Shown in pieces: positions 1-64,000 of a stretch of 64,000 nucleotides of DNA. The notes under the pieces were generated by a model, which saw only the letters and a list, made by a program, of their open reading frames with translations, ran no database searches and was not told the DNA's origin. Each line of letters begins with the position of its first letter. The first letter of the stretch is position 1. A program made the translations under genes and the position numbers. Source of the DNA: Phymorhynchus buccinoides (Eukaryota > Mollusca > Gastropoda > Neogastropoda > Raphitomidae); contig CM065703.1 of NCBI GenBank assembly GCA_017654935.2, forward strand, positions 37,773,278 through 37,837,277. Direction: 5' to 3'.

Positions 1-35
1 GTAGACCCCCAAATGGGGGTCCCTGGGAGCCCTGC
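1..35 (-). repeat. right end of CAGGGCTCCCA-type element
   Basis: The first bases match the terminus of the elements at 12627-12936 and 37092-37309 (gaccccca...gggagccctg), so a copy extends left of the window. Confidence 0.5.
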
Positions 36-487
36 CCATAAATAGTCTATGGTTGGATATCATTGGATGTCTGTCTTTGGATCTGTTGTCATGTGTTCAT
101 TCATTTATTTATTTACTTTGGGTTTTTTTCAGGTTTGATTTGACACCATAAAATGGCTATCATTTTCTTTTCTTTTGGGCTGTGACAGTCTTATTTTTTA
201 CAGGGCTTTGCATGGTTGACAGTCCTCAGATGATCATAGCTGTTGACAGGACTATAAACGATTAACTAACTAACTTTACAGGGCATTCTGGGCTTTAGTT
301 GTTGTTGTTGGTGGGTTTTTTCTCCCTTGGGAAACTCTTTTGTCTTGATAGAAAATATTGTTGTGGTCCTGAAAAGTTTGATGTTTTTTTTTTTGTTTCT
401 GTTCATGAAGTCTTTGTAGGTTTTTTTTGTAAATCATGAGTTCATCTGGTAGTGATTAGGGGTTTTCTTTTCTTCCTTTCTTTGTAT

Positions 488-534
<47 letters not shown>
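488..534. repeat. poly(G) tract, 47 nt
   Basis: Uninterrupted G run. It could form a G-quadruplex; the exact length may reflect sequencing error. Confidence 0.9.
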
Positions 535-535
<1 letters not shown>

Positions 536-611
536 GTTTGTGTGTTCTAGTAATTGTCAGTGTTTCTGTTTTTTTGCTTCTTCTTTTTTTGTTTTTTTGG
601 GGGGACCCATT

Positions 612-1012
612 TTTGTTTGTGGCTCAAGCCACAAACCTATCACTCACTTTGTCGGTCTGTCGGTCCAAAATTGTCGCACATTTTGACAAAATTGTCGCAC
701 TTCAAATCGAGGCTACACTTCTGGCCGCTCTTTAAAATGATGTATTTTTAAAGCGTACAAAATAATAAACACATGTAATACAGACACTACAACAGACACG
801 ACGAGTATTCGGTGCCTCTTTTGATGAGTATAAGTAGGATACATAGTTTTAAATGTTTTCCAAAAGATATAAAAAGTTACGAAATGGTGCAGAGATAACA
901 TTCTGGTTTACAGATTAAAATTATTGAAAAGCCAGGGGAGGTAACTCATGATTGGAGTGGTAAAAATAGACCGCGTGCCACAAACTATTGCGATTTCGCG
1001 CTTGTTTGTATA
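612..1012 (+). mobile_element. MITE-like repeat, 'TTTGTGGCTC' family, copy 1
   Basis: About 400 bp. It starts with a 20-bp palindrome (616-635, tttgtggctcaagccacaaa) and ends near cgcgcttgttt. Homologous to 28812-29197 and, inverted and interrupted, to 36186-36852. No long protein is encoded. The class is unknown. Confidence 0.7.
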
Positions 1013-2770
1013 CATGTATGTTTTAAAAAAATCTAGTTTAGGGCCATGAGAATTTGTGTTGCATACAAAAAGAGTCTCTAAGTCTATCCCTCTGCCTTTT
1101 ATCATCAAAGTAGGGGAAGTTTCAAAAACAGCACTTGTCGATTATTATTGTAGCTCATTATTTATCTGGCTCAGATCTGGAAAGTTTTCCGATACTGGTT
1201 TCAAAAGAATGCCACAATGGGTTTTCACTTCGTCAACTGTCAAACGCTTGGACATGTTCGAAGTCCAGAATTGTTGCTGAAGTAGTTTTTGAAAATGCTC
1301 GAGTGTTTTTCACTTTTTGTTAGTGAAAAACATTTGTAAATCAAATGAGGTTTTCTCGTTTTTCTCAAATCCTTTCTTAAAGAAAAAAGTGCACAGACAA
1401 TAATAGTGACAGACGGACGGCTAAGCAGAGTAATCGAAGCGCTTTCTTCATTTTTAAGTTCAGAAGATCAGTTGAGTCTTGAAGTCATTTTCCATGCCAA
1501 AGGTAACGACGTCATGGGTGCAACTTTTCCTGGTATACGAGGATTTCCTGTTTTTGAATTTTTCCAGAAAAGGGAACTTCCTTTTTTTTCCAAATGTATC
1601 AAACAAGATCTTTGTGTGTCTACTGTCTTTTTCAAACTCTTTAAAATAAGCATAGTTTGTATAAATTGTGGAAAAAGCAAGCTAAAATGCCTTCATAAAT
1701 CAATCTTTGCTTCAGTTGCAGGGGGACATTACCTCTGGACCCCGGTCTTTCAGGGTTTTTTTTCATTTTGTGTACTTGCACCCATGCGACATTTTTCAGG
1801 CAGATAATCACAAAATACCAAAGTTTTCACAAGTATGTATTGTGTAAAAGTCTCTCACCTAGGGAAGGTTTGATGTGCATGTAACGCAGGTGTCGCTAAC
1901 TTTACACGCAGTAACTGACCAAAGCAAGCAGCTCTTTCACTTTGTTACACCATTTTGATCTCAGTCCTCAAGTTTTTGGGTGGAGTGTGTTCACTTTTTT
2001 TCTTCTTACTTTGTTCATTATTTCTGTCGTGTTTAGTTTAATTTTTCTTTCTATTTTTGCTCACTCGTGTAACAAAGTGAGTCTACGTCCTCGTGATTCT
2101 TTGGGTGTCTGTTTAATTTTTTCCTCTTTTTCTTTCACAGTTTTTTTTTTTAAATTGTCAACATTTTCCTCTTACAACGCAAATATTTTCAAAGACTAGT
2201 TGAAATGGCACCAGGATATTGTGTGTATGATGAGCAATTGATTTAGTGTATTGGTTGCATTGCACTGATTGTATTGTTTGTTATTTGTATGGTGAAAATC
2301 CCCCACAAAATACGGATGGCGTTTAATATGACCTGTACCTGTTTTCATTCATGATCATGTTCAGTTTTTGTGTGTGCGGTTTATGTCATTGCATTCTCAT
2401 GTATGGACAAATTATTCTGTGAAACCAAGCCAGCACAGGCTTTGAAAATTGTACCACAATGATGTTTGGTTTGAGTGTGCATGAAGTCACAAGTGAGTAT
2501 TATTACTGCAATGCTTTGTTGAGTCATGTCCCACTAAGGTTCATTAGTGTTCTTTTAATTATAAGAGAACTGATGCGTCCCAACGACTAAACTCGTTTTA
2601 CATAATTATATGCGTCGTCAGTGTCAGCCTGTTGCAGGCTTTTAAAGTGGCTTTGTGAGTTGTGAACCTACAGTTTTCTTTTTTTTTAGATAACCTTTTG
2701 TTTTATGATTTTTTTCATGTGTTGAATGCAAAGTCTCATGAAGTCAAATTTACGAAGGCAGCTTTTAAGG

Positions 2771-2773
<3 letters not shown>
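1013..2773. other. no gene recognised
   Basis: T-rich on this strand, with only short open frames lacking domain signatures. Nothing repeated elsewhere in the window was seen. Confidence 0.5.

Positions 2774-2834
<61 letters not shown>
2774..2834. repeat. (GT)n microsatellite
   Basis: About 30 uninterrupted GT dinucleotides. Confidence 0.95.
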
Positions 2835-3211
2835 ACTTGGAAAAGTTTATCCAAATGTTTTAAAAGGAGAAGAAATAAGTTTAGCAAGATTATGTTTTGG
2901 TTCTGGAAATCCGAATACTGAGAAAGAAAGTAGATTGTTACTTCTTTTTTTTGTCATTAAACAATCGCCATCACCATTTTGATGGTTCTGTTCTTAGAAC
3001 TGGGGACTCAAGTCAGGCAGAAAATCTGATGATGTCGTAGCCGCCCGCATGATCGGTAAATGTTAATTCTTTCTTTCAAATTAGGGGTCATAAATAGTGC
3101 ACAAAATGTTCCCCAGAAATTTTTATGGAGCAATTTTGTTGTTTTTGATTTAGAACGTCACAGTTTGATGCAAAACGTTGCTTTACTGTGCTGCGGTACT
3201 TGGAAGTCTTA

Positions 3212-3675
3212 AGGGCTTCGCACACTAGCGTCAAGATCTCGAGATCGCGGCGATTTTTTGCTGCAAGGCGCAGTTTGATGCGCCGCTTGCGTGTGAGAGA
3301 TTCGCGGCGCGGCAGGATGTTTGATGCGTAGCAGCGCGATTTTTTGTTGCTCGAGAATAGAACCGGCTCTAATTTTGATGCTCAAGATCGCAGTGATCGT
3401 GAAACTAGCCAATCACAATGGACGGAATGACCATAAGTCTGATTGAAGAAAAAAAAAGGCAGACTTGCTCGAACCCGAAATAAAGCGTCTGACGCTAGAG
3501 TAATCTTTCCTTGCTTTCCAAATAAAGGAAGTTCGCGCGACAAGAGGCGAAGCGACAAGAGTCGTGTGTGAGAACACCACTGCCTCGCTACAATGTGTGC
3601 TGTGATGCAGGCGTCAACGCGTCAAGGCGTTGCTCTGAGAAACAATTGACGCCTGATGCTAGTGTGCGAAGGCCT
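3212..3675. mobile_element. MITE with TTA target duplication (PIF/Harbinger-like)
   Basis: Terminal inverted repeats AGGGCTTCGCACACTAGCGT and the reverse complement of AGGCCTTCGCACACTAGCAT. Flanked on both sides by TTA (3209-3211, 3676-3678). The 464-bp interior is GC-rich with CpG-containing runs and no transposase. A 3-bp TWA duplication is the hallmark of PIF/Harbinger; the class call is inference. Confidence 0.7.
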
Positions 3676-3960
3676 TTAGTGCTACTTTTGGCAAAACCAG
3701 GCATCAAGTGACAATCTGTTACGTTTTAGTGATGCATCAGTCTACGATTCAGTGCATCGTTTTGGAGGTTGCAGCATCAGAGATACACATCTGTGCATGA
3801 GAATCAACACTTATTACCCTTTTTCAAATTCTATGTTTAAAAAGTGATTCGTTCAGGAGAGAGTTTCGTTTTCTTGTTGCACGTTCTTCCCCAAGCACCT
3901 TCCCAGTTGCATGACTAGCCTTTTAAGCAAACCCTCTGTGCACTAATGGAATAAATACAT
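3676..3960. other. no gene recognised
   Basis: Between the MITE and a retroposon copy. No motif or repeat recognised. Confidence 0.4.
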
Positions 3961-3963
3961 ACC

Positions 3964-4176
3964 TTACAACTGCTGTGGAATCTCTCTATGAAGACCTTGA
4001 AAATTCAGCCAAACAAGATCTTCCACTTCTTCTTCTTCGATCTTTTTTTGGTTTTTGTTGCTGTCCCATCTTCTGGGCCGTACAGTGGCGTTGCTCCCAC
4101 GCCGCTCATTCCGATTCCCAATTCGCAGCCACACCTCCGCACGTTCAGGTCGCAGAATCCGAGACCAGCAGTTCAA
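3964..4176 (-). mobile_element. A-tailed retroposon copy, 'GCTGTCCC' family
   Basis: The core 4063-4175 is shared with 14048-14112 and 27709-27826. Read on the minus strand it ends in an A-rich tail after GGGACAGC. The translated core [16 protein letters not shown] and [18 protein letters not shown] is nearly identical in two copies. That may only reflect recent transposition of a SINE. Confidence 0.6.
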
Positions 4177-4454
4177 GGGGAGCGAATCTATATTAGTCTG
4201 TCAGGAGGCAACCAACCAAGGAGACACTGCACTGCTGCTGAGTCACTTCGATCTTGTTTGGTCAGTACTCAACCATCTTCCCCCACCCACCAAGGGCATT
4301 CACTCTTGCAAAAGGTGTTAATAGCCAATAGAATTGTGAGGAACACAACGGAGGGTTCATACAAGAGTTTTCAAAGTCACTTCTCCACAAGCGCATCCTT
4401 GGATTTTAAATCGAATGCAAGATGTTTGTAAATCTATACTTTCCTACCTACCGG

Positions 4455-4605
4455 TTGTCATATCTGTATTGTTAAAAATTTGGGACCTTAGTGGTGTTGC
4501 ACTGCCTCCGGGCATTGCCTCCAGGATCGTTCCCACCATCTACTAATGTCTCATATGTGTCTGTTCAAGACCAGAGGACGTTAAACAGATTTTCCTTCCT
4601 ACCAC
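4455..4605 (+). mobile_element. SINE-like family C, copy 1
   Basis: Starts near atctgtattgttaaaaatt. Contains the conserved block 'gcactgcctccgggcattgc', then 'ttcccaccat' and 'gaggacgttaaa'. Seven copies occur in the window, all on the plus strand. Confidence 0.7.
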
Positions 4606-4689
4606 TGGTACCAGTTGAGTTGGAATTCCCGTGGCAATAAGACCCCACCCTGTTTTTTTCTTCTTTAATTTCTAATGCAACAAATACTT

Positions 4690-4888
4690 GTAGCGGTGCC
4701 ATAGCTGATGAGGTTTAACCGAGGCGTGGTTACCGCTACACCTATCTGTATTAATAAAAAAATCGGGACTTGACTGGTTTCGTACTGCCTCCGGGCATTG
4801 CCTCCAGTATTGTTCCCACCATATTTGTATTTACAAATGTCCCATATGTGTCTGATTCAGACCAAGAGGACTTAAAACACCATTTTCG
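4690..4888 (+). mobile_element. SINE-like family C, copy 2 with longer 5' end
   Basis: Like copy 1 but extended 5' by a GTAGCGG...CCGCTAC stem (4690-4740), also present at 46507-46560. The longer 5' end suggests copies 2 and 5 are closer to full length. Confidence 0.7.
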
Positions 4889-5675
4889 TCATTCTTCTTT
4901 AATTAAAAAAAACCCACACCATAAAGCATCTTTTTTTTTAATGTAATTGCAATGTTATTAATAACGAAAAAATGTTGTGAGAGTAATTGAGAGCTTTCAG
5001 TGTTTAGTATTTGTGTTCGACATTTACATCCTGCGTCAAGTGTTTATTGTGTATGGAAAGCAAATGATGTTCAGAGTAAGTTATTCATCTAAGATGTGCA
5101 TTTTTTGTTTCCTGATTGCCTTTGTATATAGTATATTACAACTCTTTTTAAAATTTTGTTTACAGAAAACCATTTATGTGAATGTGGGTGTTTTGCAAGA
5201 ATCCGTCTGCTACCTCTGAAGTATTTTCGAGTCATTCCTAGATTAAAAGTCCATGATTGCAATTAAGTGTAGTGAACCTGATTGTTTTGTAAAGGGGGTA
5301 CTTACAATAAGGGATTGTTTCCATTTATCACTACAGATGCCTTTTTATGTTAGTGTGTCACGTTAATAGTCCAGTATTGCTTTTTTGTTGGGGCTTTTAA
5401 TTTTTTTAATTTTTATCAGTATTCTTTGTTTCAAGGTTTCATGTTTCAGTATTTGATTGATTAACATGTTATTTTTTTGGTTTACCTTTGGTTGAAAGGT
5501 ATAAAGGTGTATCTATTTTCAGCACCATATTTAACATCTTTATTTGGATTTTTGGGGGGAGGGGGGGGGGGGGGGGGGTCAGTTATAATTCATTTTCTTT
5601 GGCCATTTCAATTTACAAAACCAAGAAATAATTTTTTTTTAACGTTATCATTGATTTTTAGAACAATCATTTAAT
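4889..5675. other. no gene recognised
   Basis: T-rich non-coding DNA with a G-rich tract at about 5555-5578. Confidence 0.4.
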
Positions 5676-5905
5676 ATACACATCTGTGTTGTTAAAAATT
5701 CGGGACTTTCCTGTGTTGCACTGCCTCCAGGATCGTTCCCACCATCTTTATATCTACTAATGTCCCATGTGCGTGGTGACCTCCGTTTTTTCATATTTTT
5801 TTAATTATTATATCAGCAAATATCTTCAACCTAATGAAGTTGGCTGATTGACTTGAAGAAGAAGAAGAAGAAGAAGAATATGTCTGTTCCAGACTGGAGG
5901 ACGTA
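5676..5905 (+). mobile_element. SINE-like family C, copy 3, interrupted
   Basis: The family C body is broken after 'ctaatgtcccatg' by about 110 bp (5770-5880) ending in (GAA)7. It resumes with 'tatgtctgttccagactgga'. The insert's 'gaagttggct' plus GAA tail resembles the 3' end of copy 4 (25240-25295). Confidence 0.65.
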
Positions 5906-6269
5906 AAGCAGAATTTCACATCATTAATTTTTTTTTTAAGCATGGAATCAGTGAACGTTGAAAGCTCAGCTGTAATAATGCTTTGTTTTGTGTTGAATAA
6001 GAACAGCCTGCAATTTGATTTTTATATACTTCTGTATTGTAATTTTTTATTTTTATGCACCTGCACAGTTTTTACCTTCTTTTTTTTCTTTCTTTTTTCC
6101 GTCGTCCAATCGTGAATAGTCCGTTTCGCTTTTGATTTGAAGCTACCAAAGTATTTGTAATAATTATTGTCAGACCAGCAGGGTACACAAAGTTACAGGC
6201 TCACTCACGTACCCGCGACGCTACACAAAGCTAAAAGAAAAGAAAAATTACAATAAACTCTGTGAGTTA

Positions 6270-6499
6270 TTTGTGTAAATGACACTATATGGGTTGTTGA
6301 ATAGATGTACTTATTTGTGTGAATGACACTATGTGGCGTGTTGAATGCATGTACTTTTTTGTGTGAATGACACTATGTGGCGTGTTGAATACACATACTT
6401 TTTTGTGTGAATGACACTATGTGGTGTGTTGAATACACATACTTTTTTGTGTGAATGACACTATGTGGTGTGTTGAATACATGTACTTATTTGTGTGAA
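6270..6499 (+). repeat. 44-bp minisatellite, about 5 copies
   Basis: Unit pattern: gtgtgaatgacactatgtgg plus cgtgttgaatacatgtac and a T-rich spacer. It ends in a short (CA)n. Units differ by a few substitutions. Confidence 0.9.
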
Positions 6500-6770
6500 T
6501 GACACACACACACACTATGCGAGTTGTTATGTACATAATGTTTATTTGCGTTGTGACGGGAACACAAGCTATGCTCAGCTTTGTATGTTATGGTGTTGTG
6601 TGGGGACAAATTTGCGTTTCGTGAACACTGGCTCTTGTTTGTTTGTTTTTTACATACTATTTCTTCAACACGGAGTACAAAGCTTGAAAAAGATGGAAGA
6701 AAAACCCAACAGCATGTTTGTCTATACCGTAGATGTGCTACTAGATGTGCTACTTTACAACACTCACTTC

Positions 6771-7245
6771 AAGGGCCAGCCACACGTCCACTAAAATCGC
6801 ACGACTGTACGATGCGATTCGATCACGTGGTCTCCAAGAACCAATGTGATTGGCGCATCGAGATCACGTGATCGAATCGTATCGTACGGTCGTGCGATTT
6901 TAGTGGATGTGTGGCCCCCGTGGGGATACCGGGGGTCTTTTGTATAAATAGTTCCCCCACCTTCTGGAAGTTCTGTGCTTGTAGCTTCCTCTAATCTGTC
7001 ACTCTCTTTGACTCTGCTTTTTCCCTTTGCTCACTGTCATCTATTATCTTTCTGCCTTACCGGTCCATTCTCCTGCTTTTTTTCACGAAACACTTTCAAA
7101 AACATTTCCTCCAGCCGAAGTCGGACTTGCTGGGCCTAACTATTTCTTAGTTAGGCGCATAACGGCAGCATGACGCATCTGCGCTCATAATTGACAGGAA
7201 ACTGTCTGAGCGGTCGAAGAAGAAGTGGATGTGTGGCTGGCCCTT
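6771..7245. mobile_element. foldback MITE containing a SINE insertion
   Basis: Ends AAGGGCCAGCCACACGTCCA and its reverse complement (ending 7245). Long inverted arms (6771-6834 against about 6858-6915) contain 'aaaatcgcacgac'. The right arm is split by the SINE at 6916-7223. The ends resemble those of the TTA-flanked MITE at 3212. Confidence 0.75.
6916..7223 (+). mobile_element. (GAA)n-tailed SINE family A, complete copy with 14-bp TSD
   Basis: Starts ccccgtggggatacc and contains 'aaatagttcccccacc', 'agttctgtgcttgtag', 'gccgaagtcggacttgctgg' and 'ttaggcgcataacg'. It ends in GAAGAAGA. The host sequence AGTGGATGTGTGGC is duplicated exactly at 6902-6915 and 7224-7237, showing target-primed retroposition. 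Length about 308 bp. No clear tRNA A/B boxes were seen, so its origin is open. Confidence 0.85.
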
Positions 7246-8358
7246 TAAAGCAGTGTTTGTTTGTTTGTTTATTGTTGGATGCGTGGTGTGTGAGTATACA
7301 GAATCTATCCATGTACAGAAGACCTCAACGTTGATCTCTTGTCAGTGCTTTGACACGAGCTTTACACGAGCTTTACTCATCACAGTGACTTGGAAACTTC
7401 ACATATATATACATGATATATGTATGCCATACTGTCGTCAATGTGCGTGTCACGGTCAGTGTTTAGTGTTTGTGTGTCGCCATGGTACCTTCCACATGAT
7501 CACCAGGTTGTGTCACTATAAATAGAAATCCTTTGTTCCGCATCTTTAAAAAAAAGCACCAATTTATTTTTTCTATCAAAAAGATATGTTTAATAAAAAA
7601 AATTCTGACGTGAATGATCTGGTTTAGGGGAGTGTGGTCTGAGTTTTTTTATACTTGGCAATATTTCCAATTGTGATTTCTCTCTCTTTCCGTGGTCGGT
7701 TGATGAGTTCTCAATTTGCTTTGAAAACAGAAATAGATGGTTTTTTTCTCTTTTGTTTTCTGGGTGGGTTTTTTTCCTTGTTCGTTTTCTTGTTTCCTTT
7801 CTAAGAGAGCTTGATTGACATTGTGATCACAACTTATGTGAATGGGTTCACAATATTTTGTTTTGTTTTGTTGCTTTTTATGACTGGTTGATTATGCAAT
7901 GAATGAACTCTTGTATATTTTGATTTTATTTATTTTTTAGAATTTGAAGGATTTTTTTGGGTGGTCAGTTTCTGGCTTGAAAGACCATTTCCCTTTTTAC
8001 TTTTACTTTTACTTTTACATGTTTATTCATTGTTTTAAGAGGATAGATCTTTTTGATAATTTTTTTCTTTCCTTTTTTTCTTTAAAGAAAACCCACATCT
8101 GTCTCCACAGACTTTTAAATCTTATTTCTTTTGATCTGATTAGGTTTTTTTATTTTATTATTCCAAATGTTAAGTTTTTCCAAAGCAATATTCTAAACCA
8201 GAGTTGACTCGAGTTTTATATTTGTAATTTTTTGTTGTTGCTTTGTCCAACCGGGCCAACGCAGCACACGATTGATCTATCCCTCCATTTTTCACTGTTC
8301 GGGGTCCAGCCTATATTACCTCCATGCGTTTTGCACGAATGTTAGAATCCTTTTTCGG
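7246..8358. other. no gene recognised
   Basis: T-rich non-coding DNA with no motif or repeat found. Confidence 0.4.
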
Positions 8359-8900
8359 TTCGGGGAGCTATTGTTTTTGTCTGGTCTGTCCGGTGTCCGT
8401 CCGGCGTGCCTCCGTCCGTCCGTCCGGCTATTCGTCCGTTTTTCTCAAAAACTATTCAGTCTATCATCATCAAATTTGGTATACTAGTTTGCCAAGATGC
8501 AAGCTATCCACTGATGTATTTAGTTTTACATTAAGGTCAAGGTCGCGCCAGTTACGGGGTTCAAACCCTGAAACACATAATCGCTAATATCTCACGAAGT
8601 TTTGCATGTAGTTTAATGCAGTTTTTTTCCACAACATTTCTTGATGAATGGCCTATAACACAGTTGTCATGAATTTTTCTGTGTGCGCATGATCGCGCAA
8701 ATCACGGGTCCAAACCCCAAGGCTATATATAAAAAAACTATTCAGTTACGTGCTGTTTTCATGCGTTTTTATGTAGTTACGTGCTGTTTTGATGCGTTTT
8801 TATGTATGTGTACAGCCGACACATTCCGATTTCGGAGTAGCTCGGCGATGCTGCGAGGGGACTTTGCAGCCGCCCGGCGTTGCACTTGTTCTTTTTACTA
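8359..8900 (+). repeat. 550-bp dispersed repeat, copy 1
   Basis: Matches 44167-44745 over its length: 'cggggagctattgtttttgt', a (CCGT)n stretch, 'aaaactattcagtctatc', 'aaggtcaaggtcgcgcc' and 'cagccgacacattccgattt'. No transposase or reverse transcriptase visible. Class unknown. Confidence 0.75.
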
Positions 8901-9000
8901 TGACCATTTTTTAAAAAAAAATTAAAAAAATGGGATTGTACTCACCATATCTGATCTATTCGTCGTTCCTTCCAAGATCGTAACAATACCATCACAGTGT

Positions 9001-9440
9001 GATACCGAAAGGTTTTCCTTTTTTTTTTTCTTTTTTTTTTTTTTGGTAAAAAAGGGAGGGGAAAAGTGTCTTCCTTTGTACCTTTCATTCCACTCAAACT
9101 TATTCACGGTTTTTTTCTGATTTAAACACCGCTTTCCCTATTGTCACCTCCCTTTTCCCCTCCTCCCTCCCCCCATTTCCTCCTCCCCTCCCGTCAATTC
9201 CTCCCTCCCTTCAACTCCTCCCTCCCCCCCTCCCTCCACCTTCTACCCCTTGTTGATTGCAGTCACTTTTATTCAGCATTATGGTATGCACAAAGGCGAT
9301 GCACAAAACCTCAAAAACTGTCTCATGATTATCGCCTTTTTTTTCTCTCTTAAAAAATAAACACAGGGTGTGCTTGTTGTTGCCTCTCGATAAAGCGAGG
9401 AGGAGGGAGGGGGGGGGGGGGGGGGGGGCTCTGTTGGCCT
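9001..9440. repeat. low-complexity block
   Basis: A T-rich tract (9020-9045), a CCTCCC/TCCCCC pyrimidine block (9147-9240) and a poly(G) run (9411-9428). Open frames here are low-complexity artefacts. Confidence 0.7.
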
Positions 9441-9901
9441 CTGATATTGTTTGTATTTCTCTGCCCTTGCAAATAATATTCTCAAAAATAGTATTGTGCC
9501 GTTTGTTGGTTTTTGTGTTTGGGCTTTGCAAGTGAAATAAAAACATTTCTCGGTTTTGACTTTCTTCTAAGTCATCAGGGGGGGGGGGGAATTCATGAAG
9601 AAATGTATTCCAATGTATTATTGAATGTTATGTATTTCAATGTATTATTGGATATTGTGCGCGATTGTATGCTTGTGTGCGCTTGCCAAAACAGAAATGC
9701 GTTTGTTTTGTAACACCACAGAAAGTATGTGAAACCGTTTAACAATTTTTAAAAAAACGATGCTTAGAGACTGTTTCTTTTCTAAGCGGAACCAATTTTG
9801 TGTACAGTAGAAGGAGTCAGGCAGCATTTTTTCTACTTTTTTTTTTTAATAAACAAATTATGGATGCACTTGAAATCCAATAGGTTCTTTTTCATCTGTT
9901 T

Positions 9902-9925
9902 TATATATATATATATATATATATG
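9902..9925. repeat. (TA)n microsatellite
   Basis: About 12 TA dinucleotides. Confidence 0.9.
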
Positions 9926-10518
9926 TTTTTGATTGTATCATTTCATAGTCCTTACACATAAAAAAAAAGGGTTATCAAAAGCTTACTTGCTTAGCCTCTT
10001 TCTCTTGATTGATTTCAAGTGCAAGGAAGTCGGAGCATGTACGTTTTGTGTTTGTGTGCGATTTCACCGCTTCAGTTCATTAAGTAATCCAGCAATAAAC
10101 TGGTTTTGAAACACCGGTTTGAGCATTTTACACGTTTTCATAATTATGTGGATTTTATGACATGGTTCAGAGATTTGTGTTTTGTAGATCTCAAATTTTA
10201 AGAAATTTTGTGACGAACACAATTTTTGTTTAGAAACATTGTCTTGATTGTGATTTAGACCAAATGATGTGCGTTTTACGGACTGTGTCTGTATTTTGTA
10301 ATTTTGTGTGCATTTGGGGAGAAAACGATGGTACACAGATTTGAAGACTGTTCTAACCGTTGAGCTGCCATATAAGGTTTGCATTGTCACTTTTTCCATC
10401 TTTCTTTTCCTTTCTTTCATCACGCAGACAGTGTCAAAACTTGACAAGCATTGAGCAGTACATGTATATTGTATATGTTCCTGTTGAATCCATCGCATCT
10501 TCAAATTGTGTGTATTCA

Positions 10519-11089
10519 TTAAAGGTGGACCCTGACGGATGAGTTTTTGCAAGAAACACATCGAGATCACCAGAAAGACAGCCTTTTCAAGGATCGGAAC
10601 ACTCGCTTTGCTTTGGTTTCCTAGAAATTAAACCGTAAAAACGGCAATTCCTCCTTGGTGGAGATGCCGGAGAAAGTAGCCATTTTGGATGGGGTGGGTG
10701 AAGGTCACTCATTGTGGTTGAAACGTTTTCTTTTTTTGTAGTGCTGTAAAAAAAAAAATGGAGCTGTTTCCTTTGTTGTGAGTGAAACTCCTTTAGATAA
10801 TCTGTATAAAATTTAAAAAGAAAAGAAAAAAAAGGCTTGTTTTGCGAATATTTCCTGCAAACGATTTGGTCTAAACGCAGGCGGCCATTAGAAAAGAGAC
10901 GGCACACGCCTTCTCTTTGGGTGAAAGAATTTTACTTCTAGCACCTCCGCCAAGGAGGAATCGCCGATTTGACAGTTTGATTTCTAGGAAACCAGAGCAC
11001 AGCGAGTGTTGCAATCTCTGTAAAGGGTGTTTTCCTGGTGATCTCGACGTGTTTCTTACAAAAACTCATCCGTCAGGGTGCCCCTTTAA
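10519..11089. mobile_element. TTAA-flanked foldback element, 'GGTGGACCCTGACGG' family, copy 1
   Basis: TTAA at both ends (10519-10522, 11086-11089). Long inverted arms of about 150 bp share 'ccctgacggatgagtttttg', 'gatttctaggaaaccagagc' and 'ctccgccaaggaggaat'. No transposase. TTAA duplications are characteristic of piggyBac or Kolobok mobilisation. Other copies: 21268-21823 and a partial one at 38795-39034. Confidence 0.8.
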
Positions 11090-11533
11090 TGTTTTTTTAC
11101 TCTTCTTCTTCATCTTCTCTGTGATGAGTCGAAAGGGCACGGCACTTAAAGATTTCTCCATTAACTGTATGTTTGTGTGACTTTAGTGCTGTGTTCTCTG
11201 CCCCGTGTCGTGGTGGGGGAGCCCCTCATTCCCATTTTTCATTCTCTCCATCCTCATTTACAATTTATGACATGCCAGTTGTTGATTTTTTATTGTTCAC
11301 TGGCTTTCACGCGTGAGACTTTACACACTTGAGTGGGCACATGTTGCCCATTCTGCCTGGATCCGATAAGTAGAGTAGAGTTGCTCAACGTTTCCAGCAC
11401 TGTGTGAAATTATGAGCTATAGGGTACAATGATGAAGATGCCATGTCGTGAATTGTACTGTTTTGTTGTTGTTTTCAGGTTTTTGGATGTTGTTAAGAAT
11501 CATTGATGTGTGTTTTGTTATACGTGGTCAAAC

Positions 11534-11588
11534 TTCACACGGTGACAGTCCTGAGATGACCATAGCTGTTGACGGGACTATGACAGAC
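11534..11588 (-). repeat. short GACAGTCC...GGACTATA repeat
   Basis: About 50 bp ('ggtgacagtcctgagatgac', 'gttgacgggactat'). Also at 218-262 and, reversed, at 27120-27180, 27836-27895 and inside the array at 32364-32683. Confidence 0.6.
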
Positions 11589-12626
11589 TAACTAACCAAC
11601 TTGTTCTCTGCCAACGATCTCCCTGTCTTTGCGCTTACTTATTATCGACATATTTGTATTTTATACTGCTTTTCAAGCATTTGAAATGTCAAAGAACGTT
11701 CACACTTAAAGTTCGTTTTCTTTCGGTGGTTGAGGATTTCTTTTTATGTTGGCTTAAGATCTGTTTACATTCTGGAGGATTTGTTAAACATTTTCTTTAT
11801 CTTTTTTTTCTTTCACCAAGCGTGACTATGTATTTTCAAACACCAATTCTGAAATAGTATGTGTGTGTGGAGGAAAAGTAGCATTTTGGTAATGCTTGCA
11901 CGTCTTCACTCATTCATTCCCTCTACCTCTTGGAAGTAAAGAAATGCATTTGTATCATGTTTGTTTTTTAGAGAAGCGCATGTCTGCAATGCCCTAATTC
12001 GAAATGCTGCGTTACCTTTATCTATTCTAATACTGTACCTTATCTGTGCAATGTGGTGTCTGTCTATCTTTCCGTCCCTAACCACCCTTCTTCCTCAGTT
12101 TGGATGGAGAATTGCTCTGGTGCACATTTTCTGTTGAACCTTGCGTAATTGTCGGTCCAAAATCATGATCATCTCGTTAGTCAGGCCACTTTCACTGTCT
12201 CTGTTTGTTCCTGGCTAACAAGAGTCTCCAGTATCACATCCACCTCTCAAATAGGGCATTTGCCACGTGAGGACGGCCTTGAAATTCACTTCGTGCAAAA
12301 CTTCGTTGAAATAGAAAGGTCAGCGTAACTCGGGCAGAACGAGTGCGGGCAAATTAGTAGTCTAGTATAGAGAACGAACACTCGTGGCAAATGCCCTATT
12401 TACGGACAGTTTTCAACGTTGGTCTGTTGGATGTGACTGCAGTACTTAGGTTCCACTGATTTTAGATGGGGTTGTGTGTTCATGGCTATGGCAAGGTAGA
12501 GTTGTCTGTTCTTGACCTCTTTCATCGCCAGAATTGCCTTTCATCGTCAGCCTTGAAGAGTGTTGTTGCCGTCAAAATGGCCACTGAATCAGGGCCCGTA
12601 ACCTATCCAAAAATCTACTGTTCTCA
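11589..12626. other. no gene recognised
   Basis: Non-coding, T-rich. The phrase 'gggcatttgccacg' at 12255 recurs inverted near 12387, a loose inverted repeat of about 140 bp (12250-12400). Confidence 0.35.
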
Positions 12627-12936
12627 GGGCTCCCAATCGTCCCACAAAACAAGGGGTCCCAGGGACTCTTTCACTTACAGTAATGCATAGAGGGCCGTAG
12701 AGGAGGGATAGAGGGTCCCAATGACATTGTGAAAACAAAATTGTTTTACGTCCTCCCGATCTTTGAAAGACCATATGGGACATTACTAATTTATAAAGTT
12801 ATGGGTAGAGTCTAGACATTGTGAATGCTTAAAATACTTTTTTTATAGTGCATCCCTGCACATTCTTTTAAAGGGTCCCTTAGAATTCCAGTACTTCATA
12901 GACCCCCAAATGGGTGGGGGTCCCTGGGAGCCCTGG
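12627..12936 (-). mobile_element. CAGGGCTCCCA element, copy 2
   Basis: Ends CAGGGCTCCCA and TGGGAGCCCTG. The interior has 'gtcccacaaaacaaggggtc' and 'gaccccca'. Homologous to 37092-37309 in inverse order. hAT-like ends by the CAGGG motif; the class is inference. Confidence 0.65.
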
Positions 12937-13569
12937 AACTTCTTGATTTTAGGGAAGGTACAGAAACTGGCCATGGATATTTTGTATGTGTCATCGTGGA
13001 ATTCTACAGTTCTGCAAGAAGCCGTCGTTTTTGTCTCTACCTCAGTATGTTTAACAAAAAATGACTGTTATGCAAGGTAGAGTTCTCATGATTGTTTATT
13101 TTAGGTCTAAAAAGGTGATTTAAAAAAAAATAACTTTTCTTGCATTTTCCCCAAGTAAAAGGCAAAATTATAAAATGGCATAAAAACCACTAGGATATTC
13201 CCTTCTTTGTAGGATTTACATTACGCAAAGTTTAAGTGACAGTACGCAACTTTACTGGTCATAAATACGCAAGCTGTTAATTGTTTCGACAGTTGATCGA
13301 TCAATAAAGACTCGTCCCATCATGGAAATCATTTTTCAAAGGCTAAACTTGGGTTTATTTTATAATAACATCATTGTGGTCTTAGCTCATCCGGCTTTTT
13401 TAAATGGACATTTTCTTCGAAATCCATACAAAGTTTTGAAATCGCACCCTTTTTCTTCCCATTGCGTTCTCCTTGTTATGGTTTTGCTTGGTTTTGGAAA
13501 ACGGAAATATTTTGCAGTTTTGAGACAGACCTAGCAATGTTGTATAGCTTTGCAATCAAAGATAGACAT

Positions 13570-13951
13570 AATTTTTATCCCCCCCCCCCCCCCCCCATGG
13601 GGATACCGGGGGGTCTTTCGTACAAATAGTTCCCCCACCTTCTGAAAGTTCTGTGCTTGTAACTTCCTCTAATTCTGTCATTCTCCACACCTGAAAGTTC
13701 TGTGCTTGTAACTTCCTCTAATCCATCACTCTCTTTGACTCTGCCTTTTCCCTTTGCTTACTGTCATCCGCTGTCTTTCTATCTCACTGGTCCATTCTCC
13801 TGTCTTTTTTTTCTATAAATTCTTACAAAGATTTCTTCAGCCGAAGTCGGACATGCTGGGCCTAACTATTTCTTAGTCAGGCGCATAACGACAGCATGAC
13901 GCAGTTACACTCATATGACGGGAAACTGTCTGAGTGAACGAAGAAGAAGAA
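13570..13951 (+). mobile_element. (GAA)n-tailed SINE family A, copy 2
   Basis: Starts in a C-run followed by catggggataccggggggtc and ends GAAGAAGAAG. It carries a short internal duplication of 'ctgaaagttctgtgcttgta' (13640-13725). No convincing target duplication. Confidence 0.8.
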
Positions 13952-14019
13952 TCATTGCTTTTTCTCTTTTTTCTTTCTTTTGTTTGTGCATCCATCCACC
14001 TACTTTTCTCCGCCCGATA

Positions 14020-14021
14020 AC

Positions 14022-14052
<31 letters not shown>

Positions 14053-14115
14053 CCCATCTTCTGGGCTGCACACAGCTCCCACGCTGCTCATTCCGAATCC
14101 CAATTCACAGCTAGA
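14020..14115 (-). mobile_element. A-tailed 'GCTGTCCC' retroposon fragment
   Basis: On the minus strand the shared core ends in about 26 A residues (plus-strand T run 14021-14047). Truncated relative to 4063-4175. Confidence 0.65.
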
Positions 14116-14177
14116 TAAGAACATTTTTGTTGGCTAAATGGAATGCTTCGTTTTTATATATATATATACACAAAGAA

Positions 14178-14588
14178 GAAAGTTAAGCACCCCACCACTT
14201 TTTTGCTGTAGATGAGATGAAATCGAGATTTATTGCAACTAATCAATAAAGAATGAAACAACATTGATTGATAAATGAAAGTTTGACTATCTGACTATAA
14301 GAAAACGCATAATTTAATGCATGGTTTTACAAATGCATTCTGATATTCTGAAACAAAAAGGGTTGCCATGTTCAAATTAAAAAATACCATGTAATCAATG
14401 TAACAATTGAAAACTATCTGAAAAGTTAATTATTGTGGGAAGACGTCATGAGGAGTGTCCAAAACTCATTTGGCAAATCAAAGTTCAGTAGCGTGTGTTT
14501 CCTCCCTGTGCCGGGATGACTGCTTCAACCCTGCTTATAACGGAATAATGGTAGCCTTGTAATAGCTAAGGGGTGCTTAACTTTTTTT
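14178..14588 (-). pseudogene. Tc1/mariner-like transposon remnant
   Basis: Inverted ends AAAGTTAAGCACCCC / GGGGTGCTTAACTTT. On the minus strand near 14490-14550, SRVEAVIPAQGGNTRY plus stop matches the usual C-terminus of Tc1/mariner transposases. The rest of the transposase is missing, so this is an internally deleted or decayed copy. TA-rich flanks fit TA targeting. Confidence 0.65.
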
Positions 14589-15173
14589 TTTGCGTATAAA
14601 AATATTTTTTTTACTATGGAAGTTGTCCCAAGAACACTATGAAAAACAAACTTGTTCTAAGCCACAAAATTGGTCATGTTGCTGGTTTCTTTGTTGGCTT
14701 ATCCTGGCTAAAAGACTCCAGGGACCAGCCCAACAGCGGAAGCACTTGAACACTATGGTACAAATGCATCAGTTATATGAGAACAGTGCGTGCGTGACCG
14801 TTTTTAATTACCCCGCCATGTGAGAAGCCACACTCTTCATGGGGCATTTTGGAGATAATGTTATGCTAGGAGCTTGTCATGGCAAAACACAATCCCTGCA
14901 TAATTATGCATGTAGCATAGCAACATTTTGATGTAGCTTTGGTGTTCTAGCCTATGTCAATAAAATTGGTCTGACACAGCCTTAAGCCAAGGCGAGCTGG
15001 TTTATTTCATTAGTAAGGTTTCATCTACAGAGGTGGGGAAGTCGAAACACTATATAAAGCGATAGATTGGTGGTGTTTTCTTTTTCTGTTCGTATCTTTG
15101 AGTTACCTTATTTATGATATGAAAAACGCTTGTCTGCTGCCTAGGTGCAAATCCTTTTCCAGGATGCACACCC

Positions 15174-15399
15174 TTAACCCCTTGACTGCCAGAGAAAATT
15201 AAAGAAAAAATCATTGTACAAATCATGCCATGAAAAAGACTGATAGAACCAATCTGGCAAAATGGTGTGGGGATATAACTCTCTGGACCGCGTTAGAGCG
15301 AAAACCAGCATATCAGAGTTATTCCTCTTCATCTGATGACATCATCAGTGATGTCATCAGGTCAGTACGTGATACGTTGTATGGCAGTCAAGGGGTTAA
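15174..15399. mobile_element. TTAA-flanked MITE, 'CCCCTTGACTGCCA' family, copy 1
   Basis: Ends TTAACCCCTTGACTGCCA and TGGCAGTCAAGGGGTTAA; 226 bp. Also at 21044-21271 and 59205-59428, with relatives at 25366 and 63195. PiggyBac-like by TTAA and CCC...GGG ends. Confidence 0.85.
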
Positions 15400-15479
15400 T
15401 TGGTGGGGTTAAGACATGTCTGCCGCTCGGCGACATTTAAGCCCCATGTGGCACATTTTGTGCTACACTTCTTTTAGTA

Positions 15480-16345
15480 TTAGACCCCCTTCTTTGCCAG
15501 GATGTACACCCTTAGTGGGGTGTACACCCTTAATGGAGAGTACACCCTTAATCAATGGGGTGTACACCCTTAACTCGGAGATATGTCTGTCCCACATGGC
15601 ATAATCTGTACTGCAATGTCTTCTACTGTTATTTTTACACCCCCACACAAAGTTTGGAGTGATTCCATGCGGTATTTCACGAGATATAGGAGGGTAAAGA
15701 AAAACGGAAACATGTCTGCCGCTCAGTGACATTGTATTTCCGAGGAATAAGTTATGTACCAATGTGTTATAATCTTAGTCTGACATCCGCACACAAAATT
15801 TGAAGGGATTCTATCTTATAGTTCATGAGATACATCTTAGACAAGAAATATATAGCGCAAAGAAGGAAATTTCGGTTTTTAAGGTCACACTTCAAGGTCA
15901 AGGTCAGCACGTCGATAATTTATGCTCAGATGTTTTCTACTCTAGGCTATACACTGCCACACACAATCTGAAGCGCATCTGTCAAGTAAAAATGTGGAAA
16001 ATATGGCTTAAAACCCAATTTGTAGACCCCTACCACCTTCAAGGCCTACCAATCTCCCTGACCTTGACCTTGATCAGCATGCAATCATCAGAACGGCCAT
16101 AAGTCAAACCACCTACTTGCCAGGTTTGAAGACTCTAAGACCAACAGTGGAAGTTATGTCCCCTTAAAGATTTTCGGTTTTCAAAGTCATCCGCCAAGCT
16201 CAAGGTCATGACGGGGATAATTTATGTGCGGATGCCTTCCTCTTATGGTGACACACCACCACACAAAATTTGAAGTGATTCGGTCAAGCGGTTCGGGAGA
16301 TATCCTTGGGACAAACAGAAAAACAAAAACGAACAAACAAACAAA
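15480..16345 (+). repeat. degenerate modular repeat
   Basis: Recurring modules of the type 'cacacaaaatttgaagtgat' followed by 'gagatat', and 'caaggtca...gataatttatg', spaced about 150-250 bp. A short 'ggtgtacacccttaatg' repeat (15497-15575) lies within. Ends with (ACAAACAAA). Function unknown. Confidence 0.5.
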
Positions 16346-16717
16346 GAAACATACTGCAACGAATTTAGACTCCTTTCAAAGAACAACAAATTAAACGATG
16401 GCCCAACATACTAGAACAAAATCCAGTGTAAACGGAGAAAAAGTTTCCGATTAAATAAATTCATGTTGGGTATTAAAAAAAAAGTTTTTTACTACCGGTA
16501 ATAATATTTAAAATTTAAGATAATGAGAATATGTTAGTGTGTTTACTTTTTAGGATAAGTTTGAGTCTTTGATTTTGAACGCAAATAGAACTACCCTTCT
16601 GTAAAATAGGATGCCATATTCGGGGGAGGGGAAAGATGTGTGTAGTGAATTTAGTGTCTCGCGTGGAGAGGGTATCTGGTCTATTTTGGTCGATTGCATC
16701 AAACTCTTATTATAGTT

Positions 16718-17126
16718 CAGAAGGAAACTCTGAAATTGCCTAGAAAACAATTTTTTTTTCATTTTCTTAATTATTTGAGATGGCTAAAAAAAATTCCAAC
16801 TTCTATTGATAGTATGATGTTTAAGAAGTATTATAGTAAAACAAATCACCACTTATATCCTGATCAATATAAAGATATGTATGTTTAAAAATTCTGTATT
16901 TAAACTGGTATATCTTCATATATGTTGTAAATACAGAATTTACGTAGAATTCTGTATTTAAACTGGTATATCTTCATGTTGATCAGGATATAAGTGGCGA
17001 TTTTTTTGGCTATGATACTTATTAAGTATCATACTATCAATACCAGTTGGATTTTTTAGCCATCTCAAATAATTAAGAAAATGAAAAATCTCGTTTTCTA
17101 AGCGATTTAGAGATGGTTTCCTTCTG
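16718..17126. mobile_element. foldback element with 175-bp arms
   Basis: Ends CAGAAGGAAAC and GTTTCCTTCTG. Arms share 'ttttcttaattatttgagat', 'tattgatagtatgat' and 'acttatatcctgatca'. The centre has two 'gaattctgtatttaaactgg' segments. No coding capacity seen. Confidence 0.75.
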
Positions 17127-18343
17127 GAGTACTCATTATTTTCTTACACTGACATTCCTTTTTCAAATATTTGCCCTTTTTTGTGATCTACCTCTTATAT
17201 TTTTTCTCTTATCTCTTTCGATACTTTTTGTTGTTGTTGACTTTTTATAGTCACGGAAGACAAAATGGAAGAAGAAAAGGAGGAGGAAGAGTTTTATATA
17301 TCAATGAAGTTTTAGACAGAATGAAAATGTAACCAATTTGTGATGGTTTCACTCCGCAAAGTCAAGGGGTTTTGTCTCTCTATTGTCCTTTTTTTTTAGC
17401 ATTATGTAAGATTAGATGTAATGTGTGACCTTGCCTCATTGGTCTATCCAGTCATGTCAGTTCAAAGTTGTACGATTCATCGAATTATTATCATACGCCG
17501 TTGTTTTCTGTCATATGTCGGTATGCTTATTATTGTGCGATTGTCGTGGTCATTGGGTTGTCATGTTTGCAAGATGTATTCATATTGAGTCATCTCAACT
17601 CTTTTTCATCAGTTATGTTTATTATTGTTCAAACTTGCGTTTATTATTGTAAATATGTGACCATGTTGACTATTATATACGTGTGCACTTCCATGAGTTT
17701 TATGATTTGCTATATGGATTGTTGTTGTTATCATCATTATCATTATGCACTTTGATGTTGAAAGATCTGACAATAAGGCTTGTAGCCGTGCCTGAGAGTG
17801 TGAGCAGAAAAACGACTGAATCTCGAACTTTCTTTTCTCTCGTGTTGCTTTCCTTTTGCTATATTATATGACGATGTGCATGTGTGGGTGTGTGTGTCTT
17901 GAAGACCTGATCTGTACTTAGCAAAACCATTTTATGTAGATAATTGTGATGCTATTGTCTTGCTTGGCTCCCTCCCTGTTGGTTGTGTATGCCTTCTCTG
18001 TCTCATTCCTCCTGTCTTTGTCTGTCTGTCCGTCTTTCTCACCCAGTCCGTCTGTTCCCTAAACTAACGTGTGTGCACTTCTTTTTTTTTATTTTATAGA
18101 CTATTTGTAGTTAAACCAGTGATTGTCAGATTTAGTTTTACAGTAATTGTTAGCCAACAACTTTACAACTGTAACGTAAATAATAATAAATTAAAAAAAA
18201 GGATCTTTTGAAAGAAAAATACTGTGTGACATTGTGAATGGATTGGAAGCGAGTTTGCCCAGTTTTTCTTAGTCTCCCTCTCTCTCTCTTTCCCTCGGTC
18301 TCTTTCTCTCTCTCTCTGCCATGGTTTCTGATTTTCTCCTCTC
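17127..18343. other. no gene recognised
   Basis: T-rich non-coding DNA with pyrimidine-rich stretches. No domain or known repeat found. Confidence 0.4.
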
Positions 18344-18594
18344 TTAACCCTTTCACCGCCAGCCATATTTCAGCCAAAAATGTCCATTGATATTGCCTGG
18401 GTAGTAACAAACAAAATCCATCTGCAGTATTGGGGATTCTTCTGTGACATATATGAAATAAGGTCTGCCCTTACTTCCCAAAACTAAGACAATGTGGTCT
18501 TTGGATAATAGACCCTGATTTGATGCCTTTTAGTGACATATAGGTGTTAAATCACTGTGGTGCTAAAATGCGACTTTGGGGGTGAAAGGGTTAA
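18344..18594. mobile_element. TTAA-flanked MITE, 'CCCTTTCACCGCCA' family, copy 1
   Basis: Ends TTAACCCTTTCACCGCCA and the near-reverse GGGGGTGAAAGGGTTAA; 251 bp. Seven copies in the window, about 240 bp when uninterrupted. PiggyBac-like by TTAA target and terminal CCC/GGG. Confidence 0.88.
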
Positions 18595-18782
18595 AGGGTA
18601 CGCTCGCAACGCAGGAATCATCAATTTAATGCATCAACTCACTCCTCTATAATAATAATTGGCACTTATATAGCGCACATATCTAGAAAATTCTATTCAT
18701 GGCGCTTTACAAAGAAATAAAACTATAAACATTCACACACACACACTCACACACAAAAGAAAGACGATGAAGGGGAGTGACG

Positions 18783-18822
<40 letters not shown>

Positions 18823-18899
18823 CGTCATACACGCTGCATGCACACACACACATACATACACACACGCACGCACGCACGCACACACACACACACACACAA
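18783..18899. repeat. poly(G) plus (CA)n block
   Basis: A 39-nt G run (18784-18822), then imperfect CA/CG repeats to 18899. Confidence 0.9.
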
Positions 18900-19151
18900 C
18901 AACATACAGTATTTATACGGTGCTGAATCTTGATAGAAATCAAATCAAAGCGCACACACACGTTAGCATTCAAACACAAACGCAATACAACGCGAACACA
19001 CACAGATAACATAAATGGAATATAGCAGAAACAGACCTAACAGCAAGAGAGAGAAGATAAAACACACACACACACACACTCTACTTGAGATTTAGGGTAA
19101 ATCTCATGCATGGAGATTCTAGGGGGCGATTTGAACAGGGCTGCATTCCAC

Positions 19152-19152
<1 letters not shown>

Positions 19153-19227
<75 letters not shown>
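19153..19227. repeat. poly(C) tract, 75 nt
   Basis: The longest homopolymer in the window; capable of an i-motif on this strand and a G-quadruplex on the other. Confidence 0.9.
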
Positions 19228-19228
<1 letters not shown>

Positions 19229-19759
19229 CTACATCACGAAATGATCACAAATTATAATCGTTTTGACCCCGATGCCTCACATCGCGATGTTTGTCCCTGG
19301 AAATAGGTCTCTGTCCCTGGTTGTTATGCAGTTTGTCCCTGGAAACAGCAAGAGGGGGTCAGGCATCCCTGTTTGAGAGGTCTTGTGCATAAACACACAC
19401 AATCTCTATGCTTTCAGGAGCCCTGCTCTCTGCTCAACATATCTGATTTTAAGCTCAGAGAACAGATTTCTTTGCTATGCTGCCCAGCGGAGCTGATTCT
19501 AAATTCAACATGGCGGGTAGGACTCTCGCAACTTCTTGTTGGTAAAACGAGATTGGTTGATTTACACTCGCGTTGTAAAGGAACCCATGAAATGTCAAGA
19601 AATCATTCATTCCTGCTCGATGCTTTTGGTTTGTGCAGACGACGGATTTAGCAGACGACGAAGGAATGCCCGCAGCCATCCGTAAAAAGTGCAGGCAGTT
19701 CTGCAAATATGCGGGCGTCGGCCTGCGTTTAGACCCAATTATTGCGGGAAGGAACAGAT

Positions 19760-19761
<2 letters not shown>

Positions 19762-19793
<32 letters not shown>
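19762..19793. repeat. poly(G) tract, 32 nt
   Basis: Uninterrupted G run in otherwise non-coding DNA. Confidence 0.9.
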
Positions 19794-19794
<1 letters not shown>

Positions 19795-20090
19795 TTGTAC
19801 CAATCCCGCGCCCTAGAATCAGCTCTGTGCCCAGTAACAATGTTGAATTCAGTAGAACCAGTGGCATTACACCACACAACTGTCTCTGAATGTTTGTCTG
19901 TTTGCGAACGACTAACTCCGAAAGTTATCAACAGATTTTGATTAAACTTTTGGGGGGGTTAAATCATCACACCAAAACAATACAATAAAATGTTTGGAGT
20001 TAATTTATACAATAATTGAGATGCAGGATTTCAACTTTGCATTTGTTTATAGGATAACTTGAAAAGTTTGACCCCCAAAATGTATGAAAT

Positions 20091-20264
20091 TACAGTGGAG
20101 CCTCACTTACAAGATCTTCGAAAAAATAATCCAAAATGAGGTCTTATAAGGGAGGTGTCTTAAAAGGGAGGTAATAACTAATTTTAATACTTACAAAGAA
20201 GGGCAATGTTTCAGAGAAGTAGGTCTTATTGAGAGGGAGTCTTATAATGGGAGGTTCCACTGTA
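20091..20264 (-). mobile_element. TACAGTGGAACC MITE, copy 1
   Basis: Inverted ends TACAGTGGAGCC / GGTTCCACTGTA, with TA in the ends. Interior 'ataatccaaaatgaggtctt' and 'cagagaagtaggtctta'. 174 bp. Related copies at 26500, 42734, 43266 and 49127. TA-flanked, so Tc1/mariner/pogo-like by inference. Confidence 0.8.
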
Positions 20265-20380
20265 TGAAAAAGAAAGTTACTTAAGTATCCCTGCAATTTC
20301 TTACACCTTTCTAAGGGGAACAGAATGCCAACAACTCATCAGTGTTCTTTTACGACAATTTGCACAATTCCAGTACAATC

Positions 20381-20683
20381 TTCTTCTTCGTTCGCTCAGA
20401 CAGTTTCCTGTCATATGAGCGTAGACGCGTCATGCTGCCGTTATGCGCCTAAGAAATAGTTAGGCCCAGCATGTCCGACTTCGGCTGAAGAGATCTTTTT
20501 AAGAATTTATAGAAAAAAGGCAGGAGAATGGACCGGTGAGATAGAACGATAGCAGATGACAGTAAGCAAAGGGAAAAGGCAGAGTCAAAGAGAGAGATTA
20601 GAGGAAGTTACAAAAACAGAACTTCCAGAAGGTGGGGGAACTATTTGTACGAAAGACGCCCCCGGGTATCCCCACGGGGGGGG
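20381..20683 (-). mobile_element. (GAA)n-tailed SINE family A, copy 3 with TSD
   Basis: Minus-strand copy: the TTCTTCTTC tail is at 20381 and the gataccgggg-type head at about 20665-20683. Flanked by CCAGTACAATC (20370-20380) and CCAGTACATTC (20684-20694), a target duplication with one mismatch. Confidence 0.85.
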
Positions 20684-21043
20684 CCAGTACATTCAATTCA
20701 TACGAAAGCTCAAAATCTGCACGTTTTTATGGACGACGTTTTTAATGCGACAACAAGTTCACAGAGTATGTCTCAATACAAAGGCTGTACCGATCACCGA
20801 CCAAAAAAATCCCAAGTTCACAATAATATCGTCTGACAACAGAATTGCAAAACAGCTGAAACCTGCAAAACAGTGCAACAAATAAATATTTTAAAATGTT
20901 CAATGATCACCACAAAAGGAAATTGGAAATCAACCAACAATATACAACGACAGTAAAATAAATAATATTGATATCAATGAAAGAAACTGAAGGGGGGGAA
21001 ATTGGGATAAAATGCATTGACAAACATCACGTACTGTGAAGTT

Positions 21044-21271
21044 TTAACCCCTTGACTGCCACCAACGTATTACGTACTGACCTGATGACATTATTGATGA
21101 CGTCATCAGATGAAGAGGAATAACTCTGACATGCTGGCTTTTGCTCTTGCACAGTCAAGAGAGTTATATCTCCAGACCATTTTGCCAGATTGGCTCTATC
21201 AGTTGTCTTTTTCATGGCATGATTTGCCCAATGATTTTGTCTTTAATTTTCTCTGGCAGTCAAGGGGTTAA
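21044..21271. mobile_element. TTAA-flanked MITE, 'CCCCTTGACTGCCA' family, copy 2
   Basis: Ends TTAACCCCTTGACTGCCA and GGCAGTCAAGGGGTTAA. It shares its right TTAA with the next element. Confidence 0.85.
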
Positions 21272-21823
21272 AGGTGGACCCTGACGGATGAGTTTTTGCA
21301 AGGAACACGTCGAGATCACCAGAAAGAAAGCCTTTTCAAGGATCAGAACACTTACTTTGCTCTGGTTTCCTAGAAATGAAAGAGTCAAAACGGCGATTCC
21401 TCCTTGGCGGAGATGCTGGAGAGAGAAGCCATTTTGGATGGGGTGGGTGGAGGCCAATCCCACTGTGGTTGAAGCTTTTTCTTTTTTGTAGTGTAGTAAA
21501 AAAAAAATGAAGCTATTTCCGAAATAGCGTTGTGAGCGAAATTCCTTTAGATAAACTATAAAAAAAATTAAAATAATAATAAAAAGGCGTGCAAACAATT
21601 TGGTCTAAACTCAGGCGGCCATTACAAAAGAGCCGGCACACGCCTTCTCTTTCAATGAAAGAATTTTACTTCCAGCACCTCCGCCAAGGAAGAATCGCTG
21701 ATTTTACGGTTTGATTTCTTGGAAACCAGAGCAAAGTGAGTGTTGCGATCTCTGTAAAAGGCGTTTTCCTGGTGCTCTCGACGTGTTTCTTGCAAAAACT
21801 CATCCGTCAGGGTTCCCCTTTAA
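21268..21823. mobile_element. TTAA-flanked foldback element, copy 2
   Basis: Begins TTAAAGGTGGACCCTGACGG and ends ccgtcagggttcccctttaa. Long inverted arms as in 10519-11089. Confidence 0.8.
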
Positions 21824-21936
21824 TGAAGTCATAACGGCACTTCGAACAGTTAAAATGCCTTAACTTAAACACACCCTGAACAATTAAACTGCAGATCTTG
21901 TTTGAAAACATTCTAAAACGATTACTTACTTAGCTT

Positions 21937-21937
<1 letters not shown>

Positions 21938-21970
<33 letters not shown>
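21938..21970. repeat. poly(C) tract, 33 nt
   Basis: Uninterrupted C run. Confidence 0.9.
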
Positions 21971-21972
<2 letters not shown>

Positions 21973-22057
21973 TTATTCATGCCTTAATTTTTTACAAGGG
22001 CTGTACTAAAACAAACTGGTTGACACTTGTGCTCAATAGGCAACAACTTATATATAA

Positions 22058-22606
22058 TACAGTCGACCCCCTCTTTTAAGTCGAAAAATCGGTCGTAAAA
22101 GAAGGGGGTCTTAAATCAGGGGTGACCCAAACGATGCACTCACTACACCGTATATGACGCACAGCACAAGCATATGTCTCCTCACTACTTTCACCCTTTG
22201 CTCAAGAGTGAGCGTCACACGTTTCCTTTTTTTACCCACATTGCTACACTGTGCTTTCTCCGCCATTCTTGAATGAAACATCCGGAGTAGCGAGGCTTGA
22301 ATTACCGCAGAGAAATCTCGCGAGATCGGACCCTCGCGAGATTGACATTGGCTAACAACAGTGGTACCCCAGCTGTGCGTCGGCTCGAACTGAGGCCGAG
22401 GATAGATATCATACGTTTTTGCGACTGATAATTGTCAGAATGTGTTGCATCGGTCATAAAATCAACAAGATTTACGGTCGTAAAACGCGTTAGAGGGGGA
22501 GTCGTAAATGAGGAGGCAAGTTTTGAAGAAAAACGATCCGTCATTTTCGGTCTTAAAAGGGGGGAGGTCGTAAATCAGAGGGCCGTTCGTGAGGGGGTCG
22601 ACTGTA
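22058..22606. mobile_element. TACAGTCGACCCCCTC MITE
   Basis: Perfect ends TACAGTCGACCCCCTC and GAGGGGGTCGACTGTA. Subterminal 'tcgtaaa' repeats. 549 bp, no transposase. TA ends suggest a Tc1/mariner/pogo-type autonomous partner (inference). Confidence 0.85.
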
Positions 22607-22865
22607 AAACCAGTAGGATTAGTTTAACTTTGATGGAGAAAAACAAAAAGATGCAACGTTCACCTTTTTCATTCCATTGCATTACTGTAAAAAGAAAATA
22701 AGAAAGAAAAACAAGAACATTTGTGTTCAGCACAGCAGTTGCCAATTTATTGCCACCTAGAGCCAGTCAGAACAATTTCCTATTGGTCGAATTACAGGTT
22801 AACATTTTTCACTTTCACCATGGCAACACAGAGATATGCAAGCAATGTTATGATTGGCATATGAC

Positions 22866-23447
22866 TACCGTAATTTTCGGACTATAAGGCGATATTTTTT
22901 TCTCCAATTTCAACCTATATGCCTAATAAACGAGGGTGCCCTATTAGTGAACAAAATCGTGAGAAGAGAGGCAACGATTGCCGTACTCAGTACAGTCTAC
23001 TGTAAGTCACAACATCGAAAGTGGCAACGAGTCGCCGATACAACGAATACTCACGTTAAAATGCTTCAAAATCCCTGTTATCGTCCAAGATACCGTCCAA
23101 CAGATGCCACAACCCTTCATTGGATGTAAAAAGCATCGTTGGAGAGCTTAAAATGCCATAATTCTACCAGTTTTCGTGAAAAATTGTCCAAACACAACAA
23201 CCGGAAGTCGCTAAACGGAAGTTTTGATTATTTGAGAAGGGAGCCAACTCTCGTTTATGACAACAATAATGGTGGTCGGTAAGCGTTTACAGGACGTGCA
23301 CAGGCTTCAAACTTCGACTTTGTTTTGTGAGGTGTGCATCGCCTTATAAACGAGGGCGCCTTTTACTTGGATTTTTTTTATAGATTTTTCTTGAAAATTG
23401 CCCTATTTGCCTTATACACAGCAGCGCCTAATGAGAAAAGTACGGTA
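22866..23447 (+). mobile_element. CCGTAATTTTCGG MITE, copy 1
   Basis: TA-flanked, with ends CCGTAATTTTCGGACTATAA and TAATGAG...TACGG. About 580 bp. The interior includes 'cgagggcgcc', 'gaacaaaatcgtgagaagag' and 'cggtaagcgtttacagga'. Five long copies in the window. Interior open frames are not conserved. Confidence 0.88.
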
Positions 23448-23491
23448 TGTTGGCATGGGGAAAGGGTGACAAAATGTTAACGTGTACAGAG

Positions 23492-23690
23492 ACCTTTAAG
23501 CAGTAATAGCATGCCCTTTCAAAACATCTCTTGCCTTCTGTAACAATTCACACTTACGACCTTTAAGCAGTAACAGCATGCCCTTTCAAAACATCTCTTG
23601 CCTTCTGTAACAATTCACACTTACGACCTTTAAGCAGTAACAGCATGCCCTTTCAAAACATCTCTTGCCTTCTGTAACAATTCACACTTA
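23492..23690 (+). repeat. 67-bp tandem repeat, 3 copies
   Basis: Unit 'acctttaagcagtaacagca', 'tgccctttcaaaacatctct', 'tgccttctgtaacaattcac', 'acttacg'. Nearly identical copies, so recent. Confidence 0.95.
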
Positions 23691-23831
23691 AAAATCACAC
23701 GTTAAACAAAAAAGCAATCACAACAACAAGAAATATTGTGGGCCTCTACAAGACAGGATATAAAAATTAAATGACTCCGGAACCTAAAAACAACAACACA
23801 GCTTTGAATGAAAGAACCTCAACACAAATTA

Positions 23832-23908
23832 TTTCTTCTTCGTTCGCACAGTTTCCTGTCATATGAGCGTAGATGCGTCACGCTGTCGTTATGCGCCTAA
23901 GAAATAAA
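23832..23908 (-). mobile_element. SINE family A, 5'-truncated fragment
   Basis: Only the 3' 75 bp and the GAA tail (as TTCTTC) are present, as expected for incomplete reverse transcription. Confidence 0.7.
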
Positions 23909-25077
23909 TGCAGAGTTTATGGAGTAGTCAATGACAAACCTTTTCAGGGGAAAAAAAGAACTTCCAGTATTTTCACTACGCAAGCATCTGTGCGAAATTA
24001 TCAGCTCTAACGTTCTGACAAAAGTAGGAAAAGACATTAACGTTTTTGTTCGTTTGCTTCCCTTTTTTCTTCTTCAATGCAATGAGATGCATAAATGATT
24101 GATCAACAATGAAGTAAATACATACCTACATCCACCCGACACATTAACATTCAACTTTCCAAGCCCTTTTACAGGCATGGTAGTGGGGGCAAAGTGGGTT
24201 TCGCGGAAGAATATCCAACCGATTCTCTATTTCATTTGAAAGATGTCGACTCAAACTAAAATGCTGAAGTTGGGCGTCAAAATGAAGAAGAAGAAGAAGA
24301 AAAAGAAGCACTAGGATCACAAATCTGGAAACGTGTGGCGTGAACTAGGCCACGCACGACTGCTAACTTCGGCGGGAAGTTGCTTGTTCAGTCATTCACA
24401 TCCGGTTCCACGAAGCGATTGCATAGGTTTTAACGCACGTAATTTTTAGGCACCTGAGCGAATTTTAACCCCGGCTTTTTTTTGTTGTCGTCAAATTTTC
24501 ACTTTCGCGGATTTTCCGCGATTCGCGGAGGTCTACCATGCCTGCTTTTAATAATAAAATGGGAAAATGGCAGTGACAATGTCTTGGCAGCACCCTTCAT
24601 GGATAGATCCTCACATCAATGTACCCCTACTATATGACAGGAGGGGGTAGTACTTCCGGTCAGAGCTCACACTCTTTCTTTTGTGCTGTGCTTCTTTCTT
24701 TGATTCTGCAAGATTCTCGCCTGTGTTTCCTAAATGTTTGTAGGCATTTCAGTTCATAAGGATCCCTTGTCATTACTTCTTACTTTTCAGCCGATATATT
24801 TTGATATTTCTCTCCCAATTTCACTTTGTTTCCACTCTCTGCTAATTTCAAAACCGGAAGTTGAATTTTCATCATGGTGGCTTTCAGGTAAACATTCGAA
24901 GTGTCAATAACTCAACAAAGTTTGTTGTCTAACATTAACTGTATCATTTCAGCTCCCACTGTCATAATATAAATACTTCCAATTATTTCCTGACTATCTT
25001 GGAATCATTTCTTTTCTCCCATAATGTTATCATTTCGCTTGGTACTCCATCTTTTCTCTTTTTTTCATATTTTTTTA
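23909..25077. other. no gene recognised
   Basis: Non-coding. Contains a (GAA)n stretch at 24284-24310 and 'aaattttcactttcgcggat' (24500-24540). Nothing supportable beyond that. Confidence 0.35.
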
Positions 25078-25295
25078 CATCTGTATCGTTAAAAATTCGT
25101 GACTTTCCCGGAGTTGCACTGCCAGGATCATTCCCACCATCTTTATATCTACTAATGTCCCATATGTGTCCGTTTCAGACCGGAGGACGTTAAACGGATC
25201 TTCATCTCTTTTTTGCAAGTACTACCCCCTAAAGTGCAGCAGAATCTTCAACGTGATGAAGTTGGCTGCCTAAGGAGAAGAAGAAGAAGGAGGAA
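25078..25295 (+). mobile_element. SINE-like family C, copy 4, with GAA tail
   Basis: Family C body followed by 'agaatcttcaacgtgatgaa', 'gttggctgcctaagga' and (GAA)n. This gives the fullest 3' end seen for the family and links it to the GAA-tailed group. Confidence 0.75.
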
Positions 25296-25365
25296 TTACA
25301 ATCAACTATCGTCCAACTCCCACATGCGGACAGTCAGGGCATGGATCTACCACTGCAAAGGTCTA

Positions 25366-25668
25366 TTAACCCCTTCACTGCCGAGCCCGGTTCCGGGGCA
25401 AATATTTGCCAAGCCGTTTTAGGTTGCCGAGTCTATCGCAAAACTTTCTGAATAAAAGTGCATATACCCTATGCTTTTCTGAACGGAGATTGAATATACT
25501 ATCCTTTGAGAACACTCTCACATGCATTCGAACATAGTGCGAAAAGCGTATGGATAGAAAACGGGAAACTCTTAGAATAATGCTATGACGGGTATTTCCG
25601 TGACGGGGCAGTTTATAGGTTACCGGAAGTTGACGGAAATATCCGTGACGGGGCAGTGAAAAGGTTAA
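25366..25668. mobile_element. TTAA-flanked MITE, relative of CCCCTTGACTGCC
   Basis: Ends TTAACCCCTTCACTGCC and GGGCAGTGAAAAGGTTAA; 303 bp. The interior differs from the other subfamily ('ttccggggcaaatatttgcc', 'tatttccgtgacggggcagt'). Confidence 0.75.
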
Positions 25669-25924
25669 GATCTACACGTTCTGAAGAATGCAACATAGAA
25701 AAGCCAACTTCCTCCCGCGCACCATCCGGGAATGGAACGATCCGCCCCAAGAAGAAGCGCAGGTCAAGACTGTCGACGGTCTCAAAGTCAAACTAGAGTA
25801 CTGAGAGGGGTTGCGTACCCCTTAAGGCATGGGAAAGCATGATGTAATTTCTATATAATCTCTACGATTTCAAGAGGGGGGGTAAGCACGGACCCAAACA
25901 ATGCGCAGACTTGTTAGTATTAGG

Positions 25925-26300
25925 GTATTAAGTATTAGGGTACTTTATAGTCACAGAGGCGTCTCTGTGAAATTCCCACCTGGAGAGCGTGTCGCAGCCA
26001 GAGGCACGCCACCCATTTTGGGGGTTTTCTGCATGCGATTTTCGTGTGATTGATGAGGAAGAGGTGGGGGTGGGTGGGTGTTAAATTTTGACCAAATCAC
26101 AACTTTTTCGTTGCCACTGGGTTTAACGTGTGCCAAGTGCATGGGCACACAGGACATCGGTTTATCGTCTCATCCGAAAGACTCCACGTTCAGACCGTTA
26201 AGGCCTAGTGTAAAGTGAGAGGAAAAATCCCCTGTACCCAGGTTCGAACTCGGGTTTACTTGACCCGAGGTGAACACGCTACCACTGTGCCACTCTACAT
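25925..26300 (-). mobile_element. tRNA-derived SINE, copy 1
   Basis: Read on the minus strand: an A-box-like 'gtggcacagtgg' and B-box-like 'gggttcgaacctg' (as reverse complement at about 26240-26295), then the body with 'gagtctttcggatgagacg' and a tail of tactta/taccc repeats. Pol III-type SINE structure. Confidence 0.8.
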
Positions 26301-26499
26301 TCTAAATACTTAGTACTCTAAATCTTCAGCAATTTTTTGTTTTAAAAATAGCTCAGGGTGTTCCTGACACTAGTTACAGATTCAGCATCTTTGCAAGGCA
26401 CACTCCCCCCCCCCCCCCCCCCCCTCCAACAATGTTCACACTGAAAATTTATACTAAGCACCAACATTTTGCCCTACTTTAGAAAGGGATAGGGTTAGT

Positions 26500-26680
26500 A
26501 CAGTGGAACCTCCCTTATAAGACCTTCAAAAATAATCCAAAATTAGGTCTTATAAGGGAGGGGTCTTATAAGGGAGGTAATTTTAATACTTACAAAGAAG
26601 GGCAATGTCTCAGAGAAGTAGGTCTTATGTGGGAGGGAGTCTTATAATGGGAGGTCTTATAAGGGAGGTTCCAGGTTGTA
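26500..26680 (-). mobile_element. TACAGTGGAACC MITE, copy 2
   Basis: Left end TACAGTGGAACCTCC is intact; the right end is degraded after 'aagggaggttcc'. Same interior as copy 1. Confidence 0.75.
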
Positions 26681-26926
26681 TCAGGTTGGGATTAATTTCC
26701 TGAAACTGGAAGAATGATTCACTGAGATTGAAAAACCATTCATGAACAAGTGCAAAAGTAGCTGAACTACACCCTTGCCCAACTTATTCCTCGTACATCC
26801 ACCAAGGAAACAATCTACCAAGGCAGTTGTTTCATTTTTGAAAACATTAAAACAACAACATGAATAAAAAACACACAACTACAACAGTGCGTATCATAGT
26901 GAAAGCAGCATCACCCCTGCTGTCTG

Positions 26927-27048
26927 TCACGACTCGTCCAGCCCATTTTCGGCTTGACCAACGTCCTCCTTCCCCGTCTCCTCTGTCGCAGTTTCCGAAG
27001 AAGTCTTCTCTGCGGTTGCCTCTTCCTCGGTGTTGCCAACAGAGTCAT
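26927..27048 (-). CDS. ANKMY2: ANKMY2 coding exon 11 (acidic tail, stop)
   Basis: Acceptor atcgcag|AT after a pyrimidine tract. Codes [20 protein letters not shown], then [19 protein letters not shown] and TGA at 26929-26927. An acidic low-complexity tail is normal for the family. The exact phase fit supports the assignment despite low sequence conservation. Confidence 0.88.
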
Positions 27049-28773
27049 CTGCGATTGCAAAGGAAAAGACGGTGAAAAACCAGGGCCTGTATTCACTTTT
27101 TATTTGTTTATTTTTTTCTATTATAGTCCCGTCAACATCTCAGGACTGTCACCGCGTAAAGTAAAGTTCGACCACTTCAGGCATGGGAATTAAAGACAAA
27201 AAAAAGACTGAAAATTGGGGTCTGGAAGCAGGCATAAGAACAAGGAATAAAAAACAACTGAAAACCGTGTGTGTTGGGATACAGCCCCCAGAAAATGAAG
27301 CTTCTTCTGTTATCTAAGCCTTAAAAACAGTATAAGAGATAAGACTGATATATTTCATTTTGCATTCATTTATAAGTTTTACTCATTGGGCTTCTTTTTT
27401 TATCTCATAAATGTCCTCTTGGACCATCAAAAAAGCTGAAACTTGCACAAAAAGACTGAAAAGGACCATCAAAAAAGCTGAAATCAGTCCCATGCCTGCA
27501 CTTACTGTATTCATTTTGAGATGGTATCAGACTGATCATCATGATAGCTTAGAAGTCCTTCTAAGGTCCTACTACTTTAGAAGGACTTCTAAGAAAGCAT
27601 GATGACAAGTCTCATGCTATCTCAATGTGAATACAGGCCCTGGTTAATAATGAACAAAGAATGGTGGATATGAGGCCTGTATTCACTTCTTTTTTTATTT
27701 TTATTTTTTTGCTGTCCCATCTTCTGGGCCGTACAGTGGCATTGCTCTCACGCCGCTCATTCCGATTCTCAATTCGCAGCCACACCTCCGCACGTTCAGG
27801 TCGCAGAATCTGAGACCAGCAGTTAGTTTTTTCCATTATAGTCCCGTCAACAGCCATGGTCATCGCAGGACTGTCACTGCGTAAAGTTCGACCACTTACT
27901 GTATTCACATTGAGATGGTATCAGACTGATCATCATGACAGCTTAGAAGTGCTTCTAAGGTCCTATTAAATGCTACTATCGTATTTTTCGGCTCATTAGG
28001 CGCTGCTGTGTATAACGCGAATAGGGCAATTTTCAAGAAAAATCTGACAAAATTCAAGTAAAAGGCGCCCTCGTTTATAAGGCGATACACACCTCGCAAT
28101 AGAAAGTCGAAGTTTGAAGCCCGTACACGTCCTGTAAACGATTACTGACCGCCATTTTTGTTGTCGTAAACGAGAGTTGGCTCCCTTCTCAAATAATCGA
28201 AACTTCCGTTTTTGCGACTTCCGGTTGTTGTGTTAGGACTTTTCTTCGCGAAAACTGGTAGAATGATGGCATTTTAAGCTCAACAACGATGCTTTTTACG
28301 TTCAATGAAGGGTTATGGCATCTGTTTCACGGTATCTCGGACGATAGTAGGGATTTTGAAGCATTTTAACGTGAGTATTCGTCGTATCGGCGACTCGTTA
28401 CCACTTTCGATGTTGTGACTCACAGTAGACTGTACTGAGTACGGCAATCGTTGCCTCTCTTCTCACGATTTTGTTCACTTATAGGGCGCCCTCGTTTATT
28501 AGGCACATAGGTCGAAATTGGACCCAAAAAAATCGCTTTATAGTCCGAAAAGTACGGTAGTTTGGAAGGACTTCTAAGAAAGCATGATGAGAAGTCTCGT
28601 GCTATCTCAGTGTGAATACTGGCCCTGGTCAATAATGTACAAAGGATGGTGGATATGAGGTGAAGAAGAGGTTTATGTTTTAAAAACTATATGCAGTCGC
28701 TTGTGTGTAGGTGTGTGTGTGTGTATGTGTGTGTGCGTGTGAATGTTTGTGAATGTTTGTGCGTGCGTGAATG

Positions 28774-28811
<38 letters not shown>

Positions 28812-31800
28812 TTGTTTGTGGCTCAAGCCACAAACCTATAACTCACTTTGTCGGTCGGTCTGTCGGTCGGTCCAAAATTGTCGCACTTCAAATCGAGGCT
28901 ACACTTCAAATTGAGGCCGCTCTTTAAAATGATGTATTTTAAAAGCGTACAAAATAATAAACATACGTAATACAGACACTACAACAGACACGACGAGTAT
29001 GCGGTGCTTCTTTTGATGAGTATAAGTAGGATACATAGTTTTAAATGTTTTCCAAAAGATATAAAAAGTTACGAAATGGTGCAGATAACATTCTGGTTTA
29101 CAGATTAAAATTATTGAAAAGCCAGGGGAGGTGACTCATGATTGGAGTGGTAAAAATACACCGCGTGCCACAAACTATTGCGATTTCGCGCTTGTTTAAA
29201 CCACGAGACTCAGGGCAGTAGCATAAACCTGAGAAGTTGAAGGCTAGGGAAACAAGCAAAACCAATTCACTGTACTAAAAAATAGGAATGGCCGATATTA
29301 TTATTCATCAAATTCCTTATAATTTCTTTTCATACTTGATTCTTTATCCAGAAGATTTTCAAACATATTAGTACTTGGTGCAAACTTACCGTAATTTTCG
29401 GACTATAAGGCGATATTTTTTTTCTCCAATTTCCATCTATGCGCCTAATAAACGAGGGCGCCCTATTAGTGAACAAAATCGTGAGAAGAGAGGCAACGAT
29501 TGCCGTACTCAGTAGTCGACTGTGAGTCAGACATCGAAAGTGGTAACGAGTCACCGATACGACGAATACTCACGTTAAAATGCTTCAAAATCCCTACTAT
29601 CGTCCGAGATACCGTGAAACAGATGCCATAACCCTTCATTGAACGTAAAAAGCATCGTTGTTGAGCTTAAAATGCCATCATTCTACCAGTTTTCGCGAAG
29701 AAAAGTCCTAACACAACAACCGGAAGTCGCAAAAACGGACGTTTTGATTATTTGAGAATGGAGCCAACTCGTTTATGACAACAATAATGGCAGTCGGTAA
29801 GCGTTTACAGGACGTGTACAGGCTTCAAACTTCGACTTTCTAAACGAGGGCGCCTTTTACTTGAATTTTGTCAGATTTTTCTTGAAAATTGCCCTATTTG
29901 CCTTATACACAGCAGCGCCTAATGAGCTGAAAAGTATGGTAAATGTTAGATGGCAAACAATTACAAAATTGAACAACCCTGTTAGAAAAAGAACATTTTC
30001 GAATAAATAGAGCGAAATATTTATCGATCCACGGACTTGGTTAGTTTAGCCATTTTTAAAGTCCTTTCAAAGGCTTTCACTGATCTCTCCAACGTATATT
30101 AACTAATTCGCATTGTAACGATTTTGAATTATTGGAAAAACTTACAAATCGCTCCAGCCATGCACACAAACAAAACAGACATAAACAAAAGGGGAAATGA
30201 AAGAAGATTACAGGTTTGTATTTCAGGTTTTGACATAGGGAAGTGGTAGATCAGACTTTTTTTTTATATAGAAAAACTCTACACACCGATTGGTTCCCCC
30301 ACAACGAACCGCCACAAAAGCAAAGTCAGGGGCAAAATTGTTGTCTAAGGGAGCGAAGCGAGTTTAGAAGTGACCAAGGTATGGTGTGCATACAGATTAA
30401 AAATTCTCCACACCGATTGGTTCCCCCACAACGAACCACTACAAAAGCAAAGTCAGGGGGAAAATTGTGGTCTCAGGGAGTGAAGCAAGTTTAGAAGTGA
30501 CCAAGGTATGGTGTGCACACAGATTCACTTCTTTGAAGCAAATGCATAACATTGACAGCTATCTATTAATTCCAGACATATATGGCCGGAACGACTTGAA
30601 TGAGTTAATGAAAAAGGTCAGTGTATCATACACTAAAAAATCTTATTATTTCATGATGGAAATATTTGCAATACGAGAATCTTTAAAATTTATTATTTAG
30701 CCCTTTCGCTGCCAACGTTGAATTTTTGCACCACAATGATTTAACACCCATGTCATTAAAAACCTTGGATTCAGGGTCTGTTATTCAATGATTTTTGTGT
30801 TCTTTATTTTGGGAGTTAGGGGTAGGCCTTTTTTTTTGTTTAATATAAACATATGTGATGCAGTACGCGAATACCCAGCTAAAGTCGGCCAGCCACAAGA
30901 GAGAGAAAGAGAGAGAGAAAGAAAGAGAGAGAGAAAGAAAGAGAGAAAGAGAGAGAGATTTGATTGATTGAAAAATTGTTCAAAATAAACTATTAGAGAT
31001 AGATGAATTCTGTTTTTTGCCTGTTAATCTGTTGTCTCTGGCCTTTCTGAAAATATGAATAAGTCAAAAGTGATCATTTACGACATTAGCCTGGTTTTCC
31101 TGTGCTGCATCACATATAGTAAAGGAATCCCCAATATTTTAGGCAAAATCTTTTCTTTACCCATGTATGCCTAAGTTTATTGGATAATTTTGGCCCAAAA
31201 ATGGCTGGCGGCGAAAGGGTTAAAAAAAAAAATATCGTCTGAATTACAGCATACCTCCTATTTTTGCGTCGTTCATCTGCTGCTCCATTTCCATTTCTTT
31301 CTCCTGCTTGGCTTTCTCCTCTTCCTCCTGTTTGGCTTTCTCCTCTTCCTCTTTCAGCTTAAGTCGCTCAGCTTCCCGTCTTTCAAACTCCTCTGAAACG
31401 GAAAAACAAAAGTTTTGACTTCATTTCAAGAACATATACATGTAGAAATAAACACTTCTGTAGAAGTACCATAAAAACAAAACAGCTATCAATCAAGATG
31501 AAAGTTACCTTTTTCCTGGATGAGAAAGAGGTTTTCAGCCAAATCCCCAAAACATTTGAATTCAACAACATTAAGTGCACTTTTTTGTATATACAGCTTA
31601 AGAGCGCACAAAAAATGAGAGAGAGAGAAAATGAGAGAGAGAGAGATAATTTCATAGAAATCCAACTTAACTTTGCTGAAAAAAACCCAAACCCCACACG
31701 CACGGAAACAGAAAAAGACATTTATTTGAAGGAATACAATTACACTAGGCAGTTGCTGAAACAGAAGGAAAGAAGAAAAAGACATTTATTTGAAGGAATA

Positions 31801-34800
31801 CAATTACACTAGGCAGTTGCTGAAACAGAAGGAAAGAAGAAAAAGACATTTATTTGAAGGAATACAATTACACTAGGCAGTTGCTGAAACAGAAGGAAAG
31901 AAGAAAAAGAAAGCAACGACGCAAAATCACAATTCAATTCAAATCATCGGTGAAATTCACAAACCTCGTACTTTTCAAGTATATATAAAAACATTATAAA
32001 TTAATGTTAACAAAATTCAGGACTAAACTTGCAAATGTCTTGAACAAATGCGGCTAATTTTTTAATCAGTTTATTTTGTTTTTCTCAAAACTACCAAAAT
32101 CGAGATACAAGGTTTGTGAATTTCATCGACGAAATTCAAAATCATATCTCCCAAGGAGAAATTTCGTCCAGGTGCCGTACAACAAATACATTCACATTCA
32201 GCATGCATAAATATAAGCACATTTTTGTTTGACAAGTCACATGAGTATTACAAAGATGAATGAGTGTTAGAAAACGCTTAAGGACATTGACATTTGACAT
32301 GTATGAGTATAAAATACATCTTTGTTTTAGGATTACACAGGTCACATGGATGCATACAGCATAAGGATTAAGGTAAGAATGAGATTAAAATTACAGCCCT
32401 GTCGACAACTAAGGCCATGTCAGGGCTGTCACAACGCTAAATCTTACCACGTATTAAGGTAAGAATGAGATTAAAATTACAGCCCCATCGACAACTAAGG
32501 CCATGTCAGGGCTGTCACAGCCCCTGTCGACAACTAAGGCCATGTCAGGGCTGTCACAACGCTAAATCTTACCACGTATTAAGGTAAGAATGAGATTAAA
32601 ATTACAGCCCCATCGACAACTAAGGCCATGTCAGGGCTGTCACAACGCTAAATCTTACCACGTATTAGGATTAAGGTAGAATCTTTCAACACAAGCAGAC
32701 ATTCAAAAGGATCATGAGTTTAAGACGTGGATGGATCTGGGGATTAAATATTTCTGTGCCCTGGAGTTAACTTTGAAAGTCTTGTAGCGGTGTCCCGAAG
32801 GTTAAAGTTCACAGTGACTGTACAAAACATGGGAGGCGTCATTCACAATCTTCCTGGCTTTTCGCTCGGTTCGTCTTTCATACAGCTCATTCAAAGCCGT
32901 CTCTCTCTTTCCGACAACTTCACTACACACATTCACCACATCACCCAACACTCGCTTGTGGTTCTTCAAACATAGACTTCTAAAATGACAGACGCACAAA
33001 CAGCCAACATAAGCTTTACCTCCCAGCTGCTTGCAGAACTTTTTGTGGGTGGACCAGTGCAGCTTTTGACACATCTTGTCACAGTACTGGGTCTGTGAAC
33101 ACCACAACAACACACAGCATTCAGAGCTCAGACAGAAAAAAAGTCTTTCTTCAGGGTCAATATAATCTACAAGACCAAAGAGAAAGGTGGCAGAGTGGTT
33201 AAGACGTTCGCCTGCCAAATGTAATGCTTGACTATACATATTATCAGTGACATAAGGTGCGGGTTCTCAATCCCGAAAAAAAACCTTTGCTTTCTAGTTC
33301 GACAGAAAAATCGAACTGAACGTTGAAATCTTCAGATGGGGACTTAAAGCGCTTTAGGCATGTAAAAATCCCACGGCAGTTTAAAGTTGGTAAGAGCAGG
33401 GAGAAATCCGGGTTGCTGCCTGGTATGGCCAAACCACCCATTTTTGTTTGAGAGGTAGGTTTTCCAAGTGTGCCCACACCCTCCACTCCTCACCCTGTGC
33501 CCCCCCCATGCACTTAACACATGTTAAACCCAGTGCAACGAAAAATAGTTGTAAAAAAACCCCCCTTCCTCAAAAAAAAATCGCCCACATTGGGTAGGCG
33601 CTGCACTTGCGGCAACGCGCTCTCCAGGGGAGAGCAGCCTGAATTTCATAGAGATAAGTATCTGTGACAAGACTATAAGGTGCACCTTACTATAAGACCC
33701 CTTCTCACCCCACCAATTTTACACAAAACTCAGATCAGACCTTGATAAGGCACGCCCCCTCAAATTTTACACAAAACAGATTTCGTTGTTACATTTTGGT
33801 ACTATTTTGTTCATCATATGATTAGGCAAACGGGTCTGTCTGGCCAGAAAAACCCCATTGTCTGATAGTCCGTAAAGATATGGTAATCAGTTGTCAAACT
33901 CTCCCCATGGGGATACCGGGGGGGGGGATCTTTCATAAAAACCCCATTGTCTGATAGTCCGTAAAGATATGGTAATCAGTTGTCAAACTCTCCCCATGGG
34001 GATACCGGGGGGGGGATCTTTCATAAAACCCCATTGTCTGATAGTCCGTAAAGATATGGTAATCAGTTGTCAAACTCTCCCCATGGGGATACCGGGGGGG
34101 GGGATCTTTCATAAAACCCCCATTGTCTGATAGTCCGTAAAGATATGGTAATCAGTTGTCAAACTCTCCCCATGGGGATACCGGGGGGGGGATCTTTCAT
34201 AAAAAACAGTTCCCTCACCTTCTGAAAGTTCTGTGCTTGAAACTTCCCCTAATCTGCCACTCTCTTTGACTCTGCCTTTTCCCTTTGCTTTCTATCATCT
34301 ACTATCTTTCTGACTTATTGACCGGCCCATTCTCCTGCCCTTAAAAAAAAAAAAAAATCCTCCAAATAATTTTTCTCCTTTTGAGCTCTTCCGAAATCGG
34401 AATGTGTCGGCTGCACGCAGCAGGGAGACCAGAAATAGTCCTTTGAGCTCCTCCGAATTCGGAATATGTCGGCTGCACGCAGCATGGATACCAGCGAAAA
34501 CTGAAAACCGGACACATGACGTACCTTACCCATTATGGCCGTATGGCCCGGGAACGCAGAAGAAGAAGAAGAAGTTGTGGAACTTACGTAGTGACATGCG
34601 ACACATTTCTTGAGGGCTTTGGGCTCCCCGCATGTGGTGCAGGCTGTGTCGTCTTCGAAGGACGGGCCGTACATCCCAGAAACCAGAGTGCTCAGCGCCG
34701 GGGTGCCCTCCCCCTAAACACAAAGCAAGTTCAGCATTTATGTAACGTCCAGGCATCCAATCCGCGGACGAACAACACTCGCCATGACTCGGAGTCGACA

Positions 34801-37800
34801 TCGAGTCGGACCCCACAAAACTCTAGTCCGTAGTCGGCATCATTGTGATCATTGGCTACCCGATTTCTCGCGGAAAAGTTCAAAGTCTCACATCATCGTA
34901 GTCTCCCGCGATCATATCCTCTAAATCGACTCATTTAAAACCCAAATCACAATCACTGTCATCAAAACAAACTCTGAAAACAGTGAAAGTAAGAGTAAAC
35001 TCGGAAGAAAAAACAAACATGGCCGCGATTTTTCGTTTCCGAAGGCGCAGTATGAAAACAAACCGCTTAAGAATACCATTTGAGAATAAGATCGCGCTGC
35101 CTCATGAAGTACAAACCACGGCCGGCAGTGCCAAAACCGCGGCCAGTGGCTACCAAAACTGCAGAAATCCACGGATCCGCAGGCCGTTCTGATGCCTGAA
35201 CGTCTTACCTTATAAGCCCAAAGGCCTCCGCAAATAGTGCACCCTCCAGGGTAGGCAAAAAATACTGATCATAGATACCGTAATTTTCAGGTTATAAGGC
35301 GATATTTTTTTCTCCAATTTCCACCTATGTGCCTAATAAACGAGGGCGCCCTATTAGTGAACAAAATCGTGAGAAGAGAGGCAACGATTGCCGTGTTCAG
35401 TACAGTTTACTGTGAGTCAGACATCGAAAGTGGTCATGAGTCGCCGATACGACGAATACTCACATTAAAATGCTTTAAAATCCCTGTTATACCGAGATAC
35501 CGTCCAAACAGATGCCATAACCCTTCATTGGATGCAAAAAGCATCATTGTAGAGCTTAAAATGCCATAATTCTAGCAGTTTTCGCGAAGAATTGTCCAAA
35601 TACAACAACAGGATGCAGCTCAAACAGAAGTTTGATTATTTGAAAGGGGAGCCAACTCTCGTTTATGACAGCAGTAATGGCGGTCGGTAAGCGTCTACAG
35701 GACACGTACAGGTTTCAAAGTTTGACCTTCTTTTGTGAGGTGCCTTATAAACGAGGGCGCCTTTTATTTTAACTTTTTCAGATTTTTCTTGAACATTGCC
35801 CTATTCGCCTTATACACAGCAGCGCCTAATGATCCCAAAAATATAGTGTACATTACATATAACAAAATGAGTATCAATGCAATCATACAAGCAACAATCT
35901 GTAATACAGAACACATAAAAACATGCATGTACACACACACACACACATATGCACGCACACACACACACGCACGCACACACACGCACACGCGCACACACGC
36001 GCACACACACACACACGTGCACACACAGAGCACTTATCAGAGACACGCAGTTGAGGATTAACCTGTGACGGGGAAGAGGAGAGTGAGTTTCAAGTAGGAC
36101 TTTAAATAATAATACCCAACATCAATCATTGTTGGTACCTCCTCCACCAACAAAATAGTTGCTTTGTCCAACAGTCTGTTAGTAAATGACAAGCACGAAA
36201 TCGCAATAGTTTCTGGCACGCGGTCTATTTTTACCACTCCAATCATGAGTCACCTCCCCTGGCTTTTGAATAATTTTAATCTGTAAACCAGAATGTTATC
36301 TCTGCACCATTTCGTAACTTTTTATATCTTTTGGAAAACATTTAAAACTATTTATCCTACTTATACTCATCAAAAGAAGCACCGCATACTCGTCGTGTCT
36401 GTTGTAGTGTCTGTATTACGTATGTTTATTATTTTGTACGCTTTAAAATGCATCATTTTAAAGAGCGGCCTCAATTTGAAGTTCAGCCTCGATTTGAAGT
36501 GCGACAATTTGTGATGCAGTACGCGAATACCCAGCTAAAGTCGGCCAGCCACAAGAGAGAGAAAGAGAGAGAGAAAGAAAGAGAGAAAGAGAGAAAGAGA
36601 GATATTTGATTGATTGAATTTTTTTTTAAAATAAACTATTAGAGATAGATGAATTCTGTTTTTTGCCTGTTAATCTGTTGTCTCTGGCCTTTCTGAAAAT
36701 ATGAATAAGTCAAAAGTGATAATTTACGACATTAGCCTGATTTTCCTGTGCTGCATCACACTTTGTCAATATGTGCGACAATTTTGGACCGACCGACAGA
36801 CCGACAGACAAAGTGAGTTATAGGTTTGTGGCTTGAGCCACAAACAATAAACCCACCCCAAAAGCATTGTATATCAGGAGAATACTAGCCTAATTTCCAA
36901 GGGTTTTCAGGAACCTTTGTGACCAAGTTGAAATTTGAAAGGGAAGCACATAACGGGAGCCCTCTTGACAAGTCTTCTTCTTCTGCTTTCCCAGGCCATA
37001 TGGACATAATGAGCGAGGCACATATCGGGTATATGTCCGTTTTTTTCAGTTCTTCCCACTGCATTCAGCCAACATATTCCAATTTCAGAGTTAGGGCTCC
37101 CAGGGACCCCCATTTGGGGGTCTATGAGGCACTAAAATTCTAAAGGACCCTCTAAAAGTATGTGCAGGGGGTCCCAGGGATGCACTAGAAAAATTCTTTT
37201 TAACATTCGCAATGCCACTGGGACCCTCTGTCCCGCCTCTAGGACCCTCTATAGCGTAAGTGAAGCAGTCCCTGGGACCCCTTGTTTTGCGGGACGATTG
37301 GGAGCCCTGAGAGTGAAAAAAAGGTTTGCAGTCAAGGGGTTAACAAGGCAGATCAAACGCACCATTTTGACGGACGAGATCTGTCGCACCAGCGTCTGCA
37401 GCAGCTGCGACTCGGGGTAAGGGAACTCCTTCAGCGCCTGACGCACCATCCGGTCCTGCATCTCTTGGAAACCGTCAGAGTCCAGACCTTTCACCAAACT
37501 GTCACACAACCAGCAAATTTCTCTTCTTTTTCTTTCCAATAATGTCTATCTGCCGTAACCAGCAATTCATTCTTCTTCTTCGATCGCTCAGACAGTTTCC
37601 TGTCAAATTTTGAGCGCAGATGCGTCATGCTGCCGTTATGCGCCTAAGAAAACTAAAAGAATAAAAAAGATCATTTACGCATTGGACTGTAGAGGGGAAG
37701 TATTGTTTCTTATTTTGATCTTGTTTTTTTTGCTCTTTTTGTTGCCTCCTTTTGCTATATTTGCTGTTTCCTTATTTGTCTATGTTGATAAAGGCGCATT

Positions 37801-40800
37801 CGCCGAAATATCCAGTGGTTTGGTTTTGTCTCTTGTGAATAAAATAACGTCACTTTACACTTGTCGTGCAGTTGTTTATTTGTTGTAACTAAGAAATAGT
37901 TAGGCCCAGCAAGTCCAACTTCGGCTGGAGGAAATTGTTTTTGAAAGTGTTTCGTGAAAAAAGGCAGGAGAATGGACCGGTCAGGCAGAAAGATAGTAGA
38001 TGACAGTAAGCAAAGGGAAAAGGCAGAGTCAAAGAGAGCGACAGATTAGAGGAACTTACAAGCACAGAACTTCCAGAAGGTGGGGGAACTATTCATACAA
38101 TAGATCCCCCGGTATCTCCATGGGGGAACCAGCAATTAATGACATGTACTGGGGTTCAAAGAAATTTATGCTGCGCATGAAAAAAAAAAAAAAGCCTAGA
38201 TAGATAAGAGGGCATGTACACCCCAGGTACACCTAGCTAGTCCAAGAACACCCAGGCCCCACATTAAAAAAAAAGAAGGAAATGTGTGGAATTTTATACG
38301 GGGAGAGCTTCAACACCTTCGAGGTGAAGGAGCTGAGCGTGGGGGACTGGACGGTTTCTGGTGGTAGGGAGTTCCAGGGTATCACTGGAATTCTGCAGCG
38401 CCTTATTAGCGAGGCATATGATGGAGGCGTAGCAGTGGCACTTCGGGGCAAACTTTGAATTGGTAAATGCTGATTACGAGTGCTTAAAAACAAACTGTTT
38501 GTGAGACACTTTCGAACAGAACTTAACCCTTTTACCGCCAGCCATTTTTCAGCAAAAATTTCCATTAAATATACCTGAAACAAAATCATCTGCAATATGG
38601 GGGATTCCTCTATAACATGCAAAGCGTAAGGCCTATCCTTACCTCCCAAAATTAAGAAAACAAGGTATTTGGATAACAGACCCTGGTTTGAGGCCTTTTC
38701 GTGACATGGGCGTTAAATCATTGTAGTGCTAAAATGCGACATTGGCGGTGAAAGGGTTAACTCATTCAAGTCGTTCCGGCCATATATGCGAAAATTTTGC
38801 GCAAACAATTTGATCTAAACCCAGGCCGCCATTACAAAAGAGACGGCACACGCCTTCTCTTTCAGTGAAAGAATCTGACTTCCAGCACCTCCGCCAAGGA
38901 GGAATCGTCGATTTGACGGTTTGATTTCTAGGAAACCAGAGAAAAGTGAGTGTTGCGATCTCTGTAAAGAGTGTTTTCATGGTGATCTTGACGTGTTTCT
39001 TGTAAAAACTCATTCGTCAGGGTCCACCTTTAACGACGAATAAACCCTTTCATCGCCGCTGTCGCTTCTTGGCACCACAATGATTTAACACCCATGTCAC
39101 TTAAAGGCATCAAATGAGGGTCTGGTATCCAGTGACCTTATGTTCATGCATGCCACAGAGGAATCCCCAATATTGCAGACAGAATATTTTCTCTGGCCAG
39201 CGGTGAAGAGGTTAAGCAGACGTACCTCTTGACAAAGGTGTCCAGGTTGTCCTTGGAACTGGTCAGCGACTTGCTGGCCAGGCGGATGATGGAGGCGTAG
39301 AAATGACACTTGAGGGCCTGCACGTCGTTGGTGTCTCTGGACTTCATGTTCTGCTCCACAATCAGGTCCAGCACCTTGCACACCTTGTAGGATTCCAGCA
39401 CCAGCTCACGGTGATCCTGGAGGTACAGGGCCACCTGTTAAAACAGCACATTATATGAATATTCCCAGCACCTTGCACACCTTGTAGGATTCCAGCACCA
39501 GCTCACGGTGATCTTGCAGGTACAGGGCCACCTGTTAAATCAGCATCAATATTAGTGTAGAGTGGCACAGTGATAATGCGTTCGCTTCGTGTCAAGTAAA
39601 CCCGAGTTCAAACCTGGGTACAGGGGATTTTTCCTCTCACTCTGCACTAGGCCTTAAGGTCTGAACGTGGAGTCTTTCGGATGAGACGATAAACTGAGGC
39701 CCTGTGTGCCCATGCACTTAGCACACGTCAATCCCAGTGGCAACGAAAAAGTTGTCATTCGGTCAAATTTTACCCACTACCCCTTTCCTTCCTCATCAGT
39801 CACAAAAATCGCATGCAAAATGGGTTTTTTTAAAAATTGGTTGGCACGCCTCTGGCTGCGATGCGCTCTCTGTGACTATAAAGAACCTAATACCTAATAT
39901 GTCCAGCACCTTGTAGGATTCTAGCACCAGCTCACGGTGATCTTGGAGGTACAGGGCCACCTGTTAAAACAGCACATTATATGAATATTCCCAGCACCTT
40001 GCACACCTTGTAGGATTCCAGCACCAGCTCACGGTGATCTTGGAGGTACAGGGCCACCTGTTAAAACAGCACATTATATGAATATTCCCAGCACCTTGCA
40101 CACCTTGTAGGATTCCAGCACCAGCTCATGGTGATCCTGGAGGTACAGGGCCACCTGTTAAAACAGCACATTATATGAATATTCCCAGCACCTTGCACAC
40201 CTTGTACGATTCCAGCACCAGATCACGGTGATCTTGTAGGTACAGGGCCACCAGTCTACACACAATATAGCATTGACTCTCTCACAGACTGAGCTATAGG
40301 TCTTACAGCACCTGACAGTTTTTTCAACTCCAGGTCACGTAGCTCTAGTAGGTACAGGGTTACCGGTCAACATGCAGTACAGCCTTGGTTCATATGCACT
40401 GAGCTATAGGTCCTACAGCACCTGGCACACTTTGTTCACGGAGCTCTAGTAGGTACAGGGCTACCTGTCAACATACAGCACAGCCTTGGTTCATATGCAC
40501 TGAGCTATAGGTCCTACAGCACCTGGCACACATTGTTCACGGAGCTCTAGTAGGTACAGGGCTACCTGTCAACATACAGCACAGCCTTGGTTCATATGCA
40601 CTGAGCTATAGGTCCTACAGCACCTGGCACACTTTGTTCATGGGGCTCTAGTAGGTACAGGGCTACCTGTCAACATACAGTACAGCCTTGGTTCATATGC
40701 ACTGAGCTATAGGTCCTACAGCACCTGGCACACTTTGTTCACGGGGCTCTAGTAGGTACAGGGCTACCTGTCAACATACAGTACAGCCTTGGTTCATATG

Positions 40801-41120
40801 CACTGAGCTATAGGTCCTACAGCACCTGGCACACTTTGTTCACGGGGCTCCAGTAGGTACAGGGCTACCTGTCAACATACAGTACAGCCTTGGTTGATAT
40901 GCACTGAGCTATAGGTCCTACAGCACCTGGAATACTTTGTTCATGTAGGTACAGGGCTACCTGTCAACATACAGCACAGCCCTGGTTCATATGCACTGAG
41001 CTATAGGTCCTACAGCACCTGGCACACATTGCGGCTATGATGGTCTTTTAGGTTACAGAACCACCCTGAAGACACGTAAAAAAGCAGAGCAGATGTGTAT
41101 ATAATAGTTTGTGTGTGTGT

Positions 41121-41151
<31 letters not shown>

Positions 41152-44100
41152 CGTGCGTGTGTGTGTGTGTGTGTATCACACTGTATCAGTGTATGTGTCT
41201 ACAAGGGAGAGAGAGACAGATAGAAAGATATCCAAATCTGCTCTGCCCACATGCGTACCTTGACGGGGTTGAGGTTGGTCATGTTGATCAGCTTCAGCAG
41301 CGGCAGCAACAGGGGAGGGGGCAGCTTGGGCTCCTTCTCAAAACCTGCAGGACAGTCATCGGCATACTGCATGAGTGCAACTCCCCCAAAATGAAAAAAA
41401 AACCTGAAAGGCAGGGGTCCAGGGGCCACCCAGGGCCCTGGCGGGGTACAGGGGCAGAGCCCCGTCGGAGGGTTCCGGGGGGGGGGGGGGGCAACGTAAG
41501 AGAGAGATAATGAGACAGACAGACAGCTACAATCATGGACAGAGACAATTTGAGTCCGATAAGCTTTGTAAAATGATTACATTGCCTTTGAAAACAATAT
41601 GGCATCACCATGCTGTTTTTAAGATTCCCCGTGATAGATTTTAGGATAGAACAACCAAGTACTGGGAACAGTGTGCATTTCACTACGCTCCTAGGGTAAC
41701 TGTCTGACTCCTAGTCCTACTCATGCAGCTTTGCTATAAAGGCTGCAAAAACACTTGGACTACCGTATTTTTCGGATCATTAGGCGCTGCTGTGTATAAG
41801 GTGAATAGGGCAATTTTCAAGAAAAATCTCAAAAACATTAAAGTAAAAGGCGCCCTCGTTTATAAGGCGATACACCTCGCAAAAGAAAGTCAAAGTTTGA
41901 AGCCCGTACACGTCCTGTAAATGCTTACCGACCGCCATTACGGCTGTCATAAACGAAAGTTGGCTCCCTTCTCAAATAATCGAACTTCCGTTTTTGCGAC
42001 TTCTGGTCGTTGTGTTTTGACTTTTCTTTGCGAAAACTGGTAGAATTATGGCATTTTAAGCTCTACAACGATGCTTTTTACATCCAATGAAGGGTTATGG
42101 CATCTGTTGGACGGTATCTCGGATGATAATAGGGATTTTGAAGCATTTTAACGTGAGTATTCGTCGTATCGGCGACTCGTGACCACTTTCGATGTTGTGA
42201 CTCACAGTAGACTGTACTGATTATGGCAATCGTTGCCTCTCTTCTGTTCACTAATAGGGCGCTTATTAGGCGCATAGGTCGAAATTAAAAAAAAAAAAAT
42301 CACCTTATAGTTATAGTCCGAAAATTACGGTAGTTACTAGATAACAGTTGCAAAAGGCTCCCAATCGTCCTGCAAGACAAGGGGTCCTAGGGACCCGTTC
42401 ATTTAGGGTATAGAGGGTCCTAGAGGAGGGATACAGGGTCCCCACTGCCTTGCAAATATTGAAATACATAACATTCCAAGTGCATGTGATGACTACCGTA
42501 GCTTGACACTTTGACAGATAGTTTTCAGAATATCTAATGCATGTGCGCGCACACACAGAGAGTAGGCAAATAATTAGTCAATGACATTCGGGGAGCTGGA
42601 GAGAATAGACGAAAAAGGTGAGAGAATCAGTTCAATGAATCGGGTCTAGAAGTAGTGAAAATAATGGCACACTGGCGTTGGCCCACAAAGGCACCCATCT
42701 GAGTTGTACTACTATTACTACTACGATTACTACTACAGTGGAACCTCCCTTATAAGACCTCCCATTATAATTTAGACTCCCTCCCACATAAGACCTACTT
42801 CTCTGAGACATTGCCCTTCTTAATTACCTCCCTTCTGAGACCTCATTTGGGATGATTTTTGAAGGTCTTATCTTTACTACTACCAGAACTACTAACCTTT
42901 AGGCACGGTGAATTTCTCCAGCTTGTGCTTGGGAAAAAAGTTGTTGATGGCCCGGACACACTGTCCCCCCCCCACAAAGGCACCCATTTGAGTTCTACTA
43001 CTACTATTACCACTACTACTACTACAACTACTACTACTACATGTACTACTACCACTACGACTACTACTACTACTACCACTATGACTACTACTACTAACCT
43101 ACTATGGCTACTACTACAACAGTACTAGTACTACTAACCTTTAGGCACAGTGAATTTCTCCAGCTCGTGTTTGGGGAAGAAGTTGTTGATGGCCCTAACA
43201 TTGGTGCTGGCCCACAAAGGCACTCATCTGAGTTGTGCTACTACTACTACTGCTACTACGATTACTACAGTGGAACCTCCCTTATAAGACCTCCCATTAT
43301 AAGACTCCCTCCCACATAAGACCTACTTCTCTGAGACATTGCCCTTCTTAATTACCTCCCTTATAAGACCTCATTTTGGATGATTTTTTAAGGTCTTATA
43401 TTTACTACTACTGCTACTAGAACTACTAACCTTTAGGCACGGTGAATTTCTCCAGCTCGTGTTTGGGGAAGAAGTTGTTGATGGCCCGGACACACTGGTG
43501 CTGGCCCACAAAGGCGCCCATCTGAGCGGCCGTGCGGTTGACGGAGTTGGTCAGGTCAGTCTTGACCCCCGCCTCCAGCACAAGGTTGGTCACCTCGACG
43601 TTCCCTGAAACAGGGACACTTGACATTGTTTTCGGTCAGAAAAAAATGTTCCATCTCAATTGTGTGTGTAAGATAAAGAGAATGTGCATGCTTGTGTGTC
43701 AACCATTTGTGCATATGTCTGTATCATGTCTTCTTCTCTCAACATTAATGCTTGTGATGGGTCTGCATGAATGAAGTGTGCGCGGATTAGATGGGAGGAG
43801 GGGAACGGGGCATGTAGTAACTGAGTTCGTTTGTTTGTGTGTGTGCGCGAGTGAGCGTGCGTGTGTATGTTTGTGCACATATGTATGTGTGTGTGTGTGT
43901 TGTTTGTGTGCGTTAATGTGTGTGTGTTTGTGTGTGGGGAGGGAAGGATGCGTTTGTGGATACCAGTGTGTATATATGCGTGTGCATGTTTGTATATCTA
44001 TGAGTATGTTTTGCGTGGGGGTGATGGTGGGAATGCGAGTGCGTCTGAGTATGCTTAATATGTATGATGTCATCTTGCATATGGAGTGAATTTTAGTTTT

Positions 44101-47100
44101 GTTAAGCGCTATGAGTAGTTCGTCTAGGATGTGCGCTCTATAAATGTCTTTATTAGTCCCCAAGCCGAAGGTTCGGGGAGCTATTGTTTTTGTCTGATCC
44201 GTCCGTCCGGTTTCCGTCCGGCGTGCCTCCGTCTGGCTATTCGTCCGTTTTTCTCAAAAACTATTCAGTCTATCATCATCAAATTTGGTATACTAGTTCG
44301 CCAAGACGCAAGCTATCCACTGATGTATTTAGTTTTACATTAAGGTCAAAGTCGCGCCAGTTATGGGGTTCAAACCCCGAAACACATAATCGCTAATATC
44401 TTGCGAAGTTTTGCATGTATTTTAATGCAGTTTTTTTCACAACATTTCTTGATGAATGGTCTATAACACAGTTGTCATGAATTTTTCTGTGCGCTCGTGT
44501 GCGCATGATCGCGCGCGCTCAAATGACGGGTCCGAACCCCAAGGTATATATATAAAAAAACTATTCAGCTACGTGCTATTATGATGTGTTTTTATGTAGA
44601 TATGTGCTGTTTTGATGCGTTTTTATGTATGTGTACAGCCGACACATTCCGATTTCCGAGTAGCTCGGCGATGCTGCGAGGGGACTTTGCTACCGCTCGG
44701 CGTTGCACTTATCATTATTATTGTTATGATTGGTTTCCCTTCAAACGTAGGTCTATGCCCTAGTGCTACAACCCCACCCCTTACACACACACACACTCTC
44801 TCTCCCCCCTCCCCCTCTTTCCCCCCAAAAAAACACATGTACTGCATTTATATGATTTCATACTCACCGTTCTGCTTTATTTTACTTTCCTTTAGCCCTG
44901 AACCTCTACAACTCCTTTTTTTCTGTTCTGTCTCTACACTGATTTTTGCTCACCTTCCTATTCGCCACGATTCTTTAAATTGGATAGGCGCTGCACTTGC
45001 AGCGACACGCTCTCCGGGGGAGAGCAGCCCGAATTTCACAGAGATAAACCGTCTCTGTGACTTGAATATACCAAATACCAATACCAAATATACATGACTC
45101 CCCACCCCCTTTTGCAGCTTCCTGAGACAATGTTTTTAACCCTTTCAGTTTCACAGCCAATGTCGCATTTTAGCACCACAATGGTTTAACACCCATGCTA
45201 CTAAGTAAAACTAAAAGGCATCAAATCAGGGCCTGTTATCCAAAGACCATATTTTCTTAATTTTGGGAGGTAAGGATAGGCCTAATGCTAAATATGTCAC
45301 AGAGGAATTCCCAATATTGCAGATTTTTTTTCTCTACCCAGTTAAGTTTAATGGTATTTTTTGGCTGAAAAATGGCTGGCGGTGAAAGGGTTAAAAACCT
45401 GGGACAAAGATTTGCTTAAAAAGGGGGGGGGGGGGGGGGGGGGCAGTAAAATTTTGTTTGGTTGTTTCTATAATTTCATGGGTTTTTTTTAGTGCTGGCA
45501 GGTTATGACGAGTCTCACCCGAGATTGCGGCAAAGTGGAGAGTGGTGTAGCTGTTTTCATGGTAGCTGGAGTTGACGTTGGCGCCGTTCTCCAGCAGAAA
45601 CTTGACAATGTCTGGCCTCCCCTTGAAGCATGCATGCTGCAGGGGGGTCATGCCACTCTGTTAAAAAAAAAGCAGATTCTTCTTCTTCTTCATCTTCTGT
45701 GGTGGTGGCCAGCTTCTTTTTATAGACGTAAATGCACACACTTTAGGGGGTGACCAAAGAAAAAGAAGCTTAAAAAAGAGATATGAAATTGAAAAATGTA
45801 TTTTTGGTTTTGAAATGTTACAAGAAGTTTTTTTCACACGATGGCATCCATATTTATCTCTTTTGCGTTAATTTGAATGTACGACTGTACTCTCTGGTTG
45901 AAAGTGACGTAAAATTTGAATTGTTGTGGATATGACCACAGGTATAAGAATGTGTGTGTGTGTGTGTGTGTAAGTATGTGTGCGTGCGTTAATGTTTTGT
46001 TACGTGTTGTGACTATTTGACTTGTAAAATGAAAAAAAAAGGAATAAAAAAAATAAAAATAAAAAGAAGCAGAAGAGAGAGAGGGAGAAAAAAAAAAAAG
46101 CAAAGACAAAAATCAGCTATCGCACATAGTCTACTTGAATTTACTTGGGTCCAGTAGAAAAATATAAGATGCAGCAAACAAAATAAAAATTCCTATTTCT
46201 GGACTGGGTTGGGATATTTACAGGGAGCTGCCGGCAGCTACTAATTGTCACGTTCGCCCCCAGGAAGCTGGGAACTAGCCGACCCTAGACACTCCATAAG
46301 GCAGTGCCCAGGCTCCAACCAAAAGGACAAACAAACAAATCCCTAACTACTGAGGTAAACAAACAATTGGGGATGGGGATGAAGGGACTGGGGTGGGGGC
46401 TGTTTGTTCAGGGTTTCATTGCTGGGATGTGGCTAAGAGCCCTGCTGATGCTGGCTCTCCTCCAGGGTCAGATAAAGAGGGAAAAAATACAGAAACAAAA
46501 CACCTAAAGTAGCCGATGAGGTTTATCCGAGGCGTGGTTGCCGCTACACATATCTGTATTGCTAAAAACTCGGGACTTTGCTGGTGTTGCACTGCCTCCG
46601 GGCATTGCAGCCAGTGTTGTTCCCACCACTTTGTATTTACAAATGTCCCATATGTGTCTATGACCAAGAGGACGTAAAACACCATTTTTATTCAGAAACA
46701 AAACACACACAAAATTAAAGAAATTTTTTAAAAATGAAACAGACTGCAACGTCATTGGAACATACAACAAACAAACAAGCGCACAACAAGTGTAAATTGA
46801 CGTTATTTTATTCACAAGAGACACAACAAAACAACATTTGCTCTTTTTTTAAAAGAAAATAAAGAAAGAAAAAAAAAGGAAAAAGAAAAGAAAAGAAAAA
46901 GAAAAACACACACATACACAAACTAAAACAAAATCATTTAATCAATCAGTAAACAACTGAAAAAATATTTTTTTAAACTACATAATAAATCAAATAACAA
47001 AAGTCAAATTTTTTCTTGTCCTTTCCTTTTCCTTGTAAACATCAAGTATTCAGAGCTTCAGATTGTTTTCAAACTTCATGGGTCGTATCAGTTGACCCCT

Positions 47101-50100
47101 GATTATGGAAAACAATGTGACAATTTCCATTCTAACGGGCCAATTAGGTGACACTGTAGCATTAACTTCAAACTTTATTGCAGACTTCATGGGTCAGATG
47201 ACCCCTGGCTGCACAAAATGAGTGGTCAAATCAAAGTCAAATGGTTCAATGACTTGGGCCTGCTGACAATTGGAATTTGCTTTGGGGTGGGTTTGGGTGG
47301 GGTTTGTTTTTGGGGGGAGGGTATAATATAGTTTAAACACGAACAGTAAGTTCCTCAAATTATAAAAACAATTTTTGTCAAAACCTGAAATAATATCAAT
47401 GCAAAATAAACACATACAAATGCTTTTTGGATGCTTTGTCTAATTGTCATTTAATTGGGAAAAACCCTCATAATGCCTAATGGGCACCAAAATTAGGGTA
47501 CCAGGGATAATTCTATCATTTAGTCTCCAGAAGTGCACTCCAGAAGTGCTGACAGGCAATGCTCATGTAAGTGCAACTCAAGGTCACGGTCAGAAAAGGT
47601 TATAAATAGTTTCTCCACGGGATGCAAGTCACCCATAGGTAATAATACACCATCCTACAAAATTTAAAGTGGTTGTGTGCATGGCAGACCACACACACAC
47701 ACACATGACACACACACGCACACACTTGTGCACACAAATCAACAGAAAATCAAACATGAACGAGACATTTAAAAGTCATCCTTCATCTAGGGCAAAGGAT
47801 TTGTTGGTAAAGGTAAAGATGTGCCACCCCCCTGCATTTCTCGGTTAATTCTATTATTCCGTTTTTGCCTTTCTTACCATACATAAAGCTGTATTTTAGG
47901 AACATTTTTAGCTAATAACCTTTTTGGAATACTAACCCTAGCCCTAAGCCTAACCCTACCCCCACTATGTACTGCAGTACACCGCAATTTGTCACAGTTG
48001 TGGTTCGTTGCGTTTTTCCGTCTTATAGGGTGGGGGGTAGGGGTAAGGTTAGGGATAGGGTTAGTATTCCAAAAAGATTGGTGAAAATGTTCCTAAAATA
48101 CAGCTTTATGCATGGTAAGAAAGGCAATAACGGAAAAATACAATTAATCGATAAATGTAGGGGGGGTGGCACATCTTGACCTTTACCGATTTGTTTATTA
48201 GTTACATGTATACCAGGAACAAATCAAGGTTCTCAAATATAAATTCTAAAATTTATTATATTTTCTTTAAATATTAACTCAATTCAAGTCATATATGTCC
48301 AAAATTAATAGTTAGCTGTCAATTTGATGCATTTGCTTCAAGGGAAGTAAATCTGTGTGCAAACTATACCTTGGTCACTTCTAAACTCGCTTTGGTCCCT
48401 TAGACTACACTTTTGCCTCTGACTTTGCTTTTGTAGTGGTTTGTTGTGGGGTAACCAATCGGTGTAAAGAGTTTTTCTATATGAAGTCTATATATTAAAA
48501 AGTCTGATCTACCACTTCCCTATGTCTAAACCTGAACTAACGACCCATAATCTTCTTTCATTTCTCCATTTGTTTATGTATGTTTTGTTTGTGTGTATGG
48601 CTGAAGTAATTTGTGAGTTTTTTTAAAAATAATTCAAATTCGTTGCAATGCGAATGAGTTAAAAGATCTCCTGCAATTTTCATGTATACACCCACCTTGT
48701 CCAGGCAGTCAATACGGACATCAGGCTCGGCCAGTAACTTGCCTATGTCCTGAGGGGTACCTGAAGAAAGAACATTGTTACTTATTCTGTCTGTGGGAGT
48801 TAAATGTAAGAATACAATGAGCATGCAGAACATTTAAACACATTTTTAAAGACCCACTGACCCAGCTGGATTAAGTCCCTTGTTTTTTTCTGGGTCGGTG
48901 TGGCCCACATACAGATTTTCCTCATATAATACGATCAAGGCTGCTCTTTAAAGTGATGTCTCGTTTTCGTGCATGAGGAAATTTGTACGGGAGCCACACT
49001 TGGTCAACATAAGATTTCTTACCAGCAAGAGAGGGAAACACATGAAACCCGTGATTTTCACTCACAGACCTGGTGGGTCTTTAACTGTCCATATTAAATC
49101 ACTCCCAGTAAGTAGAGATAATAATTTACAGTGGAACCTCCCTAATAACCCCCCCCCCCCCCCCCCTATAATTAAATAAGACTCCCTCACATTTAAGACC
49201 AACTTCTCTAACTGTCCACATTAACCCTTTCACCGCCAGCCATATTTCAGCCAAAAATGTCCATTAAATTTACCTGGGTAGAGAACAAAATCCATCTGCA
49301 GTATTGGGGATTCTTCTGTGACATATAAAATAAGGTCTATCTTTACTTCCTAAAACTAAGACAATAGGGTCTTTGGATAATAGACCCCAATTTGATGCCT
49401 TTTAATAACATAGACTTTAAATCAAAGTGGTGCTAAAATGCGACTTTGGCGGTGAAAGGGTTAAATTAATCCCCACAAGTAGCTCGATAATAATTTATAG
49501 ACAGGAATCTTACAAATAAAAACTTTGGTGGATAGGAGTTAATTAGAGAGTATTCACCCTTTGTTCAATTTCATTATTTCCTGTCTTGGCCTCACTATTT
49601 CATTCTTTGTACAAAAGAGGCTTTTTGATAAATTTATAACTATAGTATTTAAACCTGCAACAGGAGTATAAAAGGAGAGTGGCGTGAGGTGCGCCCGGCA
49701 CACTCTAGCTAGAACATCAATCATCTATATTATTAAAAATTCAGGACTTTCCTGGTGTTGCATTGCCTCCAGGATCGTTCCCACCATCATTATATATCTA
49801 CTAATGTCCCATGTCATTATGTGTCTGTTCCAGACCAGAGGACGTTAAGCAGAATTTCTTTGTGCGCTTAGCATTTGAACCACTGCAGGCCACAGAAACG
49901 GGTTTCCCCCTCTATTGTGCGAGGGAGCAGGCTTAGCGCGCTGCGTAATATGTGTCGGACTAGTGTTACCCGATTCTAGGGATCGGTTGATAGGCCTTTA
50001 AACACATTGCTTTCTCAGTCTTCTAAGAACCCCCCCAAAAAAATGTTTGTTTCCGGTTTCCCGACTGTCCCTATTTTTTTGCAGCCGACCCTAAACATGT

Positions 50101-50908
50101 TTTTGATGAATAAAGAAAAAAACAAAAAAACAAAAACAAAAGTAATTTGAGCAGACGATGCAAGGGAAACAACCAATGCACTCGGCGCAGTCAAGGACCG
50201 TTACTCGCGCGAACATTTGTGACCCTACATCCGCCGACAAAATGGCGGGCACTAGACACGCGATTGCAGTTTCAATGCCAATGTGATAAATATATTCACA
50301 CACATAGACCGAGCACAAATGTTATGAAAAAAATATTTAAAAAGCCTACCTACCTACCCTATTTTTTAAACTGATGAAACCCCAAACAGACATATTTTTT
50401 GTTTTGGCCTAATGGGATTTATGCGGGCATCAACGCATTTTGCTCATAAAACTAAGAGAAGATTTATTTAATGAAAGAGAGAGCAACCTCTCTCGCACTT
50501 TTCTGCCATTAAGTTATCTCCCTTTCAGGATATGGCTCCCCCCCACCTGCGTGCGCATCTCGACCCTTCCAACGGAAGTGTCGCCATCTTAGTCCTTATT
50601 TGTGTGTAAACAAAGTGAAAATGTTGTCTAAATGTGTAAAGAAAACATCCAGATGTTATAAATACAGTTTAGATAAGTTTCGAATTGGAACAGCCAAAAA
50701 CGCAGCATCGATCTGGCATTTTTCAAACAAAGTTACTGACTAAGATGGCGGTCTCCCATAATATGGCGCTCCTTGTGGCCGGATATGACACGTGGGTACA
50801 ACTACAAGCCATATTGCAAATAGTGTGAGTGTGTGTCAATGTATGTGTGTGTGTGTGCACACTTGAGTCTGTGTATGTGTGTGTGTGTGATTCCCTGTGT
50901 GTCTGTCA

Positions 50909-50957
<49 letters not shown>

Positions 50958-51381
50958 CATGTTGCCCATGAACTTATTTTGAGTTCAAAGTTATAAATAA
51001 TTGCCATTGTTTAAGATTTATAACTGGCATAAGAAAAAGACTTGGCTATATTCACATTTATGCCCGTCAACCCGGTCAAGAACGATAATCTGTTGCAGAG
51101 TTGCTTATGCAGATGGAGAGAAAGACTTCAAACTCAAAGATCATTCTGGAATTTACTGAGTCTGTGAATGTGACTGAGTCAGTGAGTGTGGAAACGAAAG
51201 TTGCATCTTTGACTGCCAAGGATCACAAAAATACCAATGATAGGCAAAAAACAATGCATTTAAACTTTGGCACGCCTTGTATTGAAAATGTCAGTGTCTT
51301 TTCTTCATGTGTACCTTTCAAAACAGTATCCATCAATTTTTGCTCAGATTCACTGAGCTCTCCTTTCTTGTTTGCTGCCAT
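26927..51381 (-). CDS. ANKMY2: ANKMY2 orthologue, complete, 11 coding exons
   Basis: Exons (minus strand, transcription order): 51381-51315, 48760-48696, 45657-45519, 43604-43431, 41344-41259, 39434-39226, 37498-37363, 34713-34588, 33092-33020, 31392-31255, 27048-26927. All junctions are GT-AG and all phases join, giving 1335 nt or 444 residues plus TGA. Ankyrin repeats lie at about residues 46-73 ([12 protein letters not shown]), 79-107 and 108-133. A conserved middle region follows (AAFVGQH-like, INNFFP, KEPKLPP, NLNPVK). A complete MYND zinc finger has ligands C317, C320, C329, C332, C338, C342, H350 and C354. A Glu/Lys-rich helix (about 359-404) and an acidic tail end the protein. In vertebrates ANKMY2 acts with FKBP38 in ciliary and Hedgehog signalling; that role here is inference from family membership. 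Length and order match the vertebrate protein (about 440 residues). No clear minus-strand polyadenylation signal was seen just below the stop. Confidence 0.95.
27081..27645. mobile_element. CCAGGGCCTGTATTCAC element, copy 1 (empty of insertions)
   Basis: Ends accagggcctgtattcac and gtgaatacaggccctggtt. Interior has 'attatagtcccgtcaaca' and an inverted 'agaagtccttct...agaaggacttct'. Lies in ANKMY2 intron 10, overlapping the region just upstream of exon 11. Confidence 0.7.
27709..27826 (-). mobile_element. A-tailed 'GCTGTCCC' retroposon copy
   Basis: Absent at the matching place in the paralogous element (near 27118), so this is a clear insertion. The A-rich tail is on the minus strand. Confidence 0.7.
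27977..28559 (-). mobile_element. CCGTAATTTTCGG MITE, copy 2
   Basis: Inverted relative to copy 1, flanked by TA. The paralogue at about 27570 is an empty site. Confidence 0.85.
28700..28810. repeat. (GT)n-rich microsatellite
   Basis: Interrupted GT/GC repeat directly abutting the TTTGTGGCTC repeat. Confidence 0.9.
28812..29197 (+). mobile_element. 'TTTGTGGCTC' family, copy 2
   Basis: Same structure as 612-1012, from the tttgtggctcaagcc palindrome to cgcgcttgttt. Confidence 0.75.
29387..29941 (+). mobile_element. CCGTAATTTTCGG MITE, copy 3
   Basis: TA-flanked; left end ccgtaattttcggactataa, right end tatgg before TA. Internal deletion relative to copy 1 near 29840. Confidence 0.85.
29942..30696. 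repeat. intronic DNA with a 120-bp tandem duplication
   Basis: 'cacaccgattggttccccca...gtgaccaaggtatggtgtgc' occurs twice (about 30280-30395 and 30405-30515). Its inverted homologue lies at 48300-48540 in intron 2, so this is a dispersed repeat. Confidence 0.6.
30697..31223. mobile_element. CCCTTTCACCGCCA MITE, copy 2, split by another MITE
   Basis: Outer ends TTAGCCCTTTCGCTGCCA and GGCGGCGAAAGGGTTAA. The body is interrupted at 30854-31114. The left TTAA has mutated to TTAG. Confidence 0.8.
30854..31114 (+). mobile_element. TGTGATGCAG MITE, copy 1
   Basis: Ends TGTGATGCAGTAC and GTGCTGCATCACA; 261 bp with an internal (GA)n run (30900-30958). A second copy is at 36510-36760. The TSD length could not be fixed. 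Confidence 0.8.
31255..31392 (-). CDS. ANKMY2: ANKMY2 coding exon 10 (charged helix)
   Basis: Acceptor gtttcag|AG, donor GGAG|gtatgc. Codes [20 protein letters not shown] and a second [13 protein letters not shown] block, a predicted charged single helix or coiled coil. The phase matches exon 9 exactly and the corresponding vertebrate segment is also Lys/Glu rich. Confidence 0.9.
31710..31905 (+). repeat. 64-bp tandem repeat, 3 copies
   Basis: Unit 'aaaaagacatttatttgaag', 'gaatacaattacactaggca', 'gttgctgaaacagaaggaaa', 'gaag'. Copies nearly identical. In ANKMY2 intron 9. Confidence 0.9.
32364..32683 (+). repeat. 88-bp tandem repeat, about 3.5 copies
   Basis: Unit 'attaaggtaagaatgagatt', 'aaaattacagcccc', 'cgacaactaaggccatgtca', 'gggctgtcacaacgctaaat'. 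Contains the short GACAGTCC-type motif seen elsewhere and a cagccctg...cagggctg hairpin. Confidence 0.85.
33020..33092 (-). CDS. ANKMY2: ANKMY2 coding exon 9 (second half of MYND finger)
   Basis: Codes [24 protein letters not shown], supplying the last four MYND ligands (C, C, H, C). Two AGs are available at the start. The cacag|ACCCAG site keeps the usual four residues between the second CxxC and YC, so I chose it. Donor GGAG|gtaaag. Confidence 0.92.
33175..33680 (+). mobile_element. tRNA-derived SINE, copy 2
   Basis: A-box-like 'gtggcagagtggttaag' and B-box-like 'gggttctcaatccc' at the 5' end, resembling a tRNA-Ser/Leu head. 3' portion 'ggtaggcgctgcacttgcgg' and 'ctctccaggggagagcagcc' as at 44974. 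Confidence 0.7.
33848..34202 (+). repeat. 87-90 bp tandem array made of SINE head plus flank
   Basis: Four units of 'accccattgtctgatagtcc', 'gtaaagatatggtaatcagt' and 'ctccccatggggataccggg'. Each carries the 5' head of the GAA-tailed SINE; the last unit runs into the full SINE. Confidence 0.85.
34165..34577 (+). mobile_element. (GAA)n-tailed SINE family B, copy 1
   Basis: Shares the family A 5' half ('ccatggggatacc', 'agttctgtgcttg', 'ctttgactctgcc') but has a different 3' half ('tccgaaatcggaatgtgtcg', 'aaccggacacat', 'ggccgtatggcccgggaa') before (GAA)n. It ends about 10 bp from exon 8. Confidence 0.75.
34588..34713 (-). CDS. ANKMY2: ANKMY2 coding exon 8 (first half of MYND finger)
   Basis: Acceptor tgtttag|GGG, donor TAC|gtaagt. 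Codes [20 protein letters not shown] then [18 protein letters not shown], giving the first four zinc ligands (CxxC, eight residues, CxxC). Confidence 0.94.
34750..35198 (-). mobile_element. CAGGCATCAGAA MITE, copy 1 with 6-bp TSD
   Basis: Ends CAGGCATC and TTCTGATGCCTG, flanked by AACGTC on both sides (34744-34749, 35199-35204). 449 bp. Inverted homologue of 57716-58173 with small indels. In ANKMY2 intron 7. Confidence 0.85.
35276..35850 (+). mobile_element. CCGTAATTTTCGG MITE, copy 4
   Basis: Left end taccgtaattttcagg. The right end is diverged. Same interior as copy 1. Confidence 0.8.
35932..36026. repeat. (CA)n-rich microsatellite
   Basis: CA repeats mixed with CG steps. Confidence 0.9.
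36186..36852 (-). mobile_element. 'TTTGTGGCTC' family, copy 3, split by a MITE
   Basis: Inverted copy of 612-1012, interrupted at 36510-36760 by the TGTGATGCAG MITE. Its outer palindrome is at about 36826-36846. Confidence 0.8.
36510..36760 (+). mobile_element. TGTGATGCAG MITE, copy 2
   Basis: Nearly identical to 30854-31114, including the (GA)n run, so both insertions look recent. Confidence 0.85.
36971..37086 (-). mobile_element. SINE family B, 5'-truncated copy 2
   Basis: Minus-strand 3' end: 'cttcttcttctgc' tail, 'cccaggccatatgg', and 'ccaacatattccaatttc' as the inverse of the family B core. Confidence 0.65.
37092..37309 (+). mobile_element. CAGGGCTCCCA element, copy 3 with 5-bp TSD
   Basis: 218 bp; left end TAGGGCTCCCA (first base changed), right end GGGAGCCCTG. 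Flanked by AGAGT at 37087-37091 and 37310-37314. hAT-like ends. Confidence 0.75.
37363..37498 (-). CDS. ANKMY2: ANKMY2 coding exon 7
   Basis: Acceptor gtgacag|T, donor ATG|gtgcgt. Codes [20 protein letters not shown], then [21 protein letters not shown]. The truncated end of a TTAA element and a CAGGG-type element lie within about 20-55 bp of its donor. Confidence 0.94.
37571..38126 (-). mobile_element. SINE family A, copy 4, with TSD and nested insert
   Basis: GAA tail (as TTCTTCTTC) at 37571; head at about 38126. Flanked by AACCAGCAATTCAT (37557-37570) and AACCAGCAATTAAT (38127-38140). Interrupted by 37652-37888. Confidence 0.85.
37652..37888 (+). mobile_element. retroposon-like insert with 8-bp TSD
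   Basis: Flanked by CTAAGAAA (37644-37651, 37889-37896) inside the SINE. Its end 'gtctcttgtgaataaaata' plus 'acgtcactttacacttgt' recurs inverted at 46755-46830. Confidence 0.65.
38523..38760. mobile_element. CCCTTTCACCGCCA MITE, copy 3
   Basis: Ends TTAACCCTTTTACCGCCA and TGGCGGTGAAAGGGTTAA, 238 bp, uninterrupted. Confidence 0.88.
38795..39034. mobile_element. GGTGGACCCTGACGG foldback element, half copy
   Basis: Only the right arm of the 10519-11089 element is present ('ccgccattacaaaagag' to 'cgtcagggtccacctttaa'). Confidence 0.7.
39040..39215. mobile_element. CCCTTTCACCGCCA MITE, copy 4, beside exon 6 donor
   Basis: Shortened copy (176 bp) with ends ATAAACCCTTTCATCGCC and GCGGTGAAGAGGTTAA. 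It stops 11 bp from ANKMY2 exon 6. Confidence 0.8.
39226..39434 (-). CDS. ANKMY2: ANKMY2 coding exon 6
   Basis: Acceptor ttaacag|GTGGCC, donor AAGAG|gtacgt. Codes [20 protein letters not shown] through KDNLDTFVK, part of the helical middle region. A TTAA-type MITE ends 11 bp beyond the exon. The acceptor side is the source of the tandem arrays at 39368-41040. Confidence 0.94.
39368..40252 (-). repeat. 97-bp tandem array derived from ANKMY2 exon 6 boundary
   Basis: Six units beginning ccagcaccttgcacacc at 39368 (the real exon edge), 39465, 39902, 39991, 40088 and 40185. Each holds about 67 bp of exon 6 plus about 30 bp of intron, including the acceptor (minus-strand ttaacag|GTGGCC). One unit is followed by a SINE (39553-39900). 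Confidence 0.92.
39553..39900 (+). mobile_element. tRNA-derived SINE, copy 3, inside the exon-derived array
   Basis: A-box-like 'agtggcacagtgataatg', B-box-like 'cgagttcaaacctggg', body 'gagtctttcggatgagacg' and tail taatacctaata. Same family as 25925-26300. Confidence 0.85.
40302..41040 (-). repeat. 101-bp tandem array, diverged from exon 6 boundary
   Basis: About eight units ('ctacagcacctggcacactt', 'aggtacagggctacctgtca', 'gccttggttcatatgcactg'), at 40413, 40514, 40615, 40716, 40817, 40918 and 41010. The core aligns to the exon 6 acceptor (minus-strand gacag|GTAGCCCTGTACCT). Confidence 0.88.
41109..41176. repeat. (GT)n-rich microsatellite
   Basis: GT repeats with GC interruptions next to ANKMY2 exon 5. 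Confidence 0.9.
41259..41344 (-). CDS. ANKMY2: ANKMY2 coding exon 5
   Basis: Acceptor cctgcag|GT, donor AAG|gtacgc. Codes [20 protein letters not shown] and NMTNLNPVK, matching the conserved post-ankyrin KEPKLPP...NLHPVK block of the family. Phase 1 in, phase 0 out. Confidence 0.94.
41761..42332 (-). mobile_element. CCGTAATTTTCGG MITE, copy 5
   Basis: Inverted orientation, TA on both ends (41761, 42331), ends ccgtatttttcgg and ccgaaaattacgg. Confidence 0.88.
42356..42470 (-). mobile_element. CAGGGCTCCCA element, partial copy 4
   Basis: Contains 'ggctcccaatcgtcctgca' and 'caaggggtcctagggacc' but lacks the other end. Confidence 0.6.
42734..42871 (+). mobile_element. TACAGTGGAACC MITE, copy 3
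   Basis: 'tacagtggaacctcccttat' to 'gaaggtctta'. Duplicated together with exon 4 fragments. Confidence 0.75.
42997..43138. repeat. (TAC)n microsatellite
   Basis: Imperfect TAC/CTA repeats between exon 4 fragments. Confidence 0.9.
43266..43401 (+). mobile_element. TACAGTGGAACC MITE, copy 4
   Basis: As 42734-42871, immediately beside exon 4; part of the same duplication unit. Confidence 0.75.
43431..43604 (-). CDS. ANKMY2: ANKMY2 coding exon 4 (ankyrin repeats)
   Basis: Acceptor gtttcag|GG, donor AAAG|gttagt. Codes [12 protein letters not shown], then [17 protein letters not shown] and [17 protein letters not shown]. The donor-side half is copied twice more, plus a short piece, in the adjoining intron (42671-43240). 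Confidence 0.95.
43835..43990. repeat. (GT)n-rich block
   Basis: Imperfect GT repeats in ANKMY2 intron 3; open frames here are low-complexity. Confidence 0.8.
44167..44745 (+). repeat. 550-bp dispersed repeat, copy 2
   Basis: Homologue of 8359-8900, ending with 'cagccgacacattccgattt' and 'gggactttgctaccgc'. Confidence 0.75.
44974..45092 (+). mobile_element. tRNA-derived SINE, 3' fragment
   Basis: 'ggataggcgctgcacttgca', 'gggggagagcagcccgaat' and an (AATACC)n-type tail. Confidence 0.7.
45136..45394. mobile_element. CCCTTTCACCGCCA MITE, copy 5
   Basis: Ends TTAACCCTTTCAGTTTCA and TGGCGGTGAAAGGGTTAA, followed by a 21-nt poly(G) run at 45423-45443. Confidence 0.85.
45519..45657 (-). CDS. ANKMY2: ANKMY2 coding exon 3 (ankyrin repeats)
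   Basis: Acceptor taacag|AGT, donor TCGG|gtgag. Codes [20 protein letters not shown] and on to LHFAAISG, one full ankyrin repeat and the first half of the second (TPLxxAxxxG and LLxxGAxVN patterns visible). Confidence 0.95.
46507..46685 (+). mobile_element. SINE-like family C, copy 5 with longer 5' end
   Basis: 5' 'gatgaggtttatccgaggcg' stem followed by the family C core to 'aagaggacgtaaaa'. In ANKMY2 intron 2. Confidence 0.75.
46686..47808. other. intron 2 segment, no gene
   Basis: AT-rich. Includes the inverted homologue (46755-46830) of the 37652-37888 insert and a (CA)n at 47690-47725. Confidence 0.4.
47809..48187. mobile_element. foldback element with 150-160 bp arms
   Basis: Arms share 'aagatgtgccacccccc', 'gcctttcttaccat', 'cataaagctgtattttagga' and 'ttttggaatactaaccct'. 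The loop is about 65 bp. Ends ggtaaag/ctttacc. No open frame. Confidence 0.85.
48300..48540 (-). repeat. dispersed repeat, inverse of 30280-30600
   Basis: 'ttggtcacttctaaactcgc', 'ggtaaccaatcggtgta' and 'tagttagctgtcaatt' match the intron 10 repeat in reverse complement. Confidence 0.6.
48696..48760 (-). CDS. ANKMY2: ANKMY2 coding exon 2
   Basis: Acceptor ttcttcag|GT, donor AAG|gtgggt. Codes [22 protein letters not shown], the capping helix before the first full ankyrin repeat. The phase-1 start joins exon 1 and the end is phase 0. Confidence 0.94.
49127..49213 (+). mobile_element. TACAGTGGAACC MITE, partial copy 5
   Basis: Left end intact, then a poly(C) tract (49149-49166) and 'agaccaacttctctaact'. 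Confidence 0.6.
49221..49464. mobile_element. CCCTTTCACCGCCA MITE, copy 6, best preserved
   Basis: Ends TTAACCCTTTCACCGCCA and its exact reverse complement; 244 bp. Confidence 0.9.
49727..49860 (+). mobile_element. SINE-like family C, copy 6
   Basis: Core from 'atctatattattaaaaattc' to 'aggacgttaagcagaatttc'. Confidence 0.7.
50820..50957. repeat. (GT)n and (GA)n microsatellite
   Basis: GT repeats, then a perfect (GA)n at 50917-50950, in ANKMY2 intron 1. Confidence 0.9.
51315..51381 (-). CDS. ANKMY2: ANKMY2 coding exon 1 (start codon)
   Basis: Codes [20 protein letters not shown] and two more residues, then donor G|gtacac in phase 1. The KKGEL motif followed by an acidic helix is the normal N-terminus of the family, which decides this ATG. 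Upstream (higher coordinates) is AT-rich non-coding DNA. Confidence 0.93.
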
Positions 51382-51799
51382 GTTGAAACAATAATGCCAC
51401 TACATATATCCCTAAACACAGAATAAAACTATAAACTATTTTGAAATGTTTACTTATTCGACTGGTGCAGCATATAGCAAATAAAAGAATATATTAAAAG
51501 ACATGTGCTTTATTTTAAAATATTCTAAAGTTTGTAAAATGTCAATATGTATCATATGTGTGATACTATAGAGTAAATTGGGACATTACATTACTGCTGT
51601 AAGGGGGCATGATAGTGGCTGTAAAATATTCATTATATTAATAATAAAACTCTGAATATTTAGCATAGTATAAGTTTAACCTAAAACACTAATTAAAAAT
51701 AGCCGTTGTAACTCAAAAACTTTATATGGCCTATAAAACATAAAACATATTGCATCTAAGATTCGTGCTTTCCTCATAATTTCTAATGGAATAGGCCTA

Positions 51800-51840
51800 A
51801 ACCTTGCTGTAGGACTTCCGGTCCAACGTTGTTAGACGGA
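51800..51840 (-). promoter_or_regulatory. possible ANKMY2 promoter element (ETS-like)
   Basis: An ACCGGAAGT-type ETS core reads on the minus strand about 430 bp upstream of the ANKMY2 start codon. ETS sites are frequent at housekeeping animal promoters. No TATA box or initiator could be fixed, so this is only a candidate. Confidence 0.2.
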
Positions 51841-52105
51841 GTAAACTTAATTTTAGGGTAATTTGCTTCCAATTTAGTTTTGTATTATTATTTAAGCCGA
51901 TGCATAATGATGTTTAGAAAAGAAAACGTTTGTATTTTGGTAATTACGCATTAGCCTTTATTTGTCTGGTTTGATTTACGTCAAATTTTGTTGCAATCGC
52001 TGGCCATGTGCTGTCTCAATGTCTGCTTCAATTCAAATGCGCGCTAGGCCGGTTAGTGCCTCCGTCAAACTCAAAGGTTCTAGTTCTAGACTTCTACAGG
52101 TTGAA

Positions 52106-53834
52106 CAGGGTTCATAGGGGCCTTACCAGTCCTTATAAGTCTTTACCAATTGAAATCTCCAAGTAAGGCCTTACAAGAGGTTATGGTGTGAATGGCAACC
52201 TGTTGTCTTGGATTGAAGATTTTCTACATGGACGTACTCAGTATGTCAATGTTAATAATTCTTGTTCGGATAAAATACAAGTTACAAGTGGAGTTCCCCA
52301 GGGAAGTGTCCTTGGCCCTACCCTTTTTATTTATTATATAAATGACTTGCCAGAAAAGGTTGAATGTGAAGTTAAAATATTTGCAGATGATACAAAAGCC
52401 TATTCCACAGTAAATGATAATATGAAATCAAAAGAAAAAATTCAGAAGTGTATTGACTCTTTGGTTGGTTGGTCAGAGGAGTGGCTGATGAATTTTAATA
52501 GTCAAAAGTGCAAGGTGATGCATCTTGGAAAAAATAACCCAATGCATGAGTATTTTATGAATGATGGTGGTGTCAGAAGGGTTCTTGAAGCACAAATGCG
52601 GAGAAAGATCTTGGTGTTATAGTTGATCCATTGCTATCTTTTGAACCACACATCAACGATACTGTTAAAAAGGCAAACCGTACTGCTGGTCTACTAATCA
52701 GAACAATAACTAATAAATCAAAGGAAATTATGCTACCTCTTTATAAAACATTAGTACGCCCCTTATTAGAGTATGGAAATCCTGTCTGGTGTCCCTTTTT
52801 GAGAAAACATGTTGATCATTTAGAAGGTGTCCAAAGGAGATTTACGAAAACAATTATTGGAACCAGAGATATGGACTATGAGGACAGACTAAAGTATTTG
52901 GGAATACCTAGTTTGGAATACAGACGTCTAAGAGGCGATTTGATTGAGGTGTATAAAATTCTTAATAAGTTCTATGATCCTAACACAACTAAAACTTTAC
53001 TAACTTTAACTGACGAGGAGAGAACACGAGGGCATGATTTTAAATTAACAAAAAAACTAAATAACAGTCGTTCAGCTCAAAACTTTTTTACTAACAGAGT
53101 AATAACTGCATGGAACAATCTTTCTAATGAAACTGTAAATGCATCATCACTAAATAGGTTCAAAAATCTTATTGACAAAAAATTTAATACTATTATGTAC
53201 TCCACAAATTTGGAGAAATAAAAAATATTTAAAAAAAACCCACAAAAAAACACCAACCCAACCCAAAACAAATACACAATAGCCGTAGTAATTCACGGGC
53301 AAACAAAAAGAAAAAGGAAAATAAATATTTATATTTGAAAAAAATATCTAGAGGGCAAAAGGCTTCATAAGCCTACAGAGCCTAAACTGATATGATATGA
53401 TATGATAAGTGCTTACATTCACTTCAAGGTCCTTACAAGTCCTGACAGCTGCCCAAAACTGCCCTGAGCAGCAAGACCATACTCAAAATAGATCGCAGAA
53501 GCAGCACTTTTACGCTCAGCACCTACTCCACCTTACCCCCCTCCCCCACCTTCCCGTTTCAACTGACCGCTTAGCAGACGAACGATGCACCGCGAGTTGT
53601 CTAGATGAAAGAGAAATTGAACTGAAATCTCGTTCTTTATCCTGGTGTCGTTTTACGAAGAAGAAAAACGCGCATATCTGTCAGCCATAGTTTTTGTATC
53701 TGCTTAGACATTGTTCACAATGCTGGGAAAGTGTTCCTTTCAAGATCGTTGGCTAAAAGATGGAGATTATCCTTTGGCCTACAGGTCCTTACAAGGTCCT
53801 TACTTGGGGATAGCTGAAAGCACTGGGAACCCTG
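52106..53834. mobile_element. CAGGGTTC-ended element with 5-bp TSD, host of a LINE
   Basis: Left end CAGGGTTCATAGGGGCCTTA, right end ...GGGAACCCTG. TTGAA directly flanks both sides (52101-52105, 53835-53839). Subterminal 'ccttacaag' motifs are on both ends. A related end is at 62588-62760. The LINE at 52178-53407 is inserted inside. hAT-like by the CAGGG ends (inference). Confidence 0.7.
52178..53407 (+). pseudogene. 5'-truncated LINE reverse transcriptase (CR1/jockey group), frameshifted
   Basis: In frame from 52182, GYGVNGNLLSWIEDFL leads into the RT core VPQGSVLGPTLF, the FADD active site, then WLMNFNSQKCKVMHLGK. A single frameshift near 52595 moves to the frame carrying EKDLGVIVDPLLSFEPHI, RPLLEYGNPVW and RRFTKTI, ending with TAA at 53221. 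The C-terminal part matches non-LTR RT 'AAR..' tails. The 3' end has a (TGATA)n-like run at 53388-53407. No endonuclease domain, so the copy is dead. Confidence 0.85.
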
Positions 53835-54135
53835 TTGAAGGTTGGGTTTACGTCTAATTAGGTATTGCCTCTTATACTTATAGACATATGTATCTGAAGA
53901 CTTGGTCTTCCCGGTTGAAGTAGACGATGATCATGATGGGTCCGTGCTAGGACCGTCCCTATTTCTCTTCTAGTTCTACATAAATGATTTGCCCGAAGGA
54001 CTCCACTCCGCAGCTCGACTGTTTGCAGATGACACCCTCTGTCAACTGATCAAAGACATCCAATCCCCCAGTGACCAGGGGAGTAATTCATAGCGGTTAC
54101 GTTGACAACGTCAGACGTTCAACTATCCAAGCAGT

Positions 54136-54446
54136 CAGGGGTTTCATTTTTAACCGATTGCCGATCGAGAACATCGGTTAAAATCGGCTTTGAATCGGTT
54201 GTTTTTGTTGGAGCCTCAAAGTTTCGTGTGTACCGATTTGTTTCCCGTGTGACTAAGCTTAGATCGAAAGTGTTCTGATGTGAATATAGTCTCATCCGCC
54301 AGTGGAGAGCTCACCAAATGGGTTGAAAAATGTTCAAAATCGGGCGTTGCCCTGGACCACCAGGGGCCTAGCGGCCCCCTGGCCCCCGGCCTAATCTGTT
54401 GTTTTTACTCTTTTATCTGTTGTTTCATTTCAAAATGAAAACCCTG
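54136..54446. mobile_element. CAGGGGTTTCATTTT element with 6-bp TSD
   Basis: Ends CAGGGGTTTCATTTT and AAAATGAAAACCCTG; 311 bp. AGCAGT flanks both sides (54130-54135, 54447-54452). hAT-like ends. Confidence 0.8.
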
Positions 54447-54885
54447 AGCAGTGTAGTCGCGATTCATAGGTTAGACGTCACCTTTACTTTATACATCGGA
54501 ACTACTTCGGAATTCCCCGATGATGCTAACATGTGCGCATGCGCTAGGCTTTCTTCCGCGTGACACAGAGGAAAGCAGACGATGGGCGAGCCTGCTAGGT
54601 CTATATGTTGAGAGACAGTGTGTGTGTGTGTGTGTGTGTCACTCACTGTGTGTGTGTTGGAAAGAATGTAGGCCTTTTGCCTAGCAGTAGGCTTATCGTT
54701 AGTATCGTTTGCACACTCTATCTGAGTTCATGTGTCAATCTTAGGATGTGGTAGGCCTAGGCCTATAACTTGTATTTATAAGCTTAAATAATTAAATAAC
54801 AAATGTGTGTAGGGTGTGTGAGTGATAATAGACTAGTAGTGGAACTGAAGTATGTCGAGCCAACAAAATAATGAAAAGTTCAAAT

Positions 54886-55008
<123 letters not shown>

Positions 55009-55144
55009 TGCACACACGCATTCACACACACACACACAAGCTAACCCTCGAGACATGGGAGTCCGCCATGAAGCAATCTCATTGTGGTGCACACTTTCAA
55101 CGTAGGCCCACTGACGGCTTGTTTTTTTTCATGCTGTAGCATGA

Positions 55145-55746
55145 TATGGCGCGCCAAAGATACAACTCTATCGAACAGCTAGATAGAGTTTGAAAACCCT
55201 ATCTAGCTGTTTGATAGAGTTTTAAAGCTCTGTTGAACAGCTAGATAGGATTTCCACAAAATAACCCTATCGAGATATAGTTTTTCTATCGCAATTTCTG
55301 ATTGGTACATGGCTTCAGCGACAAGTTTGTGGCCTTGGCAGGGCAGTGACCTGTGAATTTGAATAAGACAATAGGCCTAGGCCCCTACATGTAGTCAAAC
55401 AAACATGGCAGCTGAATTTGAAGTCTCAGTTTTCAATTTGTACACCTTTTAAAAGTAAATGAAATCTATTGCAATGATTAAAAACATCAACATTTATTAT
55501 TTCACAAGAATTAATGATTTTAAGATACTAGTCCTATCTACCAATGAAATGCTTCATTTAAAAAAAGTATCAAAATGGTGCGTTCGATAGAGTTTTAAGA
55601 CGAGAAACTCTATATAGCTGCTCGACGAGTTTTGAAACTCTATCTATCTAACTGCTAGCTATAGTTTAGAAACTATCTAACAGTTCGATAGGGTTTTTAA
55701 ACTCAGTCGAACTGCTAGATAGAGTTTTGTATCTTTGGCGCACCAT
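55145..55746. mobile_element. ATGGCGCGCCAAAGATAC element
   Basis: Inverted ends atggcgcgccaaagatac / gtatctttggcgcaccat. AGCATGA flanks both sides (55138-55144, 55747-55753). The interior has many alternating 'ctagctgttcgatagagtt' motifs in both orientations. No transposase. Confidence 0.8.
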
Positions 55747-56920
55747 AGCATGAATCATCTTCAAAAACAACTTTTTAAGTGTTGCATGAGTTTTTCCTAT
55801 CGCAGATTATGAGATATATGATATACTTTCAATACTTTCATGCCAACATACACACCCATTTTATCAGTAAACCGAATAAATCGCCGCCTTTTCATCTCCC
55901 AATCTCGACCGTAGTTCAGACGTACAGCTCGTAGTATGCTGAATTCGCTTGACTAAATTTCAGCCCTTTAGTTCGCCCGTACGCCGAAGGTTTTAGGTCA
56001 GTCAGGCCCCATGATTTATAACTTTGCCTGGAAAGTGCATACGTTAGACGTACGCGCGTACGTACACCCCATGAAAAGGACCCCAGAGCCTACTCCAGGA
56101 TGATCTCACCAGTCTTGCTTCCTGGGAAGACAGATCTGATATGGAAAAGGGCCTTTCACCCACAGAAGTGCTCAGTCCTGCATATGATCAGACGCAGAAA
56201 CACCCTGGAGAAGGCCTACATCCTTCATGGACACCAGCTCCAGTGCGTGCCCCATGCAAAATACCTGGGTGTCACAATCATCGCTGATCTGAAGTGGGAC
56301 ACTCACATTGCAATGACATCCATGGTCAGCAAAGCAAATAAAACCCTTGGGTTTCTGGGGAGGGTCTTGAAAATTAACAACAAGAAAGTCAAGGTACAGG
56401 CTTACAAAGCAATGATACGCCCCCTCCTAGAGTACGCCCGTCCAGTCTGGGACCCCCACAGCAAGGGCAGCATTGACGCTATTGAAAAAGTTCAAAGCTG
56501 AGCTGCAAGATGGGTGGCCCGAGACTACCATCAATCTACAAGATCAGCAGACCTCATCAAAAACTTAAAATGGCCTTTCTGCAGACTCGACGAACTGAAG
56601 CCCGCCTCACTACTTTCCACACATCTATGTTTTACATTCATAAATATATTTTATTACATTAATATGTCTTTATGAATGTTGTTTGTTGCATGTTTATGCA
56701 ACACAATTAAGATAAAGCCATTATTTTCATTACACACGTCGTCGTCATGTGTTGCCTTTGCATGGAGTGATTCAGTCTGGCGGGCACATCACTATTAGTA
56801 TTACGGACAGTTTTGACCAGTCTGTTGGGTGGTCGGTTTACTGAGGTTTACTTTGACTGTATTGCGATTTCATCATTGATTGTTTAAAAACAAAAGTTTT
56901 TGTCTTGTTTCAGATGCAAC

Positions 56921-56981
56921 ATGGCAGTGTCAGGATTGCGACCTCGATGTTTCTTTGACGTCAGCATCGGAGATCAGCCAG
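56921..56981 (+). CDS. PPIG: PPIG-like coding exon 1 (start codon)
   Basis: The exon begins after tgtttcag at 56913. A first ATG at 56914 is out of frame. The second, at 56921, opens [20 protein letters not shown] and is the start. Donor CCAG|gtatga. Confidence 0.9.
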
Positions 56982-59900
56982 GTATGAGAGCTGGGTGAAA
57001 TTCCCTGTGTGAACTTTTAATAGAATTTTTTTTTTTAGAACATCTTATATTATAATAATAATGAGTATACTATAAGCGCCCATCCTTCTAAGTAGGCTAC
57101 AAAAGTACAAGGCATGCTTTTTTTTCAATATTGAAAAATACAATAAAAACATGAAACAGAAATCCAATAACATGAGCAGCAAGTGCAGATAACAATAACT
57201 ACTGCGCTACTACTACTATTACTACTAGTACTACCTACTACCACCACCACTACTTCTACTACTACTACTACAAAGTACTAACAAATACAAGCATGAAAAG
57301 AAATTAATCATTCACATGAACACATATAACAGTAGCAGCTGAAAAAGAAAATGTTCTGGAGACGTGTTGTTTCCGATTGTAAGAGGGAATTTGAAAAATA
57401 TGGTCATCAGAGGACGAACAAAGCGTATCTCCCCCCCCCCCCCCCCCCCCACTCCTTTGCAAATTTGAGAATGGTTCAATGGTTATGCTTTTTTCAACAT
57501 TCTGAACTTTATTGTTTTATTTTTCCAGGCGGAAGAATCATCTTCGAGCTATACTCTGAGGAATGTCCCAAAACCTCCGAAAACTTCAGAGCATTATGCA
57601 CAGGTATGTTACCTATTCATGGTTATTGTTTCATAATAATTATTTTGTAACATTTTTTTTTTAATGAGACTTTGACCCATCATTTACATCTACCATTCAA
57701 AGAAAGAGTTTATGCCAGGCATCAGAACGGCCCGCGGTTTTGGTAGCCACTGGCCGCGGTTTGGGCACTGCCGGCCGCGGTTTGTACTTCATGAGGCAGC
57801 GCGATCTTATTCTCAAATGGTATTCTTAAACGGTTTGTTTTCATACTGCGCCTTCGGAAGCGAAAAATCGCGGCCATGTTTGTTTTTTCTTCCGAGTTTA
57901 GAGCTCTCTAGACTCTTACTTTCACTGTTTCAGAGTTTGTTTTGATGACAGTGATTGTGATTTGGGTTTTAAATGAGTCGATTTAGAGGATATATCACGG
58001 GAGACTACGATGATGTGAGAACTTTGAACTTTTCCGTGAGAAATCGTGTAGCGAATGATCGCAATGATGCCGACTACGGACTAGAGTTTTGTGGGGTCCA
58101 ACTCGATGTCGACTCCGAGTCATGGCGAGTGTTGTTCGTCCGCGGATTGGACTCTGGAGTATTCTGATGCCTGTTATACCAAAGATAAACAGATAACATT
58201 GAATCATAGTTTAAATCACTAAGCTAATCTTTAATCATAGATGTACCCCCAAGCATTCAAGCGGGTCATTTGGAGAGAGTCATGATTCATACATCTGTAT
58301 CGTTCAAAATTCGGGACTTTCCTGGAGTTGCATTGCCTCCAGGATTGTTCCCACCATCTTTATATAGACCTAATGTCCCATATGTGTCTGTTTCAGACTG
58401 GAGGACGTTAAACGGATTTTCATTCGTTCATTTGGAGAGAAAAAATGGTTTCTGTTCAGAATTTTTTTTTAAAGCAATGACGTAATCATGCTTCATTGCT
58501 AAAATGGCACAATCAGTGGAGAGATAAGCATGCCGGTTTTGTTTTGTTTTGTGTAAGACAATGTTTTCTTGTCAGGAGATGAAGAGTTTGGTTCTTTATA
58601 TACCGTAATTCACGGACTACAAGACGCTTTGTTATTTAAGCCGCACCCCCTGATTTTTTCAAAAAAAGTTGAAAAAGGCAACGTTTAAGCCGCATCTTTG
58701 TATAAGCCGAGTCAAAACAAACAATCAACAAACATCGCGAAACTGTAACAACAACGAAAGCAAAGCCGTGAAACTCACAGTCATCATGGTCACAATCTCA
58801 TGCACACTCAAGTTCGTGGGTAAATCCAGCCACAGAAAGGCATCAAGCCCTTTATCCACACTCATACAGCCCGTAGGCTATCGCTTCAAAAGAAGAAAAT
58901 AATAACTGTGTCTCCTATCAAGACAAATTGCCGTCACAGTTGCTAAAATGAAAACAGACAGGACAGCTTTGTCCAACATGGCTGACTCCGAAAACGCGCG
59001 GTTACCGGTCAATTTGTCATTTTTACCAACTCGTCCCTGTGTGCATGTCATTCGTCCTCTATTCCTGTCATTTCATCCACTGGTTCAGTCGTTCATTAGT
59101 AAAAGCATGCACATGGATGAGTTGGCCCCAAACGAGGACGATTCGACTCATAGAGCACGGACAATACGACGAAAAAGAATGAGACGAGTTGGAAAAAGGA
59201 CGCATTAACCCCTTGACTGCCAGAGAAAATTAAAGAAAAAAGCATTGTACAAATCATGACATGAAAAAGACAACTGATAGAGCCAATCTGGCAAAACGGT
59301 CTGGGAATATAACTTGACTGTGCAAGAGCAGAAACCAGAATATCAGAGTTATTCCTCTTCATCTGGTGACGTCATCAGTGATGTCATCAAGTCAGTATGT
59401 GATACATTTATGGCGGTTGAGGGGTTAACTGGCAACCGTTTTCTTCCTGGAATTGAACTGTCGTCTGCTGTCTGTTTTCCTTGCGCTTTCGGTCACTGCA
59501 AATTGTTTCCGTGTGTTGTGTGTTGAAAAAATAAGAAGATGCTTTGCTTCAAATCTAAAATGAAAGCCTGTGATAAGGGTTAGTGAGTAGTTACTGTGAC
59601 TTCTGATGCTGTTGCCAACTGTTTCTTGATACTGAACTGAAGGCATGCCGCCGTTCTGAACCAGATTTAGCTGCCGATAGTCTACTGAACACATTCTGAC
59701 CAAACTTCGATTGTTTGAAGTTGATTGTCATGATTTTTAGGTGGTATTTTCTTCTTTTCATCAAGAAGAAGACCGTGTTCTGAGTTGATTTCAGTTTTGG
59801 TAACGTTAAGGGCGCAGCATTAGACGAGCCGCAGGGGTCTGTTTCAAAGAAAAAAGTTGCGGCTAATTAACTGTCAATTACATTATGTTTCAGCTTCAGG

Positions 59901-62388
59901 GGGCTGTGCCCCCTGATCCCCACACTCTCGGAAAGGGATCACCTTCCCCCCTCCTGACCCCCCCCCCCCCCCCTCCCCATTTCTGGGTTTTGATTCTGGA
60001 AAGTTGGCAGCTATGCAAGTTATTTTTTAAGTTTATAAACTCAGCCTGTGTACCAGTTTTAAACTCGTGTGTGTTTTGTCTGGGCAGGAGAGAAAGGCGT
60101 CAGCGAGAAGACGGGAGAAACCCTTCACTACAAGGGAGCCCCCTTCCACAGGGTGGTCAAAGACTTCATGGTGCAGTCTGGTGACTTCACTAAAGGTAAG
60201 CGGAGGATAGTTCATGTATCCAACATTCAAACTATGGACGCTTATGCAGTGGTGCAAAGTGGTAAATTTCTATGTCAATCAATCAATCAATCGGACTTTT
60301 ATTATCCCAGTTGAAATCAACAACATACAACACAATGTTCACGAATATCGCATTATTAGAAATAAAAGATTATAAATGAAATGAAACATGCGCGCGCGCA
60401 TGCACACACAACACACATACACTCACAACCAGTACACACATGCTTCCACATGCTTGACAAGGCTTAACTCACTCGGCACTGGCGAGTTGTTTCCCCTTAC
60501 AACCGTTTCAGACGGGCCCTTTGACTAGGTTCGAAAACACATCACACCACAAAAAAGTTATGAAAAGTTATGGACTGATATTTTCAGATAAGATTACTAA
60601 CGCCATGCACTAAACGATCGTAAAATATCAGATTCCATACCTTCGTCGTTTCTCCTATTGACGAAAATAGCTAACACATAGAAAGAAGGAAACTTTCACA
60701 TTCTGATCTTTGACCCCCCCCCTCTACAAGCAAACCTGAATGTAAACTCTGCAATCATTGGTTGATTTCAAGAGAGGCAAGGTCAAAGCAAACCGAAAGT
60801 AGGGTATGAAGTCTCACTTAAAAGCTGGTTGTACGCCAGAAATCAAAACCTCTTGAAAACTTATGATCCGGATCGGGCTCATTCGTCCTAACCGGTTATA
60901 GGTGGCGGGTTTCTTTTCCTAATTATTTTATTTTAGAGTTTTTATATTGGCAGTTTTATGAATTTGAATTCTTTGAATTGAGTTGCTTAAAAAATGTTGT
61001 AAGTACTATATTGTGATTGTTTCTACAAACTGTTCCATTTCTATGATTACAGGTGATGGGACAGGGGGAGAGTCTATTTACGGAGGGCATTTTCCTGGTG
61101 AGTTTTTGTGTGTGTTTTTTTTTACTGGAAAAGAGTTTAGCGTGCTTAAATTAATTAGGCTGTAGCATGGGTGAAAGTAGAGTTCAATCAGGCTCGAGTT
61201 TCTCTAGATAACGGTCACCGCGCGAATAACGCTTACGCCAAACGGGGCTTTTGCCGTCACCATGTTGTCAAAACAATGGTGAAAAATTACAGAATCCCGT
61301 CAGGGTAATAAATATGATGAACAGCATGAGTAAATGACTCAAGCATCCTAATGTTGTGTTAGTTGCACCCTATGATGTCTTGGCAAAGTGGAGAAATGAT
61401 CAGCATCACCATGCAGCACTTCAATGCAGCGCTGGTAAGGGGCCAAGATTTCATGTGAAATTTTTTTGGCTGGTTACCATATTTTCATAACCCCTTCACA
61501 TAGAGACTTCAAATTTGATGGAAATAGGCAGGACTATGTACTGAATAAGTGTGCAAAATTTCATTAAGATATCTTTATTAGTTCCTGAGAAACAAAAATG
61601 AACAACAAATGTCCTAAAACTGCGCAGTGTGAATCAACGAATTGTCTCCCTTTTGGACACATGTGGAAAAAGCCTACCCGGGCATCAGAATTGTCAGAGG
61701 ATCAGCTAATTTCAGAGGATTAAGAATTTCTGACAGAGGATTGGCTTCTGCTGTCAGAGGTTTTGCCTTTTTTTTTATACTGTGTCATCTTTTCTGTCAA
61801 ATAGCATTTTAACCCTTTCACCGCCAATGTCGCATTTATGCACCACAATGGTTTAACACACATGTCACTAAAAAGCATCAAATCAGGGCCTGTTATTCAA
61901 AGACCCAATTTTCTTAGTTTTGGGAAGTAAGGATAGACCTTATTTTATTTCCATGTCACAGAACAATCCCCAATACTGCAGATGGAATTTGTTACCCAGG
62001 TAAATGTAATGGTAATTTTGGCTGAAAAATGGTTGGCGGTGAAAGGGTTAAAGTGATTTCTCACTGCATTAATCATTTTTGGTAATCTTTAAGAACTGAT
62101 TTTAGTGTTGTCCCTTCGCGGTCTGTGGACTTGGTGGCCCTTGTACCGCAGTTTTCAGAGGATTGGACTTCAGACCATTCTGATGCCTGCTACTTTACAT
62201 CTGTTCAATTATCTGTGTGCGTGTGTGTGCGTTTAAATGTGCGCATGCATGTATATGTATGCGTGCATGAATTTACTCAATTACTGTTGGGTTTTTTCAG
62301 ATGAAAATTTTAAATTCAAGCATGAGAAGGATTTTCTCCTTTCTATGGCGAACCGTGGTAAAGACACCAACGGATCCCAGTTCTTCAT
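56921..62388 (+). CDS. PPIG: large cyclophilin (PPIG/NKTR type), 5' part, continues past the window
   Basis: Exons 56921-56981, 57529-57603, 60088-60195, 61053-61097 and 62301-62388 join in phase to give 125 residues plus two bases. The protein starts [20 protein letters not shown] and continues with [38 protein letters not shown] and [14 protein letters not shown], the peptidyl-prolyl isomerase fold. Catalytic R67, F72, M73 and Q75 are present. The loop [16 protein letters not shown] is the insertion typical of large cyclophilins. HRVVKDFM and [17 protein letters not shown] fit PPIG/NKTR better than PPID. These nuclear proteins carry a long Arg/Ser-rich tail and associate with splicing factors; that part lies off the window. 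Oddity: the usual QGGDF is QSGDF. An acceptor at 56913, seven bases before the ATG, implies an upstream non-coding exon. Confidence 0.9.
57180..57275. repeat. (CTA)n-rich stretch
   Basis: Imperfect CTA/CCA repeats in cyclophilin intron 1. Confidence 0.8.
57529..57603 (+). CDS. PPIG: PPIG-like coding exon 2
   Basis: Acceptor ttttccag|GC, donor ACAG|gtatgt. Codes [20 protein letters not shown] and RALCT, the first beta strands and helix of the cyclophilin fold. Confidence 0.93.
57716..58173 (+). mobile_element. CAGGCATCAGAA MITE, copy 2 with TSD
   Basis: 458 bp, ends CAGGCATCAGAAC and TTCTGATGCCTG. Flanks TTATGC / TTATAC (6 bp, one mismatch). Carries a 64-codon open frame (57973-58167, [20 protein letters not shown]...). 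It is shared but frame-disrupted in the copy at 34750-35198. Confidence 0.82.
58279..58427 (+). mobile_element. SINE-like family C, copy 7 with 13-bp TSD
   Basis: TCATTTGGAGAGA is duplicated at 58266-58278 and 58428-58440. Shows that family C moves by target-primed retroposition. Confidence 0.85.
58601..58700 (+). repeat. related TACCGTAATTCACGGACTA fragment
   Basis: Left end similar to the CCGTA MITE but with a different body ('tttaagccgca' motifs). No right end seen. Confidence 0.45.
59205..59428. mobile_element. CCCCTTGACTGCCA MITE, copy 3
   Basis: Ends TTAACCCCTTGACTGCCA and GGCGGTTGAGGGGTTAA; same interior as 15174-15399. In cyclophilin intron 2. Confidence 0.85.
60088..60195 (+). CDS. 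PPIG: PPIG-like coding exon 3 (catalytic Arg)
   Basis: Acceptor tgggcag|GA, donor AAAG|gtaagc. Codes [20 protein letters not shown], then [15 protein letters not shown]. Holds catalytic R67 and the F72-M73-Q75 active-site wall, with Ser replacing the first Gly of QGG. Confidence 0.94.
61053..61097 (+). CDS. PPIG: PPIG-like coding exon 4
   Basis: Acceptor gattacag|GT, donor CCTG|gtgagt. Codes [15 protein letters not shown], the conserved loop after the active site. Confidence 0.93.
61680..62189 (+). mobile_element. CAGGCATCAGAA MITE, copy 3, with nested TTAA MITE
   Basis: Ends GGGCATCAGAA and TTCTGATGCCTG; flanks CTACCC / CTACTT. Contains the TTAA MITE 61809-62051. In cyclophilin intron 4. 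Confidence 0.7.
61809..62051. mobile_element. CCCTTTCACCGCCA MITE, copy 7
   Basis: Ends TTAACCCTTTCACCGCCA and TTGGCGGTGAAAGGGTTAA; 243 bp. Confidence 0.88.
62301..62388 (+). CDS. PPIG: PPIG-like coding exon 5 (last in window)
   Basis: Acceptor gttttttcag|AT, donor TTCAT|gtaagt. Codes [20 protein letters not shown], then KDTNGSQFF and two bases of the next codon. No following exon was found in 62389-64000, so the gene continues to the right. Confidence 0.93.
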
Positions 62389-62587
62389 GTAAGTTTGAAC
62401 TGTAGTCGGACTTTTTGCATTTCTTTTACAGACCTGTGCAATCTATTGCTAAGTTCCATCTCTATTAGCTTGACCCTTCTCATTTTGTATTGAATTTTTT
62501 TTTGTTAAGGCTTAATAAAGCACACAGAATTGTCAAACTCATGATTGGATGCAAGTTCTTTTTGTGATGCAATGGAGCCTCCCTAAT

Positions 62588-62770
62588 ACAGGGTTCCCAC
62601 TGTCCTTACAGGTGCTTATAGGTTTTTATGTTTGTGGATGGGCCTCATAAGGCCTTATAGGTGCTTATATTTAACCTATCGGTCCTTACAGAAAGTACTT
62701 GGGTCCTTATGGATAACAAAAAGTCATCATTTTTTGGCAAAGGACGAAAAAAAAATCGAAAGTGTGCACA
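62588..62770 (+). mobile_element. CAGGGTTCCCAC element, left end only
   Basis: Begins CAGGGTTCCCACTGTCCTTA with repeated 'ggtccttacag'/'ggtgcttatagg' motifs, as in the element at 52106. The right end is lost next to a family B SINE. Confidence 0.6.
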
Positions 62771-62796
62771 TTTAGTCTTAAAACTTTGAAAAATGA

Positions 62797-63089
62797 CAAA
62801 TAGTTCCCCCACCTTTTGGGAGTTCTGTGCTTGTAACTTCCTCTAATCTGCGACTCTCTTTAACTCTGCCCTTTCCCTTTGCTTTCTATCTCCTATCTTT
62901 CTGATTTATTGGCCCATTCTCCTGACTTTGATAAAAAAAATCTTCCAAATAATTTTTCTCCCTTAAGCTCCTCCGAAATCGGAATGTGTCGGCTGTACGC
63001 AGCGGGGAGACCAGTGAAAATTGAAAACCGGACACATATGTGCCTTGCCCATTATGGCCATATGGCCTGGGAACACAGAAGAAGACAAT
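62797..63089 (+). mobile_element. (GAA)n-tailed SINE family B, copy 3
   Basis: 'aaatagttcccccacc', 'ctccgaaatcggaatgtgtc', 'aaccggacacatatg', tail GAAGAAGA. Confidence 0.75.
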
Positions 63090-63194
63090 AAATTATGTGT
63101 CTTTATATCGATGTGAGAAAAATGGAATTGTTTGTACATGTTGAGCTATGTTTAGAGAAAGATGGTGAACAAATCTTCAGCATAATGTATCTCA

Positions 63195-63416
63195 TTAACC
63201 CCTTCACTGCCTGCCCCGTGTTTACTGCGGTGTGTGATGTCATTGATGATGTCATAACTTTTGATGTCATAGCCCTGGAATGATGGATTTGGGTTTAGAC
63301 AAGTCGGAAAAGATATATCTCTAGACCATTTTCTTTTATCGATTCTAGCAGGTCTCTTTTCATTTCTATAAGAAATCGTTAATTTCTCAGTTTTCCTTTG
63401 GCAGTGAAGGGGTTAA
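63195..63416. mobile_element. TTAA-flanked MITE, relative of CCCCTTGACTGCC
   Basis: Ends TTAACCCCTTCACTGCC and GGCAGTGAAGGGGTTAA; interior 'gtgatgtcattgatgatgtc'. 222 bp. Confidence 0.8.
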
Positions 63417-64000
63417 GCCTGATGAATGGATTGGTTTGTTTCATGGATTATGTGTTGTGAACGGTAACTTGAACTTTCTCTTGACTCTGTTATGTCAGTT
63501 CAGCTTTTGAAAGAAAATGAAGGGGGGGGAAAAGGCTCTGTATTATCTACTCCTTCTTCCCCCTTTTCCTTTTCACATTCTAATGTTGGGCACACCAATC
63601 TCTATCTCTCTATTTCCCCTCTTGATTCAGTTGGTTGAAATGTCAAAAGTTTCCCACAGCCTTTGATACTTTAGATGTTTGTGTACTTAAATATTGTGTT
63701 TCTGCTTTCGTTTTCTTTAAGCTTTAAAATGTGTGTGTGCATGTATGTTTGTGTGTGTGCAAGCATGCATGCGTGCGTGCTTGCATACGTTTAACCACTT
63801 TAAGTTTGATCAGTTGAATGGAATCACAGAGAAAAGATGATGATTTGTCCGTGTGTGTATTGCTCGTGTTATTTCTTCTTATTTGATGTGGATATTTAGA
63901 TAGTTGGCTTGAGTAAAGGTATATTGATTGGACAGACATGTACAGTCTGTCCAAGATACACATTTTTGCCGATGTGATTTCACTTTGTGCGACAACGATT

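What the first reader, a model, noticed from the sequence alone, without database searches (positions are those of the whole stretch)
39368..41040. ANKMY2 intron 5 is built from tandem copies of the exon 6 splice boundary
Between exon 5 (41259) and exon 6 (39434), almost the whole intron consists of two tandem arrays, with 97-bp and 101-bp units. Their cores copy the last stretch of intron plus the first part of exon 6. Each unit re-creates a CAG|GTGGCC or CAG|GTAGCC acceptor on the transcribed strand. That makes about 14 extra 3'-splice-site-like junctions and pseudo-exons ahead of the real exon. The outer array is more diverged, suggesting two rounds of expansion. This could affect splicing or produce alternative inserts.
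Basis: seen in the sequence. Interest (0 to 1): 0.8.

Follow-up and report, generated by a model that had tools for sequence, protein, structure and literature searches.

The report
Repeated splice boundary in snail intron
In a snail gene, a short piece spanning the end of an intron and the start of the next exon has been copied about a dozen times in a row, making many look-alike splice sites; this is a striking case of an ordinary repeat process, and whether the copies are ever used is unknown.

Summary
The gene is a snail ANKMY2 orthologue. Intron 5 (39435-41258) holds 12 tandem copies of the intron-5/exon-6 boundary (not about 14) before the real acceptor at 39434; 10 of 12 keep CAG|GT. 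Each copy beats its 500 shuffles. Array units fill 69% of the intron; a dispersed 344-bp element interrupts them. The 97- and 101-bp types are one lineage, linked by a chimeric and an intermediate unit. The array is in register with exon 6: the exon's first 66 nt are its last unit. Three upstream copies have exactly the real site's 31-nt intron end, so the acceptor alone cannot decide. Reading on from any copy meets a stop. Copies 40154, 40057 and 39531 also carry an internal donor that would close an in-frame 51-nt exon, but the next copy follows after only 46 nt. Most likely this is a minisatellite born by tandem duplication across a splice junction, with splicing kept at the last, exon-attached acceptor (inferred; no RNA data). 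ABCA7 in humans and an RdRp gene in potato are published precedents. Exon 4's donor end is copied in intron 4 too.

The parts
41259..41344 (-). ANKMY2 exon 5; donor AAG|GTACGC
   Evidence: gene model; 12 relatives aligned without insertion at this junction
39435..41258 (-). intron 5, 1824 bp
39226..39434 (-). real exon 6 (209 nt, phase 0); its first 66 nt are the last unit of the array
40335..41031 (-). 101-bp type array; junctions at 40960, 40868, 40767, 40666, 40565, 40464 (CAG|GTAGCC) and 40363 (CCG|GTAACC, AG lost)
   Evidence: TRF
40186..40363 (-). transitional part: intermediate exon-like piece after 40363 and chimeric copy at 40251 (101-type intron part, 97-type exon part, AG lost)
   Evidence: alignment
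39907..40252 (-). 97-bp type array, junctions 40251 (AG lost), 40154, 40057, 39960 (CAG|GTGGCC)
   Evidence: TRF
39556..39899 (+). dispersed SINE-like element inserted in the intron part of one 97-type unit
   Evidence: genome search (4875 first-look candidates, 40 scored, 51 match rows, the long matches elsewhere 89-91% identical); ends compared in six loci
39368..39545 (-). 97-bp type: copy at 39531 (CAG|GTGGCC) plus the terminal unit, which is the real boundary at 39434
   Evidence: TRF
43130..43232 (-). copy A of exon 4's 3' end with donor AAAG|GTTAG, in intron 4
   Evidence: blastn (92%)
42886..42992 (-). copy B of exon 4's 3' end with donor AAAG|GTTAG, in intron 4
   Evidence: blastn (89%)
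42668..42703 (-). fragment C of exon 4 in intron 4, without the donor
   Evidence: blastn (92% over 36 nt)

Best explanation
A segment straddling the intron-5/exon-6 border (about 52 nt of intron and 66 nt of exon) was tandemly duplicated, then amplified by slippage or unequal exchange in at least two phases. The outer copies lost 17 nt and were homogenised as 101-bp units; the inner ones became 97-bp units. A SINE-like element later landed in one inner unit. The exon body is joined only to the last copy, so that copy stayed the functional acceptor, and the upstream ones are decoys normally removed within intron 5. Recognition of the whole 209-nt exon 6 with its good donor (exon definition), not the acceptor sequence, most likely decides. 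Occasional use of an upstream copy should mostly give stop-containing transcripts and, rarely, an in-frame 17-residue insertion. Shown: anatomy, homology, order of units, stops, spacing. Inferred: duplication mechanism, constitutive use of 39434, exon definition, rarity of leakage.
For: 12 copies in register with exon 6. Chimeric and intermediate units link both types. A 97-type and a 101-type query each gave 6 matches in the 2.1-Gb genome, all in this array, the query's own place included (only 2 and 1 first-look candidates). Acceptors 40154, 40057 and 39960 share the real site's 31-nt intron end exactly and score 5.8 like it. Exon 6's own donor scores 8.7. In-frame stop reached from 12 of 12 copies. 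12 of 12 aligned relatives have no insertion at this junction. Minisatellites are common here: 31 loci in about 135 kb of readable sampled sequence, so one straddling a border is unremarkable: simulated chance 0.27-0.33 for at least one of five arrays in the gene with 97-118-bp units.
Against: No RNA data: that 39434 alone is used is inferred. The acceptor score is no guide to the real site: 3 of 127 AG sites inside intron 5 score above it (11.3, 10.5, 6.7) and four copies equal it. Two of five arrays in the gene straddle a border; chance 0.03-0.05 for 97-118-bp units, 0.19 for 290-bp units, so a local bias or relaxed constraint is not excluded. 97-type copies show 5 synonymous to 2 non-synonymous changes, more synonymous than neutral expectation (P 0.014-0.040), which hints that copies were exon for some time, were converted by the exon, or are translated.
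Confidence: 0.8

Rival explanations
1. The inner 97-bp units are working cassette exons: each can be spliced in as a 51-nt exon adding VALYLQDHRELVLESYK (or a near copy) in frame, giving ANKMY2 isoforms. Adjacent copies exclude each other because only 46 nt separate them.
For: Acceptor score 5.8 equal to the real one and internal donor AAG|GTGTGC 7.7, within the range 4.5-9.5 of the gene's nine real donors, for copies 40154, 40057 and 39531; 51 nt is 17 codons in phase 0. Synonymous excess. In potato RdRp a duplication across an intron-exon border activated a cryptic exonic donor (PMC4974935, abstract and results section).
Against: The same donor lies inside real exon 6. Copy 40251 lost its acceptor AG and 39960 has only a weaker donor, 3.9. 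The copy nearest exon 6 (39531) is 46 nt from it, probably too short an intron (general knowledge). No insertion in 12 of 12 aligned relatives, though these are other species and one database protein each.
Confidence: 0.1
2. Each CAG|GT is a ratchet point for recursive splicing, so intron 5 is removed stepwise and the mRNA is unchanged.
For: Each of the 10 intact copies juxtaposes AG and GT; CAG|GTAGCC scores 5.0 and CAG|GTGGCC 4.3 as donors, near the weakest real donor at 4.5.
Against: The GT is simply inherited from exon 6; the donors are weak, and steps of about 100 nt in a 1.8-kb intron give no obvious benefit.
Confidence: 0.03
3. The array is an assembly artefact.
For: Tandem copies are error-prone in assemblies; no reads were available.
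Against: Copies differ by substitutions and indels and include a chimeric unit, are interrupted by a dispersed element, and the stretch has no gap letters.
Confidence: 0.03

Closest known systems
ABCA7 intron 18 VNTR (human; PMC5954066, passages read)
   Same: Tandem repeat beginning at an exon's splice site, so that units repeat the site; retention of one unit and altered splicing reported
   Different: Donor side, 25-bp units, about 12 to 427 copies, polymorphism and splicing measured. Here: acceptor side, 97/101-bp units that include coding exon sequence, no RNA or population data
Potato RdRp intron gain by tandem duplication (PMC4974935, abstract and results section)
   Same: Duplication crosses an intron-exon border, carries pyrimidine tract, acceptor and exon start, and a cryptic exonic donor is available
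   Different: One duplication, spliced as a new intron in mRNA there; here 12 copies and no evidence of splicing
[quoted passage not shown] 2007; original not read)
   Same: Tandem repeat over an intron-exon junction, indicated as affecting alternative splicing
   Different: Details not seen; human

Membership tests
Tandem repeat (VNTR-type minisatellite) spanning a splice junction | head-to-tail units of more than 10 bp | tested here: met
Tandem repeat (VNTR-type minisatellite) spanning a splice junction | unit contains the splice site and overlaps the exon | tested here: met
   10 of 12 copies keep CAG|GT; 66 nt of exon 6 in the 97-type unit
Tandem repeat (VNTR-type minisatellite) spanning a splice junction | copy number varies between individuals | not testable with these tools
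   one assembly only
Intron or exon gain by tandem duplication across an intron-exon border | duplicated piece carries acceptor, exon start and a plausible donor | tested here: met
   3 of 12 copies (40154, 40057, 39531) with score 5.8 acceptor and 7.7 donor
Intron or exon gain by tandem duplication across an intron-exon border | new junctions present in mRNA | not testable with these tools
   no RNA data
Tandem duplicated (mutually exclusive) exons | whole exon duplicated with both of its splice sites | tested here: not met
   only the first 66 of 209 nt of exon 6 are copied in the array; the real donor is not
ANKMY2 | ankyrin repeats plus MYND finger and full-length similarity to ANKMY2 proteins | tested here: met
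   Pfam PF12796 and PF01753; best hit 81% over 92% to a Nucella lapillus protein, next two hits named ankyrin repeat and MYND domain-containing protein 2-like

The most novel reading that the evidence does not exclude
The intron is a growing bank of in-frame 51-nt cassette exons. Unit length sets a 46-nt gap that blocks use of neighbouring copies, so only non-adjacent copies can be included, and array copy number tunes how much ANKMY2 carries extra 17-residue segments.
Probability: 0.06. Interest if true: 0.65.

Novelty: new member of a known kind. Interest (0 to 1): 0.35.

Why it matters
It is a natural test of splice-site choice: three upstream acceptors with exactly the real site's intron end lie within about 720 nt of a presumed constitutive exon, so whatever selects the last one must lie outside the acceptor. 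It also shows how exon-overlapping minisatellites could seed new cassette exons, or feed changes back into a coding exon by conversion.

Tried and rejected
Genome-wide baseline of exon-border duplications: the Pfam kinase search of the own genome, meant to find exons to sample, did not complete (12 tries). How common such arrays are is therefore only estimated from minisatellite density and a placement simulation. A search for ANKMY2 paralogues in the own genome did not complete either (one try). The own genome is said to have no relatives held, so the age of the array across species is untested. Whole tandem exon duplication was rejected: only 66 of 209 nt of exon 6 are in the units. ARAGORN found no tRNA gene in the inserted element (it reads intact tRNA genes); 'SINE-like' rests on its dispersed copies and my reading of its head, and its family was not identified. 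Rfam gave no match at gathering score in the window. Ten paper searches were answered; three of them found no paper, and no listed title or start of abstract reports this array. The lists are capped (8,054 papers fit, 10 listed) and cover open-licence PMC papers only. PMC4329672 was opened for passages only and gave reference-list entries.

The 7 changes (5:2) are my count from the columns printed. The number of arrays in the gene (five) is my count. The readable 135 kb is my sum from the N fractions; 2 of its 20 samples were wholly withheld.

Full report
Gene and setting. The window lies on contig C24 of a 2.12-Gb genome. A 10-exon gene on the minus strand, 51381 to 31254, translates to 404 aa with nine GT-AG introns. 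Its 3' end is unresolved: the frame either stops three residues after my model's end or splices on. Pfam finds ankyrin repeats and a MYND finger. The best of 398 database hits (120 listed) is a Nucella lapillus protein (81% identity over 92%), then Babylonia areolata and Littorina saxatilis, so the organism is a gastropod, probably a neogastropod (inferred); the species was not identified. In an alignment with 12 chosen relatives none has an insertion at the exon 5/6 junction; one (P0060) has two extra residues further into the segment that exon 6 encodes here.

What is in intron 5. Read on the gene's strand, the order is exon 5, a (TG)n stretch, seven 101-type copies (junctions 40960, 40868, 40767, 40666, 40565, 40464, 40363), copy 40251, copies 40154, 40057, 39960, a dispersed element, copy 39531, then real exon 6 at 39434. 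The junctions were found with a pattern, so a copy whose GT had mutated would be missed, but the spacing (92-112 nt, apart from the element) leaves no room for one. All 12 copies outscore the best of 500 dinucleotide shuffles of the same stretch. CAG|GT is kept in 10 of 12. Array units are 69% of the 1824-bp intron and the dispersed element 19%.

How the two types relate. The alignment shows that copy 40251 has a 101-type intron part but a 97-type exon part, and that the exon-like piece at 40363 is intermediate in length. Exon parts of both types end at the same GTGCTG, apart from copy 39960, which has a small deletion there. The simplest reading is one original duplication of about 118 bp (52 intron + 66 exon), a 17-nt loss in the outer lineage and a shorter intron part in the inner one. 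This is inference from the alignment. In the genome, a 97-type query and a 101-type query gave six matches each, their own places included, and all lie in this array.

The dispersed element. Positions 39556-39899 match copies on many contigs: 4875 first-look candidates, 40 scored, 51 match rows including this one, the long matches elsewhere 89-91% identical. In six loci inspected (this one and five others) 6 of 6 start at the same point and 3 of 6 reach the same 3' tail end. It sits in the intron part of one 97-type unit, so it came after that unit was formed.

Splicing anatomy. With a generic consensus score, the real acceptor of exon 6 is 5.8, the four intact 97-type copies are also 5.8, the six intact 101-type copies 4.6-4.8, and the two that lost AG are below -5. 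Copies 40154, 40057 and 39960 have the same 31-nt intron end as the real site, letter for letter. The score does not single out the real site: of 127 AG sites inside the intron, three others score higher (11.3, 10.5, 6.7). The nine real donors score 4.5-9.5. Inside the exon part, AAG|GTGTGC scores 7.7 and would close a 51-nt, 17-codon, phase-0 exon; copies 40154, 40057 and 39531 have both ends. From a 97-type copy to the next is a 46-nt intron, except across the dispersed element, where it is 378 nt. From general knowledge of splicing 46 nt is probably too short, so neighbours should exclude each other. Read without that donor, 12 of 12 copies reach an in-frame stop.

Substitutions. Among the 97-type exon parts and exon 6 itself there are 5 synonymous and 2 non-synonymous changes against a neutral expectation of 25-32% synonymous, P = 0.014-0.040 by the assumed transition bias. 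With 7 changes this is weak. It fits copies derived from, or converted by, a constrained exon at different times, and it does not exclude translation.

Is it surprising in this genome? Twenty 10-kb samples of the same contig, about 135 kb readable after withheld stretches, hold 31 minisatellite loci of 30-300 bp period, about one per 4.4 kb. The window gives 11 rows in 64 kb, three of them this array. A 97-118-bp unit dropped at random in the gene straddles one of 18 exon borders with at least 15 nt on either side 6-8% of the time, so at least one of five arrays does so with chance 0.27-0.33. Two of five do, because exon 4's donor end is also copied in intron 4; for two or more the chance is 0.03-0.05 with 97-118-bp units and 0.19 with 290-bp units. 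So the array is explicable as ordinary turnover, with a mild hint of local excess. Selection against such arrays was not modelled.

Comparison. The human ABCA7 VNTR begins at the exon 18 donor, repeats it, and changes splicing, with retention of one unit reported (PMC5954066, passages). [quoted passage not shown] A potato RdRp gene gained an intron by one tandem duplication across an intron-exon border that used a cryptic exonic donor (PMC4974935, abstract and results). The snail array is an acceptor-side, many-copy member of this kind. It differs from classical tandem exon duplication, since only 66 of 209 nt are copied.

Verdict. The splicing outcome is open and could be settled with RNA-seq of the species.

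Noticed in passing
window 43232-43130, 42992-42886, 42703-42668: Copies of exon 4's 3' end in intron 4 (92%, 89%, and a 36-nt fragment at 92%); the first two repeat the donor AAAG|GTTAG. Copy A has a stop in frame and copy B lost the upstream AG. The donor-side mirror of the finding in the same gene.
   Followed up: partly
window 38373-38449: A 74% identical copy of 77 nt from the middle of exon 6 in intron 6, same strand; its reading KCHCYASIICLANKALQNSSDTLE looks like a relic of an older exon duplication.
   Followed up: partly
window 52167-53221: Two overlapping + strand open frames that read like reverse transcriptase of a non-LTR retrotransposon broken by a frameshift (recognised by eye).
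   Followed up: no
window 35276-35843 and 41766-42332: Inverted pair of about 570 bp at 85% identity inside the gene, probably two copies of a mobile element.
   Followed up: no
window 19153-19227: Uninterrupted run of 75 C, with other G or C runs at 488-534, 18784-18822, 19762-19793 and 21938-21970.
   Followed up: no
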